Below, piece after piece: positions 1 through 64,000 of a DNA stretch of 64,000 bases (the stretch's first letter is position 1; every line of letters starts with the position of its first letter). The notes beneath the pieces were generated by a model, which was not told where the DNA came from, searched no databases, and was given only the letters and a program-made list of their open reading frames with translations. The translations under genes and the position numbers were made by a program. The stretch covers positions 620,001 to 684,000 of the forward strand of contig JAGTXK010000091.1 of NCBI GenBank assembly GCA_019096195.1, in the 5' to 3' direction. The DNA is from Boletus sp. NGJ (taxonomy: Eukaryota > Basidiomycota > Agaricomycetes > Boletales > Boletaceae).

Positions 1-1525
1 TGTTGGTAGTAATCCGCTTGATGTGCCGCACGTAGATACGCCCCTTTAACCTAAGAAATCCTCTCGACTGACTGCCTGAACCAGATATGGCGGTCGACGA
101 GTCGTTGAACCCAGGAGAATGCAAGAAGCGACCGAGGGAACGCTTCTTCTCTTCTACTACGCAGATAATAGCTTCTTTGAATAAATAGACGGAAAATTCC
201 CGGACAAGTGAATCGCGGCGGACGGACAGTAAATCGTACATCTGCAATGGGCCAAGCCCAGATAGCGCATGACCCTTCCAATCAATAATTCGATTTCTGA
301 GATCGTCGACGATCGCGTTGAAAGGGGATTCCTCCTCAAGAGATTGCGACGGCGCATACCGTGACGATTCCGTATCGGTAGCGTTGTATGGAGGAGCCCA
401 TCCATCAGACGACGGGTAATGTGGGGGCTGTCGCTCTGAGCCCCGTGGTGTCAGTTGAGAGAGTTCGGTATCTTGTCGTGTGTGTATGGAAGTGTTTCGA
501 AGGGGAAATGGTTCTGACACCACTGGCCCAGGTATAGGGGATGTATTACGCCTTGCAGGAAGTTCGATGACGACAATACAAGTGAGCGGCTGGGACATAT
601 CTCCAGACCTGGCAATGGATGAGAATTCAGGCCGGACCTGAATAGAAGGAGCGACGACATAGTGAGAATCACTGGGTGTTGATTTTACAGAGACGGCATG
701 ATCAGTGGGGTCATCGTCCATAGGGTTGTATGGTGTTGTCGGCGGAATGCGACGGTTTCGTGAGGCTGGTGTATCGCGGCCGGGAAAAACTGCGGGAGCA
801 AGGGGATCACCCATGCCTGTGAGAGCAGCCAATTCTATGGACGGGGAATGAAAACTGTTCGACTTGTAGTACTTGAACAAAAACACTGACTGTTTGTTTT
901 GCTATTGTCGCCATCACCGACTTTCATGGGACGACGGCACACGCCGCACACGCCCAAGTTGGACTTGCGAGGGACGGCGGACCTAGATTGACCAGGGGGA
1001 GGGCCATAGACAGCAGTAAAACATGCCTAGAGAACGGGGAATATGAGAATGTGAGAATGAGTAGATCTGCGTGCTTACTTCGTGAAGTGAATGCCCGCAT
1101 TCGGGGACAACGTGAGGCTTTTCCCCTGGCAACCTGAAGCTGAAACTGAGAGGCTCGAGACACACGGGACATTCCTGTTCATCGTCGAGGGTATCATGAT
1201 TTGAGACAACGGGGAGTGGTGGAGGTGGCATAGGTGCGAAAGGATGATGGTTATGGTTATCGGGGGTGATTCTTGAAGAGTCAGAGGAGTGGAGGGAGAC
1301 TTGGGAGGGAGAACGAGCGAGTTTGCGGTGGAAAACGGACTGGAAACCCTTGAGAGTTGAATTCTTAAAAGTGGGCGCCTTTGGGGCTGCGCGAGGAGGG
1401 GTAAAAGTGGGGGAAGGGGGGAGTTGATTGAGGGTATGTAAGTGATGAGAGTCTAAAGATGGAGACGGATCCGCTTGATTTCGGGACGACCAAGAAGGCG
1501 AGTGTGAGAGGGCAAGGGATCGCAT
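1..1525 (-). CDS. RING-H2/PH scaffold protein, Far1/Ste5-like (5' part; continues beyond window start)
   Basis: Partial gene whose 3' end lies off the left edge. Exon 1 (1525-1079) holds a Ser/Pro-rich leader and the first half of a RING (CPVCLEPLSF, then PECGHSLHE). A GT-AG intron leads to exon 2 (from 1026), ACFTAVYGPPPG and then CGVCRRPM, completing the C-x2-C...C-x-H...C...C-x2-C ligands. A second intron (about 845-900) joins to KLAALTGMG. The last exon reads open to base 1 and contains a PH-like stretch (LSVRRDSLVREFSVYLFKEA). The family order is RING, PH, then a VWA-type domain; I expect the VWA part upstream of base 1. In yeasts, Ste5/Far1 proteins scaffold the pheromone MAPK cascade or polarity factors at the membrane. 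That role is inferred here from domain order only. The start Met is the first in an open frame. Confidence 0.75.
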
Positions 1526-3479
1526 TCAGGTAAAGAAAACAAGGTTGGTGGGCAACAACGTTTCGACTAACGTCAGGGAGAGCCCTTGAGAGGCGCTGAA
1601 GGGGAATGAAAGAAAAAAAAAAAAAAAAAAAAAACAGGACGCGTATTACGGCGAATGTCGTATGTTGAAACTCGCCGCTAAACTTTGTGTATGACTTCGC
1701 TTCTCGCTCAAATTTCCACCCTTGTTTTTTTTATCTACTACCCGCGACCCGGCGACCGTGACGACGGCTTAATGTCCGCCAGCCATCTCGACCCATGCTG
1801 TACGTATTGGCCCCATTCAGCGTGCCATAGAGACCAGTTGCGAGCCAGCACTGTACTTTGCCAGACGTGGTTCGGACGCTTCTTGAATTCAGTTTGGATT
1901 CAAGGGTTCGTTTGTAGTAGGAACGAAGTGGGTCTCCATTCGCCAAGTGAGTTTCAAATCCATGCTCCGTCGGAAGATTGCTGATGAAAATCTCCATCAT
2001 TTGTCTGATGCAGTTGGATAGGCTCTCAGTGATAGGCTGTGTTTGCCCGGTGCGAGCATCCTAATTCCCGCAGCAACTCGGGATAAGAGTCAGCTGTCGG
2101 ATCGATGCGGTCGTCGAAGTGTATGAATACCTCTGGATCAACAGATTGACAAGTCGCACGAATTGATATTCTGCCCTCCGCCATGTCCATGTCCCTACAC
2201 TCGGCTCCCGTTGATTCACATGGCAAGCAGCCCCTCTCTCCCGCCTATCATGAATTCCCTGCCCCCATAAAGACATCCTCCGCCGGATTTGATTTCCATG
2301 GCGAGTCTGACAGAACTCCTCCTAGTATTTTGCTTAGGATGGTATAGTATATTATATGCACAGTTCTCCTGAACAGACTGAATATGCAAGGCAACTCCAT
2401 GCGCGTATTGGACGCGAGTTCCCTGAGGCAAGGGCCTGTTGTGCTGTCTCGTTTTCGTTGCTTATTTGTTCACCCAATAGTTCCCCCTCTACCGGCTTTG
2501 GGACAGACCAATCGGTATGTCAAAAGTCCAATCATTGAATTGTGGATATGCATGACCCACGGGTCAGGGCCGCACCCGACTGCTATGTTTGAGGTCAACA
2601 CATTTAATCCCCATCAAACAGGAGCGCTCTTTTCTTGGCTCGTCGTGCATCGTGGCCCCTGCGAGTATGAGATTCAGCCAATTGTACTACAAATGGCAGC
2701 TAATGCCATGCCTTTACCAGTGTCTTCATTCATCCAAACACCGGTAATCCGTACAGGGACCATACGGAGCTCGCCACATGGATAGGAAGTCGTTGGCCGT
2801 TAAACTTGGATATCCTGAAATCATGAAATTGGTTGCGTTTCCGGCTGGTACACGTCTGTGACTTGCTATGTGGCGCTCGTCATGCGGTGGATGAGCTCGA
2901 AGATGGTCCCCACTCTCACAATACATCTTCGCTGTGCACTTGTTAGGAGCCACGCCAGCGTGTACAATTGGTTTCGGTGCCATATTTCACCACGGTCTCG
3001 GATGCACCTAGTGAGGCCTCCGTGCTGTCATATTTAGAACCATCAAAATATATTCGAAAGTCTGGCAATCTGCTTCGCGTAGATAATTTCGGACAGTACT
3101 TATGATAACCAGTTTTGTATCTCCCCTTGTACTAAAAACAATTTCTCGAGAGGGGTTTGATTGAGAAAGCCAAGACAGGGCCGTAAAATATTGAAACCCC
3201 GAACATGCACTTGCCTGAATTCTTGATCGGCGTGATTGCCTCTGAGACTCCTGTCACTGACTCATTTTTTCTTTCCAAAATTTCATAGAGTTCTAGCCAA
3301 GAATCTCCCTAGGACAAAAAATTTGGATTCGAGTAATTCGCGAGTTGTCCAAAAAAGTTCGAACACTGCGTCAAGTATAGTGCGGTGGCACTGGAGAGAT
3401 CCGATCCACGAACCGTCATAAGCATAGCTGACACGCATGTGATTTGATTCTTGACCATCGTCCTTTACCATCATCTTCC
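1526..3479. other. Long intergenic region without a confident gene
   Basis: About 1.95 kb between the divergent RING and CBS genes. The first part is the promoter of the RING gene. On the minus strand at roughly 1730-2230 there are two adjacent open stretches (EGRISIRATCQSVDPEVF and MMEIFISNLPTEHGF) that look protein-like, but I recognise no family and no clean gene. Short open stretches at 2384-2983 match nothing I know. The sequence before 3480 is presumably the CBS promoter. I see no tRNA. Confidence 0.5.
1613..1634. repeat. A22 homopolymer (T22 on the RING gene strand)
   Basis: Twenty-two consecutive A residues on the + strand, about 90 bp upstream of the RING gene start. On the gene's own strand this is a poly-T promoter tract, which is common in fungal promoters. 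No retroposed coding sequence precedes it, so it need not be a poly(A) tail. Confidence 0.9.
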
Positions 3480-4961
3480 ATGGCCACTTCCCGCTACATT
3501 CTGGACAATGCCCTCGATGCTGTGGGTAATACGCCCATCATCCGACTAGACAAGATCGCTGCTGAGGAAGGCCTCAAATGCAACCTACGTATGCGCTTGC
3601 CACAATTTCGCTCATGGTTCGGAAGCATAAACAACCTTATCTTTATAGTGGGCAAGGTCGAATTCCTCTCTGTGGGCGGCTCAGTCAAGGATAGAATCGC
3701 CAAGGCAATGGTGCTTGCTGCGGAGAAGGAGGGCAGACTCATTCCCGGACAGAGCGTCGTTATCGAGCCAACCTCTGGCAACACAGGTCTGTTCCTTCAC
3801 ATATCATGCATGCGGCTTATCTGAGACGAGAGGACGAACAGGTATCGGTCTCGCTATGGCGTGTGCAATCAAGGTACTACCAATTGCCTCCAGGTTGATT
3901 GGTTGCTGAATACGGTAGATAAGGGATATTCCGTTATCATCACCTTGCCTAATAAGATGTCCCGGGAGAAAGAAGCGCTCCTTCGAGCACTCGGAGCCAA
4001 AGTCATCCGCACACCTGATGGGGAACCTTGGGATTCCCCCAACAGCCATATAGGTAGAACCCCCACTGTGTCTCTCGCACCCCTCGTGGCTGAATTCCTT
4101 AACGATCGTAGGAGTGGCGCAGCGGCTGCAGCGTGAAATTCCGCACGCCGTCATTCTTGATCAGTATGGTAACGTCCGTATCACAGCTCGTTTGGCTCGG
4201 GCGAATCCTTACAGTCAACAGGTAAATAACCCATTGGCTCATGAATACGCGACTGGGCCAGAAATTATCGATGCAGTCATTTCTACTCCATCCTCTCCGT
4301 TGAGACCATCGTCCATGAAAGTCGATGCTTTGATCGCTAGTGCAGGTACCGGAGGCACCATCACTGGGATCTCTCGCGCATTGAAGAAAACCCACAATTC
4401 TGACTGCATTGTCGTTGGAGTGGATCCAGTCTGTGTCATTCACTGTCGTATGCATTGTGGTTATTGATGTGTGACCTATAGGTTGGCAGCATTCTCGCAT
4501 TTCCTGACACCCTCAATGATCGCGTTGGCAGCCCCTACGTCGTCGAGGGCATTGGCTACGACTTTATTCCAGAAGTCCTTTCGAGGGACCCAGGCGACGT
4601 TGACACTTGGCTAAAGACAACTGACGAAGAGGCCTTTAAAGCCGTTCAACGCCTCATGAGGAAAGAGGGACTCCTTGTCGGGGGTAGCAGTGGCAGTGCA
4701 CTCAGTGGTACTCTAACCTGGTTGAAGTCCAAGCAAGGACGCAAGTTCGCCGACACAGAGGGTATGAATGTTGTTGTGCTGTTACCAGATGGGTGAGTAT
4801 GCTGGGCCTTCCGGGGGAACGCTCTGATCAAAATTCACTCTAGTATTCGAAACTACATGAGCAAGGAATGGTTCTTAAACTTGGCGCTGCGCTCGGAACC
4901 ATCCCCTCTCGCGGATCAGTCCGACGAGTTGGAAGCATCAATGCGACGTGCATCGTTGTAA
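3480..4961 (+). CDS. CYS4: Cystathionine beta-synthase-type PLP enzyme, catalytic core only
   Basis: PLP-dependent beta-replacement enzyme of transsulfuration: serine plus homocysteine to cystathionine. About eight exons; approximate limits are 3480-3588, 3649-3786, 3842-3873, 3924-4053, 4112-4173, 4222-4428, 4480-4796 and a last exon ending in TAA at 4961. Visible motifs: [13 protein letters not shown]; the PLP lysine in GGSVKDRI; the substrate loop [12 protein letters not shown]; the PLP phosphate-binding glycine loop [11 protein letters not shown]; the CBS-type [10 protein letters not shown]; and GGSSGSA. These favour CBS over O-acetylserine sulfhydrylase. The protein ends soon after [13 protein letters not shown], so the paired C-terminal CBS (Bateman) regulatory domains of many fungal and animal enzymes are absent. 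The stop is followed closely by the convergent RFC3 gene. No haem-binding N-terminal extension is seen. Confidence 0.9.
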
Positions 4962-5149
4962 ACCGAAGCAGTTGGAGCAGCATCGATAATCATGGAGGTC
5001 TAATAGGCGTATGTTAGAGAGCATCGCAGTTGGGTATTTGTAACATTAGCAAGCATTTTGATTCAGCGAACATAGGTAACTGCGAGTCGAGAGGACTACT
5101 CGGATGGAAATTAGTGGCGAGTGCCTCCAAAAGGAGTGGTATCCAATAC

Positions 5150-6539
5150 TCAGGTCACTTTGGACTGCAATTCAACGGTGTTCTTGAAAGCACCTAGCAG
5201 GGCTGATAACTGGATTTTCTCGCTAGCTCCGGTTGATAGTCTGTGTCTGGAAGAAAAGGCAAAAAATCTCGTCGACGAATCAGCAGACGTTGACGTTGCT
5301 ACTCACTCTATGGTTGCAAGGAAGTCCAACAAGGTACACCCGGGCCTGGGGTTTGAAATCGATTGTTTCCACATACTCGTACGCACCAGAAAGCAAGTCT
5401 TGAAGTGCAAGTCCTCGCTCTGTCTTCATGGCCGTTATCACTGCGGAATTGCACATTGGTCCCAATCAGCTCCAATTACGTTTGTGGCAAGCAACATACT
5501 CTGTATCGACGTCGTGAATTCATCCGAGAGCATCGAGTTGACTATCGTCTCAATGTCCGATGGATGTGGACTTCCAGTACAATTGTAGACTTCCGTCTCC
5601 CCCTACTGTGTCATAGGCAGCATGGCATGCCTGAAGGACATTCAGTGCTCTTCGCATATCACCCTTCGAGAGCTTAAGAAGTGCTTGCTTTCCATCAGGG
5701 GTTAATTTCGCTCTGGTACATGTATTCAGGTGCGCCTGTGTGAAGGGGTCACATTCTTTGGCACTCACCCTTCGGCCTCTACGACAATGTCCACTCTTTT
5801 CTCAACCTCCACGATGGGTAGAGGAGAGAACCGGAACCTTGTACATCGACTTTGAATCGCAGGGGCAATTTTGTTCACATAATTACAAATGATGCAGAAA
5901 CGAACATTTTTGGTGTATTGTTCGATCACACGGCGAAGAGCTGCTTGGGCTGCCTGTGTCATCATGTCCGCTTCATCGAGAATGATGAGCTTGTAGCCCT
6001 TTGCGAACAGTGTGCGCGTTTCAGCAAATTGCTTGATTTGTTCTCGTACGACGTCAATTCCTCGGTCGTCCGAAGCGTTTAGCTGACATGATCTCAGAGT
6101 GTTGCGACGAGTCCGCGTAAGACGCACGCACCTCCAGGATTTGCTTTCTGTACTCGTTGCCATATATTCGTCTTGCAACAGCCAATATAGTCGATGTCTT
6201 TCCGGTCCCTGGTGGGCCATAGAAGAGCAAGTGTGGCAGTCTATTTTTCTCGATAAACCTCTCGACTGCAATCAAGCATGAGCGATTTTCTAAACGACCC
6301 AACGACGATGCCCACTTGTAGTCGTGATGTCTTTATGAGAAACGACATCGCTGAGCGAGACTGGTCGGTATTTTTCTACCCTGAAAGGATAGTCATGAAC
6401 ATGTGAGCCCGAGACGCGTTTGACGAGGGACATACCAGGGCAATGAATCGCTGTGAGCGATAATGTCTACAGCTTTTTCCTTCCCTTTGGACGCGGAAGG
6501 GATAACAGCGTCTATGTCCATCTCGTCGTCGCTATCCAT
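5150..6539 (-). CDS. RFC3: Replication factor C subunit 3 (human RFC5 type), AAA+ clamp loader
   Basis: Small RFC subunit that helps load PCNA at primer-template junctions. The protein starts with an acidic leader ([10 protein letters not shown]), then [14 protein letters not shown], Walker [14 protein letters not shown], Walker [10 protein letters not shown], the arginine-finger SRC motif IQSRCTRF, sensor 2 [12 protein letters not shown], and the C-terminal collar ending HRLS...[12 protein letters not shown]. At least six short introns are visible. Two places break the frame by one extra base: a G5 run at about 5599-5603 (between DTV and ETEVYNC) and about 5331-5340 (between ARVYL and LDFLATIE). 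Both flanks match the family, so the gene is identifiable, but the sequence as given does not read through. It converges on CBS and diverges from ubiquitin-S27a. Confidence 0.88.
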
Positions 6540-7495
<956 letters not shown>

Positions 7496-7629
7496 TAATA
7501 TGTCTTGATATGTTGTATGCGTATGACTGAATGCGATCATGTCACCGAACAAGCGTTAATATTCGTGTGCATCAATCAACGAGCTACAGTTATGGCAAAC
7601 CTGGCGGACATCTGGAGGTACACTCCCAT

Positions 7630-7700
7630 CCACATAGTCTATGTCTATGTCTAGTGACAGTCTAGGTCTAGGTCTAGGTAATCTAAGTCTATCATAGTGG
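7630..7700. repeat. Short degenerate tandem repeat (tctatg / tctagg units)
   Basis: In the gap between the convergent S27a and F-box genes, units of tctatg followed by tctagg repeat several times, imperfectly. It is simple-sequence DNA with no coding signal; it may lie in overlapping 3' UTRs. Confidence 0.6.
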
Positions 7701-7720
7701 TCTGCATCTATCATACATCG

Positions 7721-9245
7721 CTATGAGCTTCTACGACCAAGGTTCGACACGGTGGTTTGAACGACAGCCCATGCATCCTCATGTTCACCGACAAACCCGG
7801 GCGTCACATCCACCAAAGATGGGAACAGCCTGGAAAGCATTGCCGAAAGCGATGGAACGTCAGGTCGGGAAGGAGAATTGATCGTGAGTGAAGCAAGAGG
7901 ATGAGAGCCAAGAGGGACTAGGCCATGGTGCTCTGAAAGGGGAAGTGAATTCGCGTCCAGGGTGATGACAAGGCTCCTGAGGTGCTTGCACCCTCTCGCC
8001 AAAGAACAGAGGCTCGCCAGCGAGCTTCTAGGCTTCCAAGTTGTCTCCACATTTTCGAGGGCAGTGTGGGCACCTAGTTCGAGTCGCTCGAGGAATGGCC
8101 ACCACTTGGTCATCTCCTCGATAGCTGGATCCGACAGGTCGGGTGGCAATGAAGAGTCGAGTATGAAACATCGAAGGGGTAACTTCGAAAGTGGTTGGAA
8201 GTGATCTAGAGTGAAGTATTTGTCCGGGGTATATGCGGGTACTGTATCCTCGGATTCGTCGATGGAGATGGCATGTTCAAGAGTAAACTGGTGCAGCGGC
8301 AAGGTTGTCATCGCCTTGAATAGGCCTTCAAATGCTGATGGTGGGCCAGGACCTGTGGCATCTACGTGCAGAGAACAAAGGTTGTTCCGGGGCAGCTGTC
8401 GAAGTATTAACGCTACGAGCGCCGGCCGAGCACGGATCTTCAGGTTTTCCAGTGCAGGGAAGAAAGAGGCATCACAGCTGCGAGCGATTGCGGTCGATAA
8501 ATATTCGTATGACAAGCAACTTGCGTGTACATCGAAATCCACCAAGAGAGGGAAAGCAGACACTGTCATGAAAGACTGCTCTGTCAAGGATGAGAGGTGC
8601 AGCGACAACGAGTGCAAAGTTGTGATGCTGCCGAGAGGCATGTGAAGGCATTCTGATGAATGTCCCCTAACATACAGTTGCTCCAATGAAGAACACCCTT
8701 TCAAAAGTGACATCATACCATGCACGGTCGTCGAGGTCGAGTTGGATTTGGTGTAACCAACCTGCAGCGCGAGGGCCCGTAGCCGAGGAGCCAGGCTCAT
8801 ACGTAAGGCGACTTCCCCAACGGCTCTAATCTCTATGCGGGCAGACTCGAGGTTACTAAGTTGATGAAACAGGTGCATAGGAATGCTTGTCAAGTCCACG
8901 AGCACGCGATGGCAGTGCACAATGTGTTTGACACGAATTGCATACGAATGGAAGGCTGTAAATGTCACATCTTGCGTCGTTGGACCAAGTCGCTACGAAC
9001 AAGTCAGTAGCCGCTGTCCCTGTGGAGCGAAAGAGACGTACAATGTTATCGTTCTGCATCGAAAACCCTGGCAGAAGAGACAACAGCGGTACGGCTGATG
9101 GAAGTTGTCTCCATATGTAGTCCAAGGCAGGGTCCTTCCAGGCTTGACAGCACCTTGCAGCACAGCACAGTGACGATTTGCCATCGTTCAAGATGACCTC
9201 GAATATGAATTGGAGGATCTCATCAATGAGGAGGGCTGAATGCAT
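7721..9245 (-). CDS. F-box / leucine-rich-like protein of the large Agaricomycete family
   Basis: Two exons, 9245-9042 and 8992-7721, joined by a 49-nt GT-AG intron; about 491 aa. The N-terminus (ALLIDEILQFIFEVI ... CCAARCCQAWKDPALDYIW) is an F-box-like helix set of the type that binds Skp1. Downstream come irregular leucine-rich segments (LFHQLSNLESARIEIR, LKGCSSLEQLYVRG, TTLHSLSLHLSSL, CKHLRSLVITLDAN), each a short strand-loop-helix as in LRR F-box proteins. Such proteins choose substrates for SCF ubiquitin ligases; the substrate is unknown. These families are highly expanded in mushroom-forming fungi. Confidence 0.85.
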
Positions 9246-10257
9246 CGTTTTCGCCTTCTGATTGGAGTGAGATGCATATTTTCTCTATGAGTGGACAACG
9301 ATACCTTGTACCACCGAGGTCTACCGTCCACTGACTTCCAGTCACCGCCCCAACCACCGGTCGAATGTCGAACGCTGAAGGATCATGTCACCAAAGCGGT
9401 GCCCGCAAAAAATTGTCGGACTCCGATTGGCTGATGATCATTACGTGACCACAACCTAGTTGGCAAACCCCCTAGCTCGTTTTCTCATGGAGAGTTGTAA
9501 AATGAGAGAGGATTGTAATTTAATCAAAGAATCGCTAGCCCCACTGTCGGCATGAGCTACATAACGGACTCGAAATACGTTGTCACGCACTATACGGTTA
9601 CGGCGTATAGTTTGACTGCTGAAAGCTACCCTGATTGCTGTCTATCGAAAGCTCTAGCTGTGCCGACGTCCACTTCTTGTCAGGTATTGTGGGGTAAGTG
9701 ATTCGAAGATGAGGCATCTAATGACACTACACCATCGACGTCAGTGGGGATTTAAGCTTGTTACGATCCACGGTATGAGATGACTGACCCTAGGCTTAAC
9801 GCACCGGTATCAACTCCGTTCACTAGAGACAACAGTTTGCGTGCGTTCGAATACTTCTCGCCTGCGTTGCGACTCTTCAAACTCTTGCTGCCTTTGCTGC
9901 ATCTTTCCTCTTCTGCGTTCGTCATCGCGCAATACCCCTTGGAACATGTCCTATGCCATCGTAAGAAGACGGGTTCACAGTAGAGAGAATACGATACATA
10001 CATCGCGTTCCTTGGTTTGCTGGTAGTGAACGCCCCATATGATGAACGCAGAGGTGGCACATGAAACAGCCAAGGTCGCCTTCGCCCGGGTCGACATGGA
10101 TCTGCACTAGTACTGATGAACCGGCTCAGCCACAAAGGCGCACAGTGGCACAACACAAGTAAACACAGTACACCAACTCCGACCTCCCGACTCGGTCATC
10201 TTTCTATCGCTCGAGCCCACAATCCTCGCTAGGTAAACCCATGCGTGAGCACTGAAC
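9246..10257. other. Intergenic region, no supported gene
   Basis: About 1 kb between two divergently transcribed genes. Open stretches exist on both strands at 9760-10160, but none shows a recognisable domain, splice pattern or paired coding bias, so none is called. The region presumably holds the promoters of the F-box and CID genes. Confidence 0.5.
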
Positions 10258-12696
10258 ATGGCTGCTCTCGAGGTGCGTGTAAGACATCCATCCTTGTCGT
10301 GCCTAACTGTCAAAATTTCAGGATTTCGAAAATACCCTTAAGGAGGTCGTGAGCGCAAAACGGCTGTCTGCCTCAAAAATGAACAGACTAACAGAGATCG
10401 CCATGAAATCGCTCGAAGTGCGTGTGCAGCCGATTTAAAGCACTGTCAGAATCTAATAAATAACGTTTTAGGATGATACGAAACTCGTCGCAATTCTCTA
10501 CCGAACCCACAAGTCGTTGCCGAACTCCGCCAAAGTATCCAGCTTGTATGCCTTTGACGCTTTGGCTCGCGCTGCTAGGAGTTTAGTAAACAAACGTGGT
10601 GTCACGGGTGATATCAACTTGGAAAAGGGTAATGCTGCGACGTTTCTCCTCAAGATTGAAGGCGTCTTGGACGGACTTTTCCAGGATATGGTTTCCCTGG
10701 ATAACTCAGAAGCAAAGGTTAGTTATTGGAACACACTCTTGCATGAAAATAATTCTGTGCGCTCGGTCACTGGCTTGCGCGAGTGGTTTGCGTTTTCGGT
10801 GTAGCTCGGCTGTCTATGGAACCCTGCCCCCCGTTTAACCCGTAGCGCGTTCTATCACATGACCTCCCCATGAAGGGGTAGTTAACAAAGTACAGAATTC
10901 TTACTTGACTCTAACCACAGGAAAAGACGAAGAAAGTTCATGAAATATGGGTCAAGACGAATACGTTTCCTTCGGCGGTGCTGACACGACTGAGGGATAT
11001 CTTGTCGGACGTACGAAAAGGTGCTTATCAGAACCAAAACATGTGGCCGCTAAGTATTTCTTCCGCTTGTGTAATTCTAGCTATTTTTGCTGGCGCTCCT
11101 GCCTCCAATGAAATGAGAGTATCAACTGAAACACAATTTGGTTTACTTTTCCGTCAGAGAACGCTGTAAATCCGACACCACCCATCGATCCACGCACGAC
11201 GGAGGCGCTGGCGATGTCCACGACATCTCAAGCGACCCTTGTCCCCGACGCGCAGGCAACCTTGCTTGCCTTGCTGGGCCAAGCAGCTCAGCTCACAGGC
11301 CAAGGCAAACCTGCAAGGTACGTAACTCGCGTCTACTTACCTTTTGCGTCAAAGACTCACCAAGAAATAATACCGTAGCCAAACACCACCAAACACTGAT
11401 CCACAACTTCAGCAGACTCAATTGGCACTCCTGAAGCAACTAGCCCTTACTGCCAAACTCGCCAATGGTTCCCCGACACCCCCTCCAGGACAGACACCAC
11501 TTTCGACAGACAGAAACCCTTCACCAGCCATGATTCCAGTGCCAGAGCCATCGCATTCCTCTTCGTGGCCACCGCAAACAGGAGTTTCACGCCTCAACAC
11601 TCCAGGGGATACACGGCACACGCGTAACGGCTATCCAGATCGTGCGCGGGATCAACGCGACTTTCGTGACGAACGCCACCCGCGTGGTGGTGCTCGCGGT
11701 GGATATCGTGGTCGCGGCCGGTGGGATGATCACCACAACCAGGATCGATTCAGACATCGCGACCGGAACTGGGACCCTCCTCCACGTCCAAGACACAGCC
11801 GCTCGCGCAGCCCGCGCAGACAAGAAGAACGACGAAACGTGCGGCCATACAGTCCTCCCCATCGCCCCTTGAATGACAGAGACCCGCGTCATCAGCCTGA
11901 TCTACATACGCCACCTACCAGCTCACACGGCAAAGATGAATTTGGACGGGATATCAGGGCGTCATCCCACTCACCTTCGAGATCAATGTCAGTCGAAGAC
12001 ACGCAGGCACTAGCTCCGATGGACTCGTCTGTAGATCCTACCGCTGGGGTCCCGCCAGATTATCATACACCTGTATCTGATCAGTTGCCGTCGGTAGCTG
12101 CAAGTACATCTGCGCAGAGTACTGAAACTCATACCCCAAGCTCGGCATCACAGCAGCAGCCTGGTCTTGACCAATTTGATATCAACACGTTTGATGCTAC
12201 TGCTCCTTCATCGTGGGAAGCGCTGGGAAACCTGTGGCGAAATACTTACGGCTACCCGCCGTCACAGGAGGAACTCTTGCAGTTTGTGATGACTGGGAGC
12301 ATGGCTGCTGCTGGGGTTGCGAGTGGCGGGTTCAACGGAGCACAGGGAGGTCAGTGGCCACAAGAAAACTGGCAAGAACAAGGTCCGCGGCGAGGTGGCA
12401 GGGGCAGAGGAAACTACGCGGGTGGGCGAGGAGGCCACGGCAATTACCGAGATGGAGGCGGGTACGCGAATGTCGTGGAGCAACTTGAATCTGAGCCCTC
12501 CTGTGCTATTGTCCTGAATGGAGACGACGAGCCAAGTGACGATCCAGCGGCAAATGAACAGTGGATGGCGCAGAATCATTCGGACGAACAGGGCGAGTTA
12601 CACGATCCGACGGAAAACGCGGGGCAGATGGGCGGGAGAGGTGGTGGTGGTCGAATGCAGCGGGTTGGGGACAAGTGGAAGTTTGTGAGGGAGTAG
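10258..12696 (+). CDS. CID-domain RNA-processing protein with RGG/RS-like tail
   Basis: Six exons: 10258-10272, 10322-10417, 10472-10717, 10921-11020, 11158-11317, 11379-12696. Exons 1-4 encode an N-terminal CID (RNA polymerase II CTD-interaction domain): eight-helix wording such as FENTLKEVVSAKRLSASK, LVAILYRTHKSLP, SLYAFDALARAAR, then VHEIWVKTNTFPSAVLTRL. Exons 5-6 give a Gln/Pro linker, an RGG block (RGGARGGYRGRGRWDD), an Arg-Ser stretch, a long Ser/Pro/Gln region, and more GRGG repeats, ending in RVGDKWKFVRE. CID proteins (Nrd1, Pcf11, Rtt103, SCAF4/8) read phosphorylated CTD during termination. No RRM is visible, so it is not a plain Nrd1/Seb1. The name is left open. Confidence 0.8.
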
Positions 12697-12772
12697 CATA
12701 GCATATCACGTTAATATTTGTATAGCGTCATTATTTTTGTTCGTGCATTGTTGACTTGCAAAACCGATTCGA

Positions 12773-13841
12773 ATGCTCTCCACTGCATTTCGACGGGCAA
12801 CGCTGGGCGTTCGTCCGCTTCAAACCGCGTCCGCCGCATCGAGCGTCAACGTGGACGAAATTGCACACTTTTCCCGTCTCTCTTCATTGTGGTGGGACGA
12901 ACATGGCGAGTTCGCATTGCTCCATCGCATGAACCCAACCAGGGTACAATACATCCGCGAAAAACTGATCGAAATCACGCACGAGGAAAAAGGAGAACAA
13001 GTAGGACGCAGCATGGAGCAGAGGCGGGACGTTCTCCGAGGACTCGACGTCCTCGACGTCGGGTGTGGCGGTGGATTGCTCTCCGAAGTAAGGGGTCGCA
13101 CTGTCCGGTCTCTTCCATGCACGTCCTGAGCACCTCAATATTGTCATGCAGAGCCTGACCAGGATGGGTGCGCGAACACTGGGCATCGATGCCTCTGAAT
13201 CGAATATTGGCATTGCATCCGCGCACGCCAGCGCTGATCCAGAATTGACCTCGACGACCTCGGCTGGCGAACTCGTATACCGGAATACGTGTGCGGAGGA
13301 ACTCGTCAAAGCGCCGAGACGATATGACGTGGTGTGCTCGATGGAGGTCCTTGAGCATGTCGACAACCCCGCTGGCTTCCTCTCGACCTGCGCAGAGCTA
13401 GTCAAGGTACGTACCCGCTGGAACGTGTTACCGTTCCAAACCTTCTGACCCGCAAATCTTTGCCAGCCGGGCGGCCACCTTTTCCTGTCAACTATCGCTC
13501 GCACGCCCCTCTCTTACTTTTTAACGATCCTGGCGGCGGAGCACGTCCTGCGCAAGGTTGCAGTGGGGACCCACACATATTCCAAATTCATCAATCCTTC
13601 AGAGCTCGTGTCGTTCTTCTCAACGTACGCGTCACCATCGCTAAACCCGGAGATCCCTGGAAAGCCATGGATAACACGGACATACAGCCATGGCCTGCCC
13701 ACACGCACCGAGGCTGAAGTGCGAGGCCTCATTTACGTACCCTGGAGTGGTAACTGGCAATTGATGTCCCGTGGTGCAACTCAATGGGGTGCTGCAGAGT
13801 GCAATTACTTGTTCTGGGTGCGGAAGCCCTCGGAGTCGTGA
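12773..13841 (+). CDS. COQ3: Ubiquinone biosynthesis O-methyltransferase, mitochondrial
   Basis: Three exons: 12773-13087, 13152-13406, 13467-13841; about 314 aa. The first 30 residues are Arg/Ser/Ala-rich without acids, as in a mitochondrial presequence. Then DEIAHFSRLSSLWWDEHG, the SAM-binding motif I VLDVGCGGGLLSE, motif II acidic end TLGIDASESNI, YDVVCSMEVLEHV, and the post-I PGGHLFLSTI. These are the UbiG/Coq3 hallmarks. The enzyme carries out both O-methylation steps of coenzyme Q synthesis at the matrix face of the inner membrane. The start lies 77 bp after the CID gene stop on the same strand. Confidence 0.93.
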
Positions 13842-14098
13842 ATAGTATTCAGTGCATATTGTTGGGCGGTCGAGTTTTGTCATGTCCCGATGCTCTACTC
13901 GAGCGAAGCCCTACGCACTACATGCATAACTTCGTTATGAAGAAAAGGTGTACTGTACAGAGTGGGTACATTTACATTGGTATTGTAAGGTGCCGTTCTT
14001 TGAATGGCGAGCGTGATGGGGATAACTGACAATAAGGAATGCGCCAAGAGGGAGTTCGAAATAAATAGTCCGAGGGGACAAAAGGGATGGTTGCGCCA
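13842..14098. other. Convergent intergenic spacer
   Basis: About 257 bp between COQ3 (+) and the tail-anchored unknown (-), expected to hold both 3' UTRs. I see no gene or structured RNA in it. Confidence 0.5.
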
Positions 14099-14836
14099 TC
14101 ATGACATCAACCTCTCACCCCAGACAAGCCGTTGTCGATGCGCTCGGTAGGCACCGCTTATGGCGACCCAGGCAACCCACAAAAAGGTCACCAACAAAAC
14201 GGCGAATGAAATCCGCATCAGTGCTTTCCATCGCAAAGATACTGGCGCGGAAGAGGTGAATATGATGACTCTCCAACGTTCACGAAAGTCCGTATTTAGC
14301 CACATCAAACTGGCAACGAGCTCTTGCGCCTACGAAATACAATGTCATTCATTCGAATTGAAGAGACCTGTCGGAGGATGACGCACTTTCGTTCGGCCAG
14401 AGTCGTACGCATGACGGATGTTGGCGACGCGCGAACGGATGTGGGGGAGTGTCGTGGAGAGATCCTGAAGAATAAGCAACGAGTCTTCCAGCTCGTCTCG
14501 CAATTTTGGGATATCTGAACTCAAAGCCTGGTCTGCCCGCTGTATGTTCCTCTGTGCGGGGTTTTGAACAAACGAGAAACATGTCCGCATAAGAATCGTC
14601 ACACACATTGAGCTCTGCCAGTGCGCCTTTGATCGACGATTCGATCGCTCTGAAGTTACCCAAGTGTTCTCGCAGCTTGCTCTGAAAAAGAACATCGGAC
14701 TGAACATGGGTGGCGTAGGCGAAAAGGAGTGCGGTTGGCTTACGTCGAGATCCTTGATCTGAGTGTCGAACTGAACTGCGCGAGACAATGCACGCTTTGC
14801 CTGACGGTTGATACAGCGGGAATCATCGTCGTCCAT
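14099..14836 (-). CDS. Unknown small coiled-coil protein with C-terminal membrane anchor
   Basis: Not recognised. Starting at MDDDDSRCINRQAK, spliced exons give a helical protein of about 190 aa: RALSRAVQFDTQIKDLD, SKLREHLGNFRAIESSIKG, then LRDELEDSLLILQDL and SRVANIRHAYDSGR. Near the end is one strong hydrophobic segment, ISFAVLLVTFLWVAWVAIS, followed by a short basic tail (RAHRQRLVWGERLMS). That is the layout of a tail-anchored ER, Golgi or vacuole protein, SNARE- or tether-like, but no SNARE motif is evident. Introns: 14743 down to the acceptor before 14681; a very short one of about 34 nt (14540-14573); and one before the membrane exon. It is divergent from the next gene with 227 bp between starts. 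Confidence 0.6.
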
Positions 14837-15063
14837 GGGCGGGTATCTAGTACTGCCGGTTGATATGATGAGGCCCCTGACGTGCAGCGGACAGCGATGA
14901 CGGTCACTCACAGTGCTGACTGTTGCTGGCAGACAGATCCAAGATACGTACCAAGAATGATGGGAACGAGCACAGAGCGTTGCCAAGCCCTTTAATTTTT
15001 TTTTTGCGCGTCACCACGAGGCGACCTTGTTTTAGGAAACGCGCGTTTCTCTCTGCGGATCAA

Positions 15064-15519
15064 ATGCCACCCACGACCCTCTCCGACGCCGCTCACCGCT
15101 TCTGCGAGCACTTTGCACACAAGGAGGCGATAGAGACCCTCCTCACGCACTTCTCCAACACCCGTCCGTGCGAGGTCGTCGAACATGGTCTCTCATGCCT
15201 TGCCCCCTTCCTGGGCAGTCCGTTCAGAGGTCTTGACGGCGTGCGGCGCTACTTTTCCACCGTCGCCGCTCTGATCACCTACGAGGACATGCGCTTCTCA
15301 GAGTATATCATCGACGTTGAGGTCAGAAAGGCGTCGGTCAAGGGCACCGCGACCTTCACTTGGATCACCACGCGCGAAAGCTGGGACGAAACGTTCACAT
15401 ATGTATTGGACTTTGACGACAGAGATAAGATCACCCGTTATCAAATATGGGGTGATACCGGTGCCCTGTACCTTGCCAGCCAAGGTCGTCTGAGACAAGT
15501 GAGCGATCTCGCAGGTTAG
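15064..15519 (+). CDS. Small SnoaL/NTF2-like fold protein
   Basis: Single-exon protein of 151 aa. An N-terminal helix pair (AHRFCEHFAHKEAIETLLTH) is followed by a pattern of strands ending in ATFTWITTRESWDETFTYVL and a conserved-looking YQIWGDTGALYLAS. This helix-then-curved-sheet layout fits the NTF2/SnoaL-like fold found in many small fungal proteins. No catalytic residues can be assigned, so the function is unknown. The start is the first Met after an in-frame stop. Confidence 0.7.
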   Translation: MPPTTLSDAAHRFCEHFAHKEAIETLLTHFSNTRPCEVVEHGLSCLAPFLGSPFRGLDGVRRYFSTVAALITYEDMRFSEYIIDVEVRKASVKGTATFTWITTRESWDETFTYVLDFDDRDKITRYQIWGDTGALYLASQGRLRQVSDLAG

Positions 15520-15773
15520 GGGCCCTTCTCAGCACAAATCCCTGACAGTCCATGTATTCAATGCTAATCGTGTATCTAATACAGGTAAAGACGTAATACA
15601 ACTAGGCGACATGGGGATTTTCGTCGACCCAAATGTTCGCGAGATGATACATACAGGCTGCGTATTACCAGATTGTAAAATAGCGTGGATTATGCTCGCA
15701 GGGACAAACTAGTCGAAAGACGAGCACCGAGAACGTGAGAGCGGCGGCGACGATCGTCAAGTTACGCATGACA
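15520..15773. other. Convergent intergenic spacer
   Basis: About 254 bp between two convergent genes; no ORF or structure of note. Expected to hold 3' ends only. Confidence 0.5.
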
Positions 15774-18700
15774 CTATTGAAGTACACAGTTAGAGTGTCT
15801 CCCGCTGTTTCGTTTCTTCTGGGAGTCAGAACCCCCGGGCAAGGCGCCAGGGATATCCTGCTGGACCATTTCGAACGCAGAGCCGCCGTTCGATGTAATT
15901 TTAGACGAGGATGCACCTTCAGAGGCATGTTGATTGGCCCGACGCACAGATTCCGTATCAGGCTCCCCAATCGAGAAGAACGACCGTCTCGGCTCTCGTC
16001 GACTGGATTGACTGTCCATCGTATTTACGCTCCTCGGACCCGTGCTATTGCTCGACTCAGACTGCGGTCTCTCTGCCGAATTTACGTTGTGCTTGAGCTT
16101 GGATGTTTTCCGCTCTGGAGCTTTGTCTTCTGCGTTTCCCACAAGGATCGGCGACGGGAGGGCAGACGGTTGAGAAACCGATAGAGATGAACGTGAACGC
16201 CCAAAGCCAGATATGAATTTGAATGCAGCAGCAGGTTTCGTGGGAAGCGCCTGGGTGGAGTTAGGGGTGGACGAGGTGAGATCGGCGCTTGGACGCAGAG
16301 ACGGTGTGGCGAATGAAACTTCAGAGGGCACCACCACCGAGGCGTGTACAGGCAGGGGAGACGTATTTGCACCATCGTGGGACTGATGCAATCCGTTGGA
16401 GTTGCTGTTCTCTGCAAACTGCGCATACAACAAGAGCTGCGAACGAAGGTCACAACTTGGCGCCGCATCTTGTGCACACTTTGCGTGGGCTATGAGGCTG
16501 CATCGATCGCAAATAACCCCATTCTTTTTCACGCTCCCAAGGCACACTCTACAAATCATCGCTACCGTACATTCATTGAGTAGAGTACAGCTGCGGATGG
16601 AACGGTTGCTTACATTTTCCAAAGATGGTTTTTACAAAAGTATGATTCCGAGGCGGGACCGGTGTATCATCAGGGAGAGGTGACGCGGGCCCGAATGGGA
16701 CGTTCTGTTGTGGAACACTTGGCTCCTCTGCCATAGGAGGCTCTGACGATGGCGCTTCCATGATGGGTGAGTTGATCTGAGCAAGCACCTTGGCAGCGTC
16801 TGTCTTTTGAAGGTCGGCACTGACGCGGCGGAGGAAAGGGATACTATCCTGAGGACGGAGTTCCTGGTGGACGGGTTAGGCATGCCACTTGCTTAGCAAC
16901 GAGGCTGTCTTACCTTGAGCGCGTCCCAATTCATCTTTAGCCATGGGTGTTCACAGAGGCTCTCGGCGTCTGGGCGCCGCAGAGGGTCCTTGTGGAAGCA
17001 TTGTTGTAGAAAGTCTTCGAGTGCCTCGGAACGGTCGTCTGGCAGTGGTGGCATCTCGTCTTCGACGATTCGAAACATCACTGTCCGATCAAATCAATCA
17101 CATCTGGCGTTCAACACATGGTTTAACACGCACCCGTCATGGTGTTCGCAATCTCCCCGTAGGGAGGACGGCCGGTAAGAAGTTCGATGACAGTACACCC
17201 CAAGGACCAGATGTCTGATTTCGGCGAAGCGCCCTTGAGTTCAATCACCTCAGGAGCCATCCAGTTGGGAGTGCCGGCCACGCTGTTAAGTTCGCGTTCC
17301 ATCGCCCGAAGATTGAGAGAGACACCGAAATCTGAAAGCTTGATATTTCCGGTCTTGGTGGTGAGGATATTCGCGGCCTTGAGGTCGCAGTGCACAACTT
17401 CGCATTTGTGGAGATAGTACAAACCCTCCAAGATCTTGACAACATAGCTGGCGACAAGGTGTTCATTGAGCTTCCCAAATGCCTTTAGTGTCTGCCCGAG
17501 CGATCCGCTTTCCGCATACCTCGACCAGGAGTCAGTGATCAGTGGCGTCAATGTAAAACGGGTTCCCTCACTCAAGGACGATGTTCAAGAATTCCTCGTC
17601 TCTCACCATTCCCTCATACTTGACGATGCCTGGGTGTGACAAACTCTTCATCAAGTCGACCTCTTTCATGAGCTGCATGACTTCTTCTTCTTTCAGACCC
17701 TCCAGTCGAATACGCTTGACAGCCACCATCTGACCCGTGTTCAGGTTCAAGGCCCGGTAGACAATTCCGAATTGACCTCGACCGATACAGTTGCCGAGTT
17801 GCTTAAAGCGGAGACGCATGAATGCACAAAAATGACATGTCCGAGCACAAACTCACGAATCGCACGGGTGCTTTGCCCTCTTCTTCGACTACGATCGTCT
17901 GGCGTCCCGTGCCACCATCCATCGACTCGCGACCAGGTAGATCACTAGCATTTCTATTATTCACGTATCTCAAGACCGACGATATTCCCATACCTGGAAC
18001 GACGCGACCTTCCGAGCTCATCGTAAGAACTCGGTCGGCTGCGTTGTTTTGCCTTCGGGTCATCAAACTCGCTATAGAGTCGTCCGCGTATGCGGGACGC
18101 ATCCGGTAGATTAACTGGACTTTGCAGGGAGTCGGGGGAGGGTGATGCCCGGGTGCTGTGTTCCCCAGATACCGCCCTAGGAAACGGTACCGCGGATGAG
18201 CTGCCCTCTCTGTCTGGATCATCCAAGGTACCACGTGGAACGTAGATTGCATTACGACGGGCGCCATTTCTTGTGCTTGAGCGGCGCAATATCACTTTGG
18301 AACCAGGAGAACCAGGGATAGGACTATCAGGACTGGCGTCACGACGCAAGATAGATTCCTTGGGCATGAGTACAGGATCCACACTATGCCTGGGCCGGTG
18401 AGTGGGCCGGCGCGGGGAGGATGGGACCGAGTCAGTTCCATCATTGTGGCGGGAAACCCCCATGAGGTATGGTTTTCGTGGCGGAGAGGCGGAAGAAGGG
18501 CCGAAGCCAAGTGGGGATTCTCCTCGGATGGTCTTTGTCTGGATAGGAATAGACCGGGGAGGGCTTGCTTGGAAGGCACCCATGAAGTCGTCAGGCCACT
18601 TCCCTTTTCCGAGTCGAACACGAACTTGTTCCGCTTCATGGTCCCGCTGGCCGCCATCATCTACGGGGGACCTGGCTCGAGCAGTCTCGCGAGAGCTTGA

Positions 18701-21417
18701 TCCACAAGCGCTATTCTCCTCTTCCTCAAGGAGACTGACAAGGTCGGGAGTGGCGGATTCGCTAGGTCTTCGATCTCTTGCTCGGGAAGCGTCCCCGTTG
18801 ATACGCCTTCTGGCCATCTCTTCTGCCAGGGACGCAGCCACAGAGCTAGCCTCTGTTCTGGTAATGGATGGAACCTCTGAACCAAGCGACGTGGCTTCGG
18901 TGGTGGCAGTCCTGACAGTGCCGAACTTGTTTTGGGCACTGCTGTTGCGGCGAAGATCGAAGATACTGGAATATGCGGTGTTCTCTGTGATGTTGCTCGA
19001 CGTTCTTGACTGTCTGAGCGGAAAGTCGTGACCATAATCTCCCATAGGAATGGAAGATTGAGAGTCGCGGGTTGGAAAGTCGAGGGAATTGGGATCAGGT
19101 GGTAAACCACTGCCACTATCATCATAGCGAGTTCGCAGGGGCGACTTAGGAGTCGGTGTGATCAGTTTCATGGAAGGAACGTCGTCGTTTTCTAGGTTCC
19201 CAACTGGCATGCTGACGTTACCTGCCGTACCACAAGAGGTCCCCGAATGAGGACTATCTGATCGTAACGGAGGAAGAGCCAGTTCGGGTGACGCCAAGTA
19301 TTTCCGGCCCGATGTAGGAGGCGGAGAGACTGAACGCTGCTGTATTAGATTAGGTGTCGATGAAGCGGCGCGGGAAAGGATTGGTGGGGAGTAAAAACTA
19401 TTATTAGACGCCACATCCCTGTTGCCTTGACCATGTATCACTTTGCTCCGGTCGACGGCCAGCGTATCAGATAGCTTCAAGAAAGAGATGATCGTTCTTG
19501 CCACGCGACACAGGGTCTCCGGACTTGTTTCGATGAGGTCGTCACGATAGAAGAGGTCATCAGAAGGTACTCCATGAGACGAACATGCTGCGAGGAATTT
19601 GGTAATGTTGCTGGTGCGCTTGAAGCCATCTTCTCGCGGATCAATTCTCAAAATCGCAGAAGGGACATGTTTGTTCATCAACCTAAGTAAGCAGATGTGG
19701 GTTGTTCTGCGTTCTGCTTCGGGGACGGTAATACTTACTGGCATAGAACCACGCCATCCCTGAGCGCTTCGCAGAAGAGTTTCCTCTCTCTCTCCTCTCC
19801 GGCGTTACTGACGACCGAGGAACTCAAACCTGTTACACCGACCTGGCTGGAGCTTGCACCTGGCAAAGCTCCGCTCTTTCCCCAGATGCGCTCAAGTCGC
19901 ACTAATGGCTGCAGTCGAACCTCTACCTCGGCCCACTCTCTCGCATGCTCGCTGCGTGACAAATGCGGTGGTGGCTTACGTAATTCTTTGCACAACAGCG
20001 AGGTTGCGGCGCGAACCAGTTCACGTTGTTCAGGAGTTGAGGGAGAGTTGAGTGAGGCTGCAGATGTGTTGAAATTGCGATTGTGGACATATCCTGGGAG
20101 TTTTTGTGCTGGAGAAGTACCGCGGGGTCGTGCGGTAGAAGGTGAGGTCGGTCGAGAAGGTGAGGCCGTCAAGCGCCGTTGGGTGTCCATTGAACTCCGT
20201 CTAGGTGTATCCGTAGGTGATCTATGAGAAATCTCAGCCGATGATCGACGGGAGCTATCTATAGATGGTCGAGGAGTATCGACCGACAGTCGTTTGTTTG
20301 CTGTGAGATGTATTGGAGGACTCGAAGGCAGGTGGATAGCCGAGGCGGAAACGAGGCCGCCGTGGTAAGAAGTTGGGGTCACTCGCCTCGTCTGAGTCCG
20401 AACATGACCAGGGCTCGCTGCACGCTTTGGTGTTGGAGACGCTGGCGGGCTGTTGAGAGTGGCCCCTGGCCTTCTGGCCACTGTCCCCAACCGTCCTCTT
20501 CCACCTGGCTGTGGACTGGGAGAATCAGGCAGACTTGGCAAATCACTACTTGTTCGGGGGGTGTCGATGGAGGACCGAGCACTTGGCAGAGATGGCGTGA
20601 ATATGGGAGAGGGTCTAGATTTGCCAGCTCGCGGAGACGCTGTCCCATTGCGTTCTGGAGTTCCTACACTGCTTCTATGTTCCCGGCGAGGGGCTAGAGG
20701 TTGTGGCGCACTGATGTCCCTAACTGTAGGTTGCATGCTTGCTCGACAGGTGCGGTCGCGCGCGATAGAATCGGTGGTAGGATTCAATGTTGGGTCAATG
20801 ATCACGATCTGGTGAGGATTCGGAGAAGGTATGGGATGAGAAGAAAGGTGAATGGCAGGCGAAGACACCGAGGCTTGTCGTAGGGAAGGGGTGATGAAGC
20901 TCGTCCAACCTGCCACGCGAGGCTGGCCATGCCTCTCCGCATTGTTTACATGCTCTGTACTGACCCTGGTCTGGTCAGCGGAAGATACGGTCGGAGTTGA
21001 AGAGGGCGTGACAGAGTTACGACCAGCCCGTCGAAGCCCTACTTTCGATTCAAGCCGCTTAAACATGCCCGACCTGCCCTTGTCACTGTCGTCAGAGGTT
21101 GAATTATCATTGTCCTTTTGCTTGGCGGATATGGTTTCAAAGTCATCATTAGGGGCTGAGGCCTTGACCTTTGACCGCGTTGCCGTCTTGAGACCGTGTT
21201 CAAAGGAGGATCGGATGCGTTGTCTGAATGTGGTCTGTGAGGACTCGGGCGCGTCATGGTGTGGTGATGGGTGAGAAGTAGTGGACGACTCCGCACCGCG
21301 CGAAGAAAGGACGAACGGGATGGGGTGCGATTTGAGAGTGCTACGGTGCTGTGAAGTCATCTGCAAGGGATTGAAAAAAGGCGACTTAGAGGGGTTAGAT
21401 AGAGCGAGGAGGGCCAT
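15774..21417 (-). CDS. Cdc15/SepH/S. pombe Cdc7-type STE kinase with N-terminal calponin-homology segment and C1-like zinc finger
   Basis: One long multi-exon gene, about 1,700 aa. The first exon (21417-19735) is a Ser/Pro-rich leader ending in [13 protein letters not shown]. The next begins [13 protein letters not shown] ... [14 protein letters not shown], which together form a calponin-homology domain. Another disordered stretch follows to 17957, then the kinase: [17 protein letters not shown] (P-loop), VAVKRI (Lys), [10 protein letters not shown] (catalytic loop), [11 protein letters not shown] (DFG), [14 protein letters not shown] (activation loop/APE), SDIWSLGC. After it comes a Cys/His finger, [18 protein letters not shown] with HAKC and C. 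The kinase and finger match the septation/mitotic-exit kinase that signals from spindle pole bodies to trigger cytokinesis. The CH segment could add actin or microtubule binding (inference). Splice joins at 19735/19744, 18010 and 17820 keep the frame. Confidence 0.85.
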
Positions 21418-22462
21418 GCATGGACCGCATGTAGCGCCACGATCACAGCAAGACTAAGGAATGTAGTAAGAAATAACGAGGTATGGTTGGAACCGAAGAG
21501 GGATGTTGATGGGGAGTGGGAACGTGCGCGATAACAACAGCGGGGGCCTGGGGAAGATATAGAGTACGAGGGAAGTCAGTGAATTGTCATCAAAGACACA
21601 TGTCAGACAGAAGAGGAAGAACGCAGCAGAGCCGGCGGGATGGTAGATGTATACAGGGGTCGAAGAAAAGACGGAAATTTTAAGGGGAAATGAATGAAGC
21701 TGACCGGAGGATGCTCTGAGTCTGATGGTCGATCCCACACCACGTGAACGAACGGCTTAGCAGGGAGGCGGGAAACCAGTGTTGCAGGGTCGGCTGCAGG
21801 ATGGCTGCCAGGACAGGGCGGGGGCGGTGTGAGACAGGGAGCAGGAAGCGAACGGAGAGTGGGACGGGAGGAGATATCAGTCACGGAAGAAACGTGGAGA
21901 AGACGACCAGAGAAAGCACATCGGCAGGTTAGCGTGGGAGGTGGAGGACGCGGAGATGTACAAGTTACATCTCGGAGCCAATGGGAATGCAAAGTGTCAC
22001 CGTCTCGGTCGCTAAATGCGCATGACGCAAAGCAACGCATGGCAAAGGCTAGCAACGACCCCGCAGCAGCGATAATCATCCTGCCCCGTCTTTGCCCCCG
22101 GTCAGTGGCAATCACGGCCTCAGTGACGCACCTGCTAGCGCACCAGTGCTCTCCCCATTCGGTACGGCGCTAGAGATTGTCTCCCAAAGTAATTCAAATG
22201 AATGATTACCGTATCACCCATCAAGCCGTACTGACACGTGAACGGTGACAGTTGTGCTAGGGGAGCACCGCACTGACTATGAGCCGACCGTATTGGATGT
22301 ATGTATGCGCTGTTGGACTGGCAGCGTCGGGCTCCTTTGTCACCGTCCGCATCGAGCCGTCAAGTCGAAACGCGTGTTCATGTCGAAGTAACCGCGGAGC
22401 AACATGTGCGCCACAACCGGAGGTTCGGAGTTTGAACTTCTCCTGTCCTTCACTCGCACACT
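21418..22462. promoter_or_regulatory. 1-kb divergent intergenic region
   Basis: Between the large kinase (-) and the Bye1-like gene (+). It contains a pyrimidine-rich tract on the kinase strand near 21500-21720, as expected for a 5' UTR. There are open stretches on both strands without recognisable domains. Likely 5' UTRs and promoters of both genes. Confidence 0.5.
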
Positions 22463-25400
22463 ATGCCTACCCGCTCACGAACGAAATCAGCGTCCAAGGA
22501 TCTCCTCCAATCTAAACCACCCCGTTCAAAAGAAAAATCGACAAAGACAGACGACACCGTGAGTGACATCGAAAAGGAGAACAGGTCACGCACAGCACGC
22601 AGCAGATCAAAAGCACAAACCAAGCCAATAATCGATCCAACGCACGCCAAAAACGACACCTACTGTCTCTGCAACAAGCCCGACGACGGCTCTCCCATGG
22701 TCTGTTGCTCAGAGTGTCACGAGTGGTGCGTACCCTCACCCGCCACCTTCCCATCTCCTCATGGTACAATCCCTTTCGTTTAAAATACAGGTATCACTTC
22801 CGGTGTGTGGAGCTCAGCGTTGAGCAGGCTGAAGATCTTGGTATGTCCCGTCTTATGGCCTTCATCCTTTTTTGCTCATCACCACTCCGTCGTTGTAGAG
22901 GTGTATATCTGTCCTACTTGTACCGAGAATACCGGTCGACGCATGATCAGTGAGTCTTTTACGACAATCCGCGGCGCTCCTACCCGTGCACAATGTATAT
23001 CGAGCATATAAGTTTTGTACCCTTACAACTTGTTCGCTATCCGTCGTCTGAGGCACCTGTTCCCGCGCTTTCTCTGCCAGACCATCCGTCCCTCTCGCAT
23101 GATGGTTGCTGTCATAACGGCCGTGTTCATGCGTCTGCAGCCCAGTCGCGGCGCTCTGCATCTTCACAAGCTGAGAGGCTCCACGTTATTGGCGCGCAGC
23201 CATGCCTGTTGAGTCTCAGATGATCTGGTATGAGTCCCAGTAGTTTGAGCGCCCTGTACAATCGTAGACGCCCGCCCACGACCAGACTAAGTCCCTGTCG
23301 TACCGGGTGCATACGTTCAATCTCGGTCGCCCCACTGGGGACCTTTTCGTTGCCGTTCATTTCTTGACCGCTTTCGTTGTGGCTTTCATTGGCGACGTGT
23401 GCTGACCACACCGATCCGTCCGCAGTGCAGTGGGAAGGTCCAGAAACCCATTCCGACTTTATCAAGCTCTCACACGATGACGACGGCTCCAAAACGCCTC
23501 TACAACTTCCAACGCCACCACCCGCGTTATCACCTTCGGAATCGGAGGAGGACTCAGATAGCGAGGACGACTATGTGGCAGAACTGGAAACAGTAAAAGG
23601 GAAACGGCCCTCTCGGGTGTGTACTCTTCTATTGCTGTGTCAATCATGTCTGCTGATGCACGGTATCAATAGCGTCGTCCACGCCACGCAGTTTATGCAT
23701 CGGATTCAGATCATCATTCCGACACACATACCCATGATCCAGGTACTCGCAAGTTTAGCACTCCGTTCTCTGAAGACAGGAGAACATCACCCGCCACCAG
23801 TAGTCATCTTAAACGGAAATTGGGTGCCTCACACCAGGCGCGGGAATCCAAACGCAAAAGGCCTTCAGGTGCCCCTATCTTGGTAGACGATGACCCAGCC
23901 AGAAAGTACTGCCTTGGAAAACTCCGGGATATGTTGCGCCCAGTTTTCCTCAGGTATCCCCGTGTAGAGGTCGACGACGGATCCGGTAACAAGCTCGATC
24001 TGAAAGCGGGGGATCTCACCGACGAAGGCAAGCAACGATTACAAAACGAAGCGGATGTCTTTGCCTCGGAGCTCGAGCAATGTCTGTTCGAACTCTATGG
24101 GAGAACCTGACAAACACGGCAAGCAGGGCGTCGGTCCCAAGTACAAGTGAGTCTCTCCTTCGCGGTCGACGTTGTACACTAACCGTCTCTTGACTAGGGA
24201 ACGTTTCCGTATGCTTACTTTTAACCTGACTCAAGAGGACCGTGTCGCTATTCACCAACGAATATGCTACGCTACTATTTCTGCAAAGGAACTTTCTCAG
24301 ATGAGCTCTACAGATCTGGCCAATGAGGAAACGAAGCAGTCCATCAAGCTTGCTGAAAAAGAGGCTCTGGAACATTCGATTCTCCAAAAGACGCTCATCC
24401 CTCGCGCAAAAATCACGCACAAGGGTTTACAAGACATCGAGGACGTCAACGGAGAGTCGGCAACATTGCAACGCGAGCGGGAGAAGGAGCGGGAAAAGGA
24501 AGATGAGGAGCGTCGAGAAGAGCGACGGGAGAGAGAGCGGCAGGCGCGACTAAAGGCCGCCGAGCAACATCAAAGGGACAGAGCCAGTTCCATCTCACAA
24601 GGGTCCATCCCGCCCGAATCGCCAATCGCACCACAGAGCGCCACGTGGGGTGGTCCCTTTTCTATGCACCACGACAGTTATTCACCTCCTATAGGTGACG
24701 ATATGAGACCGCCCATTCACCCACTGTTCGCGCCATCTACCTCCGACCTCCAGACGTCCCCCGAGCCGGAACTAGATATTGCAGATCTCATTCATTTGGA
24801 TGACGAGCCCGCTCCTCAAGACACGTTTGGTGATCATTTGCCTACACCCGCTTTAGAAGCCTCTATCATGCCATCTGAATCTGATCACCCTACCCCAGCG
24901 CCACCTGAGCCTGCGCCCCCGCCACCGCTGGTAATTCCTCCATCTTTGTCTGAACCGTCATCTGGGATTGCGAATTCGCCGACTCAGTTCGTCAAGGCAG
25001 AAACCCCCTCGCGCACGTCCTTTGATCTAAACGCACTATGGTCATCTCCAAGAACAGAGCCTGCTTCGCAAGATATAGCGAAAGAACCGGAACCAGAACC
25101 GGAACCCGAGCCGGAGCAACACCACAGGAGTCACCCGATCGAGGTGGACTCTATTGCTTGCGAAGCAACCGATCAAGATTTCGATATGTTCTTAGAAAAG
25201 GACCACGATACGGACGTTGCCCAAGACGAGCAGCCTCGAGACCCAGAGGCAGCGTTCCAGACAGTCCCACCCGTATGGACAGGCAAGGTGAGCAATGGGG
25301 TTGTTTGAGAAGGGTCTGTGTTGCTCATTTCCGTTCGAGGTTGCCATGCCTGTGGATTCTTCCATTCCTCAGCTAGCGCCGGTTGTTGCCCGCCAGGTTG

Positions 25401-26819
25401 GTGGTCGGACTTTGGGTGCTGATTCTTCTCTTTGGAAAACGCTTTTCCCATCTGATACGCTCCGGGTCGACGGCCGTGTACCAACAGAGAGTTCTGCACA
25501 GTTCTTATTGCGAACGAGACTAAATCCGCAAAAGGAACTCATTGCATGTGCATTCTCTCCTGAAAGGGGCGACGGCACGCTCCAAACATTCAGCGACTTT
25601 CTATTGCATAAAAAGTAAGTCCATTGGATGACCTGTAATAGCCGTTTCATTCTGACGTACCTCATCTCCAGTCGCCATGGACTTGTGTTTCCATGGGGTC
25701 ATCAACCCAAGGATTATCACCCCGGAAAGGAGCTCTACATGGTGCCGCTTTTGGCGAGCATGCCGTTGCCGGATTTCATTGAGCTTTTGGATGAGTTGCG
25801 CCTACCCCAAGTTCGCCAGCACAACTACGTGATCGGTATCTGGATTCTTGTTAGGGGAAAGCTTGCTCCACCACCTACCGCCTCGTTGGTGCCCAGCGTG
25901 CCCCAACCCCAACCCTCAGCCCCCGCTCCAGCCCTCCCGGCGGCCCTCCAAGCCTACCCACAACTTGCCAACTCTGCACTAGCAGCCGAAGTCGCCGCGC
26001 TCACACCCGAGCAAATCCAGGCGATCCTTCGCGCACTGTCGTCCGGCAACGGCGGTATCCCAGGCATCTCTGGCGGACTCGCCAATGCAGTGGCCAACGT
26101 CGCGCACGTCCCACTTCCACCCTCCCTTCCACATCTCCATCCACACCCAGGTGTACCGCCGACGATGCCGACGGCGGGATTACCTCCCGTACCGCATGGG
26201 CCACCACATTGGGCGGGTGGCGTACCAAGCTTTCCCATCCCACCCGCACCAGGCGTCGCCTCCAGTTCGCTACCTGGACCCATCCTCGCACCTGTCCCTG
26301 TTCCTGGTCCCGCCGCCCCAGGTCCAGGTCCAGGTCCAGGTCCAAGTACCGCTTTCCCGCCCGGTCCACCCCCCACACACACACACATCCGCGCGCGGCA
26401 CATCTCCGTTTATGGGTCCACACACGCAAACGCCACCTCGGCCGGGGATGCACTCCCCACGCGGACCCGCCGGGATACACCACTCCCCCTCCGGTCCGCG
26501 GGCGGGTGGGTACGGCCAGGGACGATATGACCACGACGACGGCCCGGGTCACCCGGACGCGCGGTATCGCGATGAGAGAGGCGAGCGCGATGGTGTGTGG
26601 CAGCAGTCGAATGGGCGTGGAAGGGGTCGGGGTCGGGGTCGTGGGCGTGGGCGTAGCGGCGGCGGGAGTGGTGACCGTGGAGGTGGTGGTAGCGACTTTG
26701 TGGGGCGGCCAGTGGACGCTGGGTGGGCGCGACATCATCGCGCAGGTGCCCCGAGTGGCCCTGGACAAGAGGATCGAGGGCACTGGGATGGGCCGTCGCC
26801 ACCTCGGCGATGGGGCTAA
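22463..26819 (+). CDS. BYE1: PHD - TFIIS-central - SPOC transcription regulator, Bye1-like
   Basis: Exon 1 ends in the PHD finger start (YCLCNKPDDGSPMVCCSECHEW) and is spliced to YHFRCVELSV and YICPTCTENTG, completing C4-H-C3. After an intron of about 470 nt comes an acidic linker, then the TFIIS central domain (RKYCLGKLRDMLRPVFL ... KYKERFRMLTFNLTQEDRV). A charged Glu/Arg stretch follows, then a SPOC domain (AQFLLRTRLNPQKELIACAF ... LPDFIELLDELRLP) and a Pro/Gly tail. The last coding part is in a different frame (GQGRYDHDDGPGHPDARYRD, then an RGRGRG block) ending at 26819. Bye1 binds H3K4me3 nucleosomes and Pol II. One extra base at about 24099-24103 breaks YG/EPDKHG inside the TFIIS domain. 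A frame switch also lies somewhere in the low-complexity 26270-26390. Confidence 0.82.
26320..26390 (+). repeat. Simple repeats inside the Bye1-like tail (ccaggt units, C6, (AC)6)
   Basis: Several ccaggt hexamers in a row encode a Pro-Gly repeat, followed within 50 bp by a run of six C and six AC units. The reading frame changes somewhere in or near this stretch, so it is a plausible slippage or indel site. Confidence 0.75.
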
Positions 26820-27216
26820 GTCGTTTTCCTCTCGCCTTCTTCTCCCCTCTCGCGACAGGCGTTGATAAATTATTAGTCATCTTCATTCTCATCTTATCAT
26901 TTCGATTTTTTTTTCTCTTTTACTCTCTCCCCTGGATATATCAGCTCGCCGTACGTGCTTTTCGTCTGTACTTGTGCCCGTAAAACCTACTAGTACTCGA
27001 TCGATGATATCTCACTCGGTGTTCACGCAGTCTGGAACGACAAGGAATATAAAGACTTTAATACGAGGCACGTACAAGCTTACGCTGACGTGCGTCGCTC
27101 GAACAAGAGTAAATCGAGTAAAAACGAGAACAAAGTTTTGAGTTCATAAGTAGATTGTCTCCAAGGATTCCTTCCATTTGATATCGTTGCCTCCGAGAGC
27201 CTCTTTTGCGCCACCG
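26820..27216. other. Convergent intergenic spacer
   Basis: About 400 bp between the Bye1-like gene and YVC1, with a T-rich stretch near 26900-26930. No gene seen; 3' UTRs expected. Confidence 0.5.
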
Positions 27217-30200
27217 TCAGCGCTGCAACTGCGCATGAAGCTGGACAAGTAGTTCCTCGATGCGCTCCTGCTGTCCTTCGATCCTTTCCATCCGTTTCAT
27301 GCACTCGACCATCCCTCCGTTCTCCTCTGCGATCTCCTCCGCCTGTTCCACAGTCCGAATCCCCTCCCCCTCCCCCTCCCCCTCTTCCTGGTGACTAGGC
27401 GACGCGGATAACGGAACGGCCAACGTCTCTGCGCGCGTGTCCAGCGGCGGATATGCTGGTCTCCCCGACCCAGTCGGTTTCGTCGCCCACAACGATGTCT
27501 CGCTCGGGCGCTTGTGCATGGAATGCATCGACGGCAAACGGCGGCGCGTCACGGAGCCGTAATTGAGCTGCGGCTGCGGCAAAAACCCTGATCCACCACC
27601 ACCGCTCGCGCTGTCCGAGATGAGGTCTTCCGGGTCATCGAGGAGGAGTGGTTGAAAGATTTGGGCGAGTGGGCTTTGGACGAAGTCGAGTTTGTGGGTC
27701 GAGGTGGTCAGTCGTCTGCGGAGGGAGGCGGGCCCGGAGGTCTGGCGGTGGTGACTGGCGTTCTGTTGTGGAGAAGGCGCACGCGGCGGTGCGTGTTGAT
27801 GCTGCTGGCTAGGCTCGTGTTCCTTTGGGGACGGCGGGTGCGCTGGGCGGAGAGAACGCGTCGACAAACGACTCGATTTGTGGGATACCCGGCGATCGTG
27901 GCCGTTGTTGTGAAGGGGTCCAATGAGGGGGTCGTCTTCGGTTTCGACAGTGTGTTGCAATTCGTCTTCGATGTCAAAGATCTGACGATGACTAAACATC
28001 CTGGGTTCATTTAAAAAGAAACAGAACGTACGACATCGATGTCGGCACTTGATCCTGCTAGGCTCTCGAACAAGTCTGTAGGGGATGCACGATCGCTATC
28101 TGAGCCATTAAGAAGAGCAACCAATCGACTCACACAACCACTTGAGTGGGCGAGGTAAACCCTCTTCGATCTTTTCCAACAGGGATGAGATCGTTTCATA
28201 AAATCCAAGTGAGGCTGTTTTCTTTGCTTGACCTGTGCCAACATGAGAAAGCACAACTGGATGTTCGTGTTGCCGGCTCACGTTCATACCACGCGATGAG
28301 GAGGAGGATGGGAAAATTCGTGACTCTGCATGGGGTATAAGCACTAAGGGGGCTTAAAAATGCCAAATATTTTGACCTGATCAGAAACACGTTCACCTGC
28401 TGACTAATCAGTGGGAACATTGCGATAGGGAGGCATCGACCCCTTACTTTGTGGAACCATCTCGGACTCAGAACATAACTAGCGGGAAGAAGAATGCAAA
28501 CGGCGACTAGGTTGACGGGTGGTTGGTAAGAAAAGAGCGAGTCGGCTTTGACCCTATAAGTGTCATGTGTCAGCAACCAAAGAACGAAAAATGGCACTGC
28601 GCGGATTAGTACCCTTCGATGGTAGAGACCGCTTTCCTAAACATGGCCTAAAAATAAACAAGATGAGCAAGGCGACTGGAGGCTGGGAGGTCGAAACCGA
28701 CCTCGGCGGCAGCATCCTCGCTGATTCTCGCGAATGTATTCGACAAGATCTATCCACAAATCTATCAGGGGTGCCATCGACGGTCCTGTTAGGAGTGTAC
28801 TTACAGAAACGAGCACTGGGTTATGGTATGAAGTGCCTCAGAACTTGCAACAAAATGACCACGTACCGGTTAGCAATAGTGTGTTGCTCAGGCATGCATA
28901 CATGATCATGAGAATAGGGCCGAACACGGGGTCAAATTCGCCTGCACGAATGAACAACTAAAAGGATATGTATGTGGAAGACTGACCTGCTTTATTGAAA
29001 CCAGTCGCGTCGAGTCCAAACCAGATGTCTAGCATCCACCACGCAATAGTGCTGCATGACGGAATATTGAACGGGGGTATGGAAGGAAAGGTGAGAAATA
29101 CCTTAAAGAGTATCTAGTAAAACTAGGTCAGACCGCATAAAACAGAACTGGAGTTATGGAACATACCCAGAGCTTTTGCGACCCAAGCTAACTGCTGGTT
29201 AGGCCGATTCAGACAGGAAGTTGGGCTACTCACGTCCACATTGCATAAAGAAAACCGCAAAAGCAGAAGGCCGCGATGAGCATAAGGGTAACAAACTGCA
29301 TCAACATGGCGCGGAGCGAGAGGACCATGAGGTTGTTCTTTAGCGTGACAAAAGCGAGCCTGCGAACGCTAAGGGACCGGCAAGTCGTCAAGAAGAATGA
29401 TCTCACCTTGGGAATAGTAAGCAGGCGATAACTGCTAGAAAGTCTATGCCGAGGTCTCTAGCCCATTGATCTGTAGTGTTTGTTAGGATGGTAAGGAAAG
29501 GTAAGGAGAAATTATTACGTTGGTAGACGATGCCGTATATCCTGAAAAACTGCATAGACAAGGTATGCAGTTACTGTGACGAAAAGAGATGAGACGGGGA
29601 ATGTTAGGATGACGGTGAGAGACATCAGACCAAAGGCTAGATCGAAACCGTTCTAGAGTAGAGTTCTGGTATCAGACGTCTTCTATTGTCTCGGGACGAG
29701 TGCCACAGGGCTCACCCAAGTACCCTTGGAGTAGACTATGGGAGGTGAGTGTAGCGAGGAGGAGGAGGTATGAAAACTTGCCCTTTATGCCGTGTTCTTG
29801 CATGGCCGCGAGTTTCTCGAGACTAAATCCGAGGGCATACACCATGAATATCGTTTCAGGAATATTTATCCTGTCGCGTCGATTCATCTCGATAGCTATG
29901 ACAAACAAGATAAAGAGAATCAAGAAGCTTGAAAACCGTCAGTGAACCCGCGGAAAAGGAGAAACGGGGTGTACTTTAAATACTCCAAGACGGCACGGAT
30001 AGCTGGAACCTTGAGACTGAAGGGGATTGAGAGGGGGGGGGGATGGGGGGAAAGCAGAGAAGACGTACCGGTAGTGATCGAGAAGGGGGGCCTTGTGTGG
30101 ATCGTAAAAGTGGATGGGGGTGCGTTTGTAACGCTGAAGGGGGATATATCAAGGGAAAGGAAAATTGTAGGAGATGACATACGTCTGAGAGGATGGCATG

Positions 30201-31003
30201 GCTGGTCTCGGGCTGGTAGACACACTTTCCACTAGTAGGACTGTGAGGGGGAGAGGGAGAGTGGAAAGGGGAGGCGCATACATCCAGATTGCATGTATGA
30301 CTCGTTGACAAGGGGAGCTCTTTATGAAGCGGCGGGCCTTGGAGATGATTGCCATTTCGATCGCGTTTCCGATGTGGTCCTCGAGGTCGTCGCCTCGCAG
30401 CTGTCTAGCGAGTTCGAGGACGTGCGGCTCTGCGCCAGACCAGACCGGCCAGGAAGTGGTGAGAGTGCGGACGAGATCGAGGATGCTGTTACCGTTGTCG
30501 CGGAGGGTGCGAATAGCGAGGAGTTCGCAGAGGGCGGCGCGGGTTGCAGAGAGAGGGCCGATTGTCATGTTGTTCTCGTCGCGAATGAAGTAGGACCTGT
30601 TGAGGAGAAAGGCGAATACGACGGATCTGTTTCCTGCGCGCTGGATGGCGTTGTACTTGTCCTCGAGGGGGCGGACGAGTGCGTAGGTAAGATCGGGTGC
30701 TGTGAGCTGCGGGTGGATGAGATGAGGTAGAAGAAGGGGGCATATAACGGACCGCCTCAAAGGTGAGTGGTGCATCTGGATAAATGTGGGTAACGAGATG
30801 GACAAAAGAAGAGAGACGGACCGATGTAGTGCTGTAGATGGTGTTGGGAGGTGAGTGGGAGATGAGACGGGTAGAGTACGCACGATAATGTCCTGTGGGG
30901 GAGGGTGAGCAGCAAAAAGGCGGGAGAGAAAGCGACTGACTGCTCTGATTGCGTGTACGATGGGCCATACGGACGGCGTGCCTAGCAGTGGCTGTTGTTC
31001 CAT
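27217..31003 (-). CDS. YVC1: Vacuolar TRP-type calcium channel
   Basis: Multi-exon gene (at least ten exons) from MEQQPLLG. Clear family wording: [18 protein letters not shown] at the N-terminus, [52 protein letters not shown] (membrane), [53 protein letters not shown], then the pore end [19 protein letters not shown] and LLTVLVSILS. The cytosolic tail [19 protein letters not shown] is followed by a Pro/Ser-rich region and a terminal Glu-rich helix. Yvc1 releases Ca2+ from the vacuole after osmotic shock or stretch. One intron (29736-29780) has a GC donor with the usual AG|GCAAGT-like context. The start lies only 122 bp from the divergent APSES gene. Confidence 0.92.
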
Positions 31004-31125
31004 GCGAAATGAACGGAGAGATGAAACTGGGAGCGATGTGCGGATCACCACGTGCCACTCTCCCACGGATTGCACCTCCGACAGCGCGCGTCCTTCCGAG
31101 TCGCGTCCCTCCCAGCTCGCCCTCC
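31004..31125. promoter_or_regulatory. 122-bp bidirectional promoter between YVC1 and MBP1
   Basis: The two predicted start codons face away from each other with only 122 bp between them, so the genes must share a compact promoter or have overlapping 5' UTRs. No specific factor site is claimed. Confidence 0.6.
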
Positions 31126-33818
31126 ATGCTCCCCGTTCAGCCGCCCCCCGTCAAAATATACAATGCCGTATACTCGTCCGTCCAGGTCTGTTCTTGCTCT
31201 TTCGACCTGCCCCACTCATCTCACCGCTCTCTCCAGGTCTACGAGTGCATGGTCCGTGGAATCGCCGTCATGCGCAGACGCGGTGACTCGTATGTCAATG
31301 CGACGCAGATCCTCAAGGTCGCCGGCATAGAAAAGGGCAGACGCACAAAGATACTCGAGAAGGAAATCCTCCCCGGAAAACACGAAATCGTACAAGGCGG
31401 ATACGGTAAATACCAAGGCACTTGGTACGCATCCCACGCGCCCTCCCCTGCCTGCTGTCTCACCCATGTCCCAGGATTCCTCTCGACCGCGGTCGTGACA
31501 TCGCCGCACAGTATGGCGTCGCGCCCCTCCTCGCCCCGCTCTTTGACTTTACCCCCTCTTCAACCTCCCTCACCTCCCTCCCCACCGCAAACACCGCCCC
31601 GTCCCCACGCCCGATATCAGCCGCGTCTTCCTTCTCCGCACCAGCATACCCCCAGTCCGTCCTCCCCTCCGCCTCCATGATGCCTGGCTCCGCCCTCCGC
31701 CTCCTCAACCAGGGTCGCGCCCAGGGCCTCTTCACCCCCTCCTCTTCCGCCCTCGCCCCCTCCAGGTCCGCCATCTTCCCCTCCGCATATAGCGCACCCT
31801 CCCCAACCCCACCTCCAACTCAGCAATCCCTCAAGAGAACCAGATCCGACTCGGAAGTCGTCTCCGCCATCCAGCCCCCCTCGTATCCCCACCACGCGTC
31901 CCAACTGCTCCTCGACGCGCCCGCCGACATCCGCCCATCTCCCGTGCAAGACGATGGTCCTCCAACCAAGCGGCCACGTAAAGAGCCCACCCCACAACCC
32001 GAACCCTCTCAATCGTCCGCCCCTTCCTCCCAACCTCAACACGCCACCTCCGTCCATGACGCGTCCTCACCCCGTCCGGCCCGTTCTCCCCATCCCCTTT
32101 CCACAAATGGCAACTCAGTAAACGGCGTAGACATCGACCCTCTCCCTCTCCGCTTCTCCACAAAACCACCCCTTCTGCGCGATCCTTCCGTTTTTAGAGA
32201 TGCTCGTCGTGCACAGCTCGTCGCTGCAATTTGCCGACAAGATGATCCAACTCTTGTCTTTGATCTCCTTCGCGAACTCACCCCAGATCCTTCCCTTCCC
32301 CTCGACGTGGACACCATCCTTGACGACAAGGGCCACTCGGCCCTTCACCTCGCCGCATCCCTTGCTCGCCAGAACATCGTAGAGCAGCTCGTCGCTGCAG
32401 GTGCTGATATACACCGCGGTAACTTTGCCGGAGAAACTCCCCTCATGCGTGCCTCCATCGACACCCACAACTCTGACCAACAAACATTCAACATCATCGT
32501 CCAGGCATTACACCAGTCTATACGCACCCTTGATACCTCCAGAAAATCAGTCCTGCATCATATCATGTATCTTGCTGGCATACAAGGCCGTGCAGTCTGC
32601 GCCAGATATTACCTCGATCAGATATTCATGTGGATAGCACAGAACCAGGGCGGTGACTTTAGATCCATCGTTGATCTTCAGGATGAACACGGCGATACCG
32701 CCCTGAATATTGCCGCGCGCGTCGGAAATCGAAGCCTGGTAAGAACCTTGCTGGATGTCGGTGCTAACCGAATATTGCCAAATAAACTTGGCCTTCGTCC
32801 CGGCGATTTCGGGGTAGAGGTCGAGGTAGGTGCTGCGGTACATAACGTATCCACCGATGCTCAATTATTTCCAGGAGCTAAGTGGTGGTCTTCGGGCGGA
32901 GGACATACTGGCATCATTGCGGACAGGCCCTTCTATTCCGGTACAAAAGAGCCAGGATATCGTCGCAGGCACGTTCCCTTCTTTTGCTGCGGTAGCATTC
33001 GGCGCTCACTCACTCGCAGACATGACGACTATCATCCAAAATCTCAGTGCCGAGTTTTCTGCAGAGGTCAAAACAAAGCAAGACTCGCTCGACGTGACAC
33101 AAGCTCACCTTCGGGCTGCTACCCGAGAGCTCTCGGAGCAACGAAAGCAGATACAAGTGTGGCAGAGCCGATGCGCAGAGCTTGATCAAGTGCATCAGCG
33201 AATACGAAATCTTGAAAAGGCGATTGCAGAGGAAGACAGCTTCGACTGGACAGGGAGGACAGACCTGTCCGGTAGAGATGGACGGGAAACGGCCGGTCCT
33301 GCATTCCAATGGCGGGGGCTCAGCTCCACCATGGCGGGAGTCGCAGGTTCGATGGACGTTTCTTTTAGTGTCGAGACTGAGCCTCCAATACCAACGAGTG
33401 ACTCTGTCACGAGCCTGATACGATTACGACGACTGAATACGTGGCATTTGAGAATGGAGGAGTTGATGGAAGCAAGACTAAAGTCTTTGCAGGGAGCGAG
33501 CGCAGAAAAGGAATACCAGTGCAAGAAGATCGTCGCGCTTTGCACTGGTATCCCCGTCGACAAGGTGCAAGACGTGAGTGACTCGGTGGTGGTAAATCTT
33601 GAGCTTGTAGGTTGTATTTACGCTTGCATTGCTTGTTCAGATGCTGGAAAACCTGGTGATTGCGATGGAGAGCGAAGCGCAAGTGGTGGACATTGTTCGC
33701 GTATCTGGGTTCATGCAAAAGGTGCGCCCTGGCCATTTTATGATCCGTCTCCCCTGAATCCAATTTTCATGACTGACTCGATCTCCCGCCTGAATAGGTC
33801 AGGGATGGTGTAATCTAA
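31126..33818 (+). CDS. MBP1: MBF-type APSES transcription factor with ankyrin repeats (Mbp1/Swi4/Res family)
   Basis: After a short leader ([12 protein letters not shown]), an intron and [20 protein letters not shown] begin a KilA-N/APSES DNA-binding domain ([35 protein letters not shown], then [15 protein letters not shown]). A long Pro/Ser region follows, then ankyrin repeats ([40 protein letters not shown]). A coiled coil ([20 protein letters not shown]) and a terminal helix ending FMQKVRDGVI complete the protein. This is the complete Mbp1 layout: MCB-site binding, G1/S transcription, Swi6-type partner contact through the C-terminus. A 51-nt in-frame segment (32969-33019) has GC...AG ends and interrupts [13 protein letters not shown]; it may be a GC-AG intron. 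Confidence 0.92.
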
Positions 33819-33920
33819 TTTTTGTATATACATGGGTGTGCGCTCAGCACAACCCTCTTTTTTTTTCCTCTTGCCCTGTATCGCGCACGATTGTCGATTT
33901 TATTGTAATCATTATTGAAC

Positions 33921-35901
33921 CTATACCGCGACGTCCTCTGGCGCAAACAACTGAAAGTTACGGTTATAAGTTCCAGAAGCAAGCAGCCGACCGTCCATAG
34001 TGAGATCCACCGACATGACCTTTCCGGAATCCGTCGTAAGCGTGCGGAGCAATTGCCAATCGTCTGCACTCCACAGCTTGACGAAACCGTCGTACCCCGC
34101 GCTCGCAAAGTAGAGTCCCGAGCGATACCCCCACTCCTCTGCCACGTCGTCGTCGTCGTCGTCGTCCCCGGTCTTGTCTACGTCGGCTTCCTCCACGCCG
34201 TCCATGACGACCTCGCCGTTGATAGGCACGGTCGGCGGCAACCCATCGCTCCGGAAAAACCGCACGTCGGCGACGTTGGAGACGTGCGCAGGGATGGTGT
34301 AGAGCGCTTTCAGAGAACGCATGTCCCATATCCGAATCGTGTCGTCGCCGGCGCCGGTGGCAATTTGGTAACTGGGACCCACAAGAGGTTTTTTAACTTG
34401 AAAAAAAAATTGAATGGATAGCGGATACGCACCCGTTTGGGGAAAATGCGATGCCAAAAATGGCTTGTACGTGACCGTCGAGGACCATGGCTGTTCGGCC
34501 GGTGCGTAGATCCCAGACCCGCCCGATGGCGTCTAGACCGCTGGTAACAGGGTTAGAGTTGGCAAGCAAATGGGAGGGGGGGAAAGGACGGACCCAGATG
34601 CGACGAGTGCACCGTCGTCTTGGAACTCGACCGAGTAAACTTCTTTCGAGTGGCCTTCTTGAAGGAGCAATTCTTTTGCGGTCGCCACGTCCCACAGTCG
34701 CCATGACGTGTCAAAGGAAGCAGATGCGACGTAGTCACCCGAGGGGTGGAAGGCAACGCGACAGATCCGATCTGCGTGCCCTTTCATGGTGGCGAGTGGG
34801 GCATCGCTAATGTGTGCGTTTATTGGTGTGATTTCGGGGGTGCCAATCGGACGGTGCGCACCTGCTCAGAGACCAGAGGTTGACGCTCATGTCCCCCGCC
34901 CCGGAGACTAGATTCACCAATCCCTCACCCTGAGTGAGCGTGGCTTGTGGATGCCAGGCAACGCCTCCCACACGATCCGCATGACCTGTAGGCAAGACTG
35001 TGTGATTACGTGACGCATGGTACAAGCCCATTTGCTTGCTCACCACGCAACGTTCGTATTGGCGTGCATGCAGGAACATTCCAGAGTCTGACGGCACCCG
35101 ACCAACTGCCGGTCGCAAGTATCTTGCTGTTAGGGGAGAACCGGACTTGTGATATAGGTCGGTCATCGCCGATCTGAGAACCAAGGTTACTGAACCGCTG
35201 TCGGTGATGCAGTCAGTCCGTACGCGCGAGCGACTATTCATAAGTTAGCCGATTACCTTGACCTCGCCAAAAACTTTCTTCCTTAAATCGATGATGCGTG
35301 CAAGGGGTAGTTTGGCATGTATGCGCTGTTGGTCGACTCGCTTTTGAGCTCTGGAATGACGAAGATAGGATGCTGTAAGCACCTTACTGATACCACCTAT
35401 TGGTAGGTAAAATCCAACCTGGGCAGAGAATACTCGGCTAAGCGCCTCCTGGCTTGGAGCAGCTCAAGTGAGCCCTCGGTGTAGAATTCTTCCTGTGGAC
35501 GAGTTGAGAACGGGTGGGTCGGGGAGACACTATGAACGCACCTCTTCTTCACTTTCGGATTCTTCTTCTTCCTCCATCCGGAGCTCCTCCCCTCGGGCAG
35601 CATTGATTTGAGACAAGACATATATCAGACGATCTCGTCGGTCAGCTGCCTGTTTCGTGCGTGAATGGGGTCACGAAATGAAAAGGAAGATTGTACGCAC
35701 GCGTTCACCAAAGAGTGTGATGGGTTCGCCGATCTCGCGCAGCCTTGCCTTGACGCGATTGTCGTCCGTCGGCACGGCCATGCTGCGTGCCTTCTTTTTG
35801 CGCTCTAGCTCGTCCAAGATGACCTTGTTCTCCATCCTGGCTCTATCTGAGCCAAGATAGTTTCCATCGTCCATCAACGTGTCGAAGGTGAGGTCTGACA
35901 T
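33921..35901 (-). CDS. PRP4: U4/U6 snRNP WD40 protein Prp4 (PRPF4)
   Basis: N-terminal exon [17 protein letters not shown] and then the splicing-factor motif [20 protein letters not shown], typical of PRPF4. An acidic linker ([11 protein letters not shown]) and a helix ([15 protein letters not shown]) precede at least six WD40 blades: [78 protein letters not shown], and a last blade ending [18 protein letters not shown]. Introns fall between blades. The protein holds U4/U6 together in the tri-snRNP. It ends 102 bp from the convergent MBP1 gene. A run of Asp codons (gtc repeats on +) near 34145-34165 sits in a loop of the last blades. Confidence 0.93.
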
Positions 35902-36247
35902 GACGAGTGTAGTGGTGGTCGTTGGACCCGTACGGATTTGGCCAACGCAACGGGCGTTTGTTTGGCAACGGCTTTGGATCTAAACAACGTCGTGTGAGAC
36001 TTGTTGTGATTAGAAATGGACTCCTCGACAGGTACAGTAGTAGTAATCCGGTTTGTAGTGTCAAGTTCATAGTGGACGGTGTATATTCGCTAAATTTTGA
36101 TCTAAATGGCATAACAACGCAACGTTGCACGCGTACCAAACGGCCACTTTTACGTTCCTTGACACGAGCCCCGTTCAAATTTTTGGCGATCGAGCTCCGG
36201 TCCTTGTTTTTTCTTCTGTTGCAGTCATCCACGACTTTTTTCGAGTC
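35902..36247. promoter_or_regulatory. Divergent promoter region PRP4 / NDR kinase
   Basis: 346 bp between opposite start codons, presumably both promoters; T-rich just before the kinase start. No gene is supported here. Confidence 0.5.
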
Positions 36248-38153
<1,906 letters not shown>

Positions 38154-38379
38154 GAGTGAAGACGACACAATACCTCTGGATCCCGGCTGCGTCCTGGACC
38201 TAGCCTTGTCCGACGCTTAGCTCCTTAGCATAGACATCATCATTGTAATCTTGGTGCTTTTTTGTCGTAGCAACCCGTGTATATCAACTTTTCGATGGCC
38301 CCTGTTCTCTACCACGTGACCTGGCGGAAAGGCAGACCACGTTAATGGAGGTTTTCCCAAAAGTCAGAAAGAGGCGGCC
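38154..38379. other. Intergenic spacer
   Basis: 226 bp between the NDR kinase stop and the ZW10/Dsl1 start on the same strand. It contains CACGTGACC at about 38313, a generic E-box-like hexamer. Nothing else is supported. Confidence 0.4.
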
Positions 38380-41300
38380 ATGACGTTCCCCATCCCGTCG
38401 CATCTTCCCCGACAAGTCGACGTATCCTCACAGATTCTGTCCAAGCTCGATTCAGTGACATTTCAATCACTCGACTCCACCGTTGCATCCTCATGGCGAG
38501 CCGAGCTGGACGAGTCTATACGTCTCACAAAGGTTCGCCGTCCCCCGTAATCTAGTCGGTGACAACTTAACCGCGACGAGCAGAAACGCATTCACGACCG
38601 TATACATGCAAACCTCCCTGCATTCGAGACCCAGCTGGCCTCGGCAAGGTCTGCTCAGCAGAGGCTGCGAGGTCTTGCAAGCGACGTGGATGCGCTCCAG
38701 CGCGCAGTCTCAGACCCAGAGGTACGACTTTCCATTGTTATTCGCAGGATTGGTGGTCACCAACCATCTAGAGCGGTCTTACCCCAACACTCCTGGCAGC
38801 ACTCAGAAGACACCAGGCCCTCGCTCAGGCGTCCCTAAATGCAGACGTACTGCACGCGTCTCTGTCACACCTCTCGGAGTGCAAGATTCAGCTCGAAACG
38901 GTACAACACTTGGTGGAATCAGGCGATCTTCCAGCGGCGGTACCAGCGAGTGCTGTATTGACCCGGTTGCTCGACACGACACCCCCACCTCTAGGAGAGG
39001 CGACCATCACGTCGGACATGAGGGTGCGTAGTTTCGTAGCTAGGCATGCTCATGTATCTGAATCGAGTCTGCAGTCCAAGTTACGTGTGCTCACGAATCG
39101 GATCGAAGAGCTGTTGAATAATGCGTACACACAAAGCGTGGTTGTCTCCTCGACAGACGTCATCATTCGACCCTTTGTTCTTGGTTGGTCCCAAGGTTGC
39201 GTCCGAGACCCTGATATTCATATCTCTTGTATAGTTCCAAATTCGACGAACCCCATACCACTGTCTGCTGTGCTGTCTTCGCTCTCCTCGTCTTCCTTGT
39301 CCGCACATATGACGAGTTTGCGGCGTGACATAACCGCTCATTATATTGACCACTCTCTTGACCATCCTACCTTGTTATCAATCTCACAAGAACCGGATCA
39401 ATTTGGTTCATCCATTCACAGATTGCAACGCCTCCCCTCATCTACCAACCATGGTGCAACACCTCTTGGCAATCTATCACGTATCCTGGAATTCATGAAT
39501 GATGAACTGTTTCCCTGCTTACCTCCGTCCCAACACGAGACGTTTTTGAAGAGTCTTTCCAAACCATTGACGACATCTATCATGACCCGCTTGCTCATTC
39601 CTTCGCTGCCTTCAAAATTGGATGCCCTCTCTACGTTCCTGGAACTGACAAGGACTTCTGTCGATTTCGAGACGAAATACGTCGTTGGGCTTCTCAAAGG
39701 AGACACTTTTGAGAGGGAGATTAGGAACTGGGTTGATAATGTTTGCGCACACTACGAGAGAGGACGACGTCAACGCATTCTCGACGACGTTCGGAAGACC
39801 ATTCTGACCAGCGCGTCTCGTCACAAAGACACGTTTTCTGCCGAACTTGTCACGATCATCAACGTTACTCACTCCGGTGTAGAGCCCGCACCTTTTGCCC
39901 CCGTTCCGACAGATAATCGAAATTTGGATGATGACCACATGTCAAAGACGGATTCGTCAAGTTCGGGCTTTGATACAGCAGATGCATGGGGCTTCGATGA
40001 CGACATCAAAGAACCTGAAGAACTGCCCGTTTCGAAACCAGATCTTTTGGAGGAGCCTGAGCCAGATCCGAGTGAAGCTTGGGGTTGGAACGATGAAGTG
40101 GCTGCAGAACAGCCCGAGACGAGCACTCAAAATTCCGCTGAAGTTACCCCGGAGGAACCCGCCGAACAGGACGAAATTTGGGATGATGATCCGTGGGCTG
40201 ACGATTCGGTTGTCAACGAGGCGAATTTACCAGACCGATCACCTATAGTTCCCCCCACAGCTTCGAGCAGCCGACAACAACCGCTCTCCAATGGTCATCC
40301 CCCAATAAATGGCCACGCCGCGAATGGTCATCACATATCTGCCAAACCTTCACGAGACGCCAGTACCGTCAACAAGGAACCGTACTCGGTATCGGTGCTC
40401 GTTCGGCGTATCGTCCAAGCCGTCGAGGACGCTTTGCACGAGGGCAAAGCGCTTGCATCTTCGGGTATATTCTCCAACTCTTCCCCTTCCATTTCGACAC
40501 CTGGCACTTTGATCATGCAATCTGGTGCTCTGGCCCTTGACTTGTACCGTGCCTTGTATCTTGTCGCGGCTGCATCGAAGTTGTCGCAGCCTGTCGGCTG
40601 TATGCAATTCTCCAATGATTGCTATTATCTTTCGGAGGGAATGGCTCGTGTGTTGAAAAGTGAACAAGGGTTGTCAAGCGTCCAAGAAAGGTTGGAGGAA
40701 TGCAGAGACGACCTCAAAGTCCTAGCAGATAGCTGGTTCTATCAAGGCATTGTAAGTGGTCATCACTGTCGTTGAAATCCATATTTATATCTACGCTGTT
40801 CAACGTCAGGACAAACACATGGCGGCTCTGGAAGTCGTTTTAGCGGATGCAGATGGCTTCACGGACATGTCGGACCAGGAACGTTATGACGAGTGCGAGA
40901 TGGTGATAACCCGAGTTCTTCGGGATGTACGCATTGTTGCGCACGAGTGGAAGGTGAGCACGCTTCTCAGAACTCTCCGTCACTCGCTCAGCTGTCTACG
41001 AAGTCAATTCTTCCGAAAAGCAAATACTACACGGCAGTGGGATTGGTCGTCGATGGCATCTTGTCTCGCATCCTCGATAGTATCTTGGCGATATCGGATA
41101 TACCCGAAGTGGAGTCGCACAAGCTGAGCGAACTTTGTCGGATCTTGACGGCACTCGAGGGATTGTTTGTGGAGAACACGAGCGAAGTGAGCAGGTTCTC
41201 GATGGCGCAGCTATGATTCTTGCTAATATATCCAGTCTTCGTTCGTCGTGTCCTATGTTCCGTCGTGGTTGAAGTTTTCCTACCTATCGGAACTCTTGGT

Positions 41301-41510
41301 ACGCGATGGTCTACTTTCTGGATCGCGTCTCGGACTGACTTGTTTCTCCAGGAAGCGTCCATGGTGGATCTGACATATCTCTTCGAGGAAGGCGCACTGG
41401 TGGACTTTGAGACTGACGAGCTTGTCAAGCTGGTCAAGGCACTCTTTGCAGACACGCCTTTACGGACAAAAACGATAGACAAGATCATGAGCCGACGTCC
41501 CGTTCGTTGA
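38380..41510 (+). CDS. ZW10: ZW10/Dsl1-family tethering protein
   Basis: Exon 1 (MTFPIPSHLPRQVD ... DESIRLTK), then KRIHDRIHANLPAFETQLA, then LLAALRRHQALAQASLN with ECKIQLETVQHLVESGDL. These are the N-terminal coiled helices that pair with the Tip20/RINT1 partner. A large exon to about 40750 carries the middle helical domain, acidic Trp motifs of the Dsl1 lasso (DAWGFDDDI, EAWGWNDEV, WDDDPWADD), and the C-terminal start EPYSVSVLVRRIVQAVED. Later exons give LPKSKYYTAVGLVVDGILSR and VDLTYLFEEGALVDFETDEL, ending SRRPVR. Family role: tethering Golgi-derived COPI vesicles at the ER; in animals also the RZZ kinetochore complex. The acidic Trp repeats favour the vesicle role. Confidence 0.9.
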
Positions 41511-41706
41511 CCTTTTTTTTTTTTTTGCTTTTACCGCCCGTCTTGCCAGCACGATGTGCCCATGCTCTATCTTTTTCCCGAGATCGATATCCTACGTATG
41601 TTTTCGCGTAGCAGTACTTTAGGAACGAGGACGTAGTTCTACAGCTCTCTAGGCAACGGGTATTACTATGCGTTGCGCTGCAAGTCTGTGCCACCTCTGC
41701 CCAATT
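41511..41706. other. 3' flank of ZW10 up to the transposon; includes T-run and TSD copy
   Basis: A T-run follows the ZW10 stop (about 41513-41526). The last six bases, CCCAAT at 41701-41706, are the left copy of the target duplication of the transposon that starts at 41707. Confidence 0.7.
41701..41706. repeat. Target site duplication, left copy (CCCAAT)
   Basis: Identical to 48914-48919 immediately outside the right terminal repeat. Confidence 0.85.
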
Positions 41707-41743
41707 ATGGTATGGTAAACCACGGAAAATTCCGCGAAATTTC
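41707..41743 (+). repeat. Left terminal inverted repeat (37 bp perfect core)
   Basis: Begins TATGGTATGGTAAACCACGG; identical, inverted, to 48877-48913. Just inside it, the CGCGAAATTT motif recurs about 23 bp later before AGAGCCATT, while the right end has one copy. The left end therefore carries a short partial duplication. Confidence 0.9.
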
Positions 41744-41892
41744 TTTGACCCAGCGCGCGAAATTTAGAGCCATTCATTGCGCGACTTTTTACTAATGCTG
41801 CCGCGTTTTTTTTCACTTGCGCACTGCGCTCTTTTTTTTTAATCACCTATGTGAGTAAGAGATGAGAATTACTAGTTTGTAACAATAGGCAA

Positions 41893-43200
41893 TCAATTGT
41901 ATTGCCTGAGAACTATCTCAATTTCCTGTAAGCCCAAGATGCTTCTCGTCTGCTCGACCTTCTCCTTCGCCGAGCCATCCACAATGCCCCCATCTTCATC
42001 ATCGCTGATAGTGTCTCGAACCAGGTATCCAGAGCGGCCCTGAACTCGCCAGCTATGCATGGCGTCAGACCTGAGAAGTTCGACATATTGTCCTCCTCCC
42101 AGCCTTGTTCGTCGCCTGTGCCATCCTTGCAGAGCATTGGCATCTGCTTGACAGCACCCTTGTGACGTGTTGATGGGGCACACATTGGCTTGACCGGCTG
42201 CTGCGCAGAGATGATAGTGTCCTCGTTCTTAGGATGTGCCTGGGTCGCAATGGCTTTGCCAGAAAAAATTCCCTTGACGAAGGGATTGATTGATCCAACC
42301 CCTTCAGCGCTATCTGCTGCACAAACACTAGACCTGTGGAGAAGTGAGACAAAGTTGGGGTTAAGGGAGTCAAGATTGTGGTTGAGGAAGCCATCAGAGG
42401 AATATATCACAGGGCCGTTGAAGTGGTTGACGGTGAAAGTCGGGTAACCCAAACGGTTGATCGCCCCGACCTTCTGAAGGACCGGAGTTACTTGAGGGTG
42501 TCGGGACTTGGCTTCACCTTATATGGTGCGCCCTTGCTCGAGTCCGATGTCCTGGATTTCGAAGACGTAGGAGGATCAGAGGTTTGGACTCGACGTAGTC
42601 GAACGTCAAGTCGAGCAGAGGGTCGGAGTGAGTCGTTGAGACTCAGACGGGAGACAGGAGGAGTGTTCAGAGTTGATATTCCAACTGACTTTACAGGAGT
42701 AGTACAGAGGGTTTATATACGATCAGAACGAAGGTATTAGTAATGGAGTTCGTAAGGTGCAATGAGTAACGGAACGGAGATGGGACCTCGCCGGAGCAGT
42801 GCTCCTAAGCGAGATAGACACTGGGTCGGAGACAACTATAAGGCAGGACTAGGACGGATGAAGAAGCATAGGTTATGTACGAAAGGAGAAGTATGAATAC
42901 TATAGTGAGGGTGTTACAAGTCCGAGGGTATGAGGACGTACTCCGAGGGTGAACTCGCTGCCAGAGTTATGGACAGAGTGCTGGAGTTGGACTTGTCGAA
43001 TTACACGGGATATGACAGTCGTCCATGATGTGGATGATGCCACCGGGCTTGTTCTGCAAAAGTCGAACACACTCGGCATTGTCAAAGTATGGCACTGAGG
43101 GGACAAAATGAGAGATGCCCTCTGTCTGATATTCGTCAACGTATGACTCGAAGATACGTTTCTGGATGAAGTTCTGCAAGCGCTCACTGGTGAAGTTGAT
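41893..43200 (-). pseudogene. Captured fragment of a myosin-motor chitin synthase (motor domain only)
   Basis: Inside the transposon, minus strand. Around 43190-42990 it reads CINFTSERLQNFIQKRIFES, then VPYFDNAECVRLLQNKPGG and IHIMDD. From about 42470 to 41913 it reads GYPTFTVNHFNGPVIYSSDG, then NPNFVSLLHRSS, NPFVKGIFSGKAIATQAHP, QQPVKPMCAPSTRHKG and GEFRAALDTWFETLS. These follow, in order, the second half of the myosin head of fungal class V/VII chitin synthases (myosin-CHS fusions). No chitin synthase catalytic part is present. Between the two blocks, about 42500-42960 is extra sequence, partly an open Ser-rich stretch. The fragment is broken and cannot make a motor. It is a passenger acquired from a host gene by the element. 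Confidence 0.85.
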
Positions 43201-43329
43201 GCAAAATTAATTGAGGGAATTGGGCCGACTTATCATGTTTTGTGGACCAGGACATGATCAGAGTGGTCAATGCCGAGACGCCAGTACTGAGTCTTGTCAG
43301 CAAGACAGGAAATCCTTTCAAATCATGTC

Positions 43330-43530
43330 CTCGAACTTGCACAGGGCGACGGGTTTGACGTTGAGTTCCCACTCAAGGTACTGGCACATCTGGCACCTCA
43401 TTTGGTTGATCTCTTGCAGCTAAGACATGCCTTGAACGACGATGGACCACGATTTGTTGGAGTAAGTGTCGTCGCAGATGACCTTGGATGCGAGCATGAG
43501 GGCAGATACGAAGAGGCGGTGGCCAGATGA
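43330..43530 (-). pseudogene. Captured fragment of a PCL-type cyclin
   Basis: Minus strand inside the transposon. It reads HRLFVSALMLASKVICDDT, then YSNKSWSIVVQGM, LQEINQM, and CQYLEWELNVKPVALCKFED. That is the core of a fungal cyclin N-domain: the helix-3 FxSALMLASK motif, the D-x-Y-SN-x-xW turn, and the EIN...M...LEWELN helix. It matches Pho85-cyclin-like proteins of basidiomycetes and is only a small part of such a gene. It is broken. It lies next to the chitin-synthase fragment, same strand, so two unrelated host genes have been brought together in the element. Confidence 0.8.
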
Positions 43531-43903
43531 TTCCCATGTGAATATCTGGCACATAACTTGGAGGATTGCTCATGACTGTAAAATGGGTCCTGGCGGCTGG
43601 GAGGTGAGGGCTTTGAGGGGCCGTGACTGAGGAGGGGACAGGGTGAGGAAAATAGTAAATAGATGACCAGCTGTAAATGGACTGTGTCACTGGTGGTGAT
43701 ATAGTGGTGCTGGGTGGTACCTAGTAATAGGCTGGGGAAGAGTCCTGCCAGTCACTGACAGACCGTATCATGATAATCAAACCAACTATGATTATGAAAA
43801 CCCAAATCATCTAGTCACATGCATCGACATGAAAGTAGGCCACCCGGAGGTGAATATTACGGTGAGTGGAATAACGGAGATTGGAACACTTAATGTATGC
43901 GTG

Positions 43904-45604
43904 TTAATAGTCGTCTCCAAGGAAATAATCCTCAGACCATGGATTAATCCATGGTGGCAGAGCAAAAGGATTATTTGGGTCAGGTATCCTGCGAAGGTAG
44001 ATATCGTCAAATGTTGGGTCTACAAAGTAAACTGGACGGGCGATGTTCCATTGTGTCTGTGGCTGAACAGGTGAAAGAGACATCCGATTCATAAGTTTGC
44101 TCGGAAGGTCCTCGGCTTCAGATGACAGAAACACTGAAATTCAAAATGAGTATATCGTCGTCAACAAGCTGAATTCAGAGACTGACATGGAACGTCTTCT
44201 TGCTTCAAGTTTGTGTTACCATCTGGACCATCTCATCCTAAGTCAACATTATCATAGTGGTGAGATGATTGATTTCTCACGAGCACTGCTAGCGTTGTCC
44301 ACGATTTTCCTTTGTTTCTTCTGCAGAGGCATTTCAATGTTGAGATCGGAGCTGAGCTCTATGATGTCCGGTTGTGTCCGTTTCAGCTTCTTACTTCCTA
44401 TAGTGACCATTGTTATCACAAGCGCTAGTCTTTCCAGACAAAGTTGACTTACCTCGAGTGGCCTGTAAGTTTACAAGCTCTTCAGCATCCGAATCTAGGT
44501 CTGACTGGCTGACTGTATCTATTGTAGTATCATAATCTGGGTCCCACTTTGCTAGATCACTCAAAGGTACTTGCAAACAGATGGCTGTTAAATTATCAAC
44601 TTTGACAGTCAACACTTAGTAGTTATTGAACACGGACCTATGATGACGTTTGAATCCTTTATAGCACATTTTTGATGACCACGATATCGCATGCGAGATC
44701 ATTTCCAGTTGGTTCAGCAACCGGCGCAATTTCATACCGTTGCTTCTCTTTGTTTATCAAGACCCAATTCAGTGTTCCTTCCCTCAACTTTCCCTTTGAT
44801 GTCTTTTCCAGATACCCAAACAGGGATTGGGAATACTACACAACACAAGTAATCGTCCACTTCCTGGTGAGTCCACGTTGTATCAAATGCAAAGTTGTCT
44901 GCTTGCTGAATCCTGGCACATCCACGTTGCTCCATGATATGGATCTCCCCTACAGGTTGGAACCCGGTACTGTTCCAATCGGTTGCCATTGTCCTAGTCA
45001 TTGGCAGTGAGTGTTTTATTTCTCGCGAAATGAAAGCATGATTTACGTTGAGGAAATTTACAAGACACATCCAAGCTCCTACTTTGATCTGTGTTGACTC
45101 GAAGCCACAATCACGGCTGGTGGATGGTCGACTGCAGGAAGTTCCTCGACCTTGGAGAGCTTGGGACTGGTAGATAGTGGTGAGTGGCAGTGAATTCTCA
45201 CAGTGAAGAGAACTACCTTGTTCCTTGCTCACCCTCCTATAGCCTTAGGCGGTGCACCAAATCCAAGATTACAGAATCCCTTCAATACGTTGTCCTTTGG
45301 TATGCCAAGGCTCTCTCTTGCCCGTTCGAATCTAACGTCCTTTAAACACAGCTCAGGGTCTATTTGTTCCCTGAATACATTGAGTACTTGTTGCCAGCCA
45401 GTTGTCACAGGATTTTCTGGTCGAATTGGTGCCTGTGAGCTTTAAATTTCGACAAGAGCAGTGGGAATGCTTGCTAAAGCCATGCCCACATTCCTGGCAG
45501 AGTCGTTGCATGGTAGGGTCAGGCTCAGAGAAAAATTCACAGTGACATTGTTCACCACTATCCAGCAACTGCCGGCAAAATGCTGGGTCTGGCCTGTCTG
45601 ACAT
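43904..45604 (-). CDS. Unknown Cys-rich gene carried by the transposon (probably decayed)
   Basis: Not recognised. The N-terminus reads MSDRPDPAFCRQLLDSGEQC, then CEFFSEPD and CQECGHGFSKHSHC, a pattern of spaced Cys/His that could bind zinc. A further exon reads QVLNVFREQIDPELCLKDV and ESLGIPKDNVLKGFCNLGFG. Later stretches include PKLSKVEELPAVDHPPAVIV and KEKQRYEIAPVAEPTGNDLA. The last open part reads WNIARPVYFVDPTFDDIYLR and ends PPWINPWSEDYFLGDDY. Exon-like pieces lie in several frames; some are introns, others suggest decay. It could be the element's own second gene or another captured host gene. Only its position, between integrase and captured fragments, is certain. Confidence 0.45.
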
Positions 45605-45845
45605 GCTATCAATGACAGCTGGGATGTTGTGATAGCAAAGAATGTCATGACCCAGTAGAGCACGTTAGCAAGTGTGGTTGAAAAGCAGGAACAAGTCTGT
45701 TGATGTGTACGAGACAAATTTATAGTCACACCGCATACACACTAACAATGAGTCGAAAGCAAACTGTACATTTGAAACCTATACTTCAGCAGCTCGACCA
45801 GCTGCTTGAAATACTGAGAGTAGCTCTATAGCTTGTACCCACAGC

Positions 45846-47690
45846 TTAATCTGTGCACTCCAGATTGGATCCGTCAACGATATAGTAAGAGTCCTTGATT
45901 GCTGAAATCCCAAAAGGGATGACTTCGACCATCTCTGCCTCGTTGTCATCAAGTTCCCCTTCCAGCAGGCCATATCCCTCTGGTCTCACGTCTTCATCAA
46001 TAAGTCTTCTGAGTATATCAAAGTAGTCCTCCTCGTCTTTGATTGTGAATGGTGATAGCTGTGTAGGGACCTCAACCCCACCACGGTTGTTGGTATCAGC
46101 ATTGTCGCCACATATGCCTTGTTGAGTCCGAGTTTGATTTGCATCCCTCTCACCTTCAGTGGCGCTGTGAGATTCATTATCATAGATGCCCATGCATTGC
46201 GATGCTGAGAAAACGCAGGTCCTAATCAATAAATTTCGTCAGATGCCTCATGGATGCTGGTCAGCTTTGGCATCTTACCTGTGGACTCTTGTAACCAGCC
46301 ATGTTCGCCCGGGGTGGAGATTCCATTCGTTCTGGAAGGTCTCACAGTCTTCGTTGATGGAATCAATAAAAAGGCTATGTAGAAGCCAAAGATGTCCTAT
46401 ATTATTGATGTTGAGGCCATGAAGCCGCTCAAGACACATGAAAAATGCCTTCCAGCGACGTATGAATTGACTTCCAACCTCAACCCAGAGTCGCTCAATT
46501 TGAGTATTGTGTGTTGACCTAAGTTTCTGTCAATCGTCTGCCAAAATATGATGTTACAATATATGAGCCCCATAGGAAGAATCCTCAAATAGATCCACGT
46601 TTTTCCACCATATATGTTGCAACATCAACATTTTCTCCTCCATGGTCACCCCAGACATGAGATGGCAAGCCATAGCATCTCATTGCATCAATGAACAGAT
46701 TCATCACCATAGATGCCTAATTGTTCGTGCTTGCTTGAATTGCAGTGACCTTTTAAATTTAAATGAGTATCTGATTACTCCAAAAGAAAAGAAAATTACA
46801 GTGCAACAGTATCCCATCAATCATTGCATGAACAACAAACCCCCAACAGATTAGCCTATGATGACCGTCCAGGTGCCACAGCGCATTCAACCATTTTACC
46901 GTATATGTGCGTCTTTTGATAGGTCAATTTTCCTGTAACCATCTACCCAGTCCGTCAACATGACAGAGTGATTGTCAAATGCAATACTCCTGAACACGAA
47001 GACCTTGCTGCCGCAAGAAGCCAATTAGATACCGAAGTCCAGACTCAGGCTTTGCAGTTTTGAACAACTGTACAAAACCATCAAGTTTGTCATCACTAAT
47101 ATCTGTGTAGCGCTTCGCAATGCCATGTTCATGCAGGTATGGCCACAACGTATCAGTATGAATACCCAGAACTTTCACAATTTCCATATACTTGAGTTGG
47201 CGGTATGTGGATGTCGCTTCGGCCAGAAACTCAACATTGATGAGTTTCCTCGGTCGACCTCGCTTTCCAGTGTGTCCAAGTGTCACAAGGTGTGGGCGCC
47301 AGATGAGCTCCTCATCACTGAATGAACAAAATATGAACTGCTGTTCACTGATAGAGTTAAAAACTAATACCATTCAGTAACACTTGCACGGAGAACTTGC
47401 AAACTTTGAAAGATGTCTGCAAACAGTGCTGAAACACTTTTCAGCCAGCCAATCAGTGGGATGTCACCTTCAGATTCTTCGTTACCCATGGGAGCGAGCT
47501 CCAAAAGAATTGGGAGCACATTGGATGTGATTCGGTCAATATGGAATCCAATCCTTGTTGGATTTGCACCATCTGTTGAGAGTGCCTGCATTGCATGGTG
47601 ATAGATATTTTGAAGATGTTGATAGGCTGAATATACTGTAGAGATTGGTGGAGGTTTGGGGAACTCTGACCAGTCGCCTTGTTCCACCAT
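45846..47690 (-). CDS. RVE/DDE integrase-like transposase of the TIR element
   Basis: Probable start [12 protein letters not shown] at 47690. A helical N-terminal part ([20 protein letters not shown]) is followed by a helix-turn-helix region with [15 protein letters not shown] and [20 protein letters not shown]. The catalytic core follows: WHLDGHH with ID (first Asp), [15 protein letters not shown] (second Asp), and [15 protein letters not shown] (Glu), then [19 protein letters not shown] and an acidic tail. The wording matches the integrase-core family widespread in mushroom genomes. It would cut and join the element's ends. Some stretches do not read cleanly, so the copy is probably inactive. 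It is divergent from the BTB gene with 62 bp between starts. Confidence 0.8.
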
Positions 47691-47752
47691 TGCAAGACTT
47701 GACAACGGGAACTGTATTATGTCAGCATCAATCAACTTTGCACTCGTGTCCC

Positions 47753-48763
47753 ATGAACGCAAACAGTCAACCAAAGCAGTTGCGCCATCCCAACTTTTTT
47801 TTTGATGATGGCACCCATATCCTACAGGTTTGTCCAATTTTTAATATGAGGTTTGCTCGTTGATAAATCAAACAATAGGCTCAGGACGGACAGTACCTTT
47901 TCAAGGTGCATAAGAGTATCCTTTCGGCGAAGTCGGAAATGTTTGAAGACATGTTCAGAGCCCAACATGAAGCTGGTATCATTGCTTTAGATGGGCAAAC
48001 AGAAATTACGCCCATTTTACTGCCTGCTACCGTTGGCGAAACTGCATTCGAACTCTTTTTGTGTGTATGCTACGGAAGGTATGTTTATTTGGCCCAGATA
48101 GTCATCCGCACTCATAAAAATTTGCTATGTTGTAAAGGTGGCGTCCAGACTACCAAAAGGCACCAAATAATGTGGTGTTCCAACTGCTTGAAATTGAGCC
48201 GTATGTTCATGTCCAACGACGCCCGTGAAGTTGCAATCAACGAGATCAATAATCGCCATGTGTCAATACGTCCCTGTCGCCTCATTTCCCTCTCCATCGA
48301 GTACAAAGTCAACCAACTCTTTATGTATGGTTTCAAACGACTCATTAAAGCCCGCATGGACGACCTCACTGACGATGAACATGACATGCTGTGCCCTCGG
48401 CTTTGGGTTACCATCTTGAAAGCACAAAGTACACTCCGGGTTCATCGCAGGATTGTAGCTTGCGAGTTGCTGCCCATAAATCATGTCGCAAATTGCATGG
48501 ATACCGAAGGCTGTTCCCTTGATTGGCAACAGCTATGGTGGAATGGGATGGGGCGTAGTCTTTTGGACGGAAGGAATCCCCAGCCTTACAAGGATGCGGT
48601 CCAACGCTTCGAACAGATTCTATTGACTAACAAGGTCAGAAGGATATTCCCGGAGTGTCTATGCTCAGTGATGGCAACCATTCAGGAAGAGGCAGCTTTC
48701 AATCAGGAAGATGCATTCATTGACCGTGCCGCACGGAAGTGGGCAGCTCAGTTATTGGCATGA
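47753..48763 (+). CDS. BTB/POZ domain protein inside the transposon
   Basis: Exon 1 starts MNANSQPKQLRHPNFFFDDG, ending THILQ. A 51-nt intron joins to AQDGQYLFKVHKSILSAKSE, giving the classical BTB opening (F-D-DG...V-x-LxFKVHKSILSAKSEMFEDMF). Next come LLPATVGETAFELFLCVCYG, an intron, WRPDYQKAPNNVVFQLLEIE, MFMSNDAREVAINEINNRHV and a C-terminal helical part (DWQQLWWNGMGRSLLDGRNP) ending KWAAQLLA. About 300 aa, as in the large Agaricomycete BTB family. BTB proteins dimerise and often recruit Cul3 ligases. Its place between the integrase and the right inverted repeat makes it cargo of the element. It may be decayed around the exon at 48210. Confidence 0.7.
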
Positions 48764-48876
48764 TCACCATACTTATCATAGTTAGATTACATTGTTGTCT
48801 ATAAGTCCTCAAAAAAACATGGCGGCATTGGTGGAAAGTCGCGCAGCGTGATGAGGAATCGCGCACAAATGGCTCT

Positions 48877-48913
48877 AAATTTCGCGGAATTTTCCGTGGT
48901 TTACCATACCATA
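48877..48913 (-). repeat. Right terminal inverted repeat (37 bp perfect core)
   Basis: Reverse complement of 41707-41743. Further inward the sequence still resembles the left end (AGAGCCATT, GCGCGACTTT, ATGCCGCC then a T-run), so the full inverted repeat is roughly 130-150 bp and imperfect. Confidence 0.9.
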
Positions 48914-48919
48914 CCCAAT
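48914..48919. repeat. Target site duplication, right copy (CCCAAT)
   Basis: Identical to 41701-41706 immediately outside the left terminal repeat; lies 61 bp past the MFS stop codon. Confidence 0.85.
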
Positions 48920-48979
48920 CACGTTCTTCTTTCCGAAATATCCAGCGAGAAAGAAAAAGGGACATGCGAACCAGCGCGT

Positions 48980-50691
48980 CTACTCGTCTCGAACATGGAA
49001 CTCGTCCGGAAGACCCGAAGGAATGAACCATATGAAAACGACCGCCAAAAGGATGAGGCAAATAAACGCCGCTTGGCCCCCAAAAATATGGTGCTGTTTC
49101 GAGAACGCGTACATGGAGGTCGCCATCGCTGGTCCGATCGCCCGCGCGATCGACGCCGAGGTCTGACCCATGCCGTTGATAGACCCCAGGGTATTCTTTG
49201 ACGGTGCGGACGCAGTGATGAACATGAACACACACGCTGCAAGCAACGCCATCGCACGTCGGTATCATCCCAGCGCATTCCAGACGCTTTTGACACGTAC
49301 CGAACGCAACGTCCCAAAAGACGATCAAGACGAGCTGTGCAGCGATACAGGCATAAATCCACGTGTCGACGACACCGCGGGTTTGGACGATCCAGCTCAT
49401 GATTGGGAAGAGGAGTATGAGTGGGATGTAGCATAGGATCGCTCTACAAAAGAGACGTTTGGGACCCATCCAATCGACGAGCTTGGCGAGGAACAAGAGT
49501 TGGAAGATGCCGTCCATGAGGCCCAGTAAGCCGAGGCACGCGCCGATGCAGGATGGGGATAGACTGAGGCCGCCATAGGTGATCGGGGTGGAAAAGAACA
49601 AGGGCAGGAGGGACTTTGCCGAGATGTCGAGGTATCCCAAGACGGCGTAGCACGCGACGGGATAGATGATGGACGGTACGAAGAGTTCTCGAAGGGGTAT
49701 TGGCGGTAGCGTGATGTTGGGTATAGATCGTTCTGGATCTGGCTCGATAACACCGACTGAGGAACGTCTGTTTTTGCGTTTTGCGGCCAATGTCTATAAT
49801 CGGGTGAGTGATCGCCTAGTGGTCGTCGGAGATGCGGCTCGACCAACCTCCTCCAAAAAGAAGAAGAGAATTATCGTTGTCACCGCCACGACCGAGGCGG
49901 CCACGGCGCACGGAAGAAAATAAGGATAATTTTCCCAGAAAGGACTGGTAAAGAAGCCTGGAAAGCGGTCCGCGGGTCGAGCGAAAGCTCCTCCTATAAA
50001 TGGCCTTGGGCGCTAACATGAGCGATGACGAAAGCAAACATAGAAGCGAGTCGACATTCACCCCAATGTTGACCCGACGCACCATCCAATGGGCATGAGA
50101 GCAAAGCCTCGCGCTATATTTGTCGAATCGGTCAGCTCGCCAATCATGCTCTTGGTGGCGCCGACATTGCCGTTCAGTAAACCACATATACATCGACTGA
50201 GAGAACTCAGTTGATACCTAGGAGCGACAACTTTGAACTGACCTGATTGCAAGTTGCCAAAACGTTGTGGAGAGGCCGAAGCAGGTCATCGAAATGCACA
50301 GACCGGATAGCCCGATGAGGATGACGGGTTTCCGGCCAATTCGATCAGACAGACGGCTCCAGAGCATTACGGCCATGGACTGTGTGACAAAGAAGAGAGA
50401 TTCCTATAGCAGTCTATGAATTGAAAAGTTGGAACGGGAATCGTCGCCACTTACTATTAACCCCGCGTAGTATCCCACCTTGCGCTTGTCCCCTCCCGTA
50501 ATATCGAGCTCGCCGACAAGTTGATTGATGTAGGGGTATATGGACATGGAGGATATCGGTTCGGCGAATTGTATCAGTAGCAGAATAGCGAGCTGAATTG
50601 TCGGCAAGGGTGTTCGGGCCTTTTTGGAGGGCTTGGTGGGCAAGAGTGGGGCAAGCTCATCTTGGACGGTGGCCTCTGCCACATCGGCCAT
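48980..50691 (-). CDS. MFS transporter, ZIFL/YCR023C-like
   Basis: Start MADVAEATVQDELAPLLP; stop at 48980. Membrane segments in order: LPTIQLAILLLIQFAEPISS, then MSIYPYINQLVGELDI, the MFS motif A region (LWSRLSDRIGRKPVILIG), SRCICGLLNGNVGATKSMIG with ELTD, GFALMPIGWCVGSTLGPFIG, LPCAVAASVVAVTIILFFFL, a basic loop, VPSIIYPVACYAVLGYLDIS, GACLGLLGLMDGIFQLLFLA, IYACIAAQLVLIVFWDVAFG, ALLAACVFMFITASAPSKNT, and the last helix before GLPDEFHVRD. Twelve helices in total, usual for the family. NGNVGA...GELTD is the family's motif near helix 4. Substrate unknown (zinc- or drug-related relatives exist). The transposon is inserted just past its stop. Confidence 0.88.
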
Positions 50692-50901
50692 TGCTGGGAG
50701 GAGGTGCTGCGGTTCCCTTTCGTACTGCGTCCATTTAGAAAGAAATGAGCAGGAAAGTCCGAATGCGTAATAACCCCCATAAACTCCGACACCGCAGGCC
50801 CATGAAACGCGATGCTCCGAGACAGTTCGTCTCGATTTATGTTGCGCTCGTACAGATACATTAGAAGTAGCTATTTACCTAGGAATGCTTTGTGGTCGTA
50901 C

Positions 50902-53075
50902 TTAATACGCGACATACGCCACGCACAACAACGGGAAACCCGCGTACAGACCAAGCCAGAACACGACGTTGCCCATGAGTCTGTTCTGCTTAAGCACTGG
51001 CGCACGCGAGACCATGATGAGCGGGATCTGCACAAGCTGCATGAAGAACAAGTAGAGTCTGCCGAAAAATTCACCAGTTTAAATATCAATTCTACATCGA
51101 TCAACTACTCACCTAAACTTGCGTGTAACGACAACCATCACTAACTCATGAACTGCCGCGCTCAGCAAAAATGTGACAAACATCGCGCCCGTACGAGAAA
51201 GAGACGGATATGCGGCAAGCGACGAAGCGTACACATGTCGAAGAAGAAACTGATGGACGGGCTTGTTCCATTTACGAGAGAACTCGTCCCACGTGGTCGA
51301 GTTCCACTGTGGAAAAAAGTCAGTTCAGTATGTTCCCAGCAACGTCGCGGACGAGAACCATACCCAGTCTTCGTAGAATTGCCGATCCGCAAAACTATTC
51401 GGTGGGGGAGCGGGTACCAGTGAGCTCTCACCTCGGAAGAGTCGAGCCTGTACAGTACTCACTATGATATCTCGGCGAATGCGTTACATATACACTCTTC
51501 GCCGCATGGATCATAACATCAGTAACGCCAACCGAAGAGTTTCGATAAGAACTTACCGAATATGATGTAAAAAAGTAATAAGTAAGCAATCATAAATGGC
51601 AGGGCCAAGTCTAATAACGAGCGAAGGAATGACTGATCTGGTGAAGGCGTGAGTGGCATGATAAAGCTCTCTGTCACCGTATAGAGGAGGGCAAATGATC
51701 CCATAAATGCGACAGTCTTCTCAAAGACATATTCAGGACGAATACTGGCCGTAGTTAGTTCAGACACACGCAAGATCAGTGAGAAAGCTTACCGATCGGT
51801 GCGAGGATACTCCAACTCATATACAAGAGTTGGGATCATCATGTAGGTGCAGAAGTGTTTCCAGGTCAAATTTTGTGGGTATCTTAATCGTTCGGTTCCA
51901 GCAGACACAAGTTCAGCATCGAGTTCAAGGAACTCATGAGCTACAGAAGCGATGACCTGAGACGGATGATGAACAAGTATTGACACCGGTGTCGGTGTCG
52001 GTGTCAAGGAAAGCGGGTCGATGTCAGAGGCATCAGGAGTGGTACCCTCGACAACTGGCACACCAAGCTTGGCTACAGCGTCGTTTGCAGCAGTCACCAG
52101 CCTCCGTCGTAGCGGCTGCGGATCGGGAATTGAGCTCATAATCATAACCTCTGTGCCTCGTGTATTGATCTGCGAATCCCATTCAGCTTCCGAGTGAGGT
52201 TCGCTTGAATTTGACGCGAGATGGGCCTTGGCATCAAGAAACGCTTTATCCCATCCTCCGATCGATGCATCTTCTGCAAGGGAACGAAGATGAGCAAGGA
52301 TTCGCTGCGAACGCTGGGAGATGTCGTGGAGATAGCCGTTGACGGAGATATAGGAGTGCATTTTCATGATCATCACGAGAGAATGCAGAGTCAGAAAACC
52401 AGATTGGACCCATGGCCATTGTCTATACACGTCGTTCAGTTCGAGCGGGAGGGACCGGGATGTATGCTTACCGATGATATATCCACGTGATGACGGCAAC
52501 CAATACAAACGTCTGGATAACGTGTTGGACTACCCAGTAGTACTTTATCCAGCCCTTGCTTATCGCCTTTGCAAATGGCACACAGATCGCAGTGGTGAGG
52601 ACGAGGATGGCGTCGGAAAGTGCGAGGACAACTACATCGCGAGAGAACATGGTAGCAAAAGCGAACGACAAGGCATATCCGTTTACTTCGAGGGAGGAAA
52701 CGAAAGTCTGAACGGTGAAGAGGAAGAGAGACATCCAGAAGAGCGTGAAGAACCCCTGACGAACGTTGTCAGCATGGACGAGTCCACGGCACGCACGAGA
52801 CTGGTGCCTACTCTGAATTCGTTTGATCCCGATGACTCGTTGGTCATGTCAAAATGAGATTTGCGAGGTTTGAAGGTGATCAAAGCACGGAGCCTCTTCG
52901 CAGACTTTGACCGAAAGGGTTTTGAGACATAGAGTGTACCCTCTGCGGAGTAGTTTGAGCTCTTCGTGCTCGGTTTCATGACCGTCGAAGAGGAACCTGG
53001 TGAGTGGGTGATGCAGTGAAGCATGGCCGACTGCAGGTTGAGGACGCGGGAAAGTTGATGACAAGGCAATGCCAA
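50902..53075 (-). CDS. ARE2: Sterol O-acyltransferase (ACAT/ARE, MBOAT family)
   Basis: ER membrane enzyme that makes sterol esters for lipid droplets. N-terminal cytosolic part ends FKPRKSHFDMTNESSGSNEF; then GFFTLFWMSLFLFTVQTFV begins the membrane domain. Motifs: LTLHSLVMIMKMHSYISVNG, WKHFCTYMMIPTLVYELEYP, the signature FYEDW|WNSTTWDEF split by an intron, RKWNKPVHQFLLRHVY, and the active-site His in FLLSAAVHELVM near the C-terminus, ending LLCVAYVAY. About ten exons. The Met at 53075 is in frame with the conserved region; a Met 11 bp downstream is in another frame. It shares 185 bp with the divergent TAD2 gene. Confidence 0.92.
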
Positions 53076-53260
53076 GCGATGACGCTACGGAGCGTTAATT
53101 ACTAACAGTTACTAACAGACCCACTAGCCTATCCATATTGACGCGCTGGCACGTTCAGTTTGTTGTCTTTCCATCAGTTCACATGGTAGGTGCTCTTAAA
53201 TTACATTCTATGATGATATCATCAGTAATAGATCTCCGAACCCTCGAATCATCACCACAC

Positions 53261-54047
53261 ATGTCCCAACCCGATAGCACAGTCCATCTCGCATGGATGC
53301 GCGAGGCCATGGCCATGGTAAAGCCCATTCACCGAACCACCCTGACCCACCTTCTCAGACTCGACAGGCAGAGGAAGCACTCGCTTCAGGCGAAGTACCC
53401 GTCGGATGCGTCTTCGTTCGGGACGGCGCCATCATAGCCAAGGCGCGCAACAGAACCAACCAGCTGCGGAACGTACGCGCCTCTCTATACCCCGACGTGC
53501 GACTCATCTTTATTTACTGTGCACACCAAGGCTTCGAGGCATGCAGAACTCGAAGCCATCGATCATATCCTCGAGGATACGTCGCTCACGCCGCCGTCTT
53601 CATCCGTTTGCTATCCCCTCGCCAACACGACGCTCTACGTGACCGTCGAGCCATGCATCATGTGCGCATCGGCTCTCCGTCAGCTAGGCGTCTGTCAAGT
53701 ATTCTACGGATGCGAAAACGATAAGTTTGGTGGGTGTGGAAGTGTGTTGGGAGTGAATGACCGGTGAGAAGGGGAATCAAGATAAGATTTGATGATGACC
53801 GGATCGATCATTCCATTTCACAGCCTCGAGCACCCCGTACACCCTTCATACAGAGCCACTGGCGGGTACTTGCGAGAAGACGCGATTATGATCCTGCGGC
53901 AATTTTACGTTACAGAAAACACCAACGGTCCGTCGTCCCCCCCCCCCGGCTCTATAAAGATCGTTGATACTGCCCACAGCCCCCGTACCAAGGCAGAAAG
54001 CTACGCGTGTACTCAAAACTGACATTCCTCCCAAGCCCTCCACTTGA
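53261..54047 (+). CDS. TAD2: tRNA-specific adenosine deaminase subunit Tad2 (A34 to I34)
   Basis: Five exons, about 180 aa. [19 protein letters not shown], then [20 protein letters not shown], the zinc/active-site motif RHAELEAI (His, catalytic Glu), [14 protein letters not shown] (two zinc Cys), [19 protein letters not shown] and the tail [16 protein letters not shown] with [16 protein letters not shown]. This is the catalytic half of the Tad2/Tad3 heterodimer that makes inosine at the wobble base. Introns at 53319, 53474, 53763 and 53929 keep frame (approximate positions). The length and motifs are typical. Confidence 0.95.
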
Positions 54048-54233
54048 ACGTGGCCTTGCAATCTCGAGCACCCACGCTCGGGTTGTTGGCGGCGCCGCGG
54101 GACCAGTTATTGGCAGTTCGCCCAACTGTTGTAGAAAAAACGTGTCCTTGGCATGTGCGTCTGACTGTAGTGCCGCAAACTGTTTGTGCGCGGCCCTATA
54201 CTATACAGCAGAACTAACACGTGAATATCCTGA

Positions 54234-57200
54234 TCAACTTTCTATCTGCCATTTCAATCCAAGAGACTGGGCGACGAAGCCCCATTTGTCCGCGGCATCT
54301 TGGATGCTGATAATAGAATAGTGAGTGATCAGATTATCAGTGTGATCCTCCAATCGGAGACATCAGGGTATATCTCGCGTACGTACCGTTTCTCAGTGGC
54401 CTTCCCGGCCCCATGCCCAGCCTTCTTGTCTATCCGTATGAGAAGAGGGTGTGAATTGTGGGGTAGCGTATGCTGGAGAGTTGCGGCAAGCTTGAAAGAG
54501 TGTAGTGGTACGACCCGGTCGTCATCTTTGGTCGACCAGGTCAGTGAGTGATGATCGAGGGGATACGACGGTCGCACATACGATCAGCGGTCATCAATAG
54601 CAGCGCCGGCAACGTTTTGTCCTTGGGCACATTGTGAAGCGGCGAAATGGGGTATATGAAATCAAAGTCGTGCGGGTCATGCGGGTCGCCATAGTCGGCA
54701 GTCCAAGCCTTGCCTGCGGTTGCAAGGTCAGAGTTTCATAGCTGGGAACATCGACGTGTCATTTACCGATGGTGAAGTCCGGAAACTCAAAAAATGCGTG
54801 TCGGTTGGGTCTGACGAAATTGGCAGGGGAAGCAACATACCTTGAGTAGATCCATCACCCCGACTTCAGCGACTCCAGCCCCAAACGTACCTTGCGGGGC
54901 AATATTGACGCAAGCACCGACCAAAAGGCCTGTGGGACGACAGTTAGGATATTACCAGACAAGTTGTGGGGCTGCTTTCCTCCATTAGAACCTCCGTTGA
55001 TGGCGACTTTTCCCGCGGCTGCGATTTTATTCTTCACCAAGTATTCGCTACACCGCAGAGGCAAGAATTCGACACGTCACGCTCTTGTTTGGAAAAGATA
55101 TAAATCTTACGTGGCGGCAATGAAATCGTTGAAGACATTGATCTGCATGAATGATGAACGACGCTCTTTGATGCTTGAAAACCGCTGGCTGACCTTGCGT
55201 TCCCTAATTCCCGCGTTGTGCCACTCTTCGCCAAACTCGCCTCCTCCTCGGATGTTTGGCTGGGCAAAGACAGCGCCGTACGACTTTATGAAAGTGAGAA
55301 CCGAAGGGCTGAAAGTTGGATCGATCGAGATGCTGAAGCCGCCATATCCTGTCCACCCCCGTCAATCGGCATCCATCCACCATCAGAGCACGATCCAAAG
55401 CTCACCGTACTGAATAGCCGGCGCGGTACCGTCGGTCTTGGTGCTCTTGTGCCTCACGATGAACATCGGAACCTTGGTCCCGTCTTTGGATTCATACCAC
55501 ACCTGTTCCGCGGTGAATTCGTCAGGCTGGAGGCCTTTGACATTCGTCGTGCGGTATATGCTCCACGCAGACTCCACGGACGCTGTGGCATTGAAATTAT
55601 TCACATCGAAGCGTCCAATGATACCCGGATTGGTGAAGCCTGTCATCGAAACAAAGACGTTCGGAAGGCCACGGCGACCAAACAACTCGGCAGCTCCGAC
55701 AAAGGATGGTGCAATGCGCGTCAGCCTTTCGCCAGTGAGGGAATAGAGGTAGATTTCGTCAATGACCTGACACGTTTGTAGAGCGTCAGGGGACGTTGAG
55801 ACGGGGAGAGCAACAAAACAAACTGACATTGCGTTTGTATGTGAGAGCAAATTTGTCTTTGCCAAATGCCACAATGTCGCTCAACGATGCATCCTTTTCT
55901 TCGGGGATTAAGTCTACTTGCGTGCGCTTTGGATCAGCGAGGTCGATTGTGATGACCTTGTATTTTGGGGCATTGTTGTTCGTGCGAAGATACAGCTTGG
56001 TTTCATCGTTTGCGATGCTGCAGGAAAGCGTTGGCGACGGTAGGGGACAACGAAAGCCAACTTACACGTCATATTCGGCTTCAAATTCGTCTATCAACTT
56101 CTCCCACTTGATATTTTGATCGATTTCATTTTCTTGTAGGTCCGCCACCCAGAGTAGATTTTTCTGTGCAGGTGACCACGTGGTGAGACGGAAAGAGGGA
56201 GAGAAAATTACACACCCTAGCGGTGTCCCTGGCGACAGTCAAAAACAAGTATCTACCGTCCAGCTCCGATATAGAAGTTCCCCACATCCACTCCCGGTGT
56301 TCGGCGTCTTTCGTGACCAAGATATCTTGGGCTAAAGATCGCAACCGCGTCAGCCGATAAACCACAAGACACGAGCATGCTCATCCGATGAGTGAGGGTG
56401 AACAGACTGACACTGTGAGGTGCCGACTCTGTGATAATAAAGCATCGCGTCTTTATCTTCGATCGTTTCGGTGCCCATCTTGTCTTCGGTGGCCAGTCCA
56501 TGGGAATCGCGGCTTGGGAATCGCTATCAGAAAGGAGGTCAGATCTGCCAGTGGCGCGGTCACGAGTCTGGTAATTGCTCCGAGTGGGATCACATACCTG
56601 GTAAAAGAATCCCTTGGAGTCATGGGTCCACGAGATGGATGAAAACTTGACAAACCGGATCTCGTCACTGAGGCGGGTTTCGTGGTGGTCCACACGCTTG
56701 CCGTCAACGGCGACAAGCGGTTTGCTGGTCTCACGAATGTAAATCGTGCAAAAGTCGCTGCCCTGCGGATCGGAGTCAGCCGTGAAGGTCAACAGACGAG
56801 AGAACCGCGCCTACCGAGAGGGATATACCGTATGCATAGTAGTTGCCGTCGCGTGAAAAGGCAGTGACAGCGAGAGCGGCGGTCCCGTCGTCTGACAGCA
56901 AGTTGGGGTCGAAGAACACCTGGCCCTGGGCTGCCCTGTCCTTGGAAAAGTCTGGCAACTTTTCGTCGGTCGACCGGTAGAGCACTAGAGAAATCGAGGT
57001 GAACGCAGTACGCTTTCGCCGCACCGGAAACGACCGACCTGACTGTGCTTGAAGGCCGCTGTTGTAGTACCAGTACCATTTTCCGTCGTACTTGAGAACG
57101 GGCGCACTGAACTGCGAAACCGACATGATCGATCGCGATCGCGCGCACGTGGCGACAAGTTGATCGCACCTTTTCGTAATCCGTGTTGGCTCTGATTTCC

Positions 57201-57514
57201 TTCTCCAATCTGGCGCGGTCAGGATTTTTATCGAGGTAGGCGCGAGTGAAGGCGTCCTGCGCAGACGTCCATCCGTCCGTTTCGTTGGTGTTCTCCTCGA
57301 GCCAGTGATAGGGATCGGCCACATGGACTTGACCCTGTTTTTCGCTCTGGTACACGTTCACATGGTCGGAACGGCGGGCGGGGGGATACTTGTGCGGAAC
57401 CCATGGTGTCGGCGTCATCGTGCGAGCGAGCGAGGCCGTTGAGCGAGAGAGGGAGAGGAGTCGTGGACACAAGCTTAAGAGTTTAGTGGCACGCGCGGTG
57501 AGCATATCTTTCAA
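54234..57514 (-). CDS. Prolyl oligopeptidase (S9A)
   Basis: Cytosolic serine peptidase cutting short proline peptides. N-terminus [20 protein letters not shown], then propeller wording ([42 protein letters not shown]-like, [14 protein letters not shown]), and the catalytic domain: [28 protein letters not shown], the nucleophile INGGSNGG, Asp in [16 protein letters not shown], His in [12 protein letters not shown], ending [16 protein letters not shown]. Many short introns. The start at 57514 gives a Ser/Leu/Arg-rich leader; a second Met ([10 protein letters not shown]) fits the usual length better. The intron directly after the nucleophile exon (54930-54979) appears to start GA rather than GT. 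Confidence 0.92.
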
Positions 57515-57719
57515 TCTAAATTAAATCAGGAGTGCCAATGGTCTTGATCGATAAAGATAAAGGCGAGGCCCCGCGCAATCTACGAAAAATGCAACGGCAC
57601 AGTCTAGGCCAACTACGGCGGATTCGAATACTCCAGTGGAAAGTGCCCTAAAATTGAATACTTGAACAACGCGTCAAAAAGGTAAAAGCTTCAGAATCTA
57701 ACAATAGCAAACAACGCCC
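57515..57719. promoter_or_regulatory. Divergent promoter region POP / RED
   Basis: 205 bp between opposite starts, AT-richer than the flanking genes; must hold both core promoters. No specific element claimed. Confidence 0.45.
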
Positions 57720-59111
57720 ATGGACCAGGTACGTTCTCTAATGATATCACAATATCCCGCGTTGACGACTCGTCGAGCCAGGATGCGTTCCGAAACCTGC
57801 TGGCAAGCTCGCGGCGATCACAAGCCAATGCCAAACAAGCAGTTCCTACCACACGGCAGAAAGCGTTGGTCGCAAACTTTCCTCCTAGCACGACCTCCAC
57901 CCCATCCGAGCCGGCGTTCAAACCTCGCAAGGTAAAGAAGACCGAAAGCAAATATCGCGACCGTGCCGCGGAGAGAAGAGACGGAGTCGGAAACGACTAT
58001 GCTCAAGTACCTCTCCTCTTTTTTAGTTGAGCGTGCTGACTCACGCCTTGTCCTAATAGGTCGAGGCGGTATTGGATGATTTCGAAAAACGGCTCGCCCA
58101 CGAGGACAAGGATGTTGTACGTCTCCGAGTCACTGTGTACCACCTTTACTGAAGCACTCTTAGATCGAGCAGCAGCGCAAGTATCTTGGTGGAGATAGCC
58201 AACACACCATCCTGGTAAAAGGCCTCGACGTGTCGCTCCTCGAACAAAATCGTGCCCGGGCCGTTGCCTCTACAGAAGACGACGAATTCCTCGAACAGGC
58301 GTTTGCAGAAGCTACATCTATACCCCAACCTACGGAACCACAGAAACGCACTCGTGAAGACATCATCCGCCATCTCAAGGCAAAACAACAGAACGAAGAT
58401 GGGTCAGCTGACCAACCAGTTGTCGAAAAGTCAATAGACGGTGAAAGAGCAGCTCTGGAGCAAGCCAAGAAGGCTGGAAAGTTCAGACCCATAGGATTCA
58501 AGCCAATTGGACGAGTGGAAGAAAGGTTGAAAAAGAGAAAGGGAAAGGAGGGAAAGGAGGGAAAGGAGGGTGTGAAGAAGAAGAAGCAGAAAGTCGAGAG
58601 TCAGTCCGGGACAAGAGACAACCCGCCGCCAGAAACGCCAACCGAACGTGACACCACAGAACCTTCATCCTCCAAGACGCCCAAAAGGCCGCCAGAACCA
58701 GAACCGGCGCCACTCGACGAAGACTTTGACATCTTCGCCGGTGCCGGAGATTATGAGGGTTTCCCGGACGACGAGGAGTCCGAGGAGGAGCACGGTGACA
58801 CGGAGAAAACAAGTGCGGTATTTGCAACCCAGGAGACCGTCTCCCTTGTTCCTGTCAAAGGCTGGTTTGACGAACCTGAGCCCGAGGTTGGGCACGCCTC
58901 CATTCCATCAGAAAAGTCTCCGCCCATCCCTGACATAACGGCGGCAGAAGCACCACAAGAAACACGTCTTAAACCCCTTGAATCGTCAGCCCTTCCTTCT
59001 ATACGTGATTTCCTGGCCATGGATGAGGCTGCTGAGGTTGCTGAGAAGCGGAAAGCACGTAAAGAGAAGAAGAAAAAGAAAAAGAAGGATACTGGTGACG
59101 ACGACGACTGA
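57720..59111 (+). CDS. RED/IK-family splicing factor
   Basis: First exon is only MDQ, spliced to DAFRNLLASSRRSQ. Then the RED N-terminal signature: KYRDRAAERRDGVGNDYAQ, an intron, EAVLDDFEKRLAHEDKDVIE, EQQRKYLGGDSQHTILVKGL and DVSLLEQNRA. A charged Lys-rich stretch follows (KGKEGKEGKEG from a short tandem repeat near 58545-58570), then an acidic Pro/Glu region and a terminal Lys/Asp tail. RED/IK (Smu2) is a spliceosomal B-complex protein working with Smu1. The fungal form here lacks the RED-dipeptide array of animals. About 410 aa. Confidence 0.88.
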
Positions 59112-61425
59112 ATAATCCGCATAGCACGTTCACGTTTGTTTTGGCAAGCATGTATTTAGTACGCGGATATCATTGTGAGGATCTGGTATCATGGTTGTCC
59201 TGAGGGTAATGGTACGAGAAATGATTTCCCTCGAGAGTGATAGTTTGCGAAACCTAAGCGGGAGTCCATATCGTCGATCGTTCTGGAGGCAACTGATGAT
59301 TAATCGCAGCTCTGAACAAGTTTGGTACCCACCTCTTGTTCATTTCGCTGGCCCAGGATATATCTTTTAGAGGCGGAGCGTTGAGAGAAGCACCGAGGGT
59401 TCCGAGTATGAGTGCAACGATGCTCTCGTACACAGTCTTTCAACCGACCAGTCAGAAAGGACATGCCAGGCTATGCAAGCAAAACGTACATTCAGTGGTA
59501 GGCTGCCTTCGGGCTTTCCGAGTGCTTTGAGATGGGACAGATCTAATTGAGTAGCTCAGGAAAGCCAGCTATTGGTAGTGGGGTGTGTAACTTGCCTTCG
59601 TATGCAGAATATGCGGCTGTAGGGGTTGTGAAAATGTGTTCGGATGAAATACGTGTTCCTCGCATCACGCACCGTGAAACAAGAAGATGGTTGCTACCAC
59701 GAGAAGAATCCGACCAAACATATTGTACAAGAGGCGAACCGTGTCAATGATTGAACTTCGGTGACTTTGCCAAACAAACACCCCTAAACACAAACCAAAT
59801 GCTACGTGCGCCGATGCCATTGGACTGGCAAAGTCATCACCCCGGATATTCTGTTCGTCCCGTCGGACTTGTCGTTGTGAATTGAATGGATTGCCAAGCA
59901 CAACACGCCAGTCATTCAAACTTGTGTTTCTGCCCACGGCTGTCATGTGGCCAACCCGCAAACAGCTAGAGGTCGTAGCCGGGTAAGTAAGGAGCCGGTT
60001 TGCCCCGTGATAAGTGCCGTCATCGGACCCAAAGTCGCGTAGACGACGAGAAAAATGGTACATAGATGGATCGTTATCAGCTACACACCCAAAAAACGAC
60101 GGAAAATGTTAGTTTAATATATTTTCAATATCATCACTGCTAAGTACTTAGCTCAGTATGGCATTATATGTGAATACATAGCTAAGATTTCATTTTTGTA
60201 ATGGTATATAATATTATGTAACATCATGTAAGCTATATCATGCTTTGGCAAGGCCAGTGATGTCATTGTGTGAATACAAGTATGAAGGCTGTCTGTGATA
60301 TGGCATATATGTGTGACATAACACCTTGGATGTACACCAGACATCCAGAGAGGCTCCAGGGGTCATTCAGGTGTGTCAGCGTCATTCTCCACGCATCAGA
60401 GAGACATAGGACCGTATGCTGTGCTGCCATAACAGGTAAGATGACTGACTAATTTACTATTGTGATAGAAATGTCTATAATAGTATGTACTACTCAAGTG
60501 TAGCCAACCTTTCCTAACGCTTTGGAACTTGGACAAATTTTTGCGAGTAAAGTCACGTGACAGTTGATTATGTCACATGCAAATTTTTAAGTTGCGGCTC
60601 CAACGCCCTCACGGCACTCAAAAGTGTGCCTGAGCCTCGTCTCTACCCACTTATTTATGTTATTACATTTCAATGTACTGGGATATTCTAATAATTCGAT
60701 CTGTTATGTTAAGCCTGCTGTGCTCGTTGTGCTATTTGAGTGAATGTAAGATCTATTTATATTGCACCAAAACTATGTAAAAACATGGATGTTTACTGGA
60801 TGCCTGCTGGATATTGAGTGGATGCTCGGGTTGGGGTTGTCGACACAGCTGGCTTGAAACATACAATACAGCCGACAAATAAATTACATGCAGCGCGTCA
60901 TAATAACCATGTTGAGCACGTCGCTCACCAAACAATTGACGGAAATCCTCAGCCACACCACTCGCTGGTGTAAGTCGAATTTTGACGTCCACCAGACGTT
61001 ACCTTGACTTGGGTGTGTACGCTCGCGCGAGTACGTCGCGTGACGTATATATCTACTAATCGGCTACTCGGTTTGGATGAATACAGTACATTTCCCAGAA
61101 AGGAAGCCCTTGGAGCCGAGTATAAGTAAAGCACTCGTCCTCCGCTTCCTTAAGATCCCAGTCGATAACCGTATCCGCGTAGCAATTGTACCGCCGTATG
61201 CCAACCGCCTCTTGACACACGCTTTATCTCAGTGCGCCTGTCTCGTGTATAAGTTTCACATCCACACCCTCAAAACACGGACAAGTCCATGTGGGTGCAG
61301 CCGTTTGTCGTCTACGGTCTCATTCTGACGATTTATATCTTCAGTCGAATTACCCATCGTCCAACACACCCACGTTCACTTCATCCTCATCCCTCACCTT
61401 GTACCTTTCCTTTGACTGCGCCACA
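59112..61425. other. 2.3-kb AT-rich intergenic region; one doubtful small ORF
   Basis: No confident gene. A minus-strand open stretch at 59665-60063 has two hydrophobic segments (ASAHVAFGLCLGVFVW and FGRILLVVATIFLF) but no known family. From about 60060 to 60950 the sequence is clearly AT-richer than the rest of the window. Near 60785-60830 it has scattered GGATGC-type units (catggatg, tggatgcc, tggatgct), looking like old repeat DNA. I see no terminal repeats or duplications that would define an element. The part before 61425 is the TRAPPC12 promoter. Confidence 0.45.
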
Positions 61426-64000
61426 ATGCACGTCAAAGAGTCCGTCAAAGAATTCGTTCACGACGTCAAGCGCAGGTTCTCCCAGAAACGAAAGCGAGAC
61501 TCCTGTGCCACTTGTGCCTCTGAAGGCTTTGACGAGACCTCGTCCATCTCGACCGCTGACACCCACACCCACTTTTACTCAAAAAGGGACTCTACCTCCT
61601 CTTCCTCAATTTCCTCGGCGCCTACTACTCCAGAGCGAACTCGATTCGTTACCCTCGCCCGCCTTCGCAAGCCATCCAACACTTCAATCAAGCACCATCA
61701 CAATGCTATTCACAAAGTCAGGGGTGGAAAGCGTTACAAACCCTTTTCCTTGGAGCGTGCCGCTGAACCCCAATCAAATGGCGCACAAGCAGCAGGTCGC
61801 TGGTCACCTCTCTCGATTCAAGATGCGGGTGACGAGTCCATGATGATGGAGTTCTCGCAGAGGGAATACACAGAAGTCCTTGACATTTCTTCTGCATGGT
61901 CAGTCAAGACAGAGGGGAGCGCGCACAATAGCACTCAGACTGGCGATACTTTGGTCACCGCTGCATCAGGCCCCGATGAAAAAAAGTCCGCTTCAAAGTC
62001 CGATTCATGTCACAGCGCTGTCAATTTGCCCTCCGACACGCCTCCCCTCCTCTCTCCGATGCCTCCATCAGATTCAGCTGCAGACCTTGGTGAGGAGGAG
62101 ATCACCCTGGCCGCGAACCTCGACAAGTCGACAACGGCACCATCGCCCACTACGACTCCCGCCCAGCCAAAGACATCCACACCCGCAAGTCCCGCCCCCG
62201 TCTATCTCCCTCGCCTAACTGCACCGAGCATGTTCCTTCCCATTCCGAATGTATGCCTGATTTTCCCACTCTCACACACCTTGGTGTGGTGGATGGCACG
62301 AGGTGGTCCTCCGGAACTCATTCGGGGATTGAATCACCATTCGGGTCTCCGCAACCGAAACGAATCGCCGGTTGGTGCCACCCATTTCTACCCATTCCTT
62401 TCGTCCCTTTTCTTTCGTTCGACCTTGCAGCTAACCTGTGATGTTTACAGACTGATCCCCCAAGTGCTCTTTTAACAAAGCATGTCCCCGCTGAACAAAG
62501 GCCACGGAGGGACGTCGTAGGAGAGTATGCAGGTAGAGACGTTCATGACATGATCGTAAGTTGCATGCGCAAAGTTTCTTTTTCAATCCGCCGTACTTCA
62601 TTGTCTTTCATCTCTCACATCTTCTCTCGTTACCATCAACATTCACACTACAGCTCTGTTTCTCGTATATGCATCCGATCTTTTATCACTTTATTTTGTC
62701 TTTCCCTTCTGTTGTCTGTGCGAGTATCGAGCCTCCAGTTTTTCAGTCGCTGGCGGTCTCTTTATGTCTTGTATCCCCACAGTGTAGCGAGATACTATTA
62801 AATGTGAAGCATCCACTGTCTTGTGCCTTCGTGCATTAACACCGCGCTGATTCGTGGACGAGAGAGTGGTACTATTCTAATGATTCGTTTCGGTAGATGT
62901 CGAATTCATGGCGTGCCCTGGCAAAAATGGCACGCGACAGGATCGTAGCAAGTGACCCCGAGGATTTGGGCAGGATCTTGGACGTGAGTGTCACCTTGTG
63001 TCCTCGAGTCCGTAGCTCAATATTCAATCCTCGCTGCTAAGCTCTGGTCTCTTCGCCTCTCCTCGCTTGCTCGCCTCCGTCTGACGAACCAAGCCTCTGC
63101 AGAATGCACCAATTTGTTCGCAGTCCTCAACGCCGTACCCCCTACGTCCGTGCCCGGATCGTTCCCCGGCTCAGGTTCCTTGCCCCCCTCCGTACCCCTC
63201 CCTGCTTCCCCTACTCCCGCGGCATCTTTGTCCCTCTCCCCATCCGGCCTGAGTGGACTAGCTCAACTCCCCGGGACGCCCTCTCAAAAAGCGTCCCCCC
63301 TCCCCCCTCTGCCCCCCGGTGGGACCACGTCTGCGACGGCACCGCGACAAGGCGCCAACGAGCTCTTGCACCCGTTCGAGCTGACGGTGTTTCATGCGCG
63401 CGTGCATTATTGGTCGGGGGATCCGTTGGGGTATGTCGATGCGCTGAGTCGGATTTTAGGGCGCTGTAAGGAGAAGGCGAGGGAGGAGGGGCGGGTCGTT
63501 GCGCAGCGGAGGGAGAGGAGGGTGGTGGTTGGAGGTGATGTGGAAGGTTTAAGTCAGTCGGAGCGGGCGAACGAAGACGCCGATGAAGAGAGCACGGACG
63601 ACGCCAAAGTCCAAGGTAAGGAGGAGCTAGACGCCGTCCTCGTCGCAGCCGAAGCCAATCTGTCAATGTGGCTCGAACGCATCGCGAGGGTCTGCCTGAT
63701 TCTCGCAAGCCAGATGATTGAGATGAACGTAAGTACCCGTATCTTATTCCCCTCTTTCAAGAGTTGTCTCTTTTTGACATCCTTGTCGTTTTCCCTCACG
63801 CCGTTGGCATTTGCATTTGCCCTCGTAGGATTACCAAGCGGCGATCAACTTGCTCGTCCCACTCTGCACCTACCGCGTTCCACCCACCTTGGTGCCGACA
63901 CCTTCCCCGACCCTTCATTCGGCCCTCGCACGGATCTATCTTCTCTCTGGAAACCTCCGAAAAGCAGAGGAACACTTTTCCATCGCCACATCGGCCGCAG
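61426..64000 (+). CDS. TRAPPC12: TRAPPC12-like subunit of the TRAPP complex (3' end beyond window)
   Basis: Start MHVKESVKEFVHDVKRRFSQ, then a Ser/Thr/Pro-rich leader to about 62250. An exon reads TDPPSALLTKHVPAEQRPRR with GEYAGRDVHDM; a long intron follows to 62896, then SNSWRALAKMARDRIVASDP and EDLGRILD. The next exon begins LWSLRLSSLARLRLTNQASA with ECTNLFAVLN. Later come PFELTVFHARVHYWSGDPLG, YVDALSRILGRCKEKAREEG, LERIARVCLILASQMIEMND and TPR-like ALARIYLLSGNLRKAEEHF at the edge. The wording fits fungal TRAPPC12 (TPR protein of metazoan-type TRAPPIII, ER-Golgi traffic). Join of leader and core is by splice sites in frame. Incomplete at 3'. Confidence 0.85.

Follow-up and report, generated by a model that had tools for sequence, protein, structure and literature searches.

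Transposons are known to capture host genes, and even the capture of two genes within mirrored ends has been described, in Turmoil-1. This element of C. elegans holds two unrelated host gene fragments close together in mirrored terminal repeats, with intron sequence retained and the 5' splice site lost (PMC2572040), as does the element that we describe here. Among fungi, hAT elements of Dothideomycetes have copied a housekeeping gene, histone H3, and bear one or two copies per element with C-to-T decay (PMC6710886, PMC3538342), likewise resembling our case. The Pack-TYPE transposons of plants share with it the presence of host coding DNA in a DNA transposon (PMC8903248), and the Helitrons of Pleurotus were reported without captured host gene fragments (PMC4289320). 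The family that concerns us is IS3EU (GingerRoot), which in fungi shows 6-bp duplications, terminal repeats of over 30 bp, TAYGG..CCRTA ends, an integrase-type transposase and a second gene in the opposite orientation (PMC12730594, PMC10045372), all of which are seen at the present locus.

The stretch of 64,000 nucleotides analysed here, called the window, covers positions 620001-684000 of contig C102 in a genome of 32.8 Mb and 141 contigs, probably that of a basidiomycete to judge by its gene content. It contains a DNA transposon of 7.2 kb at 41706-48913, bounded by a left terminal inverted repeat of 37 bp (41706-41742, plus strand) that is perfectly complementary, at 37 of 37 positions, to the right one (48877-48913, minus strand). 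A looser similarity between the two ends extends past the left 37 bp to about 41812. The flanks read CCCAAT on both sides (41700-41705 and 48914-48919), a 6-bp target-site duplication, and the termini are TATGG..CCATA. A second element, on contig C35, has the same TATGG..CCATA ends, the duplication GCCTTT and terminal repeats of about 145 bp. By these features the window element fits the published fungal IS3EU elements, as does the C35 element; its transposase region has a profile match to the PF24764 integrase core and may belong to the IS3EU clade. The elements on C42 and C121 have related ends that start with TATGATG, i.e. with TA but not with TAYGG. The earlier note on this DNA had held that the enzyme family is not a MULE, and the fit of the bounded element to IS3EU agrees with it.

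The transposase region lies on the minus strand at 44735-47840 and has in-frame stops. Its match to PF24764 (rva_4) has an E-value of 1e-15 over 46278-46529 in the Pfam profile search, and tblastn found the region to be similar among the window, C35 and C107 pieces. The segment 46564-46752 has two in-frame stops in the window and is open in C35; the window IS3EU-type element is defective. On the plus strand, an ORF of 294 open codons at 47879-48760 is BTB/POZ-like (PF00651, E 2.7e-5). It is 33% identical to the C35 locus and 41% to the C107 locus by tblastn, and since its relatives at C35, C107 and C37 are 23-41% identical, the ORF is a standing cargo of these elements and not a recent capture. 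The C107 relative holds stops, and the aligning C35 ORF has no Pfam match, so that its BTB label is based on alignment. BTB-like ORFs were observed at L070 5213-6208, at L043 about 4419-5276 and at L048 (C37) 2995-3966, and wherever both were seen at the several IS3EU-type loci, the ORF is oriented opposite to the transposase. Its position resembles that of the alpha-kinase gene in the TET-bearing IS3EU elements of rusts (PMC12730594). No relevant paper that mentions IS3EU together with BTB turned up in our literature search.

Beside the left end of the element are pieces of two host genes, a myosin-chitin synthase and a cyclin, both read on the minus strand and both with internal deletions. 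The chitin synthase part spans 41845-43252, perhaps up to 43304. Its two Myosin_head matches (Pfam) are at 42970-43206 (minus strand, E 1.8e-12) and at 41916-42518 (minus strand, E 7.5e-5), the latter segment by itself scoring 21.6 bits, under the family cut-off of 33.3. In genome DNA searches the window matched the chitin synthase gene on C17 at 91%, 90% and 88% identity over 469, 234 and 158 bp. In the coordinates of L040, about 4318-4784 of the C17 gene corresponds to 42005-42472 of the window (91%), 4000-4233 to 43019-43252 (90%, the block with the stronger Myosin_head match) and 4970-5134 to 41845-42002 (88%), all on the minus strand. The last of these holds most of an intron, with 8 bp gone from the intron 5' end, and the match ends just beyond the 3' splice site; the retained intron sequence shows that the piece was copied from DNA. 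A weak fourth match on the same strand, 43272-43304 to 3506-3538 of the gene (79% over 33 bp, E 0.046), is possibly a further short piece and looks older. The C17 gene looks intact over the tested stretches, with 698 stop-free codons; it matches Myosin_head over positions 87-675 of 679, and Chitin_synth_2 was found on two further ORFs. At about 92% identity, we conclude from the alignments that C17 is the intact donor of the window pieces. The two differ at 67 of 803 compared sites. Going from the donor to the captured copy, 46 of these are C-to-T or G-to-A changes, and 38 of the 67 lie at donor CpG sites, which make up 136 of the 437 C and G positions of the donor. The differences at codon positions 1, 2 and 3 number 22, 12 and 33.

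The chitin synthase part is split by a dispersed repeat of ~546 bp at 42473-43018 (minus strand), with boundaries given by the alignments. Of its 43 listed genome matches, 42 are other copies at 76-95% identity, one of which covers part of the repeat only. Polypurine-tract-like sequence adjoins two of nine examined copies, which suggests an LTR, and we believe that the repeat is probably a truncated solo LTR. Its CpG observed/expected ratio is 1.05, vs 0.66 in the surrounding chitin synthase piece.

The cyclin piece (about 43306-43618, minus strand) matches the Pfam Cyclin family at 43423-43569 on the minus strand with E 7.7e-4 and 20.3 bits, slightly under the cut-off of 21. An intact relative on C89, with an ORF of 491 codons (Cyclin_N, E 5e-11), is 80% identical over 226 bp in the genome DNA search. 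Decayed pieces on C114 (88% and 84%) and C7 (87%) are nearer: the pieces of the window, C114 and C7 are 84-88% identical mutually vs 68-80% to C89, which leaves C89 a candidate donor. Relative to C114 and C89, the window piece has an internal deletion of roughly 150-175 bp. The C7 piece abuts an IS3EU right end that resembles the window's and is interrupted by about 1.4 kb; this interruption, at L041 4321-5713, falls in the region of the terminal repeat in the C7 copy, whose left end was not found within the 8 kb searched.

With these data most of what the earlier note had proposed is borne out. That two partial host genes lie on the minus strand within one 7.2-kb element is confirmed by the Pfam and genome matches, the terminal repeats and the duplication. 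The intact versions that it expected elsewhere exist (C17 at 88-91%, the C89 cyclin relative at 80%), and the chitin synthase piece keeps intron sequence, which it had named as the mark of capture from DNA. Its naming of the genes holds, with the block limits corrected to those given above. The two blocks do lie side by side, with the modification that the chitin synthase part is broken up by the repeat and both parts are internally deleted. A normal host locus, which the note had named as a refutation, can be rejected, as intact genes were found elsewhere and the blocks are inside the terminal repeats. Its label of Pack-type capture needs refining: host coding DNA was indeed captured within terminal repeats and a duplication, but the element is not of the classical Pack-type, which is non-autonomous and lacks a transposase gene, since a stop-interrupted transposase region and the BTB ORF are present.

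The capture is not a lone one, as the genome DNA searches with the C17 and C89 genes revealed; other passenger-bearing copies, for which the note had suggested a search, form a recurrent pattern. At least 60 matches to the C17 gene were listed. With the gene's match to itself and the three blocks of the window left out, 35 matches are in the motor half and 21 are in or reach into the catalytic half; all genome-wide counts given here are lower bounds. One group of IS3EU ends was located at 18 places by a 27-nt pattern (the reversed control pattern gave none), the window's own ends being of another type outside these 18. Among the matches listed, 21 of the 35 motor-half pieces but none of the 21 catalytic-half matches are on the inner side of an IS3EU end and no more than 5 kb from it; the former count rises to 25 of 35 if a transposase within 10 kb is accepted as well. 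The inner 5-kb flanks of the 18 ends make up 0.27% of the genome, and 10 of the 18 bear a chitin synthase piece among the matches listed. For the other 14 listed motor-half pieces, no IS3EU end was recognised as near as that. Nor are the 21 end-linked pieces independent cases, as 14 belong to C42 and C121, two to C31, and five are C35-type copies of one piece.

These pieces differ in arrangement between the elements. At the right end of the C42 element, exon 1 is present in five head-to-tail units, together with one later piece, before the terminal repeat begins, and the left side of C42 and both sides of C121 have outward-pointing pieces of the same gene parts. The right-end arrays of C42 and C121 keep intron 1 sequence. 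These arrays were recognised from alignments to the donor, and Tandem Repeats Finder reported no array in L071. A 54-bp piece common to the five C35-type copies sits exactly 142 bp from the end in each of them and points, relative to the element end, the other way from the C42/C121-type pieces. The window and C35-type elements have pieces at one end only, and a two-ended IS3EU element on C114 (740039-752477) has none among the matches listed. C37 (L048 4835-7720) and C31 (L049 4271-7132) have in common, at 94%, a stretch of 2.9 kb with chitin synthase pieces.

The cyclin recurs too, with at least 84 listed matches to the C89 gene, or 82 without the gene itself and the window. Of the listed pieces, 59 derive from a single part of the gene, 127 bp long, and make up at least 21 clusters, 19 of them with two or more units; the other 23 are from other gene parts. 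Six pairs of clusters on the same contig, 8-17 kb apart, are among the matches listed, and five of the six point outward. Next to the cluster on C103, the single locus profiled, a KDZ transposase fragment (PF18758, E 3.8e-10) was found at about 2.4 kb, separated from the cluster by a copy of the LTR-like repeat. The left and right cluster regions of C103 match each other in inverted orientation at 95% over 545 bp. The C3 locus is 96% identical to C103 and thus not independent of it. KDZ elements apparently carry cyclin pieces as well. We had also considered the clusters as parts of LTR-like elements, two of them lying ~800 bp from repeat copies, and dropped this after the comparison of flanks and ORFs and the KDZ match. 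Four equal-scoring cyclin pieces of 246 bp (C114:400391, C44:684412, C20:139942 and C1:172901) possibly represent another repeat family with the same passenger. In addition, cyclin and chitin synthase pieces are adjacent again at C57:9357-9929 in opposite orientations, cyclin pieces are in scrambled order at C81:301957-302374, and a cluster at C98:29664-30484 is built from a different part of the gene.

The chitin synthase pieces also differ in divergence from their donor. Outside CpG sites, the three main window blocks differ from C17 at 29 of 667 sites (4.3%) and the short block beside them at 5 of 27, and the pieces of C42, C121, C37 and C7 at 0.10-0.18; the C35-type piece, with 3 of 46, has too few sites for dating. 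The CpG observed/expected ratio is 1.0-1.1 in the host genes, 0.66 and 0.60 in the chitin synthase and cyclin pieces of the window, 0.79 in the whole C35 element and 0-0.17 in the arrays. By these measures the chitin synthase capture in the window appears more recent than the arrays, and the LTR-like repeat more recent again. The differing divergences make at least two captures of the chitin synthase gene likely. For the cyclin there is no indication that captures differ in age: non-CpG divergence from C89 is 0.177 for the window piece, 0.149 and 0.165 for two units linked to KDZ, and 0.247 for C114.

Two stretches of DNA near the element were searched as controls. The first, 8.6 kb of neighbouring host DNA, matched itself and one paralogue-like stretch of about 1 kb at 64%. 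The second, 14.4 kb on the other side, had 66 matches, of which three, 59-136 bp long, are outside a repeat at 60098-61020 that accounts for the rest; this control is partly spoilt by the repeat, and the window itself is absent among its scored matches. The 60098-61020 region is another dispersed repeat in its own right, with 63 listed matches genome-wide. As the controls span few genes, they gauge poorly how special the two donors are.

We consider it likely that the window holds a defective IS3EU-type transposon with copied pieces of host genes, one case of a recurrent process. The element, the donor match, the intron retention, the differing divergences and the position next to element ends are shown by the data. 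The element would have copied genomic pieces of the motor half of the myosin-chitin synthase and of the cyclin into its left subterminal region; the pieces would later have decayed as non-coding DNA through CpG mutation, and the dispersed LTR-like repeat would have inserted into them. As to recurrence, the same two genes supply pieces to IS3EU elements here and, for the cyclin, apparently to KDZ elements as well; sampling of the chitin synthase gene probably took place at different times, and some elements have outward-pointing arrays on either end. By what is generally known of transposons, the copying probably took place by template switching during repair of the excision gap. We speculate, rather tentatively, that recapture is seeded by homology: older fragments at an element end would provide homology to the donor, and gap repair would copy fresh stretches of the same gene. 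Within the window this seeding rests on the 33-bp match with E 0.046. More doubtful is the wider version, that two superfamilies re-copy both host growth genes since existing fragments guide gap repair to the donor. If true, the transposon would be a ratchet that refreshes near-identical chitin synthase and cyclin sequence, with possible silencing consequences for both sides.

An alternative hypothesis, which we regard as unlikely, is that each gene was captured once, long ago, and was then inherited and passed between element families. Inheritance does occur, as is evident from the identical piece at 142 bp from the end in the five C35-type copies, and transfer of genes from element to element has been described for the TET/JBP genes of fungal transposons (PMC12730594). 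The cyclin data agree with it too, since the pieces of the window, C114 and C7 are nearer to each other than to C89, and those of the window and of the KDZ-linked units lie equally far from it. The chitin synthase data point the other way: the window piece is 4.3% from the donor outside CpG sites vs 10-18% for the arrays, is less CpG-depleted and covers other parts of the gene, and the C35-type and C42/C121-type pieces are oppositely directed. A further possibility, that there was no capture and that the fragments inserted into the transposon, or the transposon landed in a pile of pseudogenes, seems very improbable to us. Nested insertion apparently does occur here, to judge by the LTR-like repeat, but a pre-existing pile would sit outside the duplication, whereas the pieces are within matching terminal repeats and a perfect duplication, and pieces of the same gene recur at many other IS3EU ends.

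Two further hypotheses would give the fragments a use. They could be subterminal repeats that aid binding, either by the transposase or by the BTB protein, and that owe their amplification to this effect. The outward pieces that the C42 and C121 elements have on either side and the five outward cluster pairs of the cyclin, out of six, speak for such a role, but different subfamilies retain different gene parts, the window and C35-type elements have pieces at one end only and the C114 element with both ends has no piece among the matches listed, and we think this explanation improbable. Alternatively, small RNAs against the transposon would also hit the chitin synthase and cyclin genes, so that silencing becomes costly to the host. 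Such camouflage by host gene pieces has been proposed for plants in a review (PMC13317346). The donor read forward shares an exact run of 18-62 nt with 14 of 17 tested pieces, vs at most 14 nt with the 17 pieces when read backwards, and nine of the 17 keep runs of 23-62 nt. Both donors are, we presume, important growth genes, which would fit this idea as well. Against it, the other eight pieces share no 21-nt run with the donor (the cyclin pieces of C7, C114 and C133 have none of 15 nt or more), and the CpG ratios of the arrays suggest methylation, not sparing. Camouflage is in our opinion decidedly unlikely. Repeated copying from the donors, as set out above, is the explanation that we prefer.

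Pieces of the motor half of the chitin synthase recur at IS3EU ends, listed catalytic-half matches never do, and the same cyclin is found in other repeats. Among the top-ranked open-licence papers we found none that describes IS3EU and KDZ elements as sampling the same genes repeatedly, and our literature search returned nothing relevant on chitin synthase capture by transposons. If the pattern holds in related species, it would provide a natural series of captures with different ages and a known donor, and the mechanism, be it gap repair, homology seeding, camouflage or selection of binding sites, could be directly tested in fungi. Compared with the known systems, the locus differs from each in a particular way. 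Turmoil-1 is a Harbinger, and one element family was described, whereas here the same donors recur in several IS3EU subfamilies and probably in a second superfamily. The histone H3 of the hAT elements is described as captured from a transcript or retrocopy without introns, while our pieces come from DNA, belong to another superfamily and are short pieces and arrays. The Pack-TYPE transposons are described as non-autonomous (PMC8903248); the window element keeps its own broken transposase region. Finally, the cargo described for IS3EU/GingerRoot is TET/JBP and alpha-kinase genes (PMC12730594), and in the element reported here it is a BTB ORF together with non-coding pieces of host genes.
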